Shown in pieces: positions 1 through 64,000 of a stretch of DNA of 64,000 bases. How positions within the stretch are numbered: the first letter of the stretch is position 1; each line of letters starts with the position of its first letter. The position numbers and the translations under genes were made by a program. The notes beneath the pieces were generated by a model. It did no database searches. It was not told the DNA's origin and saw only the letters and a program-made list of their open reading frames with translations. Source of the stretch: Pleurocapsa sp. FMAR1 (GTDB taxonomy: Bacteria; Cyanobacteriota; Cyanobacteriia; Cyanobacteriales; Xenococcaceae); assembly GCF_963665995.1 (NCBI RefSeq), contig NZ_OY762512.1:3782001-3846000 (forward strand), written 5' to 3'.

Positions 1-659
1 TCAGCATCTCTTTGAATCAAGCCTTTTTTTTCTAGCTTAGTCAAGACTCTAGTGACGGTTTCCCTAGCTAATCCGCTTAGACTGCTAATTTCTCGATGAG
101 GTAAGTTAGGTATTTCTGTGCCTTTTTCCCCTTCTGTACCCTGTCCTTCAACCAAAAACAAAATTGCGTCGGCAACTCTAGAAATGCTGTTTGCCTCTCT
201 TAGTTGAAGTCTGCGGTTAACTTGGCGTAGACGCTTTGCCATTAACTGAACTAAGCGAACTCCAGCCATAGGCTCGTTGTTGATTAAACTGACAAAATCT
301 TCTGCTGGTATTCTACCAATCAGAGTCTTGGTCAAGGTAATAGCATCAGTCGAGCGCGGCATTTTATCCATGGCAGCCATTTCTCCAAAAATTTCGCCTC
401 TGCCAATGATATTAAGGGTCACTTCTTTGCCGTCAAGATTGTAGGTACGAATTTTCACCCATCCCTCCAAAATAAAATAGACTGAGCCACCCCAATCATT
501 TTCGAGTAAGAGTACCTGATTAGCTGGATGAGATATGGTCACAAAATGACCAGCAATTTTTTGTATGCTGTCTTCTGGCAAATCAGACATAAAAGGAACT
601 AAAGCCATTAGTTCTTCAAGATTGATATTAGATTCTAGATAACGGGATTGGTCTTCCAT
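1..659 (-). CDS. Crp/Fnr-family transcriptional regulator (C-terminus outside window)
   Basis: Reading the minus strand from the ATG at 659 gives an open frame to the window edge, about 219 residues of a family usually 220-240 long, so only the last few residues are missing. The N-terminal two thirds is a cyclic-nucleotide-binding-type beta barrel (features GEIFGEMAAMD and PRSTDAITLT). The C-terminal part is a Crp helix-turn-helix (PHREISSLSGLARETVTRV). It should bind DNA as a dimer and respond to a small ligand such as cAMP, but the ligand cannot be read from sequence. It is divergent from the sugar transferase across 487 bp, so the two may share control. It is not obviously NtcA, and I give no symbol. 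Confidence 0.9.
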   Translation of the reverse strand, partial: MEDQSRYLESNINLEELMALVPFMSDLPEDSIQKIAGHFVTISHPANQVLLLENDWGGSVYFILEGWVKIRTYNLDGKEVTLNIIGRGEIFGEMAAMDKMPRSTDAITLTKTLIGRIPAEDFVSLINNEPMAGVRLVQLMAKRLRQVNRRLQLREANSISRVADAILFLVEGQGTEGEKGTEIPNLPHREISSLSGLARETVTRVLTKLEKKGLIQRDA

Positions 660-1146
660 AAAGAAATCTATTATTTACTATAAGTTCGTTATAAATATCT
701 CCTTTGTATCATCAAAAAAAGGAAAATAATTAAATATGCACTAGATACCTAAACAAACTTGAGTCAATGAAATCTTTCAAACTTTTGAAAATGTAAACTA
801 TTAATATTAAAAATCATGATAAAAAGCTATGTTTTGGCTACTAAAGCCACTTTATATTATCAATATACGCCTATTTTGAAACTACACAATATTGACATAT
901 TTTTTTAGGGCTTTTGAAATTTGTTTATTTAATTAATCCAATTTGCTAGTTCTTTAGCACAAATAATTGGGCTAAAAACTAAAAAAACATGAAACCTTTA
1001 AAATTATCAATGATTTTTTAAAGATTTGGTGAAGAACCCCTTAATTCCTGGCAATATATACTGCTAAACACATAAGATTGCATAAAGATAATAATTAAAA
1101 GCTATTAATTCTTAGACTTAACCCAATTTTATAAATTATTTTTTTC
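660..1146. other. AT-rich divergent intergenic region
   Basis: This 487-bp gap separates the divergent Crp-type regulator and sugar transferase, so it must hold both promoters. It is strongly AT-rich with many A and T runs. I see no gene, tRNA or clear dyad operator. Confidence 0.6.
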
Positions 1147-1821
1147 ATGACTTCACCTACTAATTTTCAGCTTAGAAACATAAAAGTTCTGCCGTTACCT
1201 ATAGAACGTAGAGTTCATCCCTCCGTAACAAGCAAATCTAAACGAATACTAGACATATTTGGAGCAATTATAGGGCTAACTTTTACAGCTATTATTGCCA
1301 TGCCAATAATGATTGCCATGCAGTTTACCGACCCTGGCGCGCTTCTTTATAGCCAAATTCGCTGTGGTTTTGAAGGCAAACCTTTTAGAATTTGGAAATT
1401 TCGCTCGATGATTGCCGATGCAGATCTTAAAAAGCATCTGGTAGAAAATCAGGCAAAAGGACACATTTTCAAAAACGATAATGATCCCCGTATTACTGCA
1501 ATCGGTCATTTTCTACGTCGTACTAGCTTAGATGAGTTTCCTCAATTTTGGAACGTGCTTAAGGGTGAAATGAGCCTAGTCGGGACTCGTCCTCCCACTA
1601 CTGAAGAAGTTGCTATGTACCAGGCGCACCATCTTCAACGTTTAAAAGTCAAGCCTGGTATCACAGGGGAATGGCAAGCTAAAGGTCGTTCCCAAATTCA
1701 AGATTTTGAAGATGTGGTTCGTATGGATCTTGACTATCAAAAAAGATGGTCTTTTATGTACGATATTAACTTAATTATCAAAACCATTGCGGTGGTTGTG
1801 GCTCGTAAAGGAGCGTGTTAA
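1147..1821 (+). CDS. Sugar transferase for exopolysaccharide initiation (bacterial sugar transferase family)
   Basis: A 224-residue protein of the WcaJ/ExoY/CpsE catalytic-core type. These enzymes transfer a sugar-1-phosphate from a nucleotide sugar to undecaprenyl phosphate, starting an exopolysaccharide repeat unit at the inner membrane. Residues 37-59 form the single hydrophobic segment. The family signature follows: KFRSM at 84-88, then DEFPQFWNVLKGEMSLVG starting at 129 with the RPP end at 148-150, and KPGITGEWQAKGRS near 169-182. Its length matches the short form without the N-terminal four-helix domain. The Wzc-Wzx exopolysaccharide genes lie about 7.5 kb downstream, which suggests the same pathway, but it is not in their operon. 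The donor sugar is unknown. Confidence 0.9.
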   Translation: MTSPTNFQLRNIKVLPLPIERRVHPSVTSKSKRILDIFGAIIGLTFTAIIAMPIMIAMQFTDPGALLYSQIRCGFEGKPFRIWKFRSMIADADLKKHLVENQAKGHIFKNDNDPRITAIGHFLRRTSLDEFPQFWNVLKGEMSLVGTRPPTTEEVAMYQAHHLQRLKVKPGITGEWQAKGRSQIQDFEDVVRMDLDYQKRWSFMYDINLIIKTIAVVVARKGAC

Positions 1822-1883
1822 AAATTGAATATAGAAAACACTATGATTAATCTTAGCTTCCACGCTCAATTATTTTGTAGCTT

Positions 1884-2432
1884 ATGAATCTTCCCACTTG
1901 GATTACTCTATCTCGTCTTCTAGGACTTCCTTTTATTCTTTACCTACTCAATGACCCCACACCAGACAACCGTTGGCTCTGTGTGGGGATTTTTGTAGTT
2001 GCGGCAGGGACAGATTGGGTAGATGGCTATTTAGCTCGCAAACTAGATTTGGTAACGGAATTAGGCAAGTTTCTCGATCCTTTGGTAGATAAGCTTTTGG
2101 TCTTAGGCTCACTACTAGCTTTAATTGAGCTACAGCTTGTTCCTGCCTGGGGAGTATTTTTAATTTTAGCTAGAGAATTAGCGATCGCAGGTTGGCGCGT
2201 CAATCCCAACTTAACAGGCAACAGCAGCATTTCAGGCGCAAATATCTGGGGCAAACTTAAAACCGTAGTTCAAATTATGGCGATCGCTTTTTTAATTGCT
2301 CCCCTATCTCCTCAATGGGATACCCTAAGCATAGTCTTGTTTTGGTTAGCAGTAGCAGTTAGCTTAATCTCTGGCTGGATTTATATTTTGCCTAATATCT
2401 CTTCATCTAAAGAAAAATCAATCTCTGAGTGA
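1884..2432 (+). CDS. pgsA: CDP-diacylglycerol--glycerol-3-phosphate 3-phosphatidyltransferase
   Basis: A 182-residue integral membrane enzyme. It makes phosphatidylglycerol phosphate from CDP-diacylglycerol and glycerol-3-phosphate, the committed step to phosphatidylglycerol, which is essential in thylakoids. The CDP-alcohol phosphotransferase motif is complete: D44, D47, G48, A51, R52, G61, D65, D69. Further hydrophobic helices cover residues 72-95 and 145-170. The N-terminus MNLPTWITLSRLL is typical of PgsA. The last 52 bases overlap the 3' end of the convergent epimerase gene, so transcripts from the two strands could form a short double strand there. Confidence 0.93.
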   Translation: MNLPTWITLSRLLGLPFILYLLNDPTPDNRWLCVGIFVVAAGTDWVDGYLARKLDLVTELGKFLDPLVDKLLVLGSLLALIELQLVPAWGVFLILARELAIAGWRVNPNLTGNSSISGANIWGKLKTVVQIMAIAFLIAPLSPQWDTLSIVLFWLAVAVSLISGWIYILPNISSSKEKSISE

Positions 2433-3313
2433 TCTCTGCCTGAATTTAAATAATCATTTTGGAAAGAATCTTTTAAACCTGATACCAAGTCATACTTAGG
2501 TTGCCAATTTAAATCAGTTTTTGCTTGATGTATATCCGCAAAAAAGTGTTGCTGACGAATGGGAAAAGCCTTACGTTTACCAAAGTCAAATTGAGCCAGG
2601 TCATAATGTATTAGCTTAATATCTTCTGGTGATTTCCCCGCAGCTTCTGCACAGGCGTAGGCTAAACCGTCAAAAGTAACATAGCGATCGCCTGAAACAT
2701 TATAGATTTTGCCAATAGCAGTTTCGTTACCTAAAATACTAGCCATTGCCATAGCTAAATCTTGAACATGACCAAACTGGGTAATAAACATTCCATTACC
2801 TGGAATTGGTATAGGGCGATCGCCTACAATGCGATCAAAGAACCAGGCTTCTAAATCATTGTAGTTTTGAGGCCCATAAATATAAACTGGACGAATAGAA
2901 GTCCAGGGAATACCCGACTCGGCTAAATAAGCTTCGGTGTGATGTTTACCCTTATGGCGACTTTTGGGATCTACAGGATCTCCTTCTAGATGGGGCATTT
3001 GAGAGGATTTAAGATATACGCCAGCCGAACTTACATATACAAAATGTTCTACCTTGCCGTTAAAAATTTCTACTAAAGGTTGAGTATCGCTTAATTCTCT
3101 GCCATTGTTATCAAAAATGGCATCAAAACTTTCACCTGACAGCTTTTCTTTAAGTTGCTCTGCATTTTTGCGATCGCCTTGAATCTGAGTTACTCCTTCT
3201 GGTGCAGGATGATTACCTCGATTGAACAATACAACTTCATGTCCTTGCTCAACCAAAACTTTAGTCAGGTAAACCCCAATAAAGCGAGTTCCCCCCATCA
3301 TTAAAATTCGCAT
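2381..3313 (-). CDS. NAD-dependent epimerase/dehydratase, CSP41-like
   Basis: A 310-residue short-chain dehydrogenase fold of the atypical extended class. The N-terminal nucleotide-binding motif is GGTRFIG at residues 7-13. YVSSAGVY sits near the position of the usual active-site strand, and a conserved IRPVYIYGPQNY segment follows. The overall pattern matches cyanobacterial relatives of the chloroplast stem-loop-binding proteins CSP41a/b, which bind RNA and stabilise transcripts and are thought to descend from sugar-nucleotide epimerases. Catalysis versus RNA binding cannot be settled from sequence. It converges on pgsA and overlaps it by 52 bp. The start at 3313 gives the expected MRILMMGGTRF opening. 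Confidence 0.85.
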   Translation of the reverse strand: MRILMMGGTRFIGVYLTKVLVEQGHEVVLFNRGNHPAPEGVTQIQGDRKNAEQLKEKLSGESFDAIFDNNGRELSDTQPLVEIFNGKVEHFVYVSSAGVYLKSSQMPHLEGDPVDPKSRHKGKHHTEAYLAESGIPWTSIRPVYIYGPQNYNDLEAWFFDRIVGDRPIPIPGNGMFITQFGHVQDLAMAMASILGNETAIGKIYNVSGDRYVTFDGLAYACAEAAGKSPEDIKLIHYDLAQFDFGKRKAFPIRQQHFFADIHQAKTDLNWQPKYDLVSGLKDSFQNDYLNSGRDHSEIDFSLDEEILGKI

Positions 3314-3619
3314 TATCTACCTCTTAAACAACTTAATAATTTGTGTCGTATTTTTTACTAACTTTCAACTTATCAGCTATTTGTGTTCACTTATGAGGAT
3401 TTCAATAAAAGACTTTTGAGACTGGGGAAAAAAATTAAAAATTGCTTGATGAGCAATTTTGGTTAAATATAATAACTGAATCTAACCACCTGCTCGCGTA
3501 AACGCGATCGCTTTTTTAAACATCTTAAGTTAAATGTATAGGTACTTTGGTAATTTATTCTCAAGCTTTTAGACTTAAAACTGCTGTATCTTACAGGTAA
3601 ACAAATTAAGATCTCGATT
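3314..3619. other. Intergenic region with divergent promoters
   Basis: This 306-bp gap separates the divergent epimerase and nitroreductase genes. It contains one HIP1-like site near 3506. I see no ORF or RNA gene and no convincing operator. Confidence 0.5.
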
Positions 3620-4279
3620 ATGAGTAACCCACCTTTAAAGCCAGAACAAGTATTGGAACAACTTCACTGGCGTTATGCAACCAAAAAATTTGACCCAAGT
3701 AAAAAAATTCCTGAAGCCATTTGGAAAAGTTTAGAACAAAGTTTAGTATTATCTCCTTCTTCATTTGGCTTACAGCCTTGGCAATTTTTTGTAGTTCGCA
3801 ATCCTGAAATACGTCAAAAGTTGCTAGAACCTGGCTGGGGACAAAAAAAAATAGTTGAAGCTTCCCATTTAGTTGTCTTCGCTATCAAAAAAGATATTGA
3901 CAATGATTATGTCGATCATTACATTGAAAGAATGGCAGAAGTACAGCAAGTTAGCTCAGACAATCTTCAGGGATTTGCCAACATGGTCAAAGGCTATCTT
4001 CAAGATCCACCTTTTCCTTTAGAGGTTAATAAGTGGGCAGCCAAACAAGCATATATTGCCTTGGGCTTTTTTATGAATTGTGCTGCCATGATGGAGGTTG
4101 ATACTGCACCGATGGAAGGTTTTATTCCTGGTAAATACGATGAAATCTTAGATTTAAACAGCAAAGGATATAGTGCAGTTGTTTTATGTGCTGCGGGATA
4201 TCGCGCTGAAGATGACAAACATTCTAGCGATCCTAAAGTTCGCTTTCCTACCAATGATGTAGTTCAGTACGTGGATTAA
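3620..4279 (+). CDS. NAD(P)H-dependent nitroreductase-family oxidoreductase
   Basis: A 219-residue flavoprotein of the nitroreductase (NfsB/YfkO) superfamily. These are FMN-binding homodimers that reduce nitroaromatics, quinones or other electrophiles with NAD(P)H. The N-terminal HWRYATKKFDPSK segment supplies the usual FMN phosphate-binding Arg. SPSSFGLQPWQFFVV is the classic FMN/dimer motif, and AAKQAYIALGF is the following helix. Length is standard. Synechocystis DrgA is a related cyanobacterial enzyme, but I cannot assign orthology. A weak hairpin plus T-run follows the stop, and the group II intron begins about 110 bp downstream. Confidence 0.88.
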   Translation: MSNPPLKPEQVLEQLHWRYATKKFDPSKKIPEAIWKSLEQSLVLSPSSFGLQPWQFFVVRNPEIRQKLLEPGWGQKKIVEASHLVVFAIKKDIDNDYVDHYIERMAEVQQVSSDNLQGFANMVKGYLQDPPFPLEVNKWAAKQAYIALGFFMNCAAMMEVDTAPMEGFIPGKYDEILDLNSKGYSAVVLCAAGYRAEDDKHSSDPKVRFPTNDVVQYVD

Positions 4280-4308
4280 CTGACGCTACATTGGAAGATC
4301 TTTTTTTT

Positions 4309-4336
4309 AGCAATTAAATTACCAGTTGCTTTTTTT
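4309..4336 (+). terminator. Candidate terminator after the nitroreductase gene
   Basis: AGCAA at 4309-4313 pairs with TTGCT at 4326-4330 and is followed by a run of T. The stem is only five pairs, so the call is tentative. Confidence 0.35.
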
Positions 4337-5013
4337 GTGTCTAGGTTTATTTTCCAAATGCCAGTTGACTATACTTAATATATATCGGTGCGACCTGCAA
4401 AGGCGCATCCTAGAGTGAGTCCCTAAGAAAGACTCCAGCTTAATAGTCAAAGCTGTACCCGCCCGAAGGAGCATTTCTGGTAACGGAAATGTTTCAAAGC
4501 TAGAGGGTTAATTGTCCCGACTAATTCCAAAACATCTGGATAGGAAAGGGCTAGGGTAAGACACATAAGATTAACAAAGCGTGAATCTGTGATGAGGCTT
4601 CTAAACTATAAGACTACACCAAATAAACGATGTTTAGGTGTAGAGAGATTAAGGCTATCCCTCTCTCTTAGGGATGGCTTGTTATTAGTTACCGATATAA
4701 CAAATAACTAGACTATCAACAATCTCGAAACAACAGGAGTATAGCAGGAATCTAAGTGTGTCGCATCTCAAAGATGTGCAACAGGGAAACCCCTAATAAG
4801 TCTCATTTCAATGAGTAAGTTAACCGCAAGGAAAACCTAATTCTTATTAGGGACAGGAAAGTTTAAAAAGCGAATGTCGTCATATCGAAAGATAACAGAA
4901 ATAAATAACTGGACGAATAGGGCAATACCCAATCTGAAAAGATGCTGACGTAGACAGGTGATATCTGCTGAATATCATGCAATCAATATTTTGAACTCGA
5001 AAGGAAAAGTTAG

Positions 5014-6161
5014 ATGCAAAATAATGCAAACGTAACTTCGAGAATATCAAATTGGCACTATATCAATTGGTATAAAGTCAATTTAAATATTAGAAATCTT
5101 AGAAGACGTATATTCAAAGCAACTCAAGAAAATAACTGGAGGAAAGTCAGAAATCTCCAAAAGTTAATGTTCCGAAGTTGGTCAAACATTGTCCATTCCA
5201 TCAGGAAGACAACACAAATCAATCAAGGAAAAAAGACGGCTGGAGTTGACAAGATTGTGGTAAATACTCCGCAACAAAGGTTAGCCATGTCTTACGACTT
5301 GGTATTCGACCGCCGTTGCAGACCCAAGCCAGTTAAAAGAGTAAACATTCCTAAAAAGAATGGCAAATTAAGACCATTAGGCATACCAACAATTAGGGAT
5401 AGAGCAATACAAGCAATTGTTAAAAATGCTCTAGAACCATGTTGGGAAGCTCAATTTGAAGGAATTAGCTACGGTTTTCGACCTGGCAGAAGCACCCACG
5501 ACGCTATAGGAAAAATATATCTTATAGCACGTCCTAACAAGACAAAAAAGTGGATTGTAGATGCCGATATAAAAGGATGTTTCGACAAGATAAGCCACAT
5601 TAAACTATTAGAAATCATTGGGAATTTTCCCTATCGAAATCATGTAGAAAAATGGCTTAAAGCTGGGTATGTAGAAAAGAACACTTTTCATCCCCAGATT
5701 GCTGGAACTCCCCAAGGCGGAATAATAAGCCCTCTCTTAGCCAATATTGCCTTACACGGCATGGAAAAAGCATTAGGTGTCAAATAATATGACAGCCGAG
5801 GAACTTTAACCAGAAGCAAAAGAGCAATGGTAAATATATCACAAAATTTGCCTGGGTAAAAATCAAAAGACATTCAATAGTTCCAAAAAAATCATCTCCC
5901 GATGATCCTTCTTTAAAAGAATATTGGAAAAAGAGAAGTCAAAAGATTAATAAATCCGAGGCAGAAAAGCTAAACAAAAGACAAGAGTACATAGCACATA
6001 AACAAAAATATAAATGTTCTGTATGTGGTCAATCATTATTTAATGATGAAGCACTACATCTTCACCATATTATTCCAAGAAGTAAAGGTGGTAAAGACAA
6101 CATTAATAATTTAGTTTTATTGCATTTATTCTGTGATCACAAAACTCACCATCAAAAATGA
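5014..6161 (+). pseudogene. Group II intron reverse transcriptase/HNH endonuclease, internally deleted
   Basis: The first 257 residues are a normal intron RT N-terminus. RT blocks include YGFRPGRSTHDA, DADIKGCFDKISH and TPQGGIISPLLANIALHGME. The frame then hits TAA at 5785, but the next codons (YDSRGTLTRSKRAMV) still read as family sequence in the same frame. After this the catalytic YADD block, the rest of the thumb and most of the maturase domain are missing. In a different frame (codon phase of 6009) the C-terminus resumes: KFAWVKIKRHSIVPKK, a lysine-rich stretch, and an HNH nuclease (YKCSVCGQSL, LHLHHIIPRSKGGKDN, CDHKTHH) ending at TGA 6159-6161. So there is one nonsense codon, one large deletion and one frameshift. 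No active RT can be made. Confidence 0.87.
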
Positions 6162-6172
6162 GTGATATTGCT

Positions 6173-6249
6173 TGAGCCGAATGCTTGGAAATCTTGCACG
6201 TTCGGTTCTTAGGGGGGAAAGGGGCAGCAATGCCCCTGACCTACCCGAC
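6173..6249 (+). ncRNA. Group II intron ribozyme domains V and VI
   Basis: Domain V is a 34-nt-type hairpin. GAGCCGAA at 6174-6181 pairs with TTCGGTTC at 6201-6208 around a small internal bulge and a short tip, and the AGC catalytic triad lies at 6175-6177. Domain VI follows as a GGGGCAGCAATGCCCC hairpin with CTGACCTACCC on its 3' side, the usual place of the bulged branch-point A. Both look intact, unlike the protein gene in domain IV. Confidence 0.85.
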
Positions 6250-6300
6250 ACAAAACAAAATAAAACTTAAGTCAAACTGCTATTATTGCCATCTACATTC

Positions 6301-7389
6301 ATGCAATCAACTCCTAACCTAGACCAACTTATCCCTGAACCTTTAACCAAGTTAGCCTATCAAGGCTTCCAAGAAAGCAAAAAAGTATTTGGCTTTGTTC
6401 ATAAGCTTGTAAGCGATCGCCTAACTAATACAGTTATTCCCGAACAAAAAAGTAAAAGCCAGCCTCTTTCTCCTGAAGTATTTGAAAAACTTCAGGTAAA
6501 ACTAAAAAAACTCGAAGAACAAGATTGGCAAGATGCTCAAGCAGGAGTTTATCCTCGTAGCTTACTATTTGATAATCCTTGGTCTGACTTTTTCCGCTAT
6601 TATCCCGAAGTATGGCTAGATATGTTCAAAATTTGGGAACGCTTAGGGTTGAAAGATTTCCAAAGATTTGATGCCTCTATCGATAAAGCTGGCTATCCTG
6701 ACTACTATTTACAAAACTTTCATTATCAGACAGATGGTTATCTAAGCGATATGTCTGCCAATCTCTATGACTTACAGGTAGAGATTTTATTTAATGGTGC
6801 TGCTGATGCTATGCGTCGTCGTATCCTCGCGCCCTTAAAAGCAGGACTACAGGCTTTTTCTACTGTACCAGCTCAACAGCTAAAGGTATTAGATGTGGCT
6901 TGTGGTACGGGGCGTACATTACGTATGATTCGTGGTGCTTTACCTAAAGCATCTTTGTTTGGGACAGATTTATCTCCCGCATATTTGCGTAAAGCCAATC
7001 AGCTACTTTCTGAAATTTCAGGTGAGTTACCCCAACTGCTTCAGGCTAATAGCGAAGAATTGCCTTATTTAGATAACTATTTTCATGGTTTGACTTCTGT
7101 ATTTCTGTTTCATGAACTTCCAGCAGCAGCCAGACAGCAGGTAATTAATGAAGCGTTTCGTGTCTTACAGCCAGGAGGCGTATTCGTCATTTGTGATTCC
7201 ATGCAGGCGATCGATTCTCCAGATTTTCAACCCATGATGAATAATTTCCCTGCTATATTTCACGAACCCTATTACCGACACTATACAACTGATAATCTTG
7301 AAGAGCGTTTGACAACGGCAGGATTTACCAACATCAAGGTAGAAAATCACTTTGTCAGTAAATATTGGACTGCATACAAACCAGCGTAA
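6301..7389 (+). CDS. Class I SAM-dependent methyltransferase
   Basis: The frame is open from a TTG at 6286, but the ATG at 6301 (MQSTPNLDQL) is the better start, giving 362 residues. The C-terminal half is a Rossmann methyltransferase. Motif I LDVACGTGRT begins at residue 197. The acidic post-I strand LFGTDLSP binds the adenosine ribose, and VLQPGGVFVICD is the motif III region. The N-terminal 180 residues are a family-specific helical part (NPWSDFFRYYPEVWLDM) seen in cyanobacterial proteins of this kind. The substrate is unknown. The group II intron ends about 50 bp upstream, so expression may now depend on sequence inside the intron. Confidence 0.8.
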   Translation: MQSTPNLDQLIPEPLTKLAYQGFQESKKVFGFVHKLVSDRLTNTVIPEQKSKSQPLSPEVFEKLQVKLKKLEEQDWQDAQAGVYPRSLLFDNPWSDFFRYYPEVWLDMFKIWERLGLKDFQRFDASIDKAGYPDYYLQNFHYQTDGYLSDMSANLYDLQVEILFNGAADAMRRRILAPLKAGLQAFSTVPAQQLKVLDVACGTGRTLRMIRGALPKASLFGTDLSPAYLRKANQLLSEISGELPQLLQANSEELPYLDNYFHGLTSVFLFHELPAAARQQVINEAFRVLQPGGVFVICDSMQAIDSPDFQPMMNNFPAIFHEPYYRHYTTDNLEERLTTAGFTNIKVENHFVSKYWTAYKPA

Positions 7390-7426
7390 TAAATTTAGAG
7401 TTTTGCTTTTTAAACGTAAATAAATT

Positions 7427-7476
7427 AATTGCAGTTATGCTTTTTTACAAAGAAGTGTAGCTGCAATTGCCTTTTT
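7427..7476 (+). terminator. Candidate Rho-independent terminator after the methyltransferase
   Basis: AATTGCAG at 7427-7434 pairs with CTGCAATT at 7461-7468 across a long loop, and a T-run follows at 7472-7476. It lies directly downstream of the methyltransferase stop. Confidence 0.5.
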
Positions 7477-7534
7477 AGCAGAAAGATAAACTAAAATTGG
7501 AAAACAAAAATACAACAGGCGAGTAACTAAAACA

Positions 7535-7924
7535 GTGAACGATCGCTATAATAAATTACTGCAATACAATATATCTGGTCTTGGTTGCTGGGGTAGCCTA
7601 ATCTTAATCGCAGTTGTCTGGGCTAGTCTTGGCTTCAAATGGATAGTCAGCAGCTTTTTGATTGTAACTGCCCTCTTATTTATCCTTCCAGTCATAGCTG
7701 TTTGGGGATTTCAGTGGTGGCTAAAACGCAAATTAACCCAGGCTCAATGTCCAGTATGTAACTATGAGTTTACTGGATTTAAAAATACTGAGTTTAACTG
7801 TCCTAACTGTGGCGAAGCGTTACAAGTAGAAGGAGATAGCTTTAGCCGCATGACCCTTCCAGGGACGATAGATGTTGATGCAGTAGAAGTGCCATCGGCT
7901 AATGTTCTCGAAGAAGGTAATTAA
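7535..7924 (+). CDS. Small membrane protein with C-terminal zinc ribbon
   Basis: A 129-residue protein of unknown function starting with GTG at 7535. Two adjacent hydrophobic segments (about residues 12-32 and 36-60) anchor it in a membrane. A CPVC...CPNC zinc-ribbon-like pair follows (CPVCNYEF and FNCPNCGEAL), then an acidic tail. The layout suggests a membrane-tethered metal-binding or partner-binding domain facing the cytoplasm. I do not recognise a named family. No operon is apparent, since the next gene converges from the other strand 12 bp away. Confidence 0.65.
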   Translation: MNDRYNKLLQYNISGLGCWGSLILIAVVWASLGFKWIVSSFLIVTALLFILPVIAVWGFQWWLKRKLTQAQCPVCNYEFTGFKNTEFNCPNCGEALQVEGDSFSRMTLPGTIDVDAVEVPSANVLEEGN

Positions 7925-7936
7925 GCAGATCGAGAA

Positions 7937-8380
7937 TTAGTTATCCGTAGAAATATCTAGGGTAAACTGATGTTGACCACCAAGGCGATCGCCAATATAT
8001 ACTTGATAGCTACCTGATTCCCATACTCCAGAAATTTCAGGCTTTAATCCTGATGTCTCATCACCTAAAACACAAAAGCGATCGCCTGCATTAGGTCCTA
8101 ACACTAACAAAGTTGGCTGCCCCCCATTTGCCTGAACCGTCAATCTCATGTAGTCCGTTCTTTGCTCTAGGTTCATTTTATAATTGGGAGTATTACTAAT
8201 AAAGCCACAGCCTTGACTATCATTAGAACCACCAGATTCACCTGTAATAACTTGATTTATTTGAGTTGTTTTAAGTTGCTTTAAGTTGTTCTCTGCCATG
8301 ATAGTCTTGCTATTACCTAGTACTACAGCAATAGTCAATACTAAAATATTGATAACATTGGATTTGAATAAATTAATCAT
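7937..8380 (-). CDS. Hypothetical secreted protein
   Basis: The frame extends to 8416, but the ATG at 8380 (MINLFKSNVINILVLTIAVV) places a signal peptide at the extreme N-terminus, so I chose it, giving 147 residues. The mature part includes GCGFISNTPNYKMNLEQR, a beta-rich stretch (MRLTVQANGGQPTLLVLGP) and two Cys (FCVLGD and the earlier GCGF) that could form a disulfide. This fits a small periplasmic or extracellular beta-sandwich protein. The function is unknown. It converges on the zinc-ribbon gene. Confidence 0.65.
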   Translation of the reverse strand: MINLFKSNVINILVLTIAVVLGNSKTIMAENNLKQLKTTQINQVITGESGGSNDSQGCGFISNTPNYKMNLEQRTDYMRLTVQANGGQPTLLVLGPNAGDRFCVLGDETSGLKPEISGVWESGSYQVYIGDRLGGQHQFTLDISTDN

Positions 8381-9223
8381 TTCTAATGCAGAAAAATAAA
8401 TTATTTCTATAATCACCAGATAATCAAACTTGATTTTTTCTAGTGAACTTTTAATTAGTTTTAAATTTAAGAATACGTATAGTTAAATTCTATTAGATAT
8501 AAAGACGTAATTATACTGCTATTGTTCCACTTCAATGATAGGCATATTTCAGTATTTTCCACTAATATCTGCAATTTTAATTAGAAAGAATAACTTTAGT
8601 CACTATTTTAAAATTTTTATCGATATATAATAGCAGTTTTATTCTGGTTATATCTCTTATTAAAAGATAGAATCAAATAGACTACCTTTTTGTTTGATTT
8701 AAGGCGTTTTGAATAAGACTTTTTTTTAGACAATCAATATGTTTACCCCAAATGAGTTGATTTTTGATTAAGTGATTTAAATCAATTCAACCTCAAAATA
8801 TAAAGGTTATATTAATAAACAATAGTCAGCGATTATGGCTATTCATACTTTTTGACAGCACTTATAATTTTTATGCGAAGTGTTACAAAATTAATATAAG
8901 TCAGTTACAAATAACTTTAAATAGCAAACGCAATTTTAAGTTAGTAAACTAAATTAAATAGTCAAAAAAAATAATCTTGAAAAATTGGCTAGACATTTAC
9001 TGTGAACTCCCATTTGCAATAAATATAATGATAGAGGCTAAATATTTGACAAAAACTAATAATTTAGTTGCTTTTTAATATTTTTATATTAATTAACCCT
9101 AACTTTACTAAAACTTTAAGATACCCACCTGTCTAATCGCCTATAAATTTTTTATAACAGTAAATACTAAGAGATTATTTTAGACAAATACGCAGCGTTA
9201 AAATTACCTTTAAGGAAAACACT
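8381..9223. other. Long AT-rich region upstream of the exopolysaccharide genes
   Basis: These 843 bp contain no ORF I can support and no RNA gene. They are strongly AT-rich with many homopolymer runs and lie between divergent genes. Presumably they hold the promoter and a long leader for the Wzc gene. A ribosome-binding-like AAGGAA lies about 10 bp before the ATG at 9224. Confidence 0.5.
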
Positions 9224-11419
9224 ATGACTAACTTGCAAAAAAATAATGGTTCTTATCCTAGCCAGCGAGAAGGACTTGATATTAATGTAGGAGAATATTT
9301 TCTCAAGCTCAAACGCCGTTGGCTTCCAGCCTTAGCCGTTTTTGTTTTTACTGTTGGTACCACTGCCTTCTTGAGCAGCTTTTTAGAAAAAACATATAAA
9401 TCCGAAGGCAAAATACTATTTAAGAAAAATTCTATAGGTTCAATAAGTGATATTAAAGGCAGTACTAATGAGTTTCGGTCTTTATTAGACAATCAAACTC
9501 CTCTGAGTACAGAAAAGCTGCGTGTAACTTCAGAACCAGTTTTACAGCAAACTATAGATCAGTTAAAACTAGAGGATGAAGAAGGCAAACCTTTAAAAGT
9601 CAAGGCACTACAAAAAAAACTGGTAGTAGATATCGTTGGCGGAACTGATGTTATTGAAGTGCAATACAATGATCCAGACCCCGTAATAGCTTCTAAGGTA
9701 GTAAATACCTTGATGGATGTCTACATCAAAGAACAAGTTCGTAGTAATAAATCTGCAACCGCTAGTGCAAATAGCTTTGTTACCAAAGAAATTCCCCAAA
9801 TTGAGAATAAACTTCAAAGTTTAGAATCAAGGTTACAGAATTTTTACGAAAAAAATCAGGTCGTAGATTTACAGGAAGAGAAGAAAACTTTAGTAGCCGA
9901 TCTGGGTAATCTCAATCGCCAAATTTCTACTACAGGTGCAGAGCTTCAAGGTAAGAAAGCTCAAGCTCAAAGTATCCAAAATCAGTTGGGTCTAAACTTA
10001 AATCAAGCGATCAGTGCTAATCAATTAGCTAACACGCCTCAAGTGCAAAGCATTCTTGCTCAACAACAAGCAACAGAAACAGAGTTATCCCAAGAACGTC
10101 AGCGTTTTAACGATAACCATCCCACAGTTGTTAGCTTAAATGAAAAGAAACAAGCTTTAAATTCTCAACTACAGCAGCTTATTACTCAATATGTTGGTGG
10201 AAAAGTTTCGGCTGGATTATTGCAGGGTGGAAATAGTGTCAAAGATAACCAATTAGAAAGATTTATTAATCTTAAAATAGATGAATTAAACTTAGAAACA
10301 CAATTATCATCTTTATACCAATTTCAGAAAGTTTATTTAGCTCGTTCTCAAGCAATTCCGAGTCTAGAAAAACAGGAACAATCCTTACTTCGTGAAGTTG
10401 ATAGTTCTCGATCTACCTACAACACGCTATTAGATAGTAAAGGAGATCTAGGATTACTGCTCAACAAAGATACGGGTAATGCTGAGGTTATAGAGCAGGG
10501 TCAAATTCCTCAACAAGGCAGCACAGGCAGAGTAATGTTATTAGCTTTGGGTGTTTTGATGGGATTATTCCTTGCCAACCTAACTGCAATTTTGCTAGAA
10601 ATGCAGGACCGCACCTTGAAAACTATTCCTGAAATAAAACAAAAGTTTGCTTATCAAGTACTGGGTATTATTCCTTTGGATACTCTACAAGAACATCAAA
10701 GTGGAATTATTGTCCAAAGAGAACCTGATTCTTTTGCCAGCGAAATCTATCGCATGATTCAAACTAACCTTAAGTTTTTAGCTGTTAAGCGACAACCAAA
10801 AGTTATTTTAATGACTAGTTCAGTTCCAGGAGAGGGTAAATCTACCGTTGCTGCCAACTTAGCTGCTGCGATGTCTCAACTAGGTCGCAAAGTCTTATTA
10901 ATTGACGGTGACTTAAGAAAGGGTTCTCAACATGAGCTGTGGCAAGTAAGTAACAAAGCTGGGGTCAAGGATGTTGTAACTCATAAAACACCATTAGCTC
11001 AGGTTGTTTCTCAGCCAATGCAGCAGTTAGATCTGCTAACTACTGGAATAGTTGCTCCTAATCCACTTGCTTTATTAGATTCAACAGAAATGAGCGAACT
11101 AGTAGCCAAAGCCAGAAAAGAATATGAGTTAATTATTATTGACGCTCCACCTTTAGCTGTGACTGCTGATGTTTTGACCTTGACTAAACTTGCTGATGGT
11201 ATTGTTTTTGTAAGTAGACCAGGGGTAGTGGAAAACGAGAGTGCTGAATTAGCGCAAGAAACTATAGCCAATGCTAACCTTTCTCAAAAAGTATTGGGAA
11301 TGGTCATTAATGGAGTCAAGCCTAACGAATTTGACCGCTATTCCTATCATGCTAAATACAGTAAAAGCTACTTTTCAAGTTCTCCTGAGAGCAGCAGTTC
11401 CAAAACTGCTCCTGCCTAG
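9224..11419 (+). CDS. Polysaccharide co-polymerase / tyrosine autokinase (Wzc-like)
   Basis: A 731-residue inner-membrane protein that controls chain length and export of extracellular polysaccharide. The N-terminal Wzz domain starts with a membrane helix near residues 35-55. A long periplasmic coiled-coil region full of Gln and Leu follows, then a second membrane helix near 434-456. The C-terminal cytoplasmic bacterial tyrosine kinase has Walker A SSVPGEGKST (K539), Walker A' LLIDGDLRKG and Walker B LIIIDAPP. The tail has the autophosphorylated tyrosine cluster at Y706, Y708, Y712 and Y716. It is followed at short spacing by three more exopolysaccharide-type genes on the same strand, so it probably heads the operon. 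Confidence 0.92.
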   Translation: MTNLQKNNGSYPSQREGLDINVGEYFLKLKRRWLPALAVFVFTVGTTAFLSSFLEKTYKSEGKILFKKNSIGSISDIKGSTNEFRSLLDNQTPLSTEKLRVTSEPVLQQTIDQLKLEDEEGKPLKVKALQKKLVVDIVGGTDVIEVQYNDPDPVIASKVVNTLMDVYIKEQVRSNKSATASANSFVTKEIPQIENKLQSLESRLQNFYEKNQVVDLQEEKKTLVADLGNLNRQISTTGAELQGKKAQAQSIQNQLGLNLNQAISANQLANTPQVQSILAQQQATETELSQERQRFNDNHPTVVSLNEKKQALNSQLQQLITQYVGGKVSAGLLQGGNSVKDNQLERFINLKIDELNLETQLSSLYQFQKVYLARSQAIPSLEKQEQSLLREVDSSRSTYNTLLDSKGDLGLLLNKDTGNAEVIEQGQIPQQGSTGRVMLLALGVLMGLFLANLTAILLEMQDRTLKTIPEIKQKFAYQVLGIIPLDTLQEHQSGIIVQREPDSFASEIYRMIQTNLKFLAVKRQPKVILMTSSVPGEGKSTVAANLAAAMSQLGRKVLLIDGDLRKGSQHELWQVSNKAGVKDVVTHKTPLAQVVSQPMQQLDLLTTGIVAPNPLALLDSTEMSELVAKARKEYELIIIDAPPLAVTADVLTLTKLADGIVFVSRPGVVENESAELAQETIANANLSQKVLGMVINGVKPNEFDRYSYHAKYSKSYFSSSPESSSSKTAPA

Positions 11420-11490
11420 ACATACATAACCAAAGCATTTGATTCGTAAATGTAATTTAAGAACTTAAAGTAACTATTTTCTCTAAAAAA

Positions 11491-13167
11491 ATGAAAAAAT
11501 CAACTATTGTTATAGGCTTGGATGCAGCAGAACCCAGGCTAATTGAAGAATGGATGGCTGCTGGACATCTTCCCAATCTAAGCAAAATTCGTCAATCAGG
11601 AATTTACGGTCGTTTGGACAACACGGTGAATTATTGTGGTGTGCCTACCGAATATTCGACTACTGAACCTTTGTGGGCAACCTTTTCGACTGGATGTCGC
11701 GCTGATACCCTGGGTTATTGGGATACAGTTAGCTACAACCCAGAAAACTATGAAATTGTCTGCGATGTAGTCACTAGCGGTTATGACTATCAGGAGTATT
11801 CTCCTTTCTATGCCCTAGGAAAAGATTATAAAGTTGCAGTTCTAGATGTTCCAGTAACTACTCTTTCTGATGATGTCAATGGGGCGCAGATTTTGGGTTG
11901 GGGTGGACATTATCCTTATACTGTTAGTGCTTCTAATCCTCCTGAGCTTTTTGCGGCTATTACGGAAAAATATGGCAAAAACCCTGTTTTACATAATGAT
12001 AATGGGCTGTGGTGGAACCCAGAATATGTTACCTGGATTCAAGAAGCAGCAGGAAAAAGTATTGATGGGCATTCGGCGATCGCTCGTGATTTGCTCAAGC
12101 AAGATGATTGGGATTTATTCTTGATGGTATTTGGTGAAACTCATACTATTGGTCACGATCTATATAACCATAGTCAAGCCGATCATCCCACCTATAACTA
12201 CCTTACGGATAATGGTACTAAACCCGATCCTTTATTAAAAACCTATAAGCACGTCGATCGCGCAATTGGCGAAATTTTAGCAGAAGCTCCTAAAGATGCA
12301 AATATAGTCTGCTTTTCGGCTCACGGTATGGCTGCTAACTTTACTGATTTATTAAGTATGGCTGTATTGCCAGAACTATTGTATCGTTTTCATTATGGCA
12401 AAGCGGCGATCGCTCCAGGAAAAGTTGGTTCTATTCCCTCGCCTATGGTTACAAAACCAATCAGGAATTCTTGGCCAGGAGAAATTTGGAGTCAGGTTTA
12501 TGAACCCAATCCGCTTAAAAAATTTTTTCGTACTTGGACTCATAAAAAGCTTTTGCGAGGTAAAAAACATGGTTTACTCTCACCCTATAGCCTCTTGGAT
12601 GAGCCAATTGAACAGGAATTAGCTATGGGCTGGATGCCTGGTATGTGGTACTCGCCTTTGTGGCCAGAAATGAAAGCATTTGCTTTGCCTGCCTTTACCA
12701 ATGGACATATCCGCATCAATCTCAAAGGCAGAGATAGAAATGGAGTAGTCGAACCTTCGGAGTACGATGCTTTGTGTGCAGAATTGACTGAAATTCTTTA
12801 TGACCTTCAAGATGGCAGAACAGGTAAAAAAATTGTTAAACAAGTAGTTAAAACCCGTACTATTCCTTTGGACGACGATCCTAAGCTACCTGATGCAGAC
12901 TTAGTAGTATTGTGGCAAGAACCAGTTACAGATGTTGTTGATAGTCCAAGATTAGGTCGTGTTGGGCCTTTAACTCACTGTCGTGCAGGAGGTCATATAG
13001 GTCAAGGTTTTCTATTAGCCAAAGGAGATCATATTCCTGCTGGGTCTAACTTATCTGCTGGTGAAGCTGTAGATTTAGCTCCAACAATTTTGAGCTTGAT
13101 GAATGCAAAAATACCAGAACATTTGGATGGAAAAGCTTTGATATCACAAGTATCATATTCTACCTAA
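11491..13167 (+). CDS. Alkaline-phosphatase-superfamily phosphodiesterase/transferase
   Basis: A 558-residue protein of the type I phosphodiesterase / nucleotide pyrophosphatase group. The N-terminal VIGLDAAEPRLIEEWM carries the first metal-binding Asp. The segment around EPLWATFSTGCRADTLG fits the nucleophile Thr/Ser region. Later motifs include DHPTYNY, HVDRAIGEIL and the metal-ligand FSAHGMA. No signal peptide is seen. Between Wzc and Wzx it may modify or cleave a phosphate-containing glycan or lipid-linked intermediate. That role is inferred from position only. It ends 3 bp before the flippase ATG, indicating one transcript. Confidence 0.8.
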   Translation: MKKSTIVIGLDAAEPRLIEEWMAAGHLPNLSKIRQSGIYGRLDNTVNYCGVPTEYSTTEPLWATFSTGCRADTLGYWDTVSYNPENYEIVCDVVTSGYDYQEYSPFYALGKDYKVAVLDVPVTTLSDDVNGAQILGWGGHYPYTVSASNPPELFAAITEKYGKNPVLHNDNGLWWNPEYVTWIQEAAGKSIDGHSAIARDLLKQDDWDLFLMVFGETHTIGHDLYNHSQADHPTYNYLTDNGTKPDPLLKTYKHVDRAIGEILAEAPKDANIVCFSAHGMAANFTDLLSMAVLPELLYRFHYGKAAIAPGKVGSIPSPMVTKPIRNSWPGEIWSQVYEPNPLKKFFRTWTHKKLLRGKKHGLLSPYSLLDEPIEQELAMGWMPGMWYSPLWPEMKAFALPAFTNGHIRINLKGRDRNGVVEPSEYDALCAELTEILYDLQDGRTGKKIVKQVVKTRTIPLDDDPKLPDADLVVLWQEPVTDVVDSPRLGRVGPLTHCRAGGHIGQGFLLAKGDHIPAGSNLSAGEAVDLAPTILSLMNAKIPEHLDGKALISQVSYST

Positions 13168-13170
13168 ATC

Positions 13171-14445
13171 ATGAATATAACAGAGATAAAATCCAAAGCA
13201 ACAAATCTATTCCATAGTAATCTGGCACGGGATACTTTCTGGATGCTGTCATCTAAATTGTTTAACGTGGTCATGCAAACTGGATACTTTGTTATCGTTG
13301 CCCGTATATTGGGAAAAGAAAATTATGGTTCTTTTATTGTTGTTACTGCTTGCGCATCAATTATTTTTCCCTTTGTTGCTTTGGGTAGTGAACACATCCT
13401 AGTCAAAAATGTTTCGACTAATAAAGCTAGCTTTAGTACCTATTGGGGCAATGCGCTGGTTCTCTTGACTGCTAACGGTTCTTTTTTAACTTTAGCTTTG
13501 TTATTAATATCTCCCTTGATATTTCCCAAAAACATTGTATGGGGAACAATCCTGCTGATTTTAATATCAGATCTCATTTGCCTAGCCTTGTACGATCTTG
13601 GGTCTAAAGCTTTAATAGCTAATGACATGGTCAAAAAGACAGCACAGTTGGGAATATTGAATACTTGTGGCAAACTGCTAGCTGCTCTGTGTTTGGCTGC
13701 CTTTTTTGAGAATCCAGGTATTGCCACCTGGAGTTATTTATACCTCACCAGTTCGGTAGTTACTTCTGTTATTACTGTCTTAATAGTTCATAAAATGGTA
13801 GGTTTACCAAAACCTATTTTATCAGAACTTAAATCTAATATTGGTCAGGGATTATACTTCGCTATTAGTGCTTCAGCTAGTAACATCAATGCAGGCTTAG
13901 ATAAATCGATGCTGGGTAAATTAGCTGGTGTTGGTGCTGCTGGAATATATGGTTCAGCTTATCGCTTTATTGATGTTGGTAACGTTCCCCTTTTGGCATT
14001 ATCTGGTGCTACCTATACTAGGTTTTTTCAGCGTGGCGCATCGGGAATTAAAGGTAGCTTAAGCCTTGCCAAACGTCTGCTGCCTTTTATAGCATTTTAT
14101 GCGATCGCTAGCGTCATTGGCTATTTCTTTATTGCTCCTTATATTCCCAATATTTTAGGTGAAGAATACAAAGATGCTATTGACGCATTGTTACTATTAT
14201 CACCTTTACCAGCGATCGCAGCTTTCACCTATTTAGCAGCAGATTCTCTTACGGGTTCAGGAAATCAAAAGGCTCGAAGCATAGTCCAAGTAGGTGCTGC
14301 AATTCTCAATATCTGTTTAAATATATTGCTTATTCCCAAGTTTTCTTGGCAGGGTGCTGCTTGGGCTACCTTAATTTCTGACTCATTAAGAATGGTTTTT
14401 TTGTGGTTAATTGCTTTTTACTTATATCGGCAAACAACAAAATAA
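13171..14445 (+). CDS. Polysaccharide flippase (Wzx, MOP superfamily)
   Basis: A 424-residue polytopic membrane protein with about 12 hydrophobic helices. The N-terminal FWMLSSKLFNVVMQTGYFVIVARILGKENYGSFIVV is typical of Wzx/RfbX-type translocases, which move undecaprenyl-linked repeat units across the inner membrane. The C-terminal half has the usual polysaccharide-biosynthesis pattern of Gly/Ala-rich helices. It follows the phosphodiesterase by 3 bp and belongs with Wzc as the export part of a Wzx/Wzy pathway. No Wzy polymerase is in the window. Confidence 0.88.
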   Translation: MNITEIKSKATNLFHSNLARDTFWMLSSKLFNVVMQTGYFVIVARILGKENYGSFIVVTACASIIFPFVALGSEHILVKNVSTNKASFSTYWGNALVLLTANGSFLTLALLLISPLIFPKNIVWGTILLILISDLICLALYDLGSKALIANDMVKKTAQLGILNTCGKLLAALCLAAFFENPGIATWSYLYLTSSVVTSVITVLIVHKMVGLPKPILSELKSNIGQGLYFAISASASNINAGLDKSMLGKLAGVGAAGIYGSAYRFIDVGNVPLLALSGATYTRFFQRGASGIKGSLSLAKRLLPFIAFYAIASVIGYFFIAPYIPNILGEEYKDAIDALLLLSPLPAIAAFTYLAADSLTGSGNQKARSIVQVGAAILNICLNILLIPKFSWQGAAWATLISDSLRMVFLWLIAFYLYRQTTK

Positions 14446-14741
14446 AACTTATATATCTATATCTAATAAAATTATGAATTTGCTTATTGATTTAGAGATT
14501 CAACACTAATAAAATCGTCGTCAGATCACAGATACTAAAAAAATGAACAGTAATAATTCAATAAATAGCCTGTATTTTTCAATTTAAGATTTCTCATGAA
14601 TCTATAGATAGTATGCTAAATTAGCAGTTTATAAAAACTATTTTGACTATCTATGTTTAAATACATTCGCTACCAATATTAAATAAAAAATTTGAAAATC
14701 TTTGGCGTTGAATAATTACCCATAATTCTTGCTCTAAAATT

Positions 14742-16325
14742 ATGCTTTTCAATTCATTCGAATTTATTTTTCTGTTTTTGCCGATTACTCTATTGGGTTT
14801 CTTTTTAATTAGTAGAAAACCAGAGTATATCAAACAGCAAATGCCCATATATTGGCTAGTTGCTGCCTCACTATTTTTCTATGCTAAGTATAAGGTTCTA
14901 AATCTTCCCTTAATCTTGATATCTATCGCAGTTAACTATGGGTTAGGTTATCTACTGGGAAATGTATTAAAGAAAACAAAAACCAAGAAAACAACACTTT
15001 TGCTCGGTATTATATTCAACTTGGGGTTGATTTGCTACTTTAAGTATTCAGGCTTTTTAGTTAGCAATATAAATTATTTTGTCAAAACTGATTTTATTAT
15101 TCCGACTATAGTAATTCCTTTAGGAATTTCCTTTTTTACATTTCAACAAATAGCATACTTAGTTGATGCCTATAAAGGTGAAACTAAAGAATACAGTATT
15201 TTGAAGTATATGCTGTTTGTCTGCTTTTTTCCGCAATTGATTGCAGGACCAATAGTTCATCATAAAGAAATTCTACCGCAATTTGAAACAACGTTTATCT
15301 ATAAGTTTAATCAGACTAATCTAGCCATAGGTTTGACGTTTTTTATGGCTGGTTTATTCAAAAAAGTTGTTTTTGCCGATCGCATTGCCGAATTTTCTAA
15401 TTTAGCTTTTGCAGCAGCATCTCAAGGAATAAATTTGACCTTCTCTGAAGCTTGGGTAGGAGCATTAGGCTATACTTTACAGCTTTATTTTGATTTTTCT
15501 GGTTATTGTGACATGGCAATTGGTGCAGCCTATATGTTCGGAATCAGTTTGCCGATAAATTTCAATTCACCTTACAAGTCAATTAGTATTGTTGATTTTT
15601 GGCGTAGATGGCATATTACTCTCTCTCATTTCTTGCGCGATTATTTATATATACCTTTGGGAGGAAGCCGCAAAGGGGAGTTTAGACGTTACTTTAACCT
15701 GTTAATTACTATGTTGCTAGGGGGATTATGGCATGGTGCAGGCTGGACTTTTATCTTGTGGGGTGGATTACAAGGATTCTATTTAGTTATTAATCATTTA
15801 TATCGTTCTTGGCGCAAAAGTCTAGGGCATAATTTGAAAAACGATGGTTGGCTACTTCGTGGTATAGGATGGATAACAACCTTTATGGCTGTAGTTGTTT
15901 CTTGGGTCTTTTTTCGTGCTAATAGTTTTGCCACCGCTATTTTGATGCTTAAGTCTATGTTTGGCTTTGATGGTATTGAATTAGCACCTTTTCTAGAGCC
16001 TTATTTAGGGTTTTTAAGAAATTTGGGGGTAGGATTTTTAGGTTTTAGCGTTAATGTCGGTATCAGTCAAAAATATGCTACTTTTGGCATTATTATTCTC
16101 TTGCTCATTGCTTGGTTGACTCCTAATACCCAACAATGGATGGGGAATTATAGTCCAACACTTACTGAGCCTATCGAACAGAATCAATCTCAATGGCAAC
16201 AAAAATTTTGGCAATCTTTATCTTGGAGACCAAACAAAATTTGGACAGTTATTGTAGCAGGATTAACATCACTCTCTTTGCTATGTTTTAGTAGAGTTAG
16301 CGAGTTTCTATATTTCCAATTCTAA
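14742..16325 (+). CDS. MBOAT-family O-acyltransferase (AlgI-like)
   Basis: A 527-residue membrane-bound O-acyltransferase. MBOAT features are YFDFSGYCDMAIG, then DFWRRWHITLSHFLRDYLYIPLGGSRKG, then LLGGLWHGAGWTFILWGGLQG, whose His is the catalytic residue of this family. AlgI/DltB/PatA proteins of this type pass acetyl groups across the membrane to an SGNH partner that acetylates secreted polysaccharide. The next gene has SGNH-like features and a single N-terminal membrane helix, matching that pairing. The ATG at 14742 starts MLFNSFEFIFLF, the usual opening. The 296-bp gap before it suggests its own promoter. Confidence 0.92.
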   Translation: MLFNSFEFIFLFLPITLLGFFLISRKPEYIKQQMPIYWLVAASLFFYAKYKVLNLPLILISIAVNYGLGYLLGNVLKKTKTKKTTLLLGIIFNLGLICYFKYSGFLVSNINYFVKTDFIIPTIVIPLGISFFTFQQIAYLVDAYKGETKEYSILKYMLFVCFFPQLIAGPIVHHKEILPQFETTFIYKFNQTNLAIGLTFFMAGLFKKVVFADRIAEFSNLAFAAASQGINLTFSEAWVGALGYTLQLYFDFSGYCDMAIGAAYMFGISLPINFNSPYKSISIVDFWRRWHITLSHFLRDYLYIPLGGSRKGEFRRYFNLLITMLLGGLWHGAGWTFILWGGLQGFYLVINHLYRSWRKSLGHNLKNDGWLLRGIGWITTFMAVVVSWVFFRANSFATAILMLKSMFGFDGIELAPFLEPYLGFLRNLGVGFLGFSVNVGISQKYATFGIIILLLIAWLTPNTQQWMGNYSPTLTEPIEQNQSQWQQKFWQSLSWRPNKIWTVIVAGLTSLSLLCFSRVSEFLYFQF

Positions 16326-16355
16326 TTTTTAAAATATATACTAAAGATACTAAAA

Positions 16356-17498
16356 ATGAATTTCAAAAGTGCAGCCAACGAGTTTTTAAAATTAGGTAAA
16401 CGCGGAACTTCAGAAATGTCTAAATCCAACGTTGCCAAAAAAAATACAGATTCAAAATTCAGTTTTGGGCTTTACGGACTAATTACTTTTATAATATTGG
16501 GTTCTGTGGCTGGTCTTAATTGGCTAATCGATCCTTTATGGTACAATCATGGCAATATTATAACTGGCAAAAATTTTGCTTTTAATGAAAGAATAACCAA
16601 AACAAACTTATTTTTTAGAACCGAAAATAAAGAAAACTACAATTGCATTATTCTTGGTAGTTCTAGAGTTATTGCCTTAAGACCAGACAATTTTCGCCAA
16701 GATCGCTGTTTTAACTACTCTATTAAAGGAGGCGAAATACCTGATTTTATCAATTATGCTGAATCTTTAAAAGAAGAAGGTATAAAGCCTAAAATAGTCT
16801 ATGTCGGCGTAGATGGTCTAAATTTTGTGGAAAAGGATAGAACACAACAAGAGCCTGTATCTCTACGAAATTTAACTACTAAATCGCCTTTGCAAGCTTA
16901 TTTATCAGCTGATGTTTTATTGTTTTCAGTTATGACTCTATTGGGGGTTAGTCCCGATCCTGGAAATTATTACGATCGAAACTTTGAACCAGTAGATTTT
17001 GCCAGCGCTCCTGAGTATAAGCCAGATTTTTATAAACCTGCTTCCCCGCAAAGATGCGATCTTTCACCAGTAAAAGCTTTTGTACAACTGAGGGCAATTT
17101 TTCCTCAAGCTAAGTTTATTGGTTATGTACCCCCCAGATCTGCTTGGAGTATAGTCAATGATACTTACGGCAGAAATTTAACCGACTGTGAGTTATTAAG
17201 TTATTATAAAATAGCTCAAAGTTATGATGCAATGTATGATTTTTCTGCACCCTCAGAAATTACCAAAAATCCTGATGATACTTTTGATGGCAGTCATTAT
17301 TCAGTTATAACAAATAATAAAGTTGCCAAGATTTTACAAGGCGAAGAAAATAAAGATTTTGGTATTAGGGTAGATAAATATGACTTTGATGAATACAGAA
17401 ATATTTATCGCCAAAAAATACGAGATTTCTTGGCTGAAAACAATGAGTTGCAGCTTTGGGACAAGTCTGATGAAATATCAGTTGACATGGTTAAGTAG
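16356..17498 (+). CDS. SGNH-like membrane-anchored protein, probable acetylation partner of the MBOAT protein
   Basis: A 380-residue protein beginning 31 bp after the MBOAT stop. A single hydrophobic helix (about residues 39-62) is followed by a large extracytoplasmic domain. IILGSSRVIALRP looks like an SGNH block I with the nucleophile Ser in GSSR. DGSHYS near residue 310 looks like the terminal Asp-x-x-His block. These place it with AlgX/AlgJ-type acetylesterase/transferase partners. The function, transfer of acyl groups from the MBOAT protein to exopolysaccharide, is inferred from motifs and adjacency. A strong terminator follows. An alternative start is the Met at residue 20. Confidence 0.75.
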   Translation: MNFKSAANEFLKLGKRGTSEMSKSNVAKKNTDSKFSFGLYGLITFIILGSVAGLNWLIDPLWYNHGNIITGKNFAFNERITKTNLFFRTENKENYNCIILGSSRVIALRPDNFRQDRCFNYSIKGGEIPDFINYAESLKEEGIKPKIVYVGVDGLNFVEKDRTQQEPVSLRNLTTKSPLQAYLSADVLLFSVMTLLGVSPDPGNYYDRNFEPVDFASAPEYKPDFYKPASPQRCDLSPVKAFVQLRAIFPQAKFIGYVPPRSAWSIVNDTYGRNLTDCELLSYYKIAQSYDAMYDFSAPSEITKNPDDTFDGSHYSVITNNKVAKILQGEENKDFGIRVDKYDFDEYRNIYRQKIRDFLAENNELQLWDKSDEISVDMVK

Positions 17499-17507
17499 GA
17501 AACCAAC

Positions 17508-17541
17508 AAAAAACCCGATAATGGCTGAAATCGGGTTTTTT
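17508..17541. terminator. Bidirectional Rho-independent terminator
   Basis: AAAAAACCCGAT at 17508-17519 and ATCGGGTTTTTT at 17530-17541 form a 12-bp perfect stem around a 10-nt loop. A-runs and T-runs at either side let it work for both the SGNH gene and the convergent ferredoxin operon. Confidence 0.9.
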
Positions 17542-17573
17542 ATTGTGTTGTAAATTATTTCTAGGAAAATCAA

Positions 17574-18002
17574 TTAGTTATTGTGCTTTCTTGCTTTCTT
17601 ACCCATTCTTAATTGCGATCGCCTCATATTGGGAGGAATAGCCAAGTTTTGAATTACCTGATATTTTCTCTCGCGCTCCATCTGCTTGAGTTCGGTATAA
17701 TCAAGCCAATGAATACAATTTACTGGACAAGTATCTATAGCTTCGTTGATTAGCTCTTCTGTGTCGCTATTTTGGTTGAACACTCTGGCTCTACCATAGT
17801 CTGGTTCAATGTAAAAAGTATTAGCCGCGACGTGAGTACAGTTTTTACAACCTATGCAAATGTTTTCATCAACATAGACTCCTTTTTGTCGCCATGCTCC
17901 CCCTAATTCTGGTTCAAAACCGCTTCTTTGAGAGTTATCACGGATAACACCTCCTAATTCTGGCTCAAAACCGCTTTTTTCTAGAGGAGAAAAATTAGAC
18001 AT
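17574..18002 (-). CDS. Ferredoxin-like protein with duplicated N-terminal SGFEPELGG motif
   Basis: I chose the ATG at 18002, which overlaps the upstream stop by one base (TGATG), giving 142 residues. A frame extension to 18014 exists but runs inside the upstream gene. SGFEPELGG occurs twice near the N-terminus. A single Fe-S cluster domain follows: CIGCKNC and the distant CP of CPVNC supply four Cys. The C-terminal tail is basic. This architecture is a conserved cyanobacterial ferredoxin family found beside Ycf35 and DUF2997, likely an electron carrier in the cytoplasm or at the thylakoid surface. The partner is unknown. Translational coupling to the DUF1257 gene is expected. Confidence 0.85.
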   Translation of the reverse strand: MSNFSPLEKSGFEPELGGVIRDNSQRSGFEPELGGAWRQKGVYVDENICIGCKNCTHVAANTFYIEPDYGRARVFNQNSDTEELINEAIDTCPVNCIHWLDYTELKQMERERKYQVIQNLAIPPNMRRSQLRMGKKARKHNN

Positions 18003-18388
18003 CACGCACTCCAACGTTGAACGACTAAACGAATTGAACCATCCTGATTTTTAGCTTGCTCTGTAATGGAAAAACCTTGATTGCTAGTTTCGTTAATAAC
18101 TGTATGATAGGCATAGCGTTGAGTAACCTGACGCAGAAAGCCATCTACAGTCAATGGCTGTTGCCAATACTGTAAATCTGCCACTAGTTCGTATTCCTTG
18201 CCATTCCAGCAAAAGCCAAAATCATAGTTGTTTAACTGTTCAACAACAATATCAGCCTTGTGGGTTTTTCCTTGATAACCTCTGACAATTCCTGGACCAT
18301 TTTTCCAATCTACATCTAAGTCTTTAAGCGCTGCTTTTAAAGAATCTAGATTGCGAATTTTAGTTTTAATATTGCTGAAATGTGACAT
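18002..18388 (-). CDS. ycf35: DUF1257 / Ycf35 family protein
   Basis: A 128-residue conserved protein of cyanobacteria and some plastids. The opening MSHFSNIKTKIRNLDSL, the central ADIVV...YDFGFCWNG block and the QQPLTVDGFLRQVTQRYAYH motif match Ycf35. The biochemical role is not established. It is middle gene of the DUF2997-Ycf35-ferredoxin group, and its stop overlaps the ferredoxin start by one base. The recurring association suggests a shared function around an Fe-S protein, which is inference. Confidence 0.85.
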   Translation of the reverse strand: MSHFSNIKTKIRNLDSLKAALKDLDVDWKNGPGIVRGYQGKTHKADIVVEQLNNYDFGFCWNGKEYELVADLQYWQQPLTVDGFLRQVTQRYAYHTVINETSNQGFSITEQAKNQDGSIRLVVQRWSA

Positions 18389-18448
18389 AAATTTCCTCTA
18401 TGAAAATGAATTAGATATTAAACAAGCTATTGGGCTAGTTTTGTTAAA

Positions 18449-18658
18449 TTACCAATCACTATAGTTGTTTTGGGTAGCTACAGTAGCTGTTTGAGTAACA
18501 TTCTGAGCATAGTAGTCAGAAGAAGGTTTTTGGTCAATAACCACCCCTAACTGTTCTTCAATTGCTGCTGTCACCTCTTGGCAAGATGAGCCAACAATAC
18601 CAGTTACTGTCTCTTTAACCCGACCATCGGGATAAATAATGAATTCAAGTGTTTCCAT
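18449..18658 (-). CDS. DUF2997 domain protein
   Basis: A 69-residue protein with the DUF2997 pattern: METLEFIIYPDGRVKETVTG followed by CQEVTAAIEEQLG. It is probably the first gene of the operon with Ycf35 (60 bp apart) and ferredoxin. The C-terminal tail is polar (QNVTQTATVATQNN). The function is unknown. Confidence 0.82.
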   Translation of the reverse strand: METLEFIIYPDGRVKETVTGIVGSSCQEVTAAIEEQLGVVIDQKPSSDYYAQNVTQTATVATQNNYSDW

Positions 18659-19045
18659 GTATTTGCGATCGCCTACTTAGCATCAAGCTGTAACTGTTGA
18701 AAACTAACAAATAGTTTACAGAGCCACTATTTTTTGTTATATCGCTCTTTATATAGATATTTTGAGCAATTAACTAAATACTATGGGAATCTTATCAAAA
18801 CTTAATAATAATTAGTTTAACTACTATTGCCTATTTTAAGTTTTCCGCAAACCACGTCCTGAGTCAAGAGCAAGAGGCGGAAAAAAAATATTTTATTAAC
18901 AAAAAGATACAATAATCCTTTAGAATCAACAAACTAGTCTGTAACTATTGGTAGAGATAATTTTTAATTTATTTATTTAATTTGAGCAATTTGAGCAATA
19001 AGCTCGGATAATAAAATCTATTATGTGTAGACCTTAGAGCTAAAA
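18659..19045. other. Divergent intergenic region
   Basis: This 387-bp gap lies between the DUF2997 operon and bioU and holds promoters for both. It has one HIP1-type site near 18665 and AT-rich sequence. I find no ORF or structured RNA. Confidence 0.5.
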
Positions 19046-20050
19046 ATGATTATCGACAAAGCAGCTAATCCAATCAAAGTTGGCGTTATGGGTTTTGGAG
19101 GTTTAGGACAGGCAGCAGCCAGGATTTTAGATCCTAAAGGAGAGATGACCCTAGTAGCAGCAGCAGATCAAAAAGGCTATGCCTACAACCCTACGGGATT
19201 AAATTTGAATACAGCAATCTCCACCTATAACAACCGATATTCGGTGGGTTACTTAGATGAATGGGGGACTCTAAGCAACAACAGTATTGAAGATCTAATC
19301 ACCCATAATAGGGCAGTAGATGGCTACTTTTTGGCTTTGCCCAATCTACCTAATACTTTTATGGCAGATGTTGCCAGGAAGTTTATCAATTCAGGATGGC
19401 AAGGAGTTTTGGTAGATGCCCTTAAACGCACTAGCGCGGTTGAACAATTATTAGAATTGCAATCTGATTTACAACAGGCGGGAATTACATATTTAACAGG
19501 GTGTGGTGCAACTCCTGGATTATTAACAGCAGCAGCAGCAGTAGCAGCACAAAGCTATGCCGAAATTCATAGCGTTAAGATTACCTTTGGTGTAGGTATT
19601 GCTAATTGGGAGGCTTATCGGGCAACTATCAGAGAAGATATTGCTCATATGCCAGAATACGATGTCGAAACAGCCAGAGCAATGAGCGATCGCGAAGTTG
19701 CCCAGTTGTTAGATAAAACTGACGGTATTATTTCCCTAGAAAACATGGAACACGCCGACGATATCATGTTGGAGTTAGCAGGAATATGCGATCGCAGTCG
19801 AGTTACCGTTGGTGGGGTGGTAGATACTCGTAACCCGAAAAAACCCCTCAGTACTAATGTCAAAGTTACAGGACGTACTTTTGAAGGAAAAATATCTACC
19901 CATACTTTCAGCTTGGGAGATGAAACTAGTATGGCAGCTAACGTGTGTGGTCCAGCTTTTGGTTATCTCAAAGCTGGTATAGCTTTAAACCGTCGTGGTA
20001 TTACTGGCTTATTTACCGCAGCCGAAATTATGCCTCAGTTTGTAAGATAG
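19046..20050 (+). CDS. bioU: (S)-8-amino-7-oxononanoate synthase BioU (suicide enzyme of biotin synthesis)
   Basis: A 334-residue Rossmann protein usually labelled saccharopine-dehydrogenase-like. The N-terminus has [12 protein letters not shown], the NAD(P)-binding glycine motif. [14 protein letters not shown] carries K127, which corresponds in context to the Lys of Synechocystis BioU (K124 in that protein) whose amino group is donated to the product. BioU replaces BioA in many cyanobacteria, making 7,8-diaminononanoate through a Lys-linked adduct and consuming itself in one turnover. GCGATPGLL and [23 protein letters not shown] are further conserved stretches. No other biotin gene is adjacent. 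The assignment rests on remembered similarity and could be a paralogue. Confidence 0.75.
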
Positions 20051-20590
20051 CTAGTAAGCAATTCAACTCTCGCGGTGGGGGTCACACGCGGGCAAGCCCT
20101 TTGTGCTCCGCAGACGATGGCGCGGATGCGCTGTACTCAACGCGAAGCGTTGTGCAGCCATCGCTTCAACAAAGGCGCACTTCCGCATGTAGCCGTTGCG
20201 GGTCTGCGACCCGTTGCGAGTCAGCGCGTTGCGGTGAAGCAGTTGCCTTGGGCGGGTTTCCCGACTTGAGCAAAGGCACGAACCCGAAGGGGGGTTCCCC
20301 CCGTCTTCTGCGACTGACGAGGGCGAGGCATCTCGGCAAGAAAGGGGTACTAGATGCGGACAAGTCCTTTCTCGCATCTAGCCCTTTGTCTCATGAGCGA
20401 GTGAATCAAAAAAGGCTTAAAGCCTTTGTATTCAAAAAGCTTGTCTTGAGACAGTTGTTCATGGGGGAAACCCCGCCGTGAGAGTGGAACAAGCCCCCTA
20501 AACGGGGGCGTTTCCTCTCACGAAGACCACACTGTCTCGCTGTTCCACACCCGCGCTTTAGACGTCGCTTTTTGTATAATTACCTTTAAT
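20051..20590. repeat. Block of GC-rich nested palindromes (repeat mosaic)
   Basis: About 540 bp far richer in G+C than its surroundings, made almost entirely of short inverted repeats. GTGAGAG at 20478-20484 pairs with CTCTCAC at 20515-20521 and encloses a perfect GCCCCC/GGGGGC hairpin (20493-20498 with 20504-20509). An AAAGGCTTAAAGCCTTT-type dyad lies near 20411. Phrases such as GCAAGCCCTTTGT, CCGCATGTAG and GGGCGGGTTTCCCGACTT recur in palindromes near 39.7, 42.0, 45.0 and 59.9 kb. Several overlapping ORFs cross it in all frames, which is a by-product of high GC content. It separates bioU from the accD side. Confidence 0.8.
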
Positions 20591-20768
20591 TATCAAAATT
20601 GTTTGAATGGCGATCGCAGCAGGAATTAGCTTGACCCCCTTTTTCTTAGCATTTCGCTGCTAGAGCCAACTGTTTGTCTACCCTTTAAATTCTTTGTCAC
20701 CCCGTGAAGCAAAAATGTATATAAATAGACACTATAGTAATAGTAGTCAAAAAAAATAGTATAGATCG

Positions 20769-20984
20769 GTGTCTTGGATTACACTAAAGACGACTAAAGC
20801 TCGCTGGGAGGCAGAGTTGATGCAGCAAATATTGACTGCTTATGATATTCCTAGTCGCGTCCTTAATATTGGCGCGGGTATTTATTTTGGAGAGGGAAGT
20901 CAAGCAGCATTACAGGTAAGATCTAAAGATCAGTGGACAGCTTTATTGCTTTTAAGTCCTCCAGAAGATAATCCAGAAAGCTGA
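20769..20984 (+). CDS. DUF2007-like small protein
   Basis: A 71-residue protein with a GTG start at 20769. The sequence SWITLKTTKARWEAELMQQILTAYDIPSRV and the later ALQVRSKDQWTALLLL resemble the small putative signal-transducing fold of DUF2007, in which a short alpha/beta unit begins with a value-transfer segment. It lies 23 bp upstream of accD and may be cotranscribed. The function is unknown and the family call is by pattern only. Confidence 0.65.
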   Translation: MSWITLKTTKARWEAELMQQILTAYDIPSRVLNIGAGIYFGEGSQAALQVRSKDQWTALLLLSPPEDNPES

Positions 20985-21007
20985 AACTTTATAAAAAAAC
21001 TTAAATT

Positions 21008-21928
21008 ATGTCTTCTTTATTTGATTGGTTCGCCAACCTCAGAAAAACAGAACTACCGATGCAAAAGCTGCAAGAGAGAGAAATTGCTGATGGACTATGG
21101 ACAAAATGTACTGCTTGTGCTTCTGTGGCATATACAAAAGATTTACAGGCTAACCAATTAGTTTGTCCTGAATGCGATTATCATAATCAAGTTGATAGTG
21201 ACGAAAGAATCAGGCAATTGATCGATGCTAATACATGGAAACCTCTAAACGAAAATATTAGACCAATTGATCCCCTGATATTTCGCGATCGCAAAGATTA
21301 TCAGGCAAGATTACAGGACTATCAGGCAAAAACAGGTCTAACTGATGCGGTGACAACAGGTACGGGTTTAACTGATGGTCTACCTATTTCTTTGGGGGTG
21401 ATGGATTTTCGCTTTATGGGTGGCAGCATGGGATCCGTAGTCGGAGAAAAGCTTTGTCGTCTAATTGAACACGCTACTGCCGAAGGATTTCCCGTAGTAA
21501 TTATTTGTGCTTCTGGTGGAGCAAGAATGCAGGAAGGTATGTTTAGCCTAATGCAAATGGCAAAAATTTCAGGAGCTTTGCAACGTCACCAAGAAGCAAA
21601 ATTACTATATATTCCTGTGTTAGCTCATCCTACTATGGGAGGAGTTACCGCTAGCTTTGCTATGTTAGGAGATATTATTATAGCTGAACCTAAAGCTACT
21701 ATTGGTTTTGCAGGTAGACGGGTAATAGAACAAACTTTGAGAGAAAAGTTACCCGAAGGATTCCAAACCTCTGAATATTTATTAGAACATGGTTTTATTG
21801 ATTCAATTGTGCCCCGCACTCAGCTAAAAAAGACTTTGGCGCAGTTGATTAGTCTGCATCAGCCTTTTTATGCTCTAATGTCTCCTATAGAACAAAAATA
21901 TCATTCAGAAGTGAGTGAAACCGTCTAA
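21008..21928 (+). CDS. accD: Acetyl-CoA carboxylase carboxyltransferase subunit beta
   Basis: A 306-residue subunit. With AccA it transfers the carboxyl group from carboxybiotin to acetyl-CoA, making malonyl-CoA for fatty acid synthesis. The N-terminal zinc ribbon has C34, C37, C53 and C56. The crotonase-type core carries the conserved [11 protein letters not shown]-type oxyanion stretch ([19 protein letters not shown]) and [15 protein letters not shown]. Length and N-terminus ([13 protein letters not shown]) are standard for cyanobacteria. The pterin dehydratase gene begins 17 bp downstream. Confidence 0.96.
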
Positions 21929-21945
21929 ATAGCACAATTAAAGTA

Positions 21946-22317
21946 ATGTTTATCAGCTTAAAACGATCGTTACCGAGAATCTTTTTGGTAATGGCGATCG
22001 CCTTAATTTCATGTCCTCAATCTCTTACCGCCAAGACTATGACTTTGAATCAAACTGAAATTGACCAGAAAATTCAAACCTTACCCCAATGGCAGCAACA
22101 AGACCAAACCATTACTCGTACCTTTAAATTTAAAAACTTTGTCCAGGCGATCGATTTTGTCGATAAACTAGTTAAACCAGCAGAAGCAGCACAACATCAT
22201 CCCGACTTAGAAATTTCCTATAACAAAGTAAAAGTTTCTCTCACTTCCCATGATGCAGGAGGACTAACCCAAAAAGATTTTGACATGGCTCAAACCATTT
22301 CTAAATTAGCTAATTAA
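21946..22317 (+). CDS. Pterin-4a-carbinolamine dehydratase with N-terminal signal-like extension
   Basis: A 123-residue protein. Residues 32-123 form a complete 4a-hydroxytetrahydrobiopterin dehydratase domain, with the active-site EAAQHHPDLEISYNKV block and LTSHDAGGLTQKD. These enzymes dehydrate the pterin carbinolamine formed by aromatic hydroxylases, and also act as dimerisation partners. The first 30 residues (MFISLKRSLPRIFLVMAIALISC) look like a signal peptide or membrane anchor, unusual for a cytosolic pterin enzyme. An internal ATG at 22039 (MTLNQTEIDQK) would give the normal 92-residue protein. Which start is used is uncertain. Confidence 0.85.
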   Translation: MFISLKRSLPRIFLVMAIALISCPQSLTAKTMTLNQTEIDQKIQTLPQWQQQDQTITRTFKFKNFVQAIDFVDKLVKPAEAAQHHPDLEISYNKVKVSLTSHDAGGLTQKDFDMAQTISKLAN

Positions 22318-22422
22318 AAGTTAATGAGGACTAAAAATTTTTCCTTGTCCTTCATTCCTTCAGATAAATCAGTATTAAGTTTGCATTACCTCATTTTTTG
22401 AATACGTCTGCTTTTGTTTTCT

Positions 22423-23401
22423 ATGCAGCAGTTTTTTACCAAAAAATCAAAATTCCTGGTTAGCTTATGCTTCACGTTAATCTTCAGCTTGTGTATAGCT
22501 TATTTTTTTTCTGGTACAACTTCTGCTAGCACAGTAGTCAAGCAAGCGGAAATTTATAAAATACGTAATTAAGTAGACATAAATCATCAAGATAAACCAA
22601 ACTGGAATCAGGCTAAAATAGGTGATGTAATTGTACCCAGAGATTCTATACGTACTAATGCCGACTCCCGTGCTGATATCCTATTTAACGAAGGTACGAT
22701 AGTAAGAACAGGTGCAGAAACTACCTTTCGCTTTCCTCAAGGTAAACGTAATTTTGAATTGACTAGTGGTGCTGCGCTGGTCATGATCCGTCCAGAACAG
22801 GGACAAAGCACTATTAATACTCCTCAAGCTAAAGTGGTTTCTAAGGGAACAGCCTTATTTGTCCAGCATGATTCTCAGGTCAATGCTTCTTTGATCGGAG
22901 TTTTGACCTGAGAATCATGCGGGTTTAGTGAAAGTGTCTAATGCTAATGGAGAAATTACTATTCGGTTACAGGCTGGTCAGTTTGTTTCTATAATTCAGG
23001 GAGTAGTTGGTTTGGTAGAGCAATTTGTCCTGCCTATGTTCTATGAAACTATAGAATTGGCTGCGGGATTAGGATTAAATCCCCAGGAAACTGAAGCAAC
23101 AATTGCTAAAGAACTGCCAGAGGTTCAGACCACTATTAGAGAAGTCCAGGCAGAAGCTATTGAACCCCTAAAAAATCATCTAGCATTGCTTGAGGGTTTT
23201 TGTCAACTCGGCGTAGAAGCAAAGAATTTATCGCCATTGCTTCAGCTTTTTGGCATTGGAGTTTCTGGAGTAAAAGTGAATTTGGAAATACCGAAAACAG
23301 ATTTGTTTATAGTTCCCTTTCGTTCCCTAAGCGGTATAACTTGGTTAGGGCAATACTGTAAAGCAAATCAAACACTTCCAGGATTTGAATCAAATAAATA
23401 G
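22423..23401 (+). pseudogene. FecR-domain protein, inactivated
   Basis: The ATG at 22423 opens a frame with a signal peptide (KFLVSLCFTLIFSLCIAYFF), then IYKIRN followed by TAA, probably an original CAA codon. It continues in the same frame through a FecR-type domain (DVIVPRDSIRTNADSRADILFNEG, IVRTGAETTFRFPQG, NFELTSGAALVMI, VVSKGTALFV) to TGA at 22909. The rest, KVSNANGEITIRLQAGQFVSI and a C-terminal tail, is in another frame up to 23401. The frameshift coincides exactly with a perfect inverted repeat. FecR-domain proteins are periplasmic/cell-surface domains. This copy cannot make the full protein. Confidence 0.85.
22866..22920. repeat. Perfect 18-bp inverted repeat at the frameshift in the FecR pseudogene
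   Basis: GCATGATTCTCAGGTCAA at 22866-22883 and its exact reverse complement at 22903-22920 flank a 19-nt spacer. The right arm introduces TGA and the frame change. Confidence 0.95.
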
Positions 23402-23499
23402 TTGCCAAAAAATTAAGCTATAAAAGATTTATTTGAATGTTGATTAAAAGCTGAAATATAAGGCTTTTGATCGACATAACTATTATTTATAGACGTTAA

Positions 23500-24720
23500 T
23501 TAATAATCACCGTTTGAAAACTTCTCTACACAGCGGACAAATATCTCTACACCCATTCCTAAAGCTGTTTCATCAAAGTCAAAGCGAGGATGATGATGGG
23601 GATAGGCTAAACCCTTATCGGGATTGGCTGAACCCAAAAAGAAATAGCATCCAGGCACTTCCTGCAAAAAGAAAGACATATCTTCTCCTCCCATAGTTTG
23701 GCACTCTGGCACAACTCCCATGGGGGTTTCTACTACTTCTGCTGCCACTGAGCGCACCAATTCGGCGATCGCACTATCGTTAACTGTAGGTGGATATAGC
23801 TGCCAGTGATTTAGTTCATAGTTTGCGCCGTGCATTTGACAGATACCGGCAATGATAGCTTCTAGCCTTTTACCAATAAGAGTTTCTAATTCAGGATTAA
23901 AATAGCGAATCGTGCCACTCATCCTGGCGGTATCGGCGATCACGTTCAATGCTGTACCTGCGTGTAACTCACCTACGGTTACTACCGCAGCGTCTAAAGG
24001 CTTGACATTACGCGAAACAATAGTTTGCAAAGCATTAACAATTTGACTAGCAACCACAATTGAGTCTACGGTTTGATCGGGCATTGCCCCATGACCACCT
24101 TTACCTAAAATCGACACACGAAAACACTCTACGGCTGCCATTAATGCACCACTACGAACTCCTATAGTGCCTAGAGGCAAATTATTCCACAGATGTAAGC
24201 CGATAATTGCATCCACTTCAGGATTGTGTAACACTCCCGCTTCAATCATCGGTTTTGCTCCCCCTGGACCTTCTTCGGCGGGTTGGAAGATAATTTTTAC
24301 TGTCCCCTGCCAGCTATCTTTGTGGTTCGAGAGATAGTAAGCTGTACCAAGAGCGATCGCCGTATGTCCATCATGTCCGCAAGCGTGCATCCTGCCTTCA
24401 TGTTGCGATCTATAGGAAACCTCGTTTGCTTCTTGGATTGGTAAAGCATCCATATCGGCACGAATAGCCAAGACTTTGCCAGGAAAATTACTGATAATAG
24501 TGGCGACAATACCAGTTTTGGCAATACCTATTTCATGGGGAATATTCCACGACTGAAGTTTTTCTTGGATAAATTTTGCCGTAATCTGTTCTTGGAAAGC
24601 TAATTCTGGTTTCTGATGTAGGCTACGTCGCCACTCAACTAAATTTAGCTGCAAGTTGCGTATTTCAGAGCGAATTTGGCTTAAATCAACGGATTTGGCT
24701 TCTTTTACCGTGAAGATCAT
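23500..24720 (-). CDS. M20-family amidohydrolase (N-acyl-amino-acid hydrolase type)
   Basis: A 406-residue zinc peptidase of the M20D group, which deacylates N-acyl amino acids, hippurate or auxin-like conjugates. Metal and catalytic motifs are HACGHDGHTAIALG and the EEGPGGAKPMIEAG block with its catalytic Glu. A dimerisation domain follows (GKGGHGAMPD). The C-terminal MGGEDMSFF supplies the last ligands, and HHHPRFDFDE closes the active site. It is a single gene on the minus strand with no operon partner. Its substrate cannot be predicted. Confidence 0.9.
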   Translation of the reverse strand: MIFTVKEAKSVDLSQIRSEIRNLQLNLVEWRRSLHQKPELAFQEQITAKFIQEKLQSWNIPHEIGIAKTGIVATIISNFPGKVLAIRADMDALPIQEANEVSYRSQHEGRMHACGHDGHTAIALGTAYYLSNHKDSWQGTVKIIFQPAEEGPGGAKPMIEAGVLHNPEVDAIIGLHLWNNLPLGTIGVRSGALMAAVECFRVSILGKGGHGAMPDQTVDSIVVASQIVNALQTIVSRNVKPLDAAVVTVGELHAGTALNVIADTARMSGTIRYFNPELETLIGKRLEAIIAGICQMHGANYELNHWQLYPPTVNDSAIAELVRSVAAEVVETPMGVVPECQTMGGEDMSFFLQEVPGCYFFLGSANPDKGLAYPHHHPRFDFDETALGMGVEIFVRCVEKFSNGDY

Positions 24721-25076
24721 ATTTTAACATCCAGAAATTATCTTAGTTTTTAATAGAACTATGAGATAGGTATATTTTAATAGCCTTTATCAAAGGCAGT
24801 TTAGAAAATAATAGCAATTTAAATTAAAGACATAACATAGATTATCTCACCAATTTTTTCTGGCACTATCATTTTATCTATTACATCTACAGATGATTTA
24901 TATTCGTATTTTAAATCGTGGTGGAGGATTGAATAAAGCGATCGCTCTTATTAAAGACAATCTTCTCTTCTTGAAATGGCTTTTCGATCGTTTATCCCAT
25001 ATCAAAATATATTCTTATGTTACTATAACGATATATCGCGATATATCAAATAAACAATAATTCAAAAACGACAACT
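24721..25076. other. Intergenic region upstream of the PadR-type regulator
   Basis: These 356 bp separate the M20 and padR genes. Apart from the palindrome at 25030-25047 and two HIP1-type sites, I see nothing functional. A 55-codon ORF at 24893-25060 has no ribosome-binding site and is judged chance. Confidence 0.5.
25030..25047. promoter_or_regulatory. Perfect 18-bp palindrome, candidate operator
   Basis: GATATATCGCGATATATC is a perfect dyad ending 29 bp before the PadR-type gene start. PadR proteins often repress their own promoters through AT-rich dyads, so this is a plausible autoregulatory operator. Confidence 0.5.
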
Positions 25077-25667
25077 ATGAGGTCAACTATGTTTGAATAC
25101 TTCGATTCGCGCTTTTCGCCAGCATGGGCTGGAGAAAATTTTGACATTCAGTTTTTCGCCAGTGAGAAATTTGCAGGAAGACGAAGAGGATTTGGTGGCA
25201 GGTGGAGGGATGAGCCTCGTACCCGTCGTGGTGAAATAAAGTTTATTTTGCTTAGCTTGCTATCTGAGCGACCCCAGCACGGTTATGAACTGATAAAAGA
25301 GTTAGAAAATCGTCGCGGTGGTTTTCGTCGCCTTAGTCCAGGATCGGTGTATCCAAAGCTGCAAATGCTAGAAGAAAAGGGTTATTTAACTAGCGAGCAA
25401 ATCGATGACAAACGTGTCTACACCATTACAGACAGTGGTAGACAGCTATTGGATGAGCGCGAACAACAGCTTGGTTCAGAAAAAGTTTACGGTAACTCTA
25501 CAGCGAAGGAGTCTTCTGAATTAATCGAGTTGCGGCGTACTTTGACAGAGTTGAATGATGCTGTTACACACGCTGCTCGAAGTGGTAACCCCGAACAGAC
25601 AAATCAAGTGCGCGATCTTTTGGTTCAGGTTAAGCGTGAAATTTACAAGCTCTTGTCACAGATGTAG
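25077..25667 (+). CDS. PadR-family transcriptional regulator
   Basis: A 196-residue regulator. Residues 45-120 form the PadR winged helix: EIKFILLSLLSERPQHGYELIKELE, SPGSVYPKLQMLEEKGYL, then DDKRVYTITDSGRQLL in the wing. The N-terminal 45 residues are Arg/Gly/Phe-rich (FAGRRRGFGGRWRDEPRTRR), as in some PadR proteins encoded near stress genes. The C-terminal helix region would dimerise. Starts at 25077 and 25089 are both possible. A perfect palindrome just upstream suggests autoregulation. The regulated target is not obvious, since the next gene is on the other strand. Confidence 0.88.
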   Translation: MRSTMFEYFDSRFSPAWAGENFDIQFFASEKFAGRRRGFGGRWRDEPRTRRGEIKFILLSLLSERPQHGYELIKELENRRGGFRRLSPGSVYPKLQMLEEKGYLTSEQIDDKRVYTITDSGRQLLDEREQQLGSEKVYGNSTAKESSELIELRRTLTELNDAVTHAARSGNPEQTNQVRDLLVQVKREIYKLLSQM

Positions 25668-25720
25668 AGGAGTAGAGGAAACAATAGTAATCTTTCAACT
25701 CAACCACAGGATTACTGTAG

Positions 25721-28030
25721 CTACTTTATTTTTGGCAAGGGAGGCAAGGGATCGGCTTCCAAGGAAACCTCATAACGGCTTTTAACCGCACCAGTATTGT
25801 TCCAAGGAGGATGCCAGTAACTTTCTTGAATAACTGTTTTAGTAGTTGACCAGCGAAACTTGACCAAACTGAGGTTATTTCTGCCGATAACTTCTGAACC
25901 CTCCTGTAACCAAGAATTGCGCCACAGCCAAAAAATCAAGCTAGCAATAAACTTCTGCCAAAGACTAAGAGCAACAGGACTACGAGAACTATATCCTTTA
26001 GGGGTAAGTTTTTCCTGGGACTGCTGCCAAGATAATGATTGGGCTGGCTGTCTTTTGCACCATTCAATACGATATTGCCAATCAGGAAGTGAATTTGAGT
26101 CATCTAAATACTGTTGCTTTTGTTTCGAGCCAGAGGGGGAAATTTCTTTCAGCTTTAAAGGGTTATTCCATCCCAACCAGCTTTCAGTTTTTTCGGGAAA
26201 CAAAGATTTAAGTTTGGTATGCGCCACGCGAGTAGCCATCTCGGAATTTTTAATCGCGCTGGAGGTAAGCTGGACTAATACAGAACCTTCAGGTGCATCA
26301 TAAAACCAATGAGAAAAACGTACTGCACAACTGTAGTGAATATCTCCTGAGAGAATAATTACTCGCTGACGTTGTTGACAAAGAGTAAGTAATAGCTGGG
26401 CAAAAGCGTCGGCGTGAAAATTCCAAGAATCTCCCACATCACTATGAAATACACGACCGCGACTTAATTCAAATTGCTGAATGCGATCGATAATGCCTAA
26501 GGCAACTAAGTTTGTCGGTAAAATAATTATAGTGGCTTCAATTTCTGCTTTACTTTGGCTCAAAGGGCTTTCTAGCTGTTGTTCAAAAGCTCTAGGGCAT
26601 AGTAACATAGGCGGTTCTAGACCTTTATCTTCTTCAGGAGGGTAACCGCGCCAAGTACGGGTGTCTAGCACAATAACTTCATGTTTATAGCTGCTGACGC
26701 TGTAGTGCCAGGGAATAGCTTCACTGTCTCGCGCCAGGATAACTACGTCTGCGTCGGTTTCTAATCGAGGTAATCCTGTTGACGGGTCAGTAGCAGGAAT
26801 GCCCAAATAGCGATCGCATTTTTGTTTTGCCCACACATCTTGACCTTTTGAAGCTAACCACTTAGAGGCTAGTTGCAGTAGCTTTTCTCCTCCTGTTGCC
26901 TCTGCAAACTTTTGGGGTGTGTTACCCCAGGCTTGAAACAAACCATAAGCCAATAAACCATTCTGAACAATTCTTTTGCCTAAAGGCTTCCCTAAAACGC
27001 GATCGCACCATTGCCGATTCAGATACCAATCATCGCTAATGTCATGGTCATCGCAAATAGTATACACGGGAATATTAGCTAATGCTCGCCTGACGCAGTT
27101 TGAATCCTTGACAAAGCTATTTATATCTTCAAGTTCTTGTTGCCAATGATGTGACTTCTTGCTGTCTTTGAATAAACTTTTGCCAGAGGGAAAATCTACA
27201 GGCATCAATACTGGCGACCAAGCCAACAAGTAAGCAGCAGCATATTCACCAAAGCTAAATAAATGGCTTTTAGCTTTTTGGGGGGTTTTTTCTAGCATGG
27301 CAGTCAATCCCCCTTCAATACGGGCAATCTCTGCGCGTTTACCTGGAATTATCTCGTTAGCCAAGATTGTTCCTTCTATTAGAGGTAACTCTTCCGACCA
27401 ACCAAACAAAAGTTGATTAATACCTTGAGCTAGCCAAAGAATAGGATCGGCAACATCATCACCGTATATCTGATCTCCTGTGAGAAATAGCTGATGAGGT
27501 CTTTCGGTTGCTAAATGTGCTGATTCTAGAATTAAATTGTCTAAATAAGATAGAGTGTCTTTACCACCACCATGAGGCTTACGACAAGAGCCATGAACGA
27601 TTTTTAGCTGGTTTAAATCAGCGGGTGGTAGAGAAAAAGTAGGAAGCTGATGGGAAAAATAACTCAGGCTATAGCTGCTGGTTTGGATATCGTCGAGTAG
27701 GCTGTAACCATTGCCATCGCAGTAAACATTATAAGCATAAATTTCGCCTGATTGAAGGGATTTACCGCCCGTGGCTTTGGCGGTGATGGCAACTATATGA
27801 AGATGTTCACCTAATTGGATTGTGTCGCGCTGACCTTGGAATATTAGTTCACTAATGGCTTGACCTTCGTTTTCTGTCTCATATACTTGCAGCAAAAGCG
27901 ATTGCGCTTTTTTTAATGCCAACCAAACAGTAATGCTGTCTGCTTCTGTACGTCGTAAAATTGGACCAGCTAAAATTAGAGGCAGATCTTTAATATCTGG
28001 TAAATATTCAAAAACAATCTGTGAATTCAA
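25721..28030 (-). CDS. PhoD-like alkaline phosphatase family protein
   Basis: A large 769-residue metallophosphatase-type protein. An N-terminal beta domain is followed by the PhoD-like catalytic core: KIVHGSCRKPHGGGKD, LFLTGDQIYGDDVADP, CDDHDISDDWYLN and IILSGDIHYSCAVRF carry the Asp/His metal ligands. No signal peptide or Tat motif is visible, unlike secreted PhoD of Bacillus, so it may act in the cytoplasm. The C-terminal 150 residues are not recognised. The substrate, a phosphate mono- or diester, is unknown. It is a monocistronic minus-strand gene converging on the PadR gene. Confidence 0.82.
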   Translation of the reverse strand: MNSQIVFEYLPDIKDLPLILAGPILRRTEADSITVWLALKKAQSLLLQVYETENEGQAISELIFQGQRDTIQLGEHLHIVAITAKATGGKSLQSGEIYAYNVYCDGNGYSLLDDIQTSSYSLSYFSHQLPTFSLPPADLNQLKIVHGSCRKPHGGGKDTLSYLDNLILESAHLATERPHQLFLTGDQIYGDDVADPILWLAQGINQLLFGWSEELPLIEGTILANEIIPGKRAEIARIEGGLTAMLEKTPQKAKSHLFSFGEYAAAYLLAWSPVLMPVDFPSGKSLFKDSKKSHHWQQELEDINSFVKDSNCVRRALANIPVYTICDDHDISDDWYLNRQWCDRVLGKPLGKRIVQNGLLAYGLFQAWGNTPQKFAEATGGEKLLQLASKWLASKGQDVWAKQKCDRYLGIPATDPSTGLPRLETDADVVILARDSEAIPWHYSVSSYKHEVIVLDTRTWRGYPPEEDKGLEPPMLLCPRAFEQQLESPLSQSKAEIEATIIILPTNLVALGIIDRIQQFELSRGRVFHSDVGDSWNFHADAFAQLLLTLCQQRQRVIILSGDIHYSCAVRFSHWFYDAPEGSVLVQLTSSAIKNSEMATRVAHTKLKSLFPEKTESWLGWNNPLKLKEISPSGSKQKQQYLDDSNSLPDWQYRIEWCKRQPAQSLSWQQSQEKLTPKGYSSRSPVALSLWQKFIASLIFWLWRNSWLQEGSEVIGRNNLSLVKFRWSTTKTVIQESYWHPPWNNTGAVKSRYEVSLEADPLPPLPKIK

Positions 28031-28207
28031 TGTTTCAATATTTAAAAATTATATTTTAATTTAAAAAGTCTTGATGTTTTCTTTAATTATTACATCAAAC
28101 ACTTTACTAAAAAATGCTTAAAATGCTTACCCATCAACAAAAAAGGCTTAGCTACTCCAAACCTTTGCATAAATTAAATAAGCTATAAGTAAAAATTACT
28201 AATTAAC

Positions 28208-28390
28208 TTAATCAATCGCTTTTTTGATGTTATCTTTAACGTTTTCTACACTATGCTGGACTTGAGCTTCTGCTTGTTTATCTCGTCCTTCAACTTTGTC
28301 TTGAGGATTACCCGTAACTTCGCCCACTGCCTCTTGGACTTTACCTTCAACGTTTTTGGCAGTAGCTTTAACTCTATCTTCAATACTCAT
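28208..28390 (-). CDS. CsbD-family stress protein
   Basis: A 60-residue, highly charged protein with the CsbD pattern: DRVKATAKNVEGKVQEAVGEVTG then DKVEGRDKQAEAQVQ. CsbD was found as a general-stress (sigma B) gene in Bacillus, but its molecular role is unknown. In cyanobacteria such genes often respond to high light or salt. It stands alone here. Confidence 0.88.
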   Translation of the reverse strand: MSIEDRVKATAKNVEGKVQEAVGEVTGNPQDKVEGRDKQAEAQVQHSVENVKDNIKKAID

Positions 28391-28735
28391 TATTATAGTC
28401 CTCTTCGTATTAAAATTATTACAATAATATCACATATTAAATTATTGAGCCAACTTAACAATTTCTGATTATTTACTCAAAGATTGATTCTAAAGATATA
28501 CCAAATAATGCGATCGCTGTTGGTAATTCCTGTTGAGTTTATCGAAGAGTTTAGACTTGTTTGATTGTAAATTATGCACATTAATATTTGCTGATTTGTT
28601 GGTTAGTTTTTCCCAGCAATATCTTATTGTTTCTTCAGATCTTCCTCATCATTATCTAAGTGACCTAGCTCAATATAGTAATTGAATCAAGCAAAGAATG
28701 ATTCAAAACTAAAATTAATTTATAGGAACAAGATC
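28391..28735. other. Intergenic region
   Basis: This 345-bp divergent gap lies between the CsbD gene and the small secreted protein gene, with one HIP1 site near 28508. I see no gene or clear operator. The frame upstream of 28736 is open back to a TTG at 28682 but lacks coding character. Confidence 0.45.
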
Positions 28736-29077
28736 ATGAAACTATCTTCAATTATCACTTTATCAGTATTAACAACTATCGGTTTTTCTTCCCCCTTATT
28801 GGCTCAAGAGAAAGTTACTACCAACAGTCAAGAAGCACATAATATCGTCGAAGTTAGTCCGTCTAATTTAGTATCAGCAGCCTATCAAGGTCGTTTTACA
28901 GATCAAGGAATTCCTTCTGGTGGCAGATTTATTAGCGCAATTAAAACTAACAAATTACAACCTAGAGATTTAGTTAAAACTGCCATCTCAGCAGGTAGGC
29001 TATCAGAAGCTACTCTCAACGATCAAAGTTATTTACATAGTGTAAGAACTCTCGCTGACCATCTGGATACAAACTAG
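28736..29077 (+). CDS. Small secreted protein of unknown function
   Basis: The ATG at 28736, preceded by TAGGAA, gives 113 residues and places the signal peptide (MKLSSIITLSVLTTIGFSSP, with cleavage likely after LLAQ) at the N-terminus. An upstream TTG at 28682 is rejected for that reason. The mature region includes NLVSAAYQGRFTDQGIPSGG and ISAIKTNKLQPRDLVKTAISAGRLSE, a helical pattern seen in small cyanobacterial periplasmic proteins. The function is unknown. Confidence 0.72.
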   Translation: MKLSSIITLSVLTTIGFSSPLLAQEKVTTNSQEAHNIVEVSPSNLVSAAYQGRFTDQGIPSGGRFISAIKTNKLQPRDLVKTAISAGRLSEATLNDQSYLHSVRTLADHLDTN

Positions 29078-29181
29078 CTATTTTGTTAATACTTTCTAAC
29101 TTTCAGTTGAGATTGACATTCTGAACAAAAACAATAGTAGTAGTTAGTCAAGGCTGAACGTTCTTCTTAAAATTAAATCTT

Positions 29182-29222
29182 AAGCTAAAAGCCCCAAACT
29201 TATTTTTTAGGGCTTTTAGCTT
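29182..29222. terminator. Strong hairpin in the intergenic region (29078-29385)
   Basis: AAGCTAAAAGCCC at 29182-29194 pairs with GGGCTTTTAGCTT at 29210-29222 around a 15-nt loop containing TTTTTT. It has no clear T-run after it, so it may be a terminator for the small secreted protein gene or an RNA-stabilising hairpin. The rest of this 308-bp gap holds nothing I recognise. Confidence 0.5.
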
Positions 29223-29385
29223 GGATGCAGTTCCAAGTTTTTAGGTAAATGGCAAATAAATAGTTTGATAAGGGGTAGTTTATAATCCATCGATTCAAAT
29301 ACTACAGTGTGGTGTGGACAGAAATATAGTCAACGATCTTTAATTCTGATGCCATATTATCGATCCACACTAGGTAGTTTTAAAA

Positions 29386-30330
29386 TTATCCACCGCAGGT
29401 AAACACCATGCCTATTAACTGATGAGTTAGAGGCAAGGTATCAATAATCATCGCCACGCACAATAACATCATATAGAAGATGGAATACTTAAACATCCCC
29501 CGCGCTAACTGATTGCTAGTTGGATCTTGCTTTAATTCCCAAGCCTTGTAGATAAACTTATAGCCGAGATAAGTTGCGATCGCACCATAAACAATACCCA
29601 AATTCCCTACAGGATACATTAACAATAGGCTACAGGGAACTACTAACAGAGTATAAACCCAGATTTGCTTAACAGTTTCTGCTTCTCCTTTAACTACAGG
29701 CAACATTGGTATTCCCACTTCGGCATAGTCTTCTTTGATCATCAGTGCCAAAGCCCAAAAATGAGGAGGAGTCCACAGAAAGATGATGCCAAACAATAAC
29801 CAGGGGATTAAGCCTAGACTGCCTGTTACCGCAGCCCAACCAACCAAAGGTGGAATTGACCCCGCAGCACCACCAATCACAATGTTTTGGGTCGTGTGTC
29901 GCTTTAGCCAATGAGTATAAATGAGCATATAAAAAATAATGCCAGACATTGCCAATAATGCTGCCAATAAATTAGCAAACAAAGTTAGCAACGAAAATGA
30001 AAGTATGCCTAACACGGCAGCAAAAATTAGAGCGTGACGAGGCTGCACCTTACCTGAAGGGATTGGACGCTTGCGTGTCCGAGTCATGGTGTAGTCAATA
30101 TCTTGGTCGTAGATGCAGTTGAGTACTTGAGCCGAAGCTGCTGCTAATGTACCCCCTAATAAAGTAACTAATAGTAAAATTGGGTCTACTCTGCCCTCAG
30201 AAGCAATCCACATTGATGCAGCCGTGGTGATTAGCAGCAAGGGAATGATACGGGGTTTGGTTAGCTGATAATAGCTTTTAACCACTTCAGCTAAATTTTG
30301 ATTTTGGCGGGCTAGACTTGTCCCTGTCAT
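29386..30330 (-). CDS. ctaB: Heme o synthase (protoheme IX farnesyltransferase)
   Basis: A 314-residue UbiA-superfamily membrane enzyme that attaches farnesyl to heme b, giving heme o for the terminal oxidase. The first Asp-rich motif NCIYDQDIDYTMTRTRKRP is characteristic of CtaB/COX10, and the second polar loop (KEDYAEVGIPMLP) fits the family. Seven or more hydrophobic helices are visible. It lies 60 bp downstream of ctaA on the minus strand, divergent from ctaCDE, as in many cyanobacteria. Confidence 0.94.
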   Translation of the reverse strand: MTGTSLARQNQNLAEVVKSYYQLTKPRIIPLLLITTAASMWIASEGRVDPILLLVTLLGGTLAAASAQVLNCIYDQDIDYTMTRTRKRPIPSGKVQPRHALIFAAVLGILSFSLLTLFANLLAALLAMSGIIFYMLIYTHWLKRHTTQNIVIGGAAGSIPPLVGWAAVTGSLGLIPWLLFGIIFLWTPPHFWALALMIKEDYAEVGIPMLPVVKGEAETVKQIWVYTLLVVPCSLLLMYPVGNLGIVYGAIATYLGYKFIYKAWELKQDPTSNQLARGMFKYSIFYMMLLCVAMIIDTLPLTHQLIGMVFTCGG

Positions 30331-30390
30331 TATGATTTTCCCTTTAATTTATGGTGATTATATGTAAAGTAGTGTAAAGTATTTTTGATT

Positions 30391-31314
30391 TTATTGAGCG
30401 ATCGCCTGTTGTTTCTGATCTCGTATAGCTAACACCGTAAAAGCAACTAATACTCCTAACAAACTCGCACCTACCGCCTGATGAGTAACTGTTAAAGGCT
30501 CAACCTGAAGGTGCAGTTTGAACGTAGCAAACCCCAGTAAAATTTGGATGCTAACTAATACTGCTGCTGCGTTAGCTAAAATACGCAGATTTTTATGTAA
30601 GCCAGGAGTTTTCTTAGCAAACCAAACCAAGGCAATGGTTGCCAAAGTAGGGGGAACAACTCCTAAAATATGGGCATTCATGATGTTACACAGTTGAGAA
30701 CCTCCAAAACACTGATGCAATGCCCAACGGGAGCCAACTAAACCTCCTAAAATACTTTGCAGATAAACTAAAGCTGCTGCGCTCAAGCCTAACCAACTTA
30801 GTTTTGCTGCGGTTTTTGTTCCCTGATAAGGCAGCAGGGCAGTTCCCATAATGATTAAGGTTGTAAAAAATAGTAATGCTGTGCCTAGATGTGCTGTAAC
30901 AATATCAAAACGCAATAGCTGAGTAACTGTAAGTCCGCCTAAAATACCCTGAAAAACAATGAGAAATAGGGCAAAGGTAGCAGCCCAAGGCAGCCATTTT
31001 GGCAATAGGCGACGATACCACCAGGATAAACCAGATAAGGCGATCGCACTAATTCCTATCAAAGCAGCATCTAAACGATGAAACCATTCTAAAAACACCT
31101 GGAGGTTCATCTGTCGGGTTGGTACAAGCTGACCATAACATAAAGGCCAGTCTGGACAGGCTAACCCCGCGTTCATAACCCTAGTGGCACTGCCTACAGC
31201 CATCAAAAGTAGTGTGGCGATCGCCATTTTCCAAACTAAACGGCGAATCCAAACTTGGGGTCGGGGAAGTTCTTCTCTGTTGCTGGTTTGTGGTTGAAAA
31301 GTTGATTCTGTCAT
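30391..31314 (-). CDS. ctaA: Heme A synthase (CtaA/COX15)
   Basis: A 307-residue membrane protein that oxidises the C8 methyl of heme o to a formyl group, giving heme A. Conserved features are CPDWPLCYGQLVPT, then EWFHRLDAALIG with a heme-ligating His, and QCFGGSQLCNIMNAHILGVV and LTVTHQAVGASLLG in the second half. The internal duplication with eight helices is visible. It is upstream gene of ctaB. The 523-bp divergent region to ctaC likely coordinates heme A supply and oxidase synthesis. Confidence 0.94.
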   Translation of the reverse strand: MTESTFQPQTSNREELPRPQVWIRRLVWKMAIATLLLMAVGSATRVMNAGLACPDWPLCYGQLVPTRQMNLQVFLEWFHRLDAALIGISAIALSGLSWWYRRLLPKWLPWAATFALFLIVFQGILGGLTVTQLLRFDIVTAHLGTALLFFTTLIIMGTALLPYQGTKTAAKLSWLGLSAAALVYLQSILGGLVGSRWALHQCFGGSQLCNIMNAHILGVVPPTLATIALVWFAKKTPGLHKNLRILANAAAVLVSIQILLGFATFKLHLQVEPLTVTHQAVGASLLGVLVAFTVLAIRDQKQQAIAQ

Positions 31315-31837
31315 TGCACACTTGACTAATTAAATGGAAAAAAACTTTACCAAACTTATAATAGTATTCGCTTGAAATTCAAACTATAAACTATTATTTT
31401 TTCTTAGGTCTTGTCTTACTTTCCTCTACTAATACTTTAACGACCTTTTTCTGATAGGTTGATCATTTTAGATATTCTTCAGATTAGATTGGTGAAGCCT
31501 TTGACAAAACTCCAAACTTTATAAAGAAAAAATTAAATTTTGCGAACAGAAGCAAACTTATAGACTAGGGCAATAGTTGTGGTTTTATAGATCCCAAACA
31601 AATAATAAAGAATTAAACTTAGCAGTTAGAACTTGAGCATCAAACCTACCTATCTTCTGGAAATTTGCTTTACCCTAATAAATAGACAACAAAATATTTT
31701 TAGCTGAAATTTTAGTATTATTTATCTCAAAAATTTCCATTCACAAGTAATAAACTGTAGATAAAGCCAATAAATCAGATCCTAAAAGAAGATCCGCTAA
31801 CACCAATTTTTGTAAACATTATCCAACATCTATCAAC
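31315..31837. promoter_or_regulatory. Divergent promoter region between ctaAB and ctaCDE
   Basis: This 523-bp AT-rich gap must carry promoters for heme A synthesis genes (minus) and oxidase subunits (plus). I see no ORF, RNA gene or unmistakable operator in it. Confidence 0.55.
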
Positions 31838-32794
31838 GTGAATATTCCTGGTAACATAATTACTCTCATCGCTGGAATTGCGATGACCTTAATAAGTCTG
31901 TGGTATGGACAAAATCATGGGCTTCTTCCTGTAGCAGCATCTAGTGATGCAGGAGATGTGGATGAACTCTTTAACTTTATGATGACCATTGCCACTGGTT
32001 TATTTCTTTTAGTAGAAGGGGTATTAGTTTACTCCCTATTTAAATTTCGTCGCCAAAAAGGTGATACCACTGATGGGCCTCCAATAGAGGGGAATGTTCC
32101 TCTAGAGATTGTCTGGACTGCCATACCTACAGTAATTGTTTTTATTCTCTCCATTTATAGTTTTGAAATATACAACCGTATGGGGGGATTAGATCCAATG
32201 GCAGCAGGAGATTCTGGTCCTCAGTTAGCCCATGCCCATCATCACTCAGAATTAGTGGCTTTAGATCCGAGTAGGCAGAATATTGCTTTAGGTTTAGGCG
32301 TTTCTCCAGACTCCGATCAAGGTATAAACCCTCTAGAAGTAAAGGTTAATGGTATTCAATACGCCTGGATATTTACCTATCCAGAAAGTGGCGTAATTTC
32401 AGGAGAAATACACGTTCCCGTTGATCGCCCTGTAGCATTGAACATGACGGCGGGCGACGTAATTCATGCCTTCTGGCTGCCTGAATTTAGGATCAAGCAG
32501 GACGTAATTCCTGGTAGGGAAACTAAGTTGGTCTTTACACCTAATAAAGTCGGGGAATATCCTGTGGTGTGTGCCGAACTTTGTGGCGCATATCATGGCG
32601 GAATGAAAACTCGGCTTTATGTAGATAGCGAGGAAGACTATCAAAAGTGGATTCAGGAAAATACTTTTGCTATGAATAGTGATAATGAATCCGTAGCCAT
32701 GAATCCTGCACCCAATGCTGATGCCGAATTTTTAGCACCATATGCTAAAGATATTGGAGTAGATGCAAATGCTTTAGCACAATTGAAGCCTTAG
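31838..32794 (+). CDS. ctaC: Cytochrome c oxidase subunit II
   Basis: A 318-residue subunit with a GTG start at 31838. Two N-terminal membrane helices (about residues 5-22 and 45-68 with a further one near 88-108) precede the periplasmic/lumenal cupredoxin domain. The CuA site is complete: an upstream His in GDVIHAFWLPEF and then CAELCGAYHGGM (Cys-x3-Cys-x3-His-x2-Met). The subunit accepts electrons from cytochrome c6 or plastocyanin. An acidic 40-residue C-terminal tail follows. It is first gene of ctaCDE. Confidence 0.95.
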   Translation: MNIPGNIITLIAGIAMTLISLWYGQNHGLLPVAASSDAGDVDELFNFMMTIATGLFLLVEGVLVYSLFKFRRQKGDTTDGPPIEGNVPLEIVWTAIPTVIVFILSIYSFEIYNRMGGLDPMAAGDSGPQLAHAHHHSELVALDPSRQNIALGLGVSPDSDQGINPLEVKVNGIQYAWIFTYPESGVISGEIHVPVDRPVALNMTAGDVIHAFWLPEFRIKQDVIPGRETKLVFTPNKVGEYPVVCAELCGAYHGGMKTRLYVDSEEDYQKWIQENTFAMNSDNESVAMNPAPNADAEFLAPYAKDIGVDANALAQLKP

Positions 32795-32949
32795 TTTTGT
32801 TGGGTTACGCTACAAAAAGAACAAACTTATTTATCTTTGATACTTAAAAGTTAGTCGCTGACCCAACCTAAGAGAAATAGGTAGATAAAAAAGCTAAAAG
32901 CTAAAAGCTTCCAAAATAGATAAATCAGGTTTTATAAATTACATACAGA

Positions 32950-34632
32950 ATGAGTACAACACTAGAAAGAAATGTCCCGACTACAATAGACGGACATGAT
33001 GAACATCCCCAAAGAAAGTGGCAAGATTACTTTGGCTTTAGTACCGATCATAAAGTAATAGGTATTCAATATTTAACTACTGCTTTCCTTTTCTACTTTA
33101 TCGGTGGCGCATTAGCCGAAGTAATGCGGACTGAACTTTCTACCCCCGATCCTGATTTTGTGCAACCTGAATTTTATAATCAGCTTTTGACTATGCACGG
33201 AACAATTATGTTGTTTCTGTGGATTATCCCTGCGGGGGCAGCATTTGCTAATTATTTGATTCCCTTGATGATTGGGGCAGAAGATATGGCATTTCCCCGT
33301 CTTAATGCCGTGGCATTTTGGATGATCCCCCCAGGCGGTATTTTATTGCTGAGTAGCTTCTTTAACGGTGCGCCTCAAGCTGGCTGGACTTCTTATCCAC
33401 CTTTGAGTCTGGTAAGTGGTAAATCGGGAGAAGAGATTTGGATCCTCAGTATTTTGATCTTGGGAACATCTTCGATGTTGGGGGCAATTAACTTTGTCAC
33501 TACTATCCTGCTAATGCGGATTCCCGATATGGACATTCACAGTATGCCTTTGTTTTGCTGGTCAATGTTAGCAACTTCAGGCTTGATCTTAATTGGTACT
33601 CCCGTATTAGGAGCAGCTTTAATCTTGCTTTCCTTCGATCTGCTTGCAGGCACGGCATTTTTCAATCCTGCGGGGGGTGGCGATCCAATAGTTTACCAGC
33701 ATATGTTCTGGTTTTATTCTCATCCTGCTGTATATATTATGATTTTGCCCTTTTTTGGGGCAATTTCCGAGATTTTGCCAGTTCATGCTCGTAAACCAGT
33801 CTTTGGATATAGAGCGATCGCCTATTCTAGTTTGGCAATTAGTTTCTTAGGCTTAATTGTCTGGGCGCACCATATGTTCTCTAGTGGTACTCCTGGCTGG
33901 TTGCGGATGTTCTTTATGGCAACCACCATGATTATTGCCGTGCCTACAGGGATTAAGGTATTTAGCTGGTGTGCGACTATTTGGGGTGGAAAACTCAGCC
34001 TCAACAGTGCCTTTATTTTTGCAGTTGGTTTTCTTTCGTCCTTTTTAATTGGCGGTTTAAGTGGAGTTATGTTGGCTGCTGTGCCGTTTGACATCCACGT
34101 CCACGACACATACTTTATTGTGGCTCACTTCCACTATGTTCTCTTTGGCGGTTCGGTGTTTGGCTTATTTGCAGCGGTCTATCATTGGTTTCCTAAAATG
34201 ACTGGGCGGATGGTTAATGAAACCCTGGGTCAGATTCACTTTATTATGACTTTTGTAGGCTTCAACATTACCTTTCTACCCATGCACCAATTGGGCTTAC
34301 AGGGTATGAACCGTCGTATTGCCCTTTACGATCCTCAGTTTCAGACTCTCAACATAGTCTGTACTATTGGATCATATATTCTGGCACTATCTACCTTCCC
34401 CTTCATAATTAATATTGTTTGGAGTTTGTATAAAGGCAAAAAAGCTGGTCGCAACCCTTGGCGCGCATTAACTTTAGAATGGCAAACTGCTTCCCCACCA
34501 ATTATTGAAAACTTTGAAGAAGAGCCTGTATTATGGGCGGGACCTTATGATTATGGTGTAGATAGCGAAAGTATCGATGGGGATGAAGACGTAGAAGATA
34601 TGTTGGCAGCCGTAACGGCAGAAGGGCGATAG
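32950..34632 (+). CDS. ctaD: Cytochrome c oxidase subunit I (A2-type)
   Basis: A 560-residue, 12-helix catalytic subunit. Heme and CuB ligands are visible in LTMHGTIM, FWFYSHPAVYIMILP and HVHDTYFIVAHFHYV. The helix VI motif is YSHPAVY rather than GHPEVY, so the D-channel Glu is absent and a Tyr-Ser pair takes its place, which defines the A2 subclass of heme-copper oxidases. The protein pumps protons and reduces oxygen to water in thylakoid or cytoplasmic membranes. A palindromic repeat lies in the 174-bp gap to ctaE. Confidence 0.96.
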   Translation: MSTTLERNVPTTIDGHDEHPQRKWQDYFGFSTDHKVIGIQYLTTAFLFYFIGGALAEVMRTELSTPDPDFVQPEFYNQLLTMHGTIMLFLWIIPAGAAFANYLIPLMIGAEDMAFPRLNAVAFWMIPPGGILLLSSFFNGAPQAGWTSYPPLSLVSGKSGEEIWILSILILGTSSMLGAINFVTTILLMRIPDMDIHSMPLFCWSMLATSGLILIGTPVLGAALILLSFDLLAGTAFFNPAGGGDPIVYQHMFWFYSHPAVYIMILPFFGAISEILPVHARKPVFGYRAIAYSSLAISFLGLIVWAHHMFSSGTPGWLRMFFMATTMIIAVPTGIKVFSWCATIWGGKLSLNSAFIFAVGFLSSFLIGGLSGVMLAAVPFDIHVHDTYFIVAHFHYVLFGGSVFGLFAAVYHWFPKMTGRMVNETLGQIHFIMTFVGFNITFLPMHQLGLQGMNRRIALYDPQFQTLNIVCTIGSYILALSTFPFIINIVWSLYKGKKAGRNPWRALTLEWQTASPPIIENFEEEPVLWAGPYDYGVDSESIDGDEDVEDMLAAVTAEGR

Positions 34633-34641
34633 AAAGGGATA

Positions 34642-34691
34642 GCGGTCAGACCCCGCGTCGTCCGAAGGCGCAAGGGAATGCTGACCAAGAC
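34642..34691. repeat. GC-rich palindromic repeat between ctaD and ctaE
   Basis: A copy of a dispersed family that begins GCGGTCAGACCCCGCGTCG and ends GCTGACCAAGAC, with GGTCAG/CTGACC as outer arms. The same two ends occur at 42028-42094, with a related form at 59881-59969. Confidence 0.85.
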
Positions 34692-34806
34692 AGGGATGAA
34701 GAAAGAAACAGTTTTACTTCAACCTGATTTCCTCATCTCCTGACTAATAACTAACAACTAATAACTGTCTTAACCAATCAATTAGAACAAAATCAGTTAA
34801 TTTAAT

Positions 34807-35451
34807 ATGCAAGGTTCAACAGTAGATAATAAATCACAAATAGCGAATGCGAAGCTAGCCGTAGGCATCGCCTCCGAACAAGAAGCGGATCATGGACATC
34901 ATGGACATCCCGATTATCGAATGTTTGGTCTGTATATCTTTCTTGTTTCCGATAGTATGACCTTTATCGGTTTTTTTGCTGCGTTGCTCATCTATCGAGC
35001 GATTATGCCAGTCTGGCCTCCTGAAGGTATGCCAGAATTAGAGTTGCTGATCCCAATTATCAATACCTCGATCCTCGTAGCTAGTAGTTTTGTGATGCAT
35101 CGAGGACAAACTGCTCTTAAAAATAACGACGTTAAAGGTTTACAAACTTGGTTTGGCATCACTGCCGCTATGGGCGCAGTGTTCTTAGCTGGACAAATAT
35201 ATGAGTATTCTCATGCCGAGTTTGGTTTAACTACTAATCTTTTTGCTAGTTGCTTTTATGTCTTGACTGGATTCCACGGTCTACACGTAATGACAGGAGT
35301 ATTATTAATTCTCTGTGTCTTGTGGCGATCGCGCGAAGAAGGACACTATTCTAGCAGCAGCCATTTTGGCGTAGAGGCAGCAGAGATATACTGGCACTTT
35401 GTTGATGTAATTTGGTTAGTGTTATTTGTCTTGGTATATCTGATTAATTAA
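34807..35451 (+). CDS. ctaE: Cytochrome c oxidase subunit III
   Basis: A 214-residue subunit with five to six membrane helices, DYRMFGLYIFLVSDSMTFIGFF at the first and SCFYVLTGFHGLHVMTGVLL and AAEIYWHFVDVIWLVLFVLVYL in the later ones. It stabilises subunit I and helps proton uptake. It is last gene of ctaCDE. Residues about 13-22 (ANAKLAVGIA) are encoded by a short imperfect palindrome (34843-34871), suggesting that a repeat was tolerated in the soluble N-terminus. A perfect 16-bp hairpin follows downstream. Confidence 0.94.
   Translation: MQGSTVDNKSQIANAKLAVGIASEQEADHGHHGHPDYRMFGLYIFLVSDSMTFIGFFAALLIYRAIMPVWPPEGMPELELLIPIINTSILVASSFVMHRGQTALKNNDVKGLQTWFGITAAMGAVFLAGQIYEYSHAEFGLTTNLFASCFYVLTGFHGLHVMTGVLLILCVLWRSREEGHYSSSSHFGVEAAEIYWHFVDVIWLVLFVLVYLIN
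34843..34871. repeat. Short imperfect palindrome inside the ctaE N-terminal codons
   Basis: The 29 bases start GCGAATGCGAAGCTAGCC and end GGCATCGC. Outer arms GCGA/TCGC and the central GCTAGC make an imperfect dyad that reads in frame. Confidence 0.6.
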
Positions 35452-35512
35452 CACTAACAAGTTTGTTTTTGATCGCTCAAATTACTAATTATTCAGCAAC
35501 GCCAAAACAAAA

Positions 35513-35548
35513 AATACTAAATCATTTTGTCCAAAATGATTTAGTATT
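35513..35548 (+). terminator. Perfect 16-bp hairpin after ctaE
   Basis: AATACTAAATCATTTT at 35513-35528, loop GTCC, and the exact complement at 35533-35548. It is a candidate terminator of ctaCDE, though no T-run follows directly. Confidence 0.6.
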
Positions 35549-35592
35549 AGGTTGCCTAGCTAACGCTAGGAAAATTTTGAGATATATACAAA

Positions 35593-36300
35593 TTGTCCTC
35601 ACCAAATTTAAGCAAGCCAGTCAATCGGCTATTAGCTACTCTACCAACCGAAGATTATCAACACCTTTTCCCCTATTTAGAACCAGTAAAGCTGACTCAA
35701 AATGAAATTCTTTATAATGCTGGAGAAGACTACAAATATGCTTACTTTCCCTCTCACTCAATTGTTTCTACCGTGGCGATTATGGAAAACGGTTCAACAA
35801 TGGAGATTGGAATCATTGGCAATGAAGGCATGGTGGGACTGCCAATTATCTTGAATACTGGTTATACAAACTCTACCGCTATGGTTCAGGTGGGTGGCAA
35901 TGGTTATCGAATTCCTGCCCTACGACTAAAAGCAGAGTTTAATCGCCAAGGAGCATTAAACTGTCTGCTGATGCGCTACATTCAAGCTCGAATAATCGAG
36001 GTTGGTCAAATTGCTGCCTGTAATCGCTATCACAACCTCGAGCAGCGATTTGCTTGTTGGTTGCTCATGCTACGAGACAGTCTTCAACAAGATGAATTCG
36101 GGTTAACTCAAAAATTTATCTCGCAAATGTTGGGAGTGCGCCGTACTGGTGTAACCGAAGTAGCTAACAAATTTAAAAAAGCAGACATTATTCACTATCA
36201 ACGTGGCTTGATACGTATTGTCTCTCAAGAAAAGCTAGAAGCTCATGCCTGCGAATGTTACTGGCTAATTGCTAAAGAGTTTTCTCGGTTGCTCGATTGA
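35593..36300 (+). CDS. Crp/Fnr-family transcriptional regulator (non-canonical)
   Basis: A 235-residue protein with a TTG start at 35593, the most upstream start that keeps a normal N-terminus (LLATLPTEDYQHLFPYLEPVKL). The N-terminal half is a degenerate cyclic-nucleotide-binding barrel (GEDYKYAYFPSHSIVS, MEIGIIGNEGMVGLPI) lacking the usual phosphate-binding Arg cassette. The C-terminal winged helix is LTQKFISQMLGVRRTGVTEVANKF. This group is common in cyanobacteria and rhizobia, and its ligand is unknown. It follows ctaE by 141 bp but the intervening hairpin suggests separate transcription. Confidence 0.87.
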   Translation: MSSPNLSKPVNRLLATLPTEDYQHLFPYLEPVKLTQNEILYNAGEDYKYAYFPSHSIVSTVAIMENGSTMEIGIIGNEGMVGLPIILNTGYTNSTAMVQVGGNGYRIPALRLKAEFNRQGALNCLLMRYIQARIIEVGQIAACNRYHNLEQRFACWLLMLRDSLQQDEFGLTQKFISQMLGVRRTGVTEVANKFKKADIIHYQRGLIRIVSQEKLEAHACECYWLIAKEFSRLLD

Positions 36301-36403
36301 TTCACTATCGATAATTCGATTGCTATATTTAAAGGCGATCGCTTTTAAATATTATCGGGTAAGCTTTTCGACTCACCCGTCTTGCTCACGGTAAATAAAA
36401 AAA

Positions 36404-36544
36404 TTGGCGTTGCTGATCAAGTAATGTCGTACAAAGGATGACTGTTGGTAGCTCTAAGCTCTAAGCTCTAAGCTTTTAAGAAACCATCACTACTTAATAA
36501 ATAAGCTAAATATACTTTTAGCATTACACATTCAGCAACGCCAA
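36404..36544. repeat. MITE-like element with 13-bp terminal inverted repeats
   Basis: TTGGCGTTGCTGA at 36404-36416 and its exact complement TCAGCAACGCCAA at 36532-36544 bound 141 bp without an ORF. Inside is a heptamer tandem (AGCTCTA repeated three times near 36450-36470). A further ATTCAGCAACGCCAAAA lies at 35491-35507 upstream of the Crp-type gene, so the terminus is repeated in the window. Confidence 0.65.
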
Positions 36545-36553
36545 AAAATTAAT

Positions 36554-37345
36554 TTAAGACAAAACTTTTGGCTCTAAATCTTTGAGTGCAGGAGCTTGAA
36601 TTACCTTCCCTTGGCAGGTGAAACGTCCCCCATGACAAGGACAGTCCCAACTTTTTTCAGCACTGTTCCAGTTAACAATACAGCCAAGATGAGGACAAGT
36701 AGCATTGACCGCTGTTACTTTACCTGCTTCATCTTTATAAACCCCGACTTTTTCGCCTTGGAGAGTAATTATTTTTCCCTCACCTGGTTTGACATCATCG
36801 GTAGACCAGTTTTGGATGCCTTTAAGCCTATCTCCTACCCAGTGCATTCCCACATCTAAATTATTGTTTTTAATCGATTCTTTGGTTACAAAAGGCGTAG
36901 CTCGAAGTGAATCGTATAAATCAGCCCAAGGGTTTTCTTTTCCCTGTACTAAATCAGCTAAAATCATGCCCGCCATGGTGCCTTTACTCATACCCCAAAG
37001 ACTAAAGCCTGTGGCTACATAAATATGTTCGTTTACAGGAGTCAACTTGCCAATATAGGGAAGTTGGTCAAAAGATTTGTAATCTTGACTTGACCAACGA
37101 TAGTCGATTTTATCGATGCCAAAATGAGAATGGGCGTAGCTTTCTAATTGTTGATAGGATTCCTCTGTTTCGCTTTTCTCTCCGACTTTATGACTACCAC
37201 CACCAATTAGCAGTAGCAAGCCTCCATCCTCAGTGGGAGTAGTACGAATTGAGTGATAGTTTTTACCTACGCCAATATACATTCCTTCAGGTGCTTTTTC
37301 TGGATTAATCTTGGCACCAATAATGTAAGAACGTTGAGGAAAAGT
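36554..37345 (-). pseudogene. C-terminal part (piece 3) of a split FAD-dependent oxidoreductase with Rieske domain
   Basis: The open frame runs from the junction codon at 37345 to TAA at 36554, about 263 codons, with no stop. It starts TFPQRSYIIGAKINPEKAPEG, continues with FAD-oxidoreductase elements (HIYVATGFSLWGMSKGTMAG) and ends with a Rieske [2Fe-2S] domain: CPHLGC and CPCHGGRF provide Cys-x-His and Cys-x-x-His ligands. An ATG at 37282 could start a shorter 242-residue product, but it would lack the FAD-binding Rossmann motif, which sits 8.6 kb away at 46.4 kb. Joined with the other two pieces it makes a 506-residue protein. Confidence 0.9.
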
Positions 37346-38140
37346 TTTCGCAAAAAGTTTCTCTACTTTGATAAAACACCGTACAGATAAAGGTTTAAGC
37401 GATTTAAGGAATTAGAGAAGTGCTATTTTCCTTTGCTTTTCCTTAGAACGAAGCCTAGACTTGACAATATACCTACTTTAGCATCCACTTTCGCTCCTTA
37501 GCTTTTCCTTAGAAAGTAATACAAATAAACTAAGTACATTTATACCTAATAAGCAATTAGAAAATAAAATCTAATTTTGTCTCTATATAGGCGGTTTTTT
37601 TAACTTAAGCGTCTGTTTGACAGACCCTATAGTGGACTATAGATGTTTCAGATAAAAACGTACTTTTTAGTATGTTTATATTCCTGAAACGTAATATGAA
37701 TCGCAATACGATTCTCAGGTACGTCTACGCTTCTTGCGTTTTGACTTCTAGCTTTACTCAAGCAGGATTATTGAAAGCTGCTGTAGCAGATGTGAAACTA
37801 GGTCGCTGTAGATGTTGAGGTAAGAGTAAGAATTAAAGCTTGAGTACGTATCTGAGAATCATAGTACGATTCGTACTACGATTTAGGAAGGTGCAGATAC
37901 TTAGCAGTATTTTGGTTAGTTTAAATCTAAAGAATCGATGTTATTTCGTAGGTATTCATTTCGCTTCTTATCTGAAGAGATAGACCTAGTTTATCTGTGT
38001 CTAATTTGGCTATTTAGACAGTAGAAAGCTTGATTAGTTACCAATGGTTAGTAGACACCAATCAAGCCTTATTTTGATGTATTTATGTGTGATCGAAACT
38101 ATCAGCTAGATTATCTATTTTCAGCCTGATTACTGATAGA
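37346..38140. other. Non-coding end of the integrated element, candidate replication origin region
   Basis: About 0.8 kb without a supportable ORF. ACGATTCTCAGGTACGT at 37708-37724 is matched in reverse complement, 15 of 17 bases, at 37846-37862. Immediately after lies the palindrome TAGTACGATTCGTACTA (37862-37878). Rolling-circle initiators nick at hairpin origins near their gene, so this is a reasonable place for the double-strand origin, but no nick motif is recognised. Confidence 0.4.
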
Positions 38141-39120
38141 TTAATTCTCAATTAATGAGTATACGGTATTCAAAAATTTACTCCAGAAAAGTAGCTGTTT
38201 AGTTCTTTCTATGGTATTGTTTTTTGGAGACACACCTGCAATTTTAAGTCTAAAATCTATTTTGCCAAGAGCAGCGTTAAGTAAAGCCTTTTGGATATCT
38301 TTTGTAGGTAGACTACCGCTATCATTTTCTTTGCTTAAGTCAGCTAACTTATTAAATAACTTTTGTGCTTTATTCTGCTTTAATTCTGCTTCCCATCTGT
38401 ATGTATTTTTGTTTTTTTTGTAGACTCTGACGTATGTTGAGAACGTCTAGAACCTATTCCTAAAGTACCTGACCAACCTTGATTAGTTAGCTTTAGATAT
38501 TGTTTGTCTGGCTTATCGAAGCCAAAGTGATTACCTTCTTGACGGGCTTCTACTATCTGAGGTACTGGGAATAGTTCTTTAGAAGAAGTAGAGGTAGCTA
38601 CGTCTATACGGTGGCATTTAAGCTTCCAATTACTGTTTAGGTAGTTTATTAACTTCGTCTGTTCTAGTAGGCTTAAATTGGCGAAATAAGAGCCTGAAAG
38701 TTGAATCATGATGTCATAGACGTATCTGGTATTTATACCCCTGTATTTGGCTTTTTTAGTGTAGCCTAAGATTATTCCTGATTTGGATTCTATTGTGTAA
38801 TTGTATTTTTTACTTCTAGGCATACCGTCGTCAAGATGCCAAGGCTTATTAATAGTTTTAGAATCTCTTTCTGAGAAGAAAAGATGTTTAAGTCTATTGA
38901 AAGATTTCTTTGTTAATTCGTTACTAGAAACACGAAGATAATCTAAGTGAATTAGAAATACTTTTAGAGGAAAAGGGGAGTCTAGTAGAAGAGGTAAAAG
39001 AGAGTTAAAGCTATTAGTAGAAAGAGGTAGAGTATTACGAAGGGATAGCGGGGTATTACTAAAGCTTTTTTGAGTAGCAGAAAATTGATGGTTGCTATTT
39101 TCGTTATTTGGATTTATCAT
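38141..39120 (-). pseudogene. Rolling-circle replication initiator (Rep_trans/RstA-like), 2-nt frameshift
   Basis: The ATG at 39120 opens a frame with family features: VFLIHLDYLRVSS near the start, KYRGINTRYVYDIMIQLSG, CHRIDVATS (the conserved R-x-D strand) and GTLGIGSRRSQ. The frame then shifts. Two bases (CA near 38439) must be skipped to read on as YVRVYKKNKNTYRWEAELKQ, exactly the conserved C-terminal block, to TAA at 38141-38143. The corrected product is about 325 residues, a normal length for phage or plasmid Rep_trans proteins, which nick DNA through a Tyr to start rolling-circle replication. As read it stops early at 38380, so it is probably inactive. Confidence 0.8.
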
Positions 39121-39467
39121 TTTGCTTAAGAGAGAAAGTTAGTCTTGTTTGACAAGGCTTCTTTTTTTTTGCCTGTCGATACCTGTTTAGTATCTTTGTT
39201 CTGTTTTATCCTAAGCTTCAAAAATAGTGCAAAAGAAATATAGCTAGTTACAAGTTGCCTACTTAGCTGTTGAAAAGTTTGTGAGTAGGTACGCTGGTTG
39301 ACTGACAAAAGATGAAGAGAAAAACCTGAGAATAGAGATTCAGTAAAGAGTTGAGGGATTGACACAAAGCAAGGGGAGTCAGCACTCTGAGATTAGATAC
39401 CACTCATAATTTCAGAATACTGTGAATCAAAACTCCCGTCTCTACAATGCCTTGAATCAATGAATGA

Positions 39468-40130
39468 GTCAATAGAAGTTTGAAGACAGAAGTATGAAGG
39501 CGCGAAGTTTCAAGTTTGTTCGAGGGCTTGTACCTCATACGAAGGAAGAAGTTTGAAGGCGAACGAAGTTTGAAGTTTGAAGTTTGAAGTTTGAAGGAAG
39601 AAGGAATTCGGAATTCGGGAAGGATTTTTTGTAGCTCATACCTCACACCTCATACTTCGCGCCTTCATACCTCATACACAGGGCTATCGCCCAGATCGTC
39701 CGTCCTTCGGACGACTTCGATGCTTCGCATCGTGTAGGGCGAAGCCCTGGTACCTCTACCAAACTAAGAGCGATCGTGAACGACGGGGCTTGCAACTATA
39801 GTGGAACAAAGGACTTGTCCGCATGTAGGAGGAAGTAGCTGTTTACGAAGTTTGAAGGAAGAAGTTTGAAGGAAGAAGGAAGAAAGATTTTTTGTACCTC
39901 ATACGAAGGAAGAAGTAGCTGTTTTACTTCATACTTCATACCTCATACTTCATACTTCATGCAGCTGTTTTACTTCATACACGGACTCTCTGTCCGTCGC
40001 CGTTCCCAAGGAGACGTCGGAACGCAGAGAGCGTTCACCTCACACTTCGCGCCACAGGGCTATCGCCCAGATCGTCCGTCCTTCGGACGACTTCGATGCT
40101 TCGCATCGTGTAGGGCGAAGCCCTGGTCAA
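39468..40130. repeat. Long repeat composite, copy 1, flanked by GTCAA
   Basis: Nearly identical to 40681-41312. It starts with AGAAGTTTGAAGACAGAAG, has many GAAGTTT heptamers and CATACCTCATACTTC runs, and contains two copies (39674-39744 and 40055-40125) of a 71-bp palindrome that begins CAGGGCTATCGCCC and ends GGGCGAAGCCCTG. GTCAA occurs at 39468-39472 and 40126-40130. This copy has extra GAAGTTT units, so it is about 31 bp longer. Confidence 0.9.
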
Positions 40131-40680
40131 GCTACTGACTGGTTACATTTATGTCATCTTCAAACTTGTATTTGGATGATAATTGCTTTAATACACACGG
40201 GCAATGTCAACCTGACAAAATGGTCGATGTACATCCCTGGTCGAGGGAAGTTGGCTGGGGGTAGACAGAGACGTATTCAGCGTTGGCTAAACAATCCTCG
40301 AATCAATGTCCATCGAATCAGAAAGTCCTTGGTCAAAGCAGCACTTGATGATTGGTCAGAATCAAAAATATTTTTGGCATTAGACACTTCACTGTTCTGG
40401 GATGAGTATTGCCTTGTGCGGCTTTGGGTTATTCATCGAGGGAGAGCTTTACCGTTGGTGTGGAGAGTGATGAACCATGAAAGTGCTAGTATTTCAGTTA
40501 CCGATTATCGAGAGATGATTAAGCAGGCACAAGTTAGGCTACGAGAATCAGTTAAGGTAATTTTACTCGCGGAGCGAGGATTTATACATACCGAATTGAT
40601 GACCATGCTGACAACTCAACTAGGATGGCATTATCGTCTCCGAATTAAGAGTAATACCTGGATTTGGCGTGGAAGTTGGT

Positions 40681-41312
40681 GTCAACAGAAGTTTGAAGAC
40701 AGAAGTATGAAGGCGCGAAGTTTCAAGTTTGTTCGAGGGCTTGTACCTCATACGAAGGAAGAAGTTTGAAGTTTGAAGGAAGAAGGAATTCGGAATTCGG
40801 GAAGGATTTTTTGTAGCTCATACCTCACACCTCATACTTCGCGCCTTCATACCTCATACACAGGGCTATCGCCCAGATCGTCCGTCCTTCGGACGACTTC
40901 GATGCTTCGCATCGTGTAGGGCGAAGCCCTGGTACCTCTACCAAACTAAGAGCGATCGTGAACGACGGGGCTTGCAACTATAGTGGAACAAAGGACTTGT
41001 CCGCATGTAGGAGGAAGTAGCTGTTTACGAAGTTTGAAGGAAGAAGTTTGAAGGAAGAAGGAAGAAAGATTTTTTGTACCTCATACGAAGGAAGAAGTAG
41101 CTGTTTTACTTCATACTTCATACCTCATACTTCATACTTCATGCAGCTGTTTTACTTCATACACGGACTCTCTGTCCGTCGCCGTTCCCAAGGAGACGTC
41201 GGAACGCAGAGAGCGTTCACCTCACACTTCGCGCCACAGGGCTATCGCCCAGATCGTCCGTCCTTCGGACGACTTCGATGCTTCGCATCGTGTAGGGCGA
41301 AGCCCTGGTCAA
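40681..41312. repeat. Long repeat composite, copy 2, flanked by GTCAA
   Basis: The second copy of the composite, in direct orientation. Its 71-bp palindromes are at 40861-40931 and 41237-41307, and GTCAA flanks it at 40681-40685 and 41308-41312. Removal restores the IS4 transposase frame between SWCQ and PKNFHF. Confidence 0.9.
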
Positions 41313-41895
41313 CCTAAAAACTTTCACTTTCATTTAGCAGAGGCAATTTGCTTACACAACGTACAGATTCACAAAGGTGAATTTTCTGGCAAAGTTCATG
41401 TGATTCTTGGTCGCAACAACGTTAACGGCGAACTATGGGCAATTGTCAGTAATGAAAAAACTACTCTACAAACCTTTGCTGAATATGGATTACGTTTTGA
41501 TATCGAAGCGAATTTTTTAGATGACCAATCTGGTGGTTGGAATGTTCAACGCTCGATGATTCGAGATGTATGCGCTTTGTCCCGTTTGTGGTTTATCTTA
41601 TCTGTGGCTACTCTCTACGTTAGTGCCCAAGGTGTTGAGGTAGTTCGTATTGGCAAACGAAGATGGGTTGATACTCATTGGTTTCGTGGTAATAGCTATT
41701 TTAGGATTGGTTGGGATTGGGTCAAAGCTGCACTCATTAATGGTTGGAATTTACTTCATTGCGTGACTTTCTCTAGTAATCAAGATCCCTCACCTGCAAT
41801 GGCATCACGATCGCAATATCAAAAACGAGCAGATCAGTTGGAGTTCAAAGTTTTAACTTATTCCTACAATATTTCTTGAAAGTTTTGTCAGTCAA

Positions 41896-42646
41896 TCAGG
41901 ATTCAAACAGTTTGTTAAACAACATAAAGATAAGACACAACAGCAAATGGCAGATTTGTGGGGAGAGAATCTTACCCAGCAAAATATTAGTGATGGAATT
42001 AAAAAGTTAGGCATAACCAGAAAAAAAGCGGTCAGACCCCGCGTCGCCGACAGGCGCAAGACAAAGGGCTTGCCCGCATGTACGCTGACCAAGACAAACT
42101 TACGGGTATCAAGAAACAGATGAAGAGAAAAGAAAAGAATTTCAAGAGCAACTAAAACATCAACAGGCAAATAACCTAGTTTATGTGGATGAAGTAGGAT
42201 TCGATAACCGAGACGATTATCCCTATGGTTATAGCCCCAAAGGAGAAAGATGTTAGGCACTCAAATCTGGTAAAAGAAATGAGAGAGTAAGTTGGATTGC
42301 TGCATTCAAAGAAGGAAAAGTGTTTGCTCCGTTAACTTTTGAAGGGTCATGTAATCGAGATTTATTTGAGACATGGCTTAAAGAAAGTTTGATTCCTCAA
42401 CTTCAACCTGGAAATATCATTATTATTGATAATGCTACTTTTCATAAAGGACAAAGTATTCAAGAAATAGTAGAAGAAGCAGGGTGCCAGATTTGGTATT
42501 TGCCCTCTTATTCTGCCGATCTAAACAAGATAGAGCGTTGGTGGTCGGTTCTCAAAACTTGGATGAAGCAGAGAGTTAAAGAATTTGAGACTGTTAGAGA
42601 ATGTGTTGATACAGCTTTCAAAAAATGTCCTAACGTATATGCGTAA
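41896..42646 (+). pseudogene. IS630-family transposase remnant
   Basis: The 5' end (helix-turn-helix region) is missing, cut at the IS4 end. Reading FKQFVKQHKDKTQQQMADLW and KKLGITRKK, it is then interrupted by a 67-nt palindromic repeat that shifts frame. It continues as TYGYQETDEEKRKEFQ, then SPKGERC, TAG (probably an old CAG codon) and ALKSGKRNERVSW to the stop at 42646. The DDE triad is visible: VYVDEVGF, IIIIDNATFH and NKIERWW. So there are three separate lesions: truncation, repeat insertion and nonsense. IS630 elements insert at TA, but no intact ends were found. Confidence 0.82.
42028..42094. repeat. GC-rich palindromic repeat inside the IS630 transposase
   Basis: It starts GCGGTCAGACCCCGCGTCG and ends GCTGACCAAGA, the same ends as the copy at 34642-34691, with an inner AAAGGGCTTGCCCGCATGTA phrase also found near 20.1 and 39.8 kb. 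Its length is not a multiple of three, so it breaks the frame. Confidence 0.88.
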
Positions 42647-42818
42647 TGCTATAAGTATGAGTAAGTAGCTATGATTTATGTTTAGTTGGCTAATATTGGC
42701 AAATAGCGTTAGCTGATAGTTAGAACAATAAAAAACGCCTCACCAAGGTGCGAGACGTTCAGGAACTATGACTAGTCTATTTTAACTGAAGCCCAGTCAA
42801 AAGATTGACTGTTAGTTA

Positions 42819-44300
42819 TTATTTTCGATTCTTATTTTCGGCGATAGCTTCGTACATTTTGAGCTTGGTTCGCAGTAGTTCAATTTCATTATCTTTAGAT
42901 AGTAATTGAGCTTTCAGAGAGGCGTTTTCTGTTTTAAATACTTTTAACTGAGAGCGGTTTTCTTGTTGTTGGTTTGATGCTTTGAGAAGATTGGCAAGCT
43001 TAGTTTCAAGCTTCATGTATTGCACATAGTTATTGCCACTCATCCTTAAAGAGTGTCCACTACTATCAGCCAAAGCTTTAGGATTGTAACCAAGTACATG
43101 ACCACGTATAGAGTAAGCGTGGCGCAAGTCATGGGCTTTGAAGCCATACCCTTTTTTGTTAAACCATTTAGCCGTTTTACTAGTGCCTTTGCTGCAAGAC
43201 TGATTTTCCCCCATTCTCTTCATAGGATTTTCGATATCAGGTAGATTTAGAGGCTGTAAAAGGTTAAACTCTTTTATCCAGTCATGACCTTCAGGGGATA
43301 TAGGTAAGGTCATTCTAAAGCCAGTTTTAGTATCGTGCTTAATGCACAAAATGTGGTTTTTGTTGCTGAGGTCGAGAATAGCGGGAATTACTTCATTTTT
43401 GCCCTCGTGCTGTACTGATATTTCTTCATCAATGCCTACATCTACTGTTACCCAGTCACCATCTTTTAGAGTTACTGGTTTATCCCAGTTAGCTATGTGC
43501 CAAGCTTCATGTATTCTCAATCCATAGGTAGCTAGCAAGCCGAATAAGAACTGCCATTGTGAATAGCGATGAAGCCATTTTTTTTGAGCATTATAAGCTG
43601 GTGCAAACCCTTTTGAGTATACTTCCATGATTCGCCTATCTGTAGGCACATTAAGCGGTTTGGGCTTGACCTTATTATTTCTCCTGTAGTCTTCAATGAG
43701 TGCCTTGTGTCCTTCAATTTCAAAAAATCCTAAAAGATTTGTCAACCCGTTCAGTACCTCCTTTCTGCTGGCTGAATTGCTCTTTGTTGATTCAATAGTT
43801 TGTTTGATTAGAGATGAAGATAGAGGCTTATTGTCAACAGCAGCAGCCTTTTCTAACCTGCTGTACATTTTATACCATCCATTCTCAGGCGTTTTGTTGT
43901 CTTTCCTTTGCTTGAAGTAATGCTTCTTGTACTGCTCTAGCATCTCTTTGCAGGTTAGCTGCTTAGTCTGTTCAGAGGTATCCTTACCTATCTGCTGATT
44001 GAACCAAGTCAAGTCGAACCTACCTGCCATTAGTTGACCTGTTACCAACCCAGCTATCCTCTCAGCTTCGAGTATACCTTTGGGACTAGCACCAATAGCT
44101 CCTAAGCCTAAGTTCTTTTGCGAGTTATCTTTGCCGTCATGATAAGTGAACCGAATTGTTAAAGAGCCGTTCTTAGCAGCAATCGTTGCTCTCTTGCCTT
44201 GTCTGCCTATCTGCTTGAGCCTAGCGTTAGCTGCCTCTACTAATTGAGGTATATGGTATCCACCGTCGTTAGGTAGTTGCTCAGATACTAGTTTAGCCAT
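42819..44300 (-). CDS. Tyrosine site-specific recombinase (integrase) of the element
   Basis: A 493-residue recombinase with an intact frame. The catalytic set is R262 (ATYGLRIHEAW), a Lys in the TKTGFRM beta hairpin, H390 and R393 (KAHDLRHAYSIRG), H416 (DSSGHSLRM) and nucleophile Y425 (GNNYVQYMK). The C-terminal 50 residues form a coiled coil (KTENASLKAQLLSKDNEIELL). The N-terminal 120 residues probably bind arm or core sites. It lies 86 bp inside one att junction and points inward, the usual place for the integrase of an integrative element. It should catalyse integration into, and possibly excision from, the FAD/Rieske gene. The hairpin CAGTCAAAAGATTGACTG lies just past its stop. Confidence 0.92.
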   Translation of the reverse strand: MAKLVSEQLPNDGGYHIPQLVEAANARLKQIGRQGKRATIAAKNGSLTIRFTYHDGKDNSQKNLGLGAIGASPKGILEAERIAGLVTGQLMAGRFDLTWFNQQIGKDTSEQTKQLTCKEMLEQYKKHYFKQRKDNKTPENGWYKMYSRLEKAAAVDNKPLSSSLIKQTIESTKSNSASRKEVLNGLTNLLGFFEIEGHKALIEDYRRNNKVKPKPLNVPTDRRIMEVYSKGFAPAYNAQKKWLHRYSQWQFLFGLLATYGLRIHEAWHIANWDKPVTLKDGDWVTVDVGIDEEISVQHEGKNEVIPAILDLSNKNHILCIKHDTKTGFRMTLPISPEGHDWIKEFNLLQPLNLPDIENPMKRMGENQSCSKGTSKTAKWFNKKGYGFKAHDLRHAYSIRGHVLGYNPKALADSSGHSLRMSGNNYVQYMKLETKLANLLKASNQQQENRSQLKVFKTENASLKAQLLSKDNEIELLRTKLKMYEAIAENKNRK

Positions 44301-44385
44301 TCCTTAGTTTTTCCCTAAAACGTACTGCGTATTATGTTTATAGAAGGCTCAAAGCCTATGAATAGTAGGATAGCATAGTAAAGGT

Positions 44386-44626
44386 AGTTTTTTCAAAAAA
44401 CAGCCCTTGATCCATAATCGGCAAATGAGTTGTCAACAGTACCTCAGTAGCCTGCAAAATAGTATTGTTGGCGGATACTGTACAGGGTGTTCCTTCTTCT
44501 ACGCTTTGCACTCGACTATCTTCAAAGATATAGCTGCCATCACCAGGAATAGTATTAGCTAGGTGTAAAAGATACTTGCGAACATGAAATTGAGCCTGAT
44601 TGGTAAACCTAACTGCACCTGCAATC
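44386..44626 (-). pseudogene. Middle part (piece 2) of the split FAD/Rieske oxidoreductase
   Basis: Lies between the IS4 copy and the integrated element. It reads IAGAVRFTNQAQFHVRKYLL, HLANTIPGDGSYIFEDSRV and LLTTHLPIMDQGLFFEKT without a stop, in frame with piece 1 across the IS and with piece 3 across the element. This is the central substrate/FAD-domain region of DAO-type oxidoreductases. A chance ATG inside the IS end would give a 95-residue ORF, which is not a real gene. Confidence 0.92.
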
Positions 44627-44657
44627 CTGGCTGCCTGACACATTTATTTGAGGACAG

Positions 44658-45880
44658 TTAAACTCTTAAGCACTTTAATTCCGAAATTCTGATAAACGAA
44701 ATGGCATCATAGTATTTTCTTCTAGCCTTTGAAGATGCAAAACAGGGCAAAGTATTTTGAGAAAATAAAGGTGTAGGGTCAAACAAACTACGACCTTTAT
44801 GTAAAACTCCTTTGAGCCATCTGATCCCAATTTTGAGATAACTTAAACCTCTCTCCCAATGCCGATCTACTTGACTTCTAAGTCCCTTCAATTGAACTGT
44901 CATGCCATGAGTAGTCGCAAATAAAAGTGCTAAGGCTACCACCAAATATAAACGTTCCAATGCCTTGCGATCGCGACCTCGACAGTCCCTTCAACGCGGG
45001 AAACCCGCGCAACGGGCTGTCTGGCAATTTTAGATTCTTCCAATTGAAAAGCTCCAGATTTAGAATCTAAAAATAATTCTTCAATACGAAATCTTAGAGC
45101 CTACTGCCATAAAGCTTGTAGAGTCGGGTCTTCATCAGTAATAACAGCCCAAGGTTCTTTTGTCCCCTTGACATTGGCTAAGACAAAGTTGCTTCGGCAT
45201 TCTCCATCGAGCCATAGTCCAACATTGTGATACAAAATCGCCTCTGACTTTGGCGGATAAAGATATTTCAGTTCAATAGGATGTCTCCTTGCCCCCTGAA
45301 TAGTTACGTCACAGGGTAAGCGTAGACAATAGTGCCATTGACTAGTGGTGAGCCAATTCATCAACTGATGGTTGGCAAAACCTCGGTCAGCTAGAAGCAT
45401 CTCATCAGGATACTTGCGGAGTAATCTACGTGAAAATTTCAGCATGGTTTTGTATTCTTTGAATGCTACTGTTGAACTTTTATGTTCCATTACTTTCCAT
45501 AAGAAAGGAATTGCCCTACCACCACAAATCACAGAAAGATGAATCATGCAGTATCGATTCCATAAAACTGTTGTATCCAGTGCCAGATAGAGGCGTTGTC
45601 CACTCCAGTTACTAATTGCCGCCATTACTAGAGGTACATACAAAGATTTGACTTTAATTCGACTGTTATGAACGAATCTTTGCCATCTTCGCTCAATACT
45701 CTGTGCTTGGTTCGCCCTACTTATCACGTAAGATTCCCACTCACTAAGGTTAATTTTGCTGCTACATATCAGCGCGTTGATCATCCAAGCTAACGCTTTG
45801 ATCTGCCTGAAATCTCTGTATGTGGAATCTTGACTCAGTAGACTCAGCAGTTGATGATAAAGAGGGGTAGATCTTGACAT
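44658..45880 (-). pseudogene. IS4-family transposase, nonsense codon plus repeat insertion
   Basis: From the ATG at 45880: DDE features LALDTTVLWNRYC and MLLADRGFANHQLM. Then TAG follows PTLQALWQ exactly where the conserved Tyr of the Y-(2)-R-(3)-E signature should be (next residues ALRFRIEELFLD). The frame then meets a GC-rich palindrome (44981-45021) between EESKIAR and ALERLYLVVALALLF, and the C-terminus continues in a separate frame to 44658. It is homologous to the transposase at 39.5-41.9 kb. Two lesions, so an active enzyme would have to come from another copy. Confidence 0.87.
44981..45021. repeat. Nested GC palindrome inserted in the IS4 transposase
   Basis: GACAG at 44981-44985 pairs with CTGTC at 45017-45021 and encloses the hairpin CGCGGGAAACCCGCG. 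It is similar to the inner hairpin of the repeat at 59914-59953 (GTTGGGAAACTCGCCCAAC). Confidence 0.85.
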
Positions 45881-45987
45881 GGAATATAAGGCTAAAACTA
45901 TTCATTTTCAGCTTCCCATAATTGCTCTACCTTTTCTTTTTTCTGACCGCATTTCGACTCTTTTAGCTACTTGTGTCAGGCAGCCAG

Positions 45988-46487
45988 CCTGCAATCTCAA
46001 AAGGCAAAGTAGTGTCACTGACAAAATGAGCAGGAAGACCTAACTTAACTGCTGCATCATATTCTTTTTGAACCTTGTCTAGATTGTCTTTCTTCTCAGC
46101 AAAGCTATAAGTATCGTTGCGTTGAAAATCGCAGTCTATTCCCTCTTCTTGTAGCGTTGAGGCAACAAACTCCACTCCCGCCTGATTTGATTCACCATAG
46201 AGTCTGGCTTTATCTTCACCGATTTTATCAATCAGATCTGCATAAATAAGCTGATGTAGAGAGGTAACTTTAGCAGTAGTATGTCCGCTAGCGCTGGCTG
46301 CTATGTGTTCTGCTTCAATTAGGGCGACGGTTTTTCCTGCTTTTTTAAGTAAATATGCTGCGGTAATACCTGTAATACCTGCGCCAATAATAGCAACATC
46401 AACGGTTACATTTTCAATTTTGGGAAAGCTTGTTTTGGCAGTAGAATCTAACCAAAAAGAAATAGGTTTCCCTGATAAAGTTGTCAT
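45988..46487 (-). pseudogene. N-terminal part (piece 1) of the split FAD/Rieske oxidoreductase
   Basis: The likely start is the ATG at 46487 (MTTLSGKPISFWLDSTAK). The FAD-binding Rossmann motif is VDVAIIGAGITGITAAYLLKKAGKTVALIEAE, interrupted here only for quoting length. HIAASASGHTTAKVTS follows, typical of DAO/glycine-oxidase-like enzymes. The native frame ends at FEIAGG where the IS4 copy begins. As present it would stop inside the IS after SS, giving a 174-residue FAD-domain fragment. A promoter for the original gene should lie upstream of 46487. Confidence 0.92.
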
Positions 46488-46591
46488 AATATTCAAGAAA
46501 TAAAGAGTATTTGATTATTTTAAGTTTAGATAATTCATTTATTCTATCTCTATCTATCATGAGGTTGATTTGTATTTAATTAGCCTAAATC

Positions 46592-46660
46592 TTAAGCTGC
46601 ATTTTTCTAAAAAAAATGCAGCTTAAAAAACATAAATAGAGGCGATCGCCTCTATTTATG
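46592..46660. terminator. Two adjacent perfect hairpins
   Basis: TTAAGCTGCATTTTT at 46592-46606 pairs with the complementary arm ending at 46626, followed by A-rich sequence. It could terminate transcription on either strand. At 46631-46660 lies a perfect 30-bp palindrome centred on a HIP1 site, GAGGCGATCGCCTC. They separate the split oxidoreductase start from the convergent small membrane protein gene. Confidence 0.65.
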
Positions 46661-46674
46661 TTGATGCAATAAAT

Positions 46675-46836
46675 CTAAGTATTGACAGCATCACTTTTGC
46701 GAACGAAAAGCACAACAGCACCAATAATTAGAAATCCGATTCCCCACCAGAGAGAGTTGCCAGGAAGAACCTTAAGTAAAAGTGTGGTCAATCCCGAAGT
46801 AATAAGCGACCAGCCTGCGGTTGTTTGATATTGCAT
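46675..46836 (-). CDS. Small two-helix membrane protein
   Basis: A 53-codon gene, ATG at 46836 and TAG at 46675-46677. The product MQYQTTAGWSLITSGLTTLL, then LKVLPGNSLWWGIGFLIIGA and VVLFVRKSDAVNT, has two hydrophobic segments and a charged tail, a layout seen in small cyanobacterial stress-cluster membrane proteins. Both helices are of realistic length and the gene lies in line with the downstream stress genes, so I consider it real. The function is unknown. Confidence 0.6.
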   Translation of the reverse strand: MQYQTTAGWSLITSGLTTLLLKVLPGNSLWWGIGFLIIGAVVLFVRKSDAVNT

Positions 46837-47021
46837 TGTGTAAATAGCTAAAGCCTAATTAGTTTTTTGTTTAAGGATGATTAATCCTTTTCATACTGTT
46901 TATATTAGTAAGAAGAAAAAGTGAAGACATCTATCCATAGATGCAATGAATAGTATTTGTAGTTAACAACTACAAATACTATTGTTTTTAAGTTTCTCCT
47001 ATTAGTTAATAAGGACTTTTA

Positions 47022-47567
47022 TTAGTTAAAAGAACTATCCATAGAATCGCAAAGATCTTGAAAAGTTTGTTGAGATTGAGAATTATCGGTAATTATCTCT
47101 AGGCGCACTTTAACATTTTTAGAATTAGAACGATCCGTAGGCTGGATGTTAGCCCCAGCGCCCGATTCATTCTGATAAAGGTTATCAATCTTAGCTAATA
47201 GCTGTTTGACCGCCTCTAGAGAAATAAAACCACTTTGTACTTGATAAATATCATTCGTATTGCCCAACTCACTAAACTTAACGCCGTTGATTTCCCCCTC
47301 TCCTAAATCAACCTCTGTTAGGTGTTCATTAGTTGCACCTACTTTTTCTATAATTAACTTTTCACGGCGAATGGGCAAATGTACCATTCGCGTTTCCACT
47401 TCTTTGCGAACAACCACTTCCCCAACTTTGAGCTTGCTACGTTTGACGACTAATTTCTCTTCTAGCAAGGAAATTTGATAAGTTTCTGGTATTCCTGCCT
47501 GTATTTTGTCTACATCGTTGTTGTAAAGGTCAGTCTGTACAGCTTCATCCTTAGAAAAATTATCCAT
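47022..47567 (-). CDS. DUF2382 domain stress protein
   Basis: A 181-residue protein. The DUF2382 (YsnF/AvaK) core is ISLLEEKLVVKRSKLKVGEVVVRKEVETR then HLPIRREKLIIEKV. It lacks the N-terminal domain found in the larger paralogue at 49.8-50.9 kb. Such proteins are linked to desiccation, salt or akinete formation in cyanobacteria, but the biochemical role is unknown. It lies with DUF421, BON and hydroxylase genes on the same strand, suggesting a common stress response. Confidence 0.85.
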   Translation of the reverse strand: MDNFSKDEAVQTDLYNNDVDKIQAGIPETYQISLLEEKLVVKRSKLKVGEVVVRKEVETRMVHLPIRREKLIIEKVGATNEHLTEVDLGEGEINGVKFSELGNTNDIYQVQSGFISLEAVKQLLAKIDNLYQNESGAGANIQPTDRSNSKNVKVRLEIITDNSQSQQTFQDLCDSMDSSFN

Positions 47568-47613
47568 TGTTCTAAATGTCCTCAGATTGTATTAAATAAA
47601 AAATTTATTCGCT

Positions 47614-48336
47614 TTAGTTAGTACCCAGCAAGCGATCCCAAAAGGTAAAATAAAGCCCATAATGTTGAGCGTAATGGCGATGATGAAAAGAATGATGATC
47701 CGAACTAATCAACCATTTGCCTAGCCAATGCTGAGGAAATTTAGGGAATAGCTCAAAACCAAGATGATTAACCAATGCCCAAATAGTCATAGTGATTAGC
47801 AGCAAAGCCAAAACACCAAAATGGAGTGGAATTATAAAAACCACCGCCACTAAAAACAGTCCTTGAATTAACGCTTCAGGAAAATCAAGGGCAAAAGATG
47901 TCCAGGGTGTTGGATGCTTGGAGTGATGATGTCCACGATGCAGCCAGTTAAATAATCGGGGATGATGAAATCCGCGATGAAAAAAGTAGAAACAGGTATC
48001 CTGTAGCAAAATCACGCCTAAAAAACTAGCAATCAAATACCATACCCCATGTTTATCAACTGACCAATACAAACGAGTAGCGCCAGAATCATAAATAGTC
48101 ATTACTATCGCAGCACAAATAGATAGCGCGATCGTCGTAATAATAGATAGGGTGATGTCTTGTTTGATTAACTTGCGACTTGGAAACTTGAGATTTACAG
48201 GACTTTTGACCAAAGATTTGTGGTCAGAGGAATAGAACAGCCAGTAAGTTCCTCCTGCAACCAAAAAGTAACGCAAAAGAATAATACTAAAAAAGCAAAA
48301 AAGGTAATGTAGCCAAAGTTTCATTATTTTAAGCAA
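47614..48336 (-). CDS. Sterol desaturase / fatty acid hydroxylase family protein
   Basis: A 240-residue membrane di-iron enzyme. His boxes FHRGFHH, HRGHHHSKH and SSDHHSFHHRHY form the eight-His di-iron site of the fatty acid hydroxylase superfamily. Four hydrophobic segments place the site at the cytoplasmic face. Relatives hydroxylate carotenoids, fatty acids or sterols. The substrate here is unknown. It sits in the stress-gene row with 46 bp to the DUF2382 gene and 30 bp from DUF421, so an operon is likely. Confidence 0.88.
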   Translation of the reverse strand: MLKIMKLWLHYLFCFFSIILLRYFLVAGGTYWLFYSSDHKSLVKSPVNLKFPSRKLIKQDITLSIITTIALSICAAIVMTIYDSGATRLYWSVDKHGVWYLIASFLGVILLQDTCFYFFHRGFHHPRLFNWLHRGHHHSKHPTPWTSFALDFPEALIQGLFLVAVVFIIPLHFGVLALLLITMTIWALVNHLGFELFPKFPQHWLGKWLISSDHHSFHHRHYAQHYGLYFTFWDRLLGTN

Positions 48337-48366
48337 ACAACAGTTATGAGCAGCATTTTCAAATTT

Positions 48367-48900
48367 TTAATTAGCACGAGCCATTCTAGTACGATCGAAC
48401 TCCCGAACATCTTTCAAAGCAGAAGCAGAACTGTCGTTAAGATTTTGAATAACACTAAAGCTTCCATCTGTTTCTAAGATTACGGCATCAGCGTCTTCTA
48501 TTGCCGATAAACCATTACTGCGTAAAGCTGCCAATATTTCCCCTTCGGCAACGCGCTCTCGCTTCATAATGTCTTGCTGCATTTTTCCTCGATAAAGAAG
48601 CATCGCTGGTTCTGCTTTAATCAATTTTTGAATTATTGAAGAGCGCACCGAAATCCAGGTAATAACGTATTGAAATAATATTAGCAGGGCAAATGCCAAA
48701 ATTCCTTTACCAAAAGCATCCTTAGTTGATAAAAGTATGCTGGCTAAAACTGAACCGAGGGCAATGGTAACCACAAAGTCAAAAGAATTCCATTTTGCTA
48801 GAGTTCGCTTACCTGATACTCGTAGCAGAATGATGATTGCTACGTATCCTATGGGGGCTGTTATTAGTATTTCTAAAAATGGATTAAAATCGCTAAACAT
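48367..48900 (-). CDS. DUF421 (YetF-type) membrane protein
   Basis: A 177-residue protein with three N-terminal membrane helices, the family motif RVSGKRTLAKWNSFDFVVTIALGSVLAS and a C-terminal cytoplasmic domain (PAMLLYRGKMQQDIMKRERV, ALRSNGLSAIEDADAVILETDGS). YetF-type proteins are common in spore formers and stress clusters. The role is not established. Transcription is probably shared with the hydroxylase gene 30 bp downstream. Confidence 0.88.
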   Translation of the reverse strand: MFSDFNPFLEILITAPIGYVAIIILLRVSGKRTLAKWNSFDFVVTIALGSVLASILLSTKDAFGKGILAFALLILFQYVITWISVRSSIIQKLIKAEPAMLLYRGKMQQDIMKRERVAEGEILAALRSNGLSAIEDADAVILETDGSFSVIQNLNDSSASALKDVREFDRTRMARAN

Positions 48901-49067
48901 GATCAGTTATTTAAAAGCAAATTAAGTAAAAAACTCGTCAGAGACTAGTGCCAACTCATTTTATTTGCTAAACATAAATAGTTATGTTCTTACATAGAAA
49001 GTTACTTGTATAACTTTCAAGCTTGGCTATCGTATCTGACGAGTCGGGAATTAACTAAAGGCTAAAT

Positions 49068-49523
49068 CTATGATTCAGGCCCAGGTACTACTTTTACATT
49101 GTCTATATTTACATTGTTAACTCCAGTAATTTCTTTAGCTAAAGGTTCAATGGTTGAATATTCTTTATCACCAGGAACAGTTCCCGCGATCGCTACATTA
49201 CCATCTTTTGCTTGTATAGTTAGTTTAGAACGAGGTATATTAGCCTCTAATTTTGCTCTAATTTCACTCTCGAGATCAGAATCGTCTCTTTTTTCCTGGT
49301 TGCCTGCAATATCGTTACGTTGCTCTCTGGCGCGAATATCAGAATTTAGCTGCTTTTGGCGAATTTCGTTGGTAGCATCTTCTTTGGTATCTTGTACCTG
49401 TCCAGGGTTTTCTACTTTTCCATCGTCCGAGGTAGGGGCATCAGCACTAGTTCTGGCTACATCACAGCCGACTGCGCCAAAAAGTAAAATACCACCTAGT
49501 AAAAATGTTGTTAGTTTATTCAT
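49068..49523 (-). CDS. BON-domain lipoprotein
   Basis: A 151-residue protein. The N-terminal MNKLTTFLLGGILLFGAVGC has a lipobox (GAVGC), so it should be lipidated and anchored in a membrane facing the periplasm. A low-complexity charged linker follows (DDGKVENPGQVQDTKEDATN), then one BON domain (SDLESEIRAKLEANIPRSKL, VAIAGTVPGDKEY, NNVNIDNVKVVPG). BON domains bind phospholipid. It resembles OsmY-like stress proteins and lies in the same stress-gene row. Confidence 0.88.
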   Translation of the reverse strand: MNKLTTFLLGGILLFGAVGCDVARTSADAPTSDDGKVENPGQVQDTKEDATNEIRQKQLNSDIRAREQRNDIAGNQEKRDDSDLESEIRAKLEANIPRSKLTIQAKDGNVAIAGTVPGDKEYSTIEPLAKEITGVNNVNIDNVKVVPGPES

Positions 49524-49824
49524 TGTGTTGTCTCGCTTATGGATAATTGATTTTATTGACTAACTGTGGCGAAAGTATCACCATCAACTCGATAAATTGC
49601 CAAGGCAATCAAGCTGAAGGACTAAAAATACAGACATATAAATTATTTTCAAAAATGTGACAACTAAATAGAAAATTACATAGCTGCACATTTAATTTTG
49701 TGTACTTAATCTTTGACAGATTTGTGATTGCCTATGAAACTTACGAAGTAAAAAATTTGCTATCAGGTCTTGAACATTAATTGCCTTTGTTTTCTTGCTA
49801 ATTAATGCTCAATGCCTGATGCGG
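49524..49824. other. Intergenic region
   Basis: This 301-bp AT-rich gap lies between the two stress genes on the minus strand and should contain the BON gene promoter. I see no gene or distinct site. Confidence 0.45.
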
Positions 49825-50868
49825 TTAACGTTCAATAACATCGCCGTCTGAGTCTATCTCTAATTCTTCACGACGAATAGTTTCTCTGGCTTGGACGGTT
49901 TCTGTATCTACTTCTTTGCGAACACTGACCTCTTCACGAACAAAAGCTTGCTTTTGAATGTCAGCGGTTTCTTCATAAAGATCTACTTTTGCTACTTCGT
50001 TGCCAGTGAAGTTAGCAGTACCAGGAGCAACAGCAGTGCCAGAGGTAGCGTTTGTACGTTCAATGACGATACGCTCTTTCTCTACGGGAACAGAAACGTT
50101 AGCAGTTTCAGTTTCTACTCGTTTGCCAATAGAAACTTCGCCAGCTTTAGCACGCTGCTTATTGACCATCAAGCGTTCTTCGTATAGTCTGATCTTATCG
50201 TGATCGGCTACATCGGCTCTAGTTCGGATATCTTCATCTACTTCAGTAACAGCCGTAGCTGCTGCACCTGGGACATCGTAAATGCCAAATTCTTCTACAC
50301 CATTATGCTCCATGATTGGTTTTGCACGGGCAATTTCTGCTGCTGTGCCATTGACTATGACTAGGTAGCTTCCTCCTTTAACACGATCATTGTATATTTT
50401 TGCCTTTTCTTCAGGAATACCCAGACCAATTAAACCTCCAATCAGTCCACCCGCAACAGCACCAATACCCGCACCAGCCAATGTAGTTGCCAGAGTTGTC
50501 GCTCCTGCGCCTGCTAGCAAGATTGGTCCAATACCAGGAATTGCTAGTGTTCCTAGACCAACCAATAGTCCACCTAGACCACCTAAAGCACCACCTGTTA
50601 CTATACCAGTAGCAGCACCATCATCAGCTTTATTACCAGCATCTTCGGTAGTTTCGTGTCCGCCTATTTGATCGGCATCTCTAGCAATGACAGATACATG
50701 ATCCATGTCATAACCATCATCTTTGAGAGCGCGAACTGCTGCTTCTGCTTCGTCGCGACTATAAAATAGTCCAGAAGCACGTTTATAGAATCTCTTATGA
50801 TTATCCGTGTTCATGCTATTGTAATTATCCATATTATTGTAATTGTCCATATTATTGTAATTGTCCAT
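49825..50868 (-). CDS. General stress protein with YflT-like N-terminus and DUF2382 C-terminus
   Basis: A 347-residue protein in four parts. The N-terminus is a tandem repeat of the hexapeptide MDNYNN (three units) encoded by a DNA tandem repeat. A YflT-like stress domain follows (SGLFYSRDEAEAAVRALKDD). The centre is a Gly/Ala-rich hydrophobic region (residues about 85-155, for example GALGGLGGLLVGLGTL), possibly glycine-zipper membrane segments. The C-terminus is DUF2382 (RLMVNKQRAKAGEVSIGKRVETET). Several in-frame ATGs in the repeat mean the start is uncertain. Cyanobacterial homologues are associated with desiccation or akinetes. Confidence 0.85.
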   Translation of the reverse strand: MDNYNNMDNYNNMDNYNSMNTDNHKRFYKRASGLFYSRDEAEAAVRALKDDGYDMDHVSVIARDADQIGGHETTEDAGNKADDGAATGIVTGGALGGLGGLLVGLGTLAIPGIGPILLAGAGATTLATTLAGAGIGAVAGGLIGGLIGLGIPEEKAKIYNDRVKGGSYLVIVNGTAAEIARAKPIMEHNGVEEFGIYDVPGAAATAVTEVDEDIRTRADVADHDKIRLYEERLMVNKQRAKAGEVSIGKRVETETANVSVPVEKERIVIERTNATSGTAVAPGTANFTGNEVAKVDLYEETADIQKQAFVREEVSVRKEVDTETVQARETIRREELEIDSDGDVIER

Positions 50869-51477
50869 ATTTTTCTCCTTAGTTTATTTGTATCTTTAGC
50901 TAGTTTGAATCGTTGAATTGATTCAAGTTAAAATTAGCGAAATATGATTAGAGTTTTTACACAAATCGTTGTTAATTATCTAAACAAGAGATAAAAAAGT
51001 GAATAGTTTATTCGTGCAAGAGAGCTATTTTTATTCACGCTCCTAATATTTGCATTCTTCTGGATAAAAAACATCTATCTAAGGTTCATCTATCTAAAGG
51101 TCTATCAATTAGATAAATTTTCAGCAATAAGATAGCTGATTTCATCAGCTTATAAATATCAGTAAAATATTTTTGTATTCTATTTTTTAGCTCTAGTGTA
51201 AATTTATAAAAAAAGGCATTTCTACCTCAATTTTCTAAAAGAGTCTATAAATTTAAAAAACATTGAGAGAGATGAATTGATTATGGAGAGAGATTTGAGC
51301 AACTTAGAAGTTGGCGATCGCATTAACGATATCTTTTTGGTCATCAATCGTCAAGTAAACATGAGCAACAATATCTCATAATCCCGCTATTTTTCGTAAC
51401 TCTACTTGAAAATGCGCGATCGCGCATTTCCAGGAAAATATATTTAACGCAATCTTCTTTTCTCAAGCAAATGTATA
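50869..51477. other. Intergenic region with a possible gene fragment
   Basis: These 609 bp contain AT-rich sequence and two HIP1-type sites. At 51283-51381 on the plus strand a 32-codon ORF reads MERDLSNLEVGDRINDIFLV, which looks like the beginning of an OB-fold-type protein but stops after a few more residues. It may be a remnant. The rest shows nothing I recognise. Confidence 0.4.
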
Positions 51478-52878
51478 CTAAAGCTCTCGCACATCAGCTA
51501 CCTGACCTTTGACCGCTGCTGCTACTACCATTGCCGGACTCATGAGTAATGTTCTGCCTGTAGATGAACCTTGGCGACCTTTGAAGTTACGATTAGAAGA
51601 GGACGCACTAATTTGCGTTCCTTCTAGTTTGTCTGGATTCATTGCCAAACACATTGAACAGCCTGGTTCACGCCATTCAAACCCCGCTTGCTTAAAAATT
51701 GTATTTAAGCCTTCTGCTTCTGCCTCTTGTTTTACCCTTTCTGAACCAGGAACAACAAAGGCTTTGACTCCCGATGCCACATGATGCCCCTGAGCAACTT
51801 TTGCAGCTTCCCTTAGATCGCTAATTCTACCGTTGGTGCAGCTACCAATAAAACAAACGTCAATTTTTGTACCTTTAATCGGTTTTCCTGGAGTTAATTT
51901 CATGTAGCTATATGCCTCTTGGGCGATCGCTCGCTCTCCTGGAGGTAAACCATCAGCCATAGGGATATTTTCATTGATACCCAATCCCTGTCCTGGAGTA
52001 ATGCCCCAGGTTATGGTTGGTTCAATCTCAGCAGCTTCAAAGGTAACTACATCATCGTAAACTGCATTATCATCGCTACGAATACTGCGCCACCAAGTAA
52101 CCGCATTATCCCAGGCTTCTGCTTGAGGCGCAAAATCCCGACCTTTGAGATAGGTAAAAGTGGTTTCATCGGGATTTATATATCCGCAACGCGCCCCACC
52201 TTCGATAGACATATTACAGACAGTCATTCGTTCTTCCATACTCATACCTTCAAAAGTAGTGCCTGCAAATTCGTAGGCATAACCTACTCCACCCTTGACT
52301 CCAAGTTGACGAATGATATGCAGAATCACATCTTTAGCAAATACCCCATGAGGTAATTTACCATTTATCTCAATTTTGCGAACTTTTAGTTTAGCTAGGG
52401 CAAGGGTTTGGGAAGCTAAGATATCCCTGACTTGGGAGGTACCAATGCCAAAAGCGATCGCGCCAAATGCTCCATGAGTCGAGGTATGAGAATCACCACA
52501 GGCAACGGTCATTCCTGGCTGAGTTAGACCTTGTTCGGGGGCTATTACGTGGACTATGCCCTGATTACCAGAACCAACATTATAAAATTTAATGCCATAG
52601 TCTTGAGTATTTTTTTCTAGTGCCTGCATCATCTCTTCTGCTAATTGATCGGCAAAAGGACGAGCCTGGTTTTTTGTCGGCACAATATGATCGACTGTGG
52701 CAACTGTTCTCTCAGGAAACAATACTTTGAGGTTTCTGGCTCGCAGCATCGCAAAAGCCTGGGGACTGGTTACTTCGTGGATTAGATGTAGACCAATAAA
52801 TAGCTGAGTTTGACCAGAAGGCAATGTGCCAACGGTATGTAAATCCCAAACTTTATCAAATAGTGTTCCCTGACTCAT
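51478..52878 (-). CDS. leuC: 3-isopropylmalate dehydratase large subunit
   Basis: A 466-residue aconitase-family enzyme that isomerises 2- to 3-isopropylmalate in leucine synthesis with LeuD. The [4Fe-4S] ligands are the Cys of [13 protein letters not shown] (near 347) and the two of [11 protein letters not shown] (near 407 and 410). [14 protein letters not shown] is the conserved substrate-binding loop. The length equals the E. coli enzyme. No leuD is adjacent, as is usual in cyanobacteria. Confidence 0.96.
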
Positions 52879-53028
52879 ATAACCAATTGCTGCTGACAGT
52901 TTGTCTAAAGTATCTGTCGTCTATTTTACATTTTTTGTCTAAAGCAAAGCGTAAGTTTTGAGTTTTCTTGGAGAATGTCCAAAATAAAAGTTAGAGAAGT
53001 TAAGATAATCAATCTAGTAAACTTCTGC

Positions 53029-54777
53029 TCATTGCTGAAATCCACTTTCCCAGACGGAAATATTGATTCTATCTTTAGAATCTCGCTGAACCTTGCCCTC
53101 TAGATTATTCAACTTGAAGAAACTAAAGTTAGTTTGACGATTATAAACGCTGCGTAATTTTTCTTTAATATCAGCAGGAGCATCTTCTCCCAACAGTTTA
53201 GCCAGGGTTTGCTGCATTGCCCCCAAGCTTACCGATTGATTAAGAGCTATGTCTGTTTGACGTATTTTACCTGTGTTATCTGATTGATAGCTAAGATTAA
53301 CTCGATCGGGAATTACATTGTAGTAATCAAGAACTTTGCTGTTTGGCTGCCAGCCTTTTCTTTCAGAATTTGGTTGTCCTAGAGTGCTGACTAGCTCGCT
53401 TTCCGACGTTCCTGTAGTCAAAATTGGTATATTTATTTCTGACGCTGGATCTGGATCGACCTTGGCTAAGGTCTTGGATGGTTTGCTGTCTGTTGCTGCT
53501 GAATCATTTGCCTTTATTTCTGTTGCCGATTGCTCTTCTTTTTTAATATTTGAGGCAATTTTTTCTAGCTTTTCTTGCTGAATTTCGTCTCTATTTTTTT
53601 TCTTTTTTGCTGTGGGTAATTCTTGTGCCTTTTCTTTGGTGGGTTGAAATATATCTGGTTTGCGGGTCTGTTGCTCAACCTGAGCTTGTTGTTGGGCTGG
53701 TTCAGAAGATTTGAATAAATTAGAAATGACGATAAAACCTGTAGCCAAAGTTCCTGCTGCAACTCCCGTAGCAATTAGAGCAAATAAACCCACTGTTGCT
53801 AATAGGCTGCGTTTTTTGGGTTTTTTACTGTTTTTGGAGGCTATAGCAACAGTATTACTGCTATTTTTGGGGAATGTATGGTTGTTAGCAAGGGAATTTA
53901 TCCCTGGGGCAAGATTTAAGGTTGCTCCTGTAAGATTGCTAGATTGAGCAGTATTAAATCCGCTATTAAGAGCATTTAGCATTTCTTGAGCAGTGCTAAA
54001 GCGATCGCGGGGATGAAATTTAATTGCTCGATCAAGTATGGCAACTAACTCAGAATCCAGGTTAAAGGCGTGTTCTATCCAAACAATTTCGCCATTTTGG
54101 GGATCAGTTTCTAGTTCATTAGGAGATTTCCCCGTAAGTAAGAAAATTGCGGTCAAGCCCAAGCTATAAAGATCGCTAGAGTATATAGGACGACCTGCTG
54201 CTTGCTCTGAAGACATATAGCCAGGAGTACCAATAGAAGCGGAAAAGGTACTACCAGATTGATTTACTTCTGTAGCGATCGCTTCTTTTACCGCCCCAAA
54301 GTCAATCAAAAATGGTTGCTTATCTCCCTGGCGGAGAATAATATTTTCAGGCTTGATATCTCGATGAATAATACGACGGCTGTGAACATAATCTAATACA
54401 GGTAAAAGCTTTACCAGAATTTGCCTAACCTCATCACGGTGCAAATTTCCGAATTGTTGCCAATATTGCTCTAGGGTTAGCCCTTCAATCCACTCCTGTA
54501 CTAAGTAAAACTTGTCGTCTTCGGAAAAATAAGCATAAAGCCGAGGAATTTGGCTGCTGCCTTCCCCTAACTCTTCTAAGATTGCTGCTTCTCGCTGAAA
54601 CCTTTCCTTCATCCACAAAGGAGTTTTTGGCTGCTTGACGATTGGTTTAAGCTGCTTTAACACACATTTACGCCCTGAAGGCATATGAGTATCTTCAGTT
54701 AAATATGTCTCACCAAAACCTCCCCTCCCCAGAGTTTTGATAATGCGATAGCGGTTGTTTAGCAGTACAGCTTTCAT
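53029..54777 (-). CDS. Membrane-anchored serine/threonine protein kinase
   Basis: A 582-residue kinase. The N-terminal 275 residues are a Hanks-type domain: GRGGFGETY glycine loop, catalytic Lys in KCVLKQLK, HRDIKPENIIL catalytic loop, DFGAVKE metal loop and GTPGYMSSEQ activation-lip end. A linker and one membrane helix (TVGLFALIATGVAAGTLATG, about residues 325-350) follow. A Lys/Gln/Glu-rich spacer then leads to an extracytoplasmic C-terminal domain of about 130 residues (ILTTGTSESELVSTLGQPNSE) that resembles cyanobacterial SpkC-type sensors. The signal it senses is unknown. It is monocistronic. Confidence 0.92.
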   Translation of the reverse strand: MKAVLLNNRYRIIKTLGRGGFGETYLTEDTHMPSGRKCVLKQLKPIVKQPKTPLWMKERFQREAAILEELGEGSSQIPRLYAYFSEDDKFYLVQEWIEGLTLEQYWQQFGNLHRDEVRQILVKLLPVLDYVHSRRIIHRDIKPENIILRQGDKQPFLIDFGAVKEAIATEVNQSGSTFSASIGTPGYMSSEQAAGRPIYSSDLYSLGLTAIFLLTGKSPNELETDPQNGEIVWIEHAFNLDSELVAILDRAIKFHPRDRFSTAQEMLNALNSGFNTAQSSNLTGATLNLAPGINSLANNHTFPKNSSNTVAIASKNSKKPKKRSLLATVGLFALIATGVAAGTLATGFIVISNLFKSSEPAQQQAQVEQQTRKPDIFQPTKEKAQELPTAKKKKNRDEIQQEKLEKIASNIKKEEQSATEIKANDSAATDSKPSKTLAKVDPDPASEINIPILTTGTSESELVSTLGQPNSERKGWQPNSKVLDYYNVIPDRVNLSYQSDNTGKIRQTDIALNQSVSLGAMQQTLAKLLGEDAPADIKEKLRSVYNRQTNFSFFKLNNLEGKVQRDSKDRINISVWESGFQQ

Positions 54778-54880
54778 ACTTTAGGTGTATCGAGTGATAA
54801 TTAATTTAGAACTTGGTTTGTAGTTAAAGACGATTATGAATTAATTAGTACAGCCGATGACAACTTTAAATAAAGATTAT

Positions 54881-55420
54881 TTACTTTAAGTCTAATAGAC
54901 CTTTTTCCTTTAGTTTAGGATTGAAGCGAATATTCATTTTAACTCCGCGATCGCTTAATTGCTGTTGAATCTTAGCTTCTACGCGTCTGGCTACCTTCTT
55001 TCGTATTTTAGTTTGTCCTAATTCATCGTTTTGCTGATATTGTGCCTTTTCTTCCTCTGTCATAGTCGGATTGGCATCAATAGGTTCGCTCCAAAGAGAC
55101 TGGTTGATGTCATTACCTACAGGAGTTTGTCCATTTTCAGCTATCCAAGCCGAGGCAATATCGTCTAATATTTTGCGACTGGGGCGAGTAATAGTTTGTA
55201 GCTTTACCCAGTAACAGTTTTCAGGCTGGCGAATTAGATGCTGCTTGAGGCTGAGATAAACGTCGCGGGAATAGCCTACATACTGCAATTCTTGAACTCG
55301 ATCAAAAATTGCATAGACTCCTATTTTTCCTTGAATATCTTCATCAATGCACCCATCATTGTTTAAATACGCCAAATATTTCAAACTTGAAAGAGACGGG
55401 ATTTCGACCTGGATAGACAT
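54881..55420 (-). CDS. GIY-YIG nuclease-family protein
   Basis: A 179-residue protein. The GIY-YIG core is GKIGVYAIFDRVQELQYVGYSRDVYLSLKQHL, with GVYAI as the GIY strand, YVGYS as YIG and a following Arg. A conserved Glu/Asp-type metal site was not identified with certainty. The C-terminal half is basic (ARRVEAKIQQQLSDRG). Family members are plastid/cyanobacterial, with DNA-processing or structural roles. It is a single gene on the minus strand. Confidence 0.82.
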   Translation of the reverse strand: MSIQVEIPSLSSLKYLAYLNNDGCIDEDIQGKIGVYAIFDRVQELQYVGYSRDVYLSLKQHLIRQPENCYWVKLQTITRPSRKILDDIASAWIAENGQTPVGNDINQSLWSEPIDANPTMTEEEKAQYQQNDELGQTKIRKKVARRVEAKIQQQLSDRGVKMNIRFNPKLKEKGLLDLK

Positions 55421-55534
55421 ATGCTATAAATTAATTGTTCAAATTTTAGTTAAATCAATCAAGAAATAAGCCAAGGGGAATATTCCCCCCAACTAAAACT
55501 TCATTATTTATTCTGCTCAATCAAATCGGGCTAG

Positions 55535-55855
55535 TTAGAGCTTGCGATAGATGGCACACAAACGACTAGGCTTAAAAATTTTGGCTTGGAACATAAAATT
55601 TGGCGGCACATTAATAATAACGTAGTCATCAGAACCATGATATCTCTCGAACTCTGGAGGCATTCCCTTGGGTGTATGTTGGCTATAGGGAACAGGTTGA
55701 AAAACTTGGTTAGTAAAATGAATCTCGTTTTCGTGAAGTCTTTGGCTAATCTGGTCGGTAAAAGTCTTATTTGTCAACAAGCCAAATAAAATATCTTTAG
55801 CTGTCGAATCAAGAGCGAAGCTTGTATCATAATTCTTGACTATTTTTAAACTCAT
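55535..55855 (-). CDS. Conserved hypothetical protein
   Basis: A 106-residue soluble protein with no signal peptide or membrane helix. The sequence DYVIINVPPNFMFQAKIFKP suggests a beta-rich fold, preceded by PYSQHTPKGMPPEFERYHGSDD. I do not recognise a family. Composition and codon use look like neighbouring genes, so I consider it real. Confidence 0.65.
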   Translation of the reverse strand: MSLKIVKNYDTSFALDSTAKDILFGLLTNKTFTDQISQRLHENEIHFTNQVFQPVPYSQHTPKGMPPEFERYHGSDDYVIINVPPNFMFQAKIFKPSRLCAIYRKL

Positions 55856-56015
55856 TTTTAAGTGTTGAACATATCAACAATATAGAAGCACTACAGCAAA
55901 TGTTATCAGAAATATCCTATTAAGAAAATAGCAGTTAATGTTTTGTATTCCACAATTAAAAAAAGGTTAAAAACCAAAAATTGTTAAGAATTATTTTGAT
56001 AAAAAAGGAAATAAC

Positions 56016-57095
56016 TCAAAGAGATTTTAAACCTGCCAATAGTTCTGCTTGGGCAGTAAAAGCAAGATGGCAGATTGATTCTTGCCAATCAGGATCGTGA
56101 CTATAAAAAGCATCGATCATTCCTTGTCTAATTATTCGGGCTTGGGTACTATTTACATCCCCGTGATAATATAGCCAGCGATCGGCGCGCAGCGCGTCAA
56201 ATACTTCAGTTTCTGGTATTGTGCCAAATTCATAAGCAGCAGCAAGACATATTGATCGATCTAAGTTGTTTTGAAGTGCAGCAATTAATGTTCCGTGAGG
56301 TTTATAAACAGCAACCGAATTAGCCGAACCAGTCATAACTAATTTATCGCCCCAAATCATTGCAGCCAAATTTGTGGTGTGAAGATCGCTGTCAATGCCC
56401 ATAAGTTGACCAGTGCCGTACTGTCCTAATCCCGTATGATAATCAAGTAAGCCAACTGCTTGCTTATCCTGAAGATATTGAGCAACTATTCTCTGAAAAA
56501 TACGATTTGACCAAGCAGGAACTTCTCCACCATAAAAAGGTGCATACCAATGGCTGTATTGTCCCTGAGCTATTGCTTCGGCTGAAAATTCATGACTATA
56601 CAGATACTCAAATAATTGCTGGAGAGTTTGCCTTTGAGTTTCCACCGTCCATTCTGAAGGAACAATGATATCTGCTAAATCATAATAAATATTATTTTTG
56701 GGAAGTGGTTGCTTAAAATCGAGAAAATTACGGTTTAGATCTACTCCATCTTCGTTAACGCGCCGACAATAACTCATTCCCCACGGGTTAAGTCCATGAA
56801 TCATAACTATGGCTACATCATTGTCAGCCTGTTTATGCCAATTAGTTTTGAGCGAACCCACCTGAATACCAGAACCTGAAAATCCTTCTACTCCATGAGT
56901 TGCCGATAATAATATTAAGACTTTTTGGGCAGCAAGACTGCCAAACCAAGCCAAATCGACATATAGTTTCTCTCCTGTCATACCCCTTAAAGGATGCTGC
57001 CACGACTTAATTAAAGTTGCGTCATCTAAACAAGAAATTAGAAAATTTTGACGCGCCTCTAAATAAGAATTAGCAAAATATGTATGAAAACCCAT
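56016..57095 (-). CDS. DUF2817 domain protein, probable M14-like carboxypeptidase
   Basis: A 359-residue protein of the DUF2817 group, related to zinc carboxypeptidases. LLSATHGVEGFSGSG supplies the first His and Glu, RRVNEDGVDLNRNFLDF an arginine/asparagine substrate clamp, and LLDYHTGLGQYGTG another His. EFGTIPETEVFDALR carries the catalytic Glu candidate. No signal peptide is visible. The peptide substrate is unknown. It is a single gene with about 190 bp before the RibD-like gene. Confidence 0.85.
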   Translation of the reverse strand: MGFHTYFANSYLEARQNFLISCLDDATLIKSWQHPLRGMTGEKLYVDLAWFGSLAAQKVLILLSATHGVEGFSGSGIQVGSLKTNWHKQADNDVAIVMIHGLNPWGMSYCRRVNEDGVDLNRNFLDFKQPLPKNNIYYDLADIIVPSEWTVETQRQTLQQLFEYLYSHEFSAEAIAQGQYSHWYAPFYGGEVPAWSNRIFQRIVAQYLQDKQAVGLLDYHTGLGQYGTGQLMGIDSDLHTTNLAAMIWGDKLVMTGSANSVAVYKPHGTLIAALQNNLDRSICLAAAYEFGTIPETEVFDALRADRWLYYHGDVNSTQARIIRQGMIDAFYSHDPDWQESICHLAFTAQAELLAGLKSL

Positions 57096-57286
57096 CTAAT
57101 TAGAAGCCCGTAGTTTTTGAAGATAGCAAAGATATAAAAACACAAATTGTTCATTGATATAGCCATTTCACCCTTAGCAGCGCGATCTTTGCGAGTGGAA
57201 ACCATACGAAAAGGGAAAACTTTTACAAATACCTTAAACTCCTCTGACCTCTGAACAGCTAATCATGAGGAAATTAATGGGAATGA

Positions 57287-57988
57287 CTATAATTGTTCAT
57301 TGTTTAGTACTCGATAGTGAAGGAAAATTTCTTCATTAATCTGCTTGGCTTTTAGCAGCTTTAGCTTTTTTCCTTGAGACTGCAAAAACCCAACTCCGTC
57401 AACGGGAGAAGGAGAACTGTTACCCCCAAAAATTACGGGACAAACAGTTAACCAAAGCTCATCGATTAAATCTACGGCGAAAAGAGATGCTACCAATTCT
57501 CCTCCACCGAGGATGGCTAGTTTTTTTAACCCTAATCCCTCTAACTGTACTAAAGTTGATGCCCAATTGATTGTCGAGTTGTTTTCTTTAGTATCGTGAA
57601 TAATCAAAATACGTTCAAATTCTTTTTTACCTCGCCATAATTCTGCGCCACTAGGTACAGTTAGTAACCATCGCGGTATTGACTGCTGAAAAAAACGCCA
57701 GTGAGGATCAAAATTTGCTGATGCTGAGACCACAATTTGTACTGGCTGTAATGATTGCGATCGCTCTATTCGTCCCTGGATCAGCTTAAAATTGGACACG
57801 GACATGGTTGTACCGTAAGCTCTTAAAGTATCAGCACCAAATAGTACTCCATCTACTAAAGAAACCTGTTTTTCTAGGTGTATTTTATCGTTAGCAGAAC
57901 CAAAACGAGCAGGAGATCTTTGATAGTCAGCAATTTTACCATCGGCAGTCATTGCTAGAATAGCTGTAATTTGCGGTCTATTGTTCAT
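57287..57988 (-). CDS. RibD C-terminal / dihydrofolate-reductase-family pyrimidine reductase
   Basis: A 233-residue reductase with the RibD-C fold and no N-terminal deaminase domain. ITAILAMTADGKIAD is the opening strand, DGVLFGADTLRAYG the substrate/NADPH loop and KLAILGGGELVASLFAVDLIDELWLTVCPVIFGG the C-terminal NADPH-binding stretch. Standalone versions could act in riboflavin synthesis (5-amino-6-ribosylamino-pyrimidinone reduction) or on other substrates. It is divergent from the histidine kinase gene by 162 bp. Confidence 0.87.
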   Translation of the reverse strand: MNNRPQITAILAMTADGKIADYQRSPARFGSANDKIHLEKQVSLVDGVLFGADTLRAYGTTMSVSNFKLIQGRIERSQSLQPVQIVVSASANFDPHWRFFQQSIPRWLLTVPSGAELWRGKKEFERILIIHDTKENNSTINWASTLVQLEGLGLKKLAILGGGELVASLFAVDLIDELWLTVCPVIFGGNSSPSPVDGVGFLQSQGKKLKLLKAKQINEEIFLHYRVLNNEQL

Positions 57989-58150
57989 TAAAAATAAAAA
58001 TAAATTCTACCGTGTCGTTTAGTTAAAGGCTTTTAAAGACCATGCTTACTTCATTTTTTACCTATAAGCAGGGCAAATGATATTTGAATGGATATCATTA
58101 AAAATACAATAATAGAGATATAGTTTAAGCGTGAGCCTAAACCTTTTCCT

Positions 58151-60319
58151 ATGGCACTTGGTCAATCTTCCTTTCGACGTATATTACTCTCGCGCATTCT
58201 TTTAGTTAGCGTTCCAGTCTTGCTAGTAGGAGTGTACGTTACCTATCAAAAAGCTAGATCGGCTTTTTTAGAAACCGCTAGACAAAACTTGACAGAAAGT
58301 GCCGTCAGAAAAGGAGAAATTATTCAACAATCAACCAAAGCTCTCCGTAATAATTTGGCTACTGCAAGTGATGCAGCAATCAAAGGTTCAAATACATTTG
58401 ACCCTAAAATATATATCGCGCAGTTAAAACAAGTATTACCCGCAGATATCTTATGCGCTCAAATTACAGATCTTAATACTAATGAAATAGCCGCCAGCAA
58501 CTGCAAAGAACCAGTAGAACTAGAGAGTACTACTTGGCAAAAGAAAAAACAACAGGTTTTAACTACTCCTGCACAAATAAATGTCAAGTTATTAGTTCCC
58601 TCAACTTCTTTGGTGCAAAATTCAGAAGATGTTGATGAAAATCCATTACGACGACAGCTTAAACTCTGGTTAACTGCTCCAGTTTACGATCAAAATGGCA
58701 ACCTTCGTTATGCTCTTAGCGTCAAGTCGGCTATTTTAGCTCAAGAAATTATTGAACCAGGCTCTTTGGAGGGTTATCCCGTCGTCATCAATGAAGACGG
58801 CACTATTTTGGCTCATCCTTTTGAGCAGCGGGTAGGAAGAAATATCAAGCAGATGCCTGATTTTCCAAGATTAAATGACTTGATGAAAAATGCGATCGCC
58901 AACAAGCCTGATTTTCTCCATTTATTTTATCTTGAAACAGATGGTGTAGAGTTAGTAGCAGGATATAGCTCTATTCCTTCTCCTGTGACCGCAAGCAGCA
59001 AGGAAAAGTGGGTAATTTTGGCGGTTAGTCCGATTGATGCAGCTTTAGAACCCCTAAAAGATATTCGCCAAGCTTTAGTGGGTATGACTTTAGGGTTAAT
59101 TGCAGCCTGCTCCTTAGCTACTTTATATGTTTCGAGGGAGTTGGCTCGTCCTCTAGAGCGCATTAGAGACTATTCTCTTAAAGAAGATCATTTTCAGTCT
59201 ACTAGCGATCGCCTTCCAGAAAATTTCAAAATCCGTGAGTTTAATCAGCTTTCTCTAGCTCTCAATGATATGGTTAGTCGATTACGAGCCTGGGGAGAAG
59301 AAATTGTTTCGGCTTGGCAAGAAGCTCAAACTGCTAATAAACTCAAGAGCGAATTTTTAGCAACTACCTCCCATGAATTGCGAACCCCCCTCAACGGGAT
59401 TATTAACTGTGTTCGCATTGTGCGAGATGGCTACTGTGATAGTAAAGAAGAAGAGCGAGAATTTTTGCAGCAGGCAGATGATGCGGCGATCCATTTATTA
59501 GGAATTATTAATGATGTGCTAGATATTTCTAAAATTGAGGCGGGTAAACTTTCTGTGGTGATTGAAAAAGTTGACCTGCAAAAGATACTGGATGAAGTAG
59601 TTGATTTGCATTTAGTCTCAATTCAGCATAAAAATCTGACCTTAGATCGACCAAGTTGGTTAGAGAATATCTATGTTTTGGCAGATCCAGCCAAGCTTAA
59701 GCAGGTATTAATTAATGTGGTCAGCAATGCCGTCAAATTTACCGAACAAGGCACCATTGCTATTAAAGTCGAGATTATCGAAGAGATTATTGGTGAGGCA
59801 GAGAATCATCAATATCTGTTAGCTTCTGGAGACTATCATGACCCTTCACAGGAATATGAGCCAAGGCTGTTTAAAACCAAAAGTCAGATCCCGCGTCGGC
59901 GTAAGACGCAAACGCCAGTTTCTTCAAGTTGGGAAACTCGCCCAACGGACTGGCCCCAGAATGCTGACTTAAAACCTAATTTGTCGAGCGCGCAAAATTA
60001 TCACAGCACCAATTCTAGCGATGGGGAATTAGAACCCTCCCAGCAAATTCTACTGACTATAGAAGATTCGGGAATTGGGATTGAGAAAAGTCAGCAGGAT
60101 AAATTATTTAGTCCCTTTGTCATGGCAGATGGCTCAACTACTCGCAAATTTGGTGGTACTGGCTTGGGTTTAGCAATCTCTCGCAATTTGATCGAATTAA
60201 TGCAGGGTCATATATCCTTGTACAGTGGAGGAGAAGGACAAGGGACAACAGTACAAATTTCTTTGCCTTTAGCTGAAGTTACTGCCAAGTTTAAATTATT
60301 ACCCCAATCTGGCGATTAG
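58151..60319 (+). CDS. Sensor histidine kinase with extracytoplasmic sensor domain
   Basis: A 722-residue two-component kinase. A first membrane helix (about residues 12-30) and a second near 303-328 bound a periplasmic double-Cache-like sensor. HAMP follows (RELARPLERIRDYSLKED). HisKA has H408 in TTSHELRTPLNG. The ATPase domain has ADPAKLKQVLINVVSNAVKF, IEDSGIGIEKSQQ and GGTGLGLAISRNL. Residues about 577-606 are encoded by a GC-rich palindromic repeat in frame (RRRKTQTPVSS, ETRPTDWPQNADL), placed in the loop between the N and D boxes. No receiver domain is fused and no response regulator is adjacent. Confidence 0.93.
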   Translation: MALGQSSFRRILLSRILLVSVPVLLVGVYVTYQKARSAFLETARQNLTESAVRKGEIIQQSTKALRNNLATASDAAIKGSNTFDPKIYIAQLKQVLPADILCAQITDLNTNEIAASNCKEPVELESTTWQKKKQQVLTTPAQINVKLLVPSTSLVQNSEDVDENPLRRQLKLWLTAPVYDQNGNLRYALSVKSAILAQEIIEPGSLEGYPVVINEDGTILAHPFEQRVGRNIKQMPDFPRLNDLMKNAIANKPDFLHLFYLETDGVELVAGYSSIPSPVTASSKEKWVILAVSPIDAALEPLKDIRQALVGMTLGLIAACSLATLYVSRELARPLERIRDYSLKEDHFQSTSDRLPENFKIREFNQLSLALNDMVSRLRAWGEEIVSAWQEAQTANKLKSEFLATTSHELRTPLNGIINCVRIVRDGYCDSKEEEREFLQQADDAAIHLLGIINDVLDISKIEAGKLSVVIEKVDLQKILDEVVDLHLVSIQHKNLTLDRPSWLENIYVLADPAKLKQVLINVVSNAVKFTEQGTIAIKVEIIEEIIGEAENHQYLLASGDYHDPSQEYEPRLFKTKSQIPRRRKTQTPVSSSWETRPTDWPQNADLKPNLSSAQNYHSTNSSDGELEPSQQILLTIEDSGIGIEKSQQDKLFSPFVMADGSTTRKFGGTGLGLAISRNLIELMQGHISLYSGGEGQGTTVQISLPLAEVTAKFKLLPQSGD
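59881..59969. repeat. GC-rich palindromic repeat in frame inside the histidine kinase gene
   Basis: Begins AAGTCAGATCCCGCGTCGG and ends ATGCTGACTT, matching the ends of the copies at 34642 and 42028 with some drift. The inner dyad GCCAGT/ACTGGC spans 59914-59953 and encloses a hairpin like the one at 44981-45021. Confidence 0.85.
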
Positions 60320-60336
60320 TTGCATCAGTGCTAAGT

Positions 60337-61446
60337 CTAATGCTTTTGGCTTCTAGCTGTGGGTAAAATTAGCATCCCATCGCCGAAGGAATAAAAACGG
60401 TAATTTAAGGCGATCGCCTGCTGATATAGATCTAGTAAACGTTCCCTACCAATTAAAGCACTTACCAGCATCAACAAGCTAGAGCCTGGTAAATGGAAAT
60501 TAGTAATCAAACCATCTACTATCTGCCATTGATAACCTGGATAGATAAATAAATCAGTCTTGCCTCGAAAAGGCTTGAGGATATTTCCCGACTCGGCAGC
60601 CATTTTTGCTGCTCCCTCTAATGCTCTAGTTGCGGTTGTTCCCACGGCAAATACTCTCCCGCCTCTGGCTTTGGTCGCTAAAACTTGCTCGACCGTAGCT
60701 TGGCTAACCTCAATCCATTCTTGGTGCATGGAGTGCTGGAGAATATTTTCCGACTCTACAGGACGAAAAGTACCAATTCCTACGTGGAGGGTAATAGAAG
60801 TTTGTTCGATACCCTGCTGTTGTAATTTGTTTAATAATTCTGGAGTAAAATGCAGTCCTGCGGTAGGTGCAGCGATCGCTCCTGACTTTTGAGCATATAC
60901 TGTTTGGTAGCGATCGCGCTCGGCTTCTTGATTGGTAATATAGGGCGGTAAGGGTAACTCTCCGTAGTCCTCTAAAAAATGCCACAATGATTTATTTTCA
61001 GGTAGCTCAAATTGCAAAATTCTCCCCCCTGTTGCTTCATCTCTGGCAACTACAGTAGCTTTTAGCTGAAAACCTGCTATTGCCTGAGTATTATTCTGTG
61101 GCTCAAACAGAAATTTTGCCCCAGGGGTAAAGCGTTTACCTGGCTTGACTAAAGCCAGCCAACAGTTATCTAATCTTTCTTCGATTAGTAAAATTTCAGC
61201 TTTAGAACCACTAGTTTTATGACCGTGTAGACGAGCAGGAATCACACGGGTGTTGTTGAGAACCAATAAATCCCCTGATTTAAGCCAATGGGGCAAATCA
61301 TGAAAAACCCTATGAACACAAGATGTAGGTGAATCTACTATCAGTAAACGCGAACTGTCTCTGGGAATTGCAGGCGTTTGCGCAATAAGCTTTTGAGGTA
61401 GATAATAAGTATAATTAGACAGTAAAAAATCCTGGTTCATGCTCAT
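60337..61446 (-). CDS. queA: S-adenosylmethionine:tRNA ribosyltransferase-isomerase
   Basis: A 369-residue enzyme that transfers and isomerises the ribosyl part of SAM onto 7-aminomethyl-7-deazaguanosine in tRNA, forming epoxyqueuosine. Family motifs are [74 protein letters not shown] and [18 protein letters not shown]. The length is normal. It converges on the histidine kinase gene with 17 bp between. Confidence 0.95.
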
Positions 61447-61566
61447 TTATTATTTTATTTCAAGCGATCCCTATTGGGTAATATCCCCTATAAGAAGTTC
61501 AAAAAATCGGGTGCTTTTCCCCTAGCGCAACTGACCTGTTCATTGTCAGACTATAAGTAAGCCTCA

Positions 61567-61971
61567 GTGAAAATGGTATTTATGGATTATCTTTTTTTTC
61601 TGGCAAATGCCAGCGTAACTCTCAGAACAATCGATTATCTCCTCAATATGGAGCATACATCAAACGCTTGTTTAACTGTAATTCATCAAATAGACGGTTG
61701 GATTGTCAAAATTCGTTTCCCCCAAGCTCTTAAACCTAGACTGCATGGAGACTTTAAAGCCTTTATGTCCGAACTAGGTATTGCTTATGAACCGCAGATG
61801 CGACTTAGAATGGTGTTTTGGAGCTTAGAAACAGGTCAATCTCCTGTAGAAGTAATGCGTCGCTATCAGGTAGCAGTGGTTTCTCACGGCAAACCCGATA
61901 CTAAAGATATCGAGGCATTCCGCCAGCAGTTTACCAAGGGATTGGGCTACTGCCCAGAAACTTTAGCTTAG
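61567..61971 (+). CDS. Conserved hypothetical protein
   Basis: A 134-residue protein, GTG at 61567 or ATG at 61573 (VFMDYLFFLANASVTLRTID). The core reads VIHQIDGWIVKIRFPQALKPRLHGD, then FKAFMSELGIAYEPQMRLRMVFW and SLETGQSPVEVMRRYQVAVVSHGKP. It has no signal peptide. It looks like a small cytoplasmic cyanobacterial family of unknown function. Its last codons form one arm of an inverted repeat across the stop. Confidence 0.7.
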   Translation: MKMVFMDYLFFLANASVTLRTIDYLLNMEHTSNACLTVIHQIDGWIVKIRFPQALKPRLHGDFKAFMSELGIAYEPQMRLRMVFWSLETGQSPVEVMRRYQVAVVSHGKPDTKDIEAFRQQFTKGLGYCPETLA

Positions 61972-61988
61972 TTAAAGTTTCTGGGCAG
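61950..61988. repeat. Perfect 16-bp inverted repeat spanning the stop codon
   Basis: CTGCCCAGAAACTTTA at 61950-61965 and its exact complement at 61973-61988 surround GCTTAGT, which includes the TAG stop of the preceding gene. It may act as a terminator or mRNA-stabilising hairpin, and no T-run follows. Confidence 0.8.
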
Positions 61989-62430
61989 CTAAAAGCAGCT
62001 ACTTCTTTAATTAATATAATGCTCGAAAGCATAAGTTGCTGGTAGCTGAGATGTAGATAGGGAATTGGATATCGAACCCTTTAGGCAGTCTTCTCTCATT
62101 TCCTCGCCTCAAACATTTAAAGCGATCGCCTCACCGACATTTTCGATAATAGGAAGAATACTTTAAACAACCTTCATTTAACTATTCAACCGAATGTTTT
62201 GTTGTGGATGATTGTTCCTTGACTAGACATTTTTCCGAACCGTTTTTTGTTACTTGGTTTTCATCATAGTTACAGTAACTATAAAACAGCACTAAAAGCG
62301 ATCGCACTGATGATTTGTCAGAATTTTGTCAATACTGACATAACAATGACATAGCTATGAAAGAAGTGCTTGCTAGCTTAGGACAACAAATCATTTGTTG
62401 TTAAGCTTTTTATTTTTTGGGGTAAAAACC
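61989..62430. other. Intergenic region upstream of the zinc-finger and GT4 genes
   Basis: 442 bp with two HIP1 sites and a TGACA-rich stretch near 62325-62350 (GTCAATACTGACATAACAATGACAT) that could be promoter sequence. There is no ORF I support. The frame upstream of 62431 is open but begins in non-coding-type sequence. Confidence 0.45.
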
Positions 62431-62613
62431 ATGAATACTTGCATTTGCTGTTCCCATAATTTACTGCTTCATCTTCGTTCTCAAAACTTCTACTGGTATT
62501 GTCAACACTGTCGTTCAGAATTTAATAGCTTTTCAAGTATTTGTCAGCCATCAAAACCATCTAAGTTAGAGCAAATTCAATCTTATAGCTCATGTTTAAT
62601 TCCTGCACAATAA
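62431..62613 (+). CDS. Small double-CxxC zinc-finger-like protein
   Basis: The ATG at 62431 gives 60 residues. MNTCICCSHNLLLHLRSQNFYW then YCQHCRSEFNSF contain two CxxC pairs that could bind one zinc, as in zinc-ribbon proteins. A polar tail follows. An earlier in-frame start at 62395 is rejected because it adds a hydrophobic stretch with no ribosome-binding site. It lies 18 bp before the glycosyltransferase and is probably cotranscribed. The function is unknown. Confidence 0.65.
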   Translation: MNTCICCSHNLLLHLRSQNFYWYCQHCRSEFNSFSSICQPSKPSKLEQIQSYSSCLIPAQ

Positions 62614-62631
62614 TTATTAATATTTATAACG

Positions 62632-63906
62632 ATGAATCCATCTCAAACAATTGCTTTAATTTCAGTTTATAGCGATCCTGCTACGGAAGTTGGAAGTCAA
62701 AATGTATATGTGCGTTCCTTAGCAGAATCTTTATCTCGTTTAGGATGGCAGGTAGATATATTTACTCGCAAAACCAATGCTGTCCAAGCAAATATAGTAC
62801 AGCATAATCCTAATTGTCGAACTATTCGCCTCAATGCTGGGGTAATGCAATATATCTCCCAACAACAATTAATTGGTTACTTACCAGAATTTCTCAAACA
62901 ACTACGTCAGTTTCAAATAATTAATAGAATTCAGTATGGTTTAATTCATACTAATTATTGGCTGTCAGCTTGGGTAGGTATGGAACTTAAGAAAACGCAG
63001 CCTCTCAAACACGTCCATACTTATCATTCTCTTGGTGCTGTAAAATATGCTCATACTAACAATCTTACCAATATTGCCAAGACTCGTTTAGCAATAGAAA
63101 AAGCTTGTTTAGAAACAGCCGATTTAAGTATTGCCACTTGCCCTCAGCAAAAAGAATACCTACAAGAATTAGTTTCTACTAAAGGTAACATCGAGATTGT
63201 CCCCTGCGCTACGGATACTAGAATATTTGGCTCGGTTGCCCATGAAACAGCCAGACAAAAACTAGGAATTAAGCCTGATATATTCAATATTCTTTATGTT
63301 GGCAGGTTCGATCATCGTCACGGATTAGAAACTCTATTAAAAGCAGTTAGCAAACCCTATTTGCACAGCGCAGGTAATATTCGTCTGACCTTAGTTAGCA
63401 ATTCTCATCGCTATTCACATAATCGGCTAGAAAGAAAACGAATTGAGAAACGGGTGCGGGATTTAGGCATTGAGAACATTACTACTTTTGATGAACGACT
63501 CAGCCGAGAAAAATTAGCGGTATGCTATGCTGCTGCGGATGTCTGTGTAGTGCCTAATCATTATAGTCCTTTGGGAATGGTGGCAATTGAAGCTATGGCA
63601 AGTGGGACATCTGTAATTGCTGCTAATGCAGATAGTTTAAAATACATAGTTCAACATGAACAAACAGGTTTACTATTTCCTGCTCGAAATTCGTTTGTCT
63701 TGACTAAAGCAATTTTTCGCTTGATGAACGAACCTGAATGGAGATTAAAGTTGAGCGTTTCTGCCAGAGAAAGAGTTTATGAGTTATTTGACTGGGATGG
63801 CGTGGCTAATCAACTAGGAAAATTTTATCTAGAATTAATCGTTTCACAAGATATAAAGATGCCAAACAAATTATTAAAATATTCAGTTCAACCTGTAGGA
63901 GTTTAA
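62632..63906 (+). CDS. Glycosyltransferase family 4
   Basis: A 424-residue GT-B glycosyltransferase. The N-terminal donor-acceptor half has SDPATEVGSQNVYVRSLAESL and HVHTYHSLGAVKYAH. The C-terminal half has ILYVGRFDHRHGLETLLKAV and the nucleotide-sugar site SPLGMVAIEAMASGTSVIA (E-x7-E type). The overall pattern is near the sucrose-phosphate-synthase-like branch. The product could be a sugar glucoside or surface glycan. The preceding small zinc-finger gene is 18 bp upstream. Confidence 0.9.
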   Translation: MNPSQTIALISVYSDPATEVGSQNVYVRSLAESLSRLGWQVDIFTRKTNAVQANIVQHNPNCRTIRLNAGVMQYISQQQLIGYLPEFLKQLRQFQIINRIQYGLIHTNYWLSAWVGMELKKTQPLKHVHTYHSLGAVKYAHTNNLTNIAKTRLAIEKACLETADLSIATCPQQKEYLQELVSTKGNIEIVPCATDTRIFGSVAHETARQKLGIKPDIFNILYVGRFDHRHGLETLLKAVSKPYLHSAGNIRLTLVSNSHRYSHNRLERKRIEKRVRDLGIENITTFDERLSREKLAVCYAAADVCVVPNHYSPLGMVAIEAMASGTSVIAANADSLKYIVQHEQTGLLFPARNSFVLTKAIFRLMNEPEWRLKLSVSARERVYELFDWDGVANQLGKFYLELIVSQDIKMPNKLLKYSVQPVGV

Positions 63907-64000
63907 GTCTATTAGACTTCTGGCAAACTTGCTAACCTAAAACGATTTTGTTAAGCATTACTGCATTCATCAATATCAAGTGTAGTTTATCTTTAACGAG

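Follow-up and report, generated by a model that had tools for sequence, protein, structure and literature searches.

The window analysed here, a 64,000-nucleotide stretch of DNA from Pleurocapsa sp. FMAR1, carries at 37343-44399 an integrated element lying within a gene for a DAO/Rieske oxidoreductase. We found that this element is very probably an integrative rolling-circle plasmid, present here as a decayed copy, of a type whose Rep module occurs together with different integrases. Its recombinase is related to XisA and apparently loose in its choice of target. Counting against this reading, the Rep gene of the window copy is no longer functional. An earlier note on this DNA had described an integrated element with a tyrosine recombinase and a Rep_trans gene inside a metabolic gene, and this description is borne out, as is its likeness to a minimal integrative plasmid: the integrase lies near one end, the Rep_trans gene near the other, and long non-coding stretches are present.

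Core to core, the element spans about 7.04 kb, or about 3.8 kb after subtraction of its internal IS insertions. The motif TTTTTG-nn-AAAACT, which the earlier note had assigned to both junctions, was located at 37343-37356 and 44386-44399. The first copy is the rep-proximal core (attR, TTTTTGCGAAAACT on the minus strand), where the host gene resumes, and the second is the integrase-proximal core (attL, TTTTTGAAAAAACT on the minus strand), with two central bases different from those of attR. According to Pfam and comparison with relatives, the host gene persists on the minus strand as an N-terminal piece (45988-46496), a middle piece (44386-44626), and a C-terminal piece (36554-37357), aligning to residues 3-174, 172-251, and 247-511 of the related gene L057. 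In four relatives (L057-L060), open frames of 508-513 codons run across the element site without interruption. Near residue 174, the window gene was broken not by the element but by a separate IS4-type insertion on the minus strand (44627-45987), which measures 1361 bp and has perfect 16-bp inverted ends and a 9-bp duplication, GATTGCAGG, at 44618-44626 and 45988-45996. When the flanks of the element are joined, the frame is open only after the N-terminal break, starting with the middle piece, whereas the corresponding joining at L082 yields a whole frame. Because the oxidoreductase gene is broken twice, excision of the element alone would not restore it, contrary to what had been proposed, and regulated gene-restoring excision at the window site is not supported. 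A search of the genome with the C-terminal piece revealed no further copy of the gene at E <= 1e-60. No tRNA or tmRNA gene was detected in the window, nor any Rfam family at gathering score in 36500-46600.

The integrase ORF (44300-42819, minus strand) is intact and encodes 493 residues. Its start codon and the core at 44386 are 86 bp apart, as previously noted. All six residues of the R-K-H-R-H-Y set of tyrosine recombinases were found (R262, K325, H390, R393, H416, and Y425). The Pfam match to Phage_integrase is weak (E 0.0064, under the family cut-off), and a match to an integrase was obtained in PHROG (1.2e-9). When used as a query, this protein gave three weak matches among plasmids (best E 1e-9) and a single locus in the scan of named genomes, in a MAG of Myxosarcina, a non-heterocystous genus. 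The region between the start codon and the core (44301-44385) contains a conserved arm-like stretch, TATGCTATnCT ... TAAGGAATG.

On the basis of alignment with intact relatives, the Rep gene of the window (38144-39120, minus strand) is a pseudogene of the Rep_trans family. Thus, the family proposed by the earlier note was right, and the gene itself turned out to be decayed. The ORF at 39120-38380 runs on in another frame to 38144, the original frame being lost just ahead of the catalytic tyrosine motif, and in place of the acidic motif DVAIDDYS the copy has DVATSTSS. The 246-residue ORF has no Pfam match even at E <= 1, and the second-frame piece reaches Rep_trans at E 0.088 (12.8 bits, under the cut-off), whereas three intact relatives exceed the PF02486 cut-off (4.4e-14, 2.4e-11, and 4e-7; 53.0, 44.1, and 30.3 bits versus 29.6). 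The Reps of intact relatives carry the acidic motif RxDxAIDD and the catalytic-tyrosine motif RVY/RIY; the window copy does not have both in one frame. Slippage at an A8 tract was considered as the cause of the frameshift and rejected: in the alignment with intact relatives, the reading frame already shifts upstream of this tract, and the copy has lost its acidic motif as well.

A search of plasmids with the N-terminus of the window Rep gave one match (E 0.7), and tblastn with the intact L054 Rep recovered 12 plasmids, three of them cyanobacterial and 2.2-2.6 kb in size. Against solved structures, the Rep profile matched the plasmid-type initiators 4cij (9.7e-9) and 4cwc (0.014). Rep_trans also covers conjugation relaxases, including MobT, and membership of the family alone does not distinguish an initiator from a relaxase. 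A small unit of a tyrosine integrase and a Rep_trans protein would in fact fit an integrative mobilizable element, with a MobT-type relaxase and helper-driven transfer. We consider this unlikely, since the nearest structures and plasmid matches are replication initiators and the ORFs of at least 80 codons in the units of a congener (G202) are the integrase, the Rep, and one short ORF.

The rep-proximal end of the element (37357-38143) is non-coding, and a segment of it at about 37387-37532, which is common to the related locus L055, contains TTCCTTA/TAAGGAA repeats. TAAGGAA repeats are shared by the rep-proximal ends of the window element, L055, L082, and L083. Upstream of rep, a conserved stretch (39121-39270, minus strand) is a candidate control or origin region with no convincing fold; consensus folding did not support a structured origin there (the energy was -6.03 and the covariation term unfavourable). 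Two insertions occupy the interior of the element on the plus strand, both with approximate outer ends: an IS4-type insertion (39468-41879), with transposase pieces at 40176-40769 and 41400-41879 and two repeat units of about 0.64 kb (about 39468-40130 and 40681-41309), and an IS630-type remnant (41892-42646). In a copy so riddled with IS insertions, integrase and Rep might be chance neighbours brought together by separate events. We give this almost no credence, as relatives keep the same order and ends, and in G202 the repeated unit contains both genes. The suggestion of a filamentous-phage satellite, similar to RS1, likewise finds no support. RstA-like proteins do belong to Rep_trans, but the element has its own integrase, the targets are protein or tRNA genes, and no PHROG structural family was recognised save one tail-sheath match of the broken Rep (E 0.028), which we take as chance; a satellite of this kind is therefore very improbable.

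Comparison with other genomes indicates that the window element belongs to a real family of integrated units. Rep genes occur in 9 of the 27 genomes of the host family, and integrase and Rep adjoin at 9 of 13 Rep loci. In a phylum-wide search of 386 genomes at E <= 1e-20, Rep was recovered from two, both members of the same genus. G202 holds two integrase-Rep units at different sites, 94.8% identical over 5012 bp. One of them, 5407 bp core to core, splits a monooxygenase gene; TCATGATAA is common to both junctions, the joined flanks form one open frame, and both halves are Bac_luciferase by Pfam (6.5e-29 and 5.3e-34). A search of the host family with the N-terminal half of the monooxygenase found only the gene itself (1 of 27 genomes), so that the case for this empty site is based on the frame, the Pfam matches, and the core. 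At a third G202 locus, the same 3.0-kb Rep module accompanies a different integrase, of 470 residues, at a tRNA-Val gene with an exact 37-bp duplication, and the three G202 Reps are identical across 332 residues. Moreover, locus L053 has a 406-residue form of integrase at a tRNA-Ser gene with a 60-bp duplication (87%). The Rep module is thus found with at least three kinds of integrase, so that replicating and integrating parts are exchanged between elements. We regard this as a clear case of such halves being swapped in small mobile elements.

The earlier note had anticipated paired integrase and Rep relatives with attB in the same gene. The family exists and several related elements carry rep, but a fixed attB in one gene is not supported: relatives sit at unrelated sites, namely the monooxygenase gene, a dynamin-like gene, and dtd. 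Of the two outcomes that the earlier note had named as refuting its reading, the first, unrelated sites among relatives, was therefore observed, and the second, a lack of rep in every related element, was not. The dynamin-like gene is split in G019, and five of five relatives compared read through the site; the 11 core bases are identical in L110, and the other four relatives differ at one to three of them. This element was assembled by inference, since contigs C94 and C21 of that metagenome assembly are separate. The dtd site (L036) has only a weak core and a decayed dtd C-terminus, with an IS605-type gene next to it. At L083, the core agrees imperfectly, at 11 of 14 bases when compared by eye, and the splitting of a SpoIID-type gene is only putative. 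Altogether, the host family yielded 19 strong integrase matches (E < 1e-90), five with an adjoining Rep and one more with a Rep start at the contig end. Two others are uninformative in this count: contig C7 of G019 ends inside an IS630 end (L034), and the flanks of G199:C219 were left out. Four queries found no Rep beside the 11 further matches, an absence that is weak because 6 of the 11 loci have less than 2.4 kb of sequence 3' of the integrase. No published description of such an element was returned by a full-text literature search, whose reach left out most subscription papers.

The window integrase as query recovers the recombinases beside split nifD, hupL, and nifH, with 25-27% identity over 433-493 columns (E 1e-26 to 1e-31). 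By these matches it is a distant homologue of those recombinases, so that the likeness to nifD and hupL elements put forward in the earlier note is upheld as homology, beyond formal likeness. A possible though doubtful alternative is that the window holds an XisA-type interruption element, excised under control, with Rep as incidental cargo. Besides the homology, many integrases without a Rep found alongside were detected in the host family, and an integrase at the element end in a protein-coding gene is also the arrangement described in the sections of Hilton et al. (2016; PMC4874684) considered here. However, the window integrase falls outside the nifD/hupL/nifH clade in both of our trees (clade support 100/99 and 100/100), the same Rep module accompanies another integrase in G202, and the window host gene is broken a second time by an IS. 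The 25-row tree includes 18 of the 53 host-family integrase matches, the other 35 being fragments, weaker, or left out, and the 32-row tree omits L015-L019 and L044-L047. Both are long-branched, L054 most of all. In the tree label count, 38 of 500 shuffles were as low, a figure that relies on "no rep" calls that are weak at 6 of 11 loci.

For intact relatives, the sequences are best explained by an integrative rolling-circle plasmid. The XisA-related recombinase would insert a small circle into a chromosomal gene by joining the circle's short core to a short, similar stretch of that gene. As the core is kept at both ends, integration could be reversed by the same recombinase, and while the circle is free, the Rep_trans protein would nick it and drive its replication. 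The sequences themselves show the unit and its ends, the nearly identical units at two sites of one genome, the flanks that join in frame, and the exchange of integrases. We infer the circular form and the nicking by Rep, as well as the direction in which excision runs, how it is controlled, and any transfer from cell to cell.

Several known systems resemble this family. Cyanobacterial rolling-circle plasmids share the Rep family (for instance NZ_CP028096 of Synechocystis, 2.6 kb; tblastn with the L054 Rep, 5e-10), but they are plasmids of 2.2-2.6 kb, whereas the unit described here is integrated and has an integrase. Rep_trans integrative elements of Firmicutes and AICEs of Actinobacteria also combine an integrase with a rolling-circle type protein in an integrated unit; in contrast, no transfer gene was recognised in our element. 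The strand-biased circularizing elements SE-6945 and SE-6283 of Vibrio, likened here by description, have a tyrosine recombinase, T-rich targets that are loosely chosen, and a crossover region whose sequence may differ between the two ends, but the part of the source used here gives them two integrase genes and two further CDSs and mentions no Rep (PMC9345347).

XisA/XisC elements have in common with our family a recombinase at the element end and a protein-coding gene split at a short core. They differ in that the window recombinase lies in a separate clade and that our family targets genes unrelated to nitrogen fixation and carries a rolling-circle Rep; moreover, they belong to heterocystous cyanobacteria, whereas the one named member here is the Myxosarcina MAG. 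According to the sections of Hilton et al. (2016; PMC4874684) considered here, tyrosine-type interruption elements are confined to six ortholog groups, and every interrupted gene that has no known part in N2 fixation involves a serine recombinase. The same source states that when or how interruption elements arose is unclear, that they have been regarded as viral or phage remnants, and that their internal changes hamper tracing to their origin. We tentatively raise the idea, itself rather unlikely, that tyrosine-type interruption elements (nifD, hupL) and integrative rolling-circle plasmids share a mobile ancestor, heterocyst elements being domesticated, Rep-less relatives. If true, a plasmid stage of excision, rolling-circle multiplication, and loose re-insertion would explain the spread of the recombinase between genes. 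The family described here has a recombinase related to theirs, carries a plasmid replication gene, and includes nearly identical units at several sites, which makes the origin of interruption elements a testable question.

The tyrosine recombinase and the Rep gene of the window element recur together in the host family. A profile built from three Rep sequences matched 9 of the 27 family genomes at E <= 0.001 (14 rows representing 13 loci, as two rows come from the window copy), and an integrase profile matched 18 of the 27 at E <= 1e-15 (53 rows, including many weak or partial ones). In 9 of the 13 Rep loci, the two genes share a contig and are no more than ~6 kb apart. By search coordinates, these loci are in the window genome (G000), G175, G202 (three), G068 and G120:C34, together with G019:C21 and G120:C13, where the integrase is a different one, of 406 frame. 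No integrase was recognised at the Rep loci G204:C178, G199:C17, G198:C133 and G198:C364 (4 of 13). Across the order, the N-terminus of the window Rep found 5 of 195 genomes at E <= 0.01. Moreover, a contig of the metagenome assembly G019 (L035) begins within a Rep-like frame adjoining a 493-type integrase. At the 11 family integrase loci L115-L125, four queries gave no Rep match, and six of these loci are covered by less than 2.4 kb of sequence 3' of the integrase. Two of them (L115 and L116) show by eye an adjoining helicase-like gene, another cargo without Rep. At L118 (1695-2189 and 2226-3677), the integrase gene directly adjoins a fragment that by eye resembles a ComM/magnesium-chelatase-type ATPase gene, possibly another split gene. 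Of note, genome G003 has seven related integrase genes or pieces (L039-L041, L044-L047). All but L046 have in common a 41-56-bp stretch immediately upstream of the integrase gene. The seven look like integrase-only elements with a probable size of ~1.6 kb.

Signs of movement are seen in G202, where two units at different places share 5012 bp at 94.8% identity. A third has in common with them a 2998-bp Rep module (98.7-98.9%), but carries a 470-aa integrase. Over 332 residues, the three Reps show no differences, and identity between the two 493-type integrases is 84%. One of the units splits a luciferase-like monooxygenase gene (Pfam, both halves); it measures 5407 bp core to core with TCATGATAA at each junction, and joining its flanks gives a single uninterrupted frame. 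In G019, a dynamin-like gene (Pfam Dynamin_N) is split at TATGTGCGAGA, a site read through in all five relatives listed, with the same 11 bases in L110 and one to three differences in the other four. In G175, an integrase and an N-truncated Rep lie in dtd (Tyr_Deacylase), with the landmarks used lying 2286 bp apart. Reps of the same kind accompany different integrases at tRNA genes, namely tRNA-Val in the third G202 unit (exact 37-bp duplication) and tRNA-Ser at L053 (60-bp duplication at 87%). A tRNA-Arg lies near the Rep of L085, and no far duplicate was seen on the contig, which begins before the other end of the element. The window genome has another integrase (L126 6799-8208; G000:C1 ~4.385 Mb), 60% identical to the 470-aa protein, with no adjoining Rep in the family Rep profile search.

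The 493-aa protein of the window retains all six tyrosine-recombinase residues, with weak Pfam recognition. A profile of five integrases matched 4a8e, the structure of a XerC-like recombinase, at 1.2e-6, as well as 6emz and kin, which are labelled Int protein, at 2.5e-4 to 5.3e-4. The window Rep gene is broken by a frame shift a little upstream of the catalytic tyrosine motif, and its acidic pair is lost. Intact relatives match Rep_trans, the PHROG replication initiation protein (4.6e-12 to 6e-4) and the initiator structures 4cij and 4cwc. They also match 12 plasmids, of which three are cyanobacterial. The window copy is a fossil, with an open recombinase frame, a dead Rep and IS elements throughout. 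It could perhaps still be excised by its own recombinase, but replication driven by its own Rep is not expected. Within it lie two ~0.64-kb repeat units (~39468-40130 and ~40681-41309; longest common stretch 300 nt at 99%) with palindromes and many GAAGTTT and CATACTTC runs. One is within an IS4-type transposase gene, and a similar frame adjoins the same transposase end at L126 4250-5475 (G000:C1 ~4.382 Mb).

The interrupted gene, on the minus strand, encodes a DAO/Rieske oxidoreductase (Pfam) and is in three pieces, corresponding to residues 3-174, 172-251 and 247-511 of its L057 relative. In L057-L060, it is a single open frame of 508-513 codons. The element (37343-44399) separates the second and third pieces, and a separate 1361-bp IS4-type insertion, bounded by perfect 16-bp inverted repeats and flanked by a 9-bp target duplication, separates the first and second. 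The C-terminal piece found no further copy at E <= 1e-60 in the genome, a single contig of 5.43 Mb. Therefore, removal of the element alone would not restore the oxidoreductase, contrary to what had been expected from excision.

The rep-proximal ends of the window element, L055 (intact Rep), L082 (the monooxygenase unit) and L083 (a second G202 unit) can be aligned and contain repeated TAAGGAA motifs. At the end next to the integrase, all six aligned sequences have TAAGGAATG in common, and most have a TATGCTATnCT block. Target choice seems loose, since the core sequences vary between sites. Two ORFs of 73 and 75 codons, which look unrelated to each other, lie immediately within the rep-proximal end of L082 (from 10070 in reverse complement) and L083 (from 9791), a position that might be the place for a putative directionality factor; the longest ORF in the window counterpart has 57 codons. 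The two window cores differ in their central bases, CG on the rep side versus AA on the integrase side. Relatives have C plus another base at this position of the host gene, as would be expected if CG came from that gene. The mismatch could be a later mutation or reflect tolerance in the overlap, of the kind reported for Vibrio SE elements (PMC9345347).

Altogether, we propose that the element would start as a free circle, inserted by the recombinase at a short similar sequence, occasionally excised by the reverse reaction, and copied as a circle by Rep. The insertion sites and the shared unit can be seen in the sequences themselves; the circle, nicking by Rep and any control are inferred. The occurrence of a single Rep module with integrases of three kinds suggests that plasmids acquired integrases. 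Integrases that lack Rep are numerous, which suggests that elements with an integrase only are old too. In the second tree, of 25 rows and with 18 of the 53 family integrase matches, Rep-bearing integrases require at least three state changes even by well-supported branches only, a count that uses Rep-absence calls, weak at the 6 of 11 loci with short 3' sequence, and that 38 of 500 shuffles equalled or undercut. These changes may be gains or losses.

The window integrase also matches recombinases flanked by split nitrogen-fixation genes (433-493 columns aligned, E 1e-26 to 1e-31). The flanking frames include a nitrogenase component 1 fragment at L030 and L032 (1e-31), presumably nifD, a NifH fragment at L029 (5.8e-54) and a [NiFe] hydrogenase large-subunit fragment at L031 (PDB 7utd, 1.9e-41); Pfam and NCBIfam gave no match for the latter or for a similar L033 fragment. 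We take these recombinases, also by their position, to be XisA and XisC. In trees of 32 and 25 rows, which have long branches (L054 above all), they group apart in a clade of their own, and the window integrase falls among host-family integrases. A shared ancestor of heterocyst interruption elements and integrative rolling-circle plasmids is a possible reading but less likely than not, because the data give no order for integrase-only elements and Rep plasmids. A full-text literature search found no description of an XisA-related recombinase paired with a rolling-circle Rep, or of a single Rep module with three integrase kinds. Both halves of the pairing, the XisA-related recombinase and the rolling-circle Rep, are already known.
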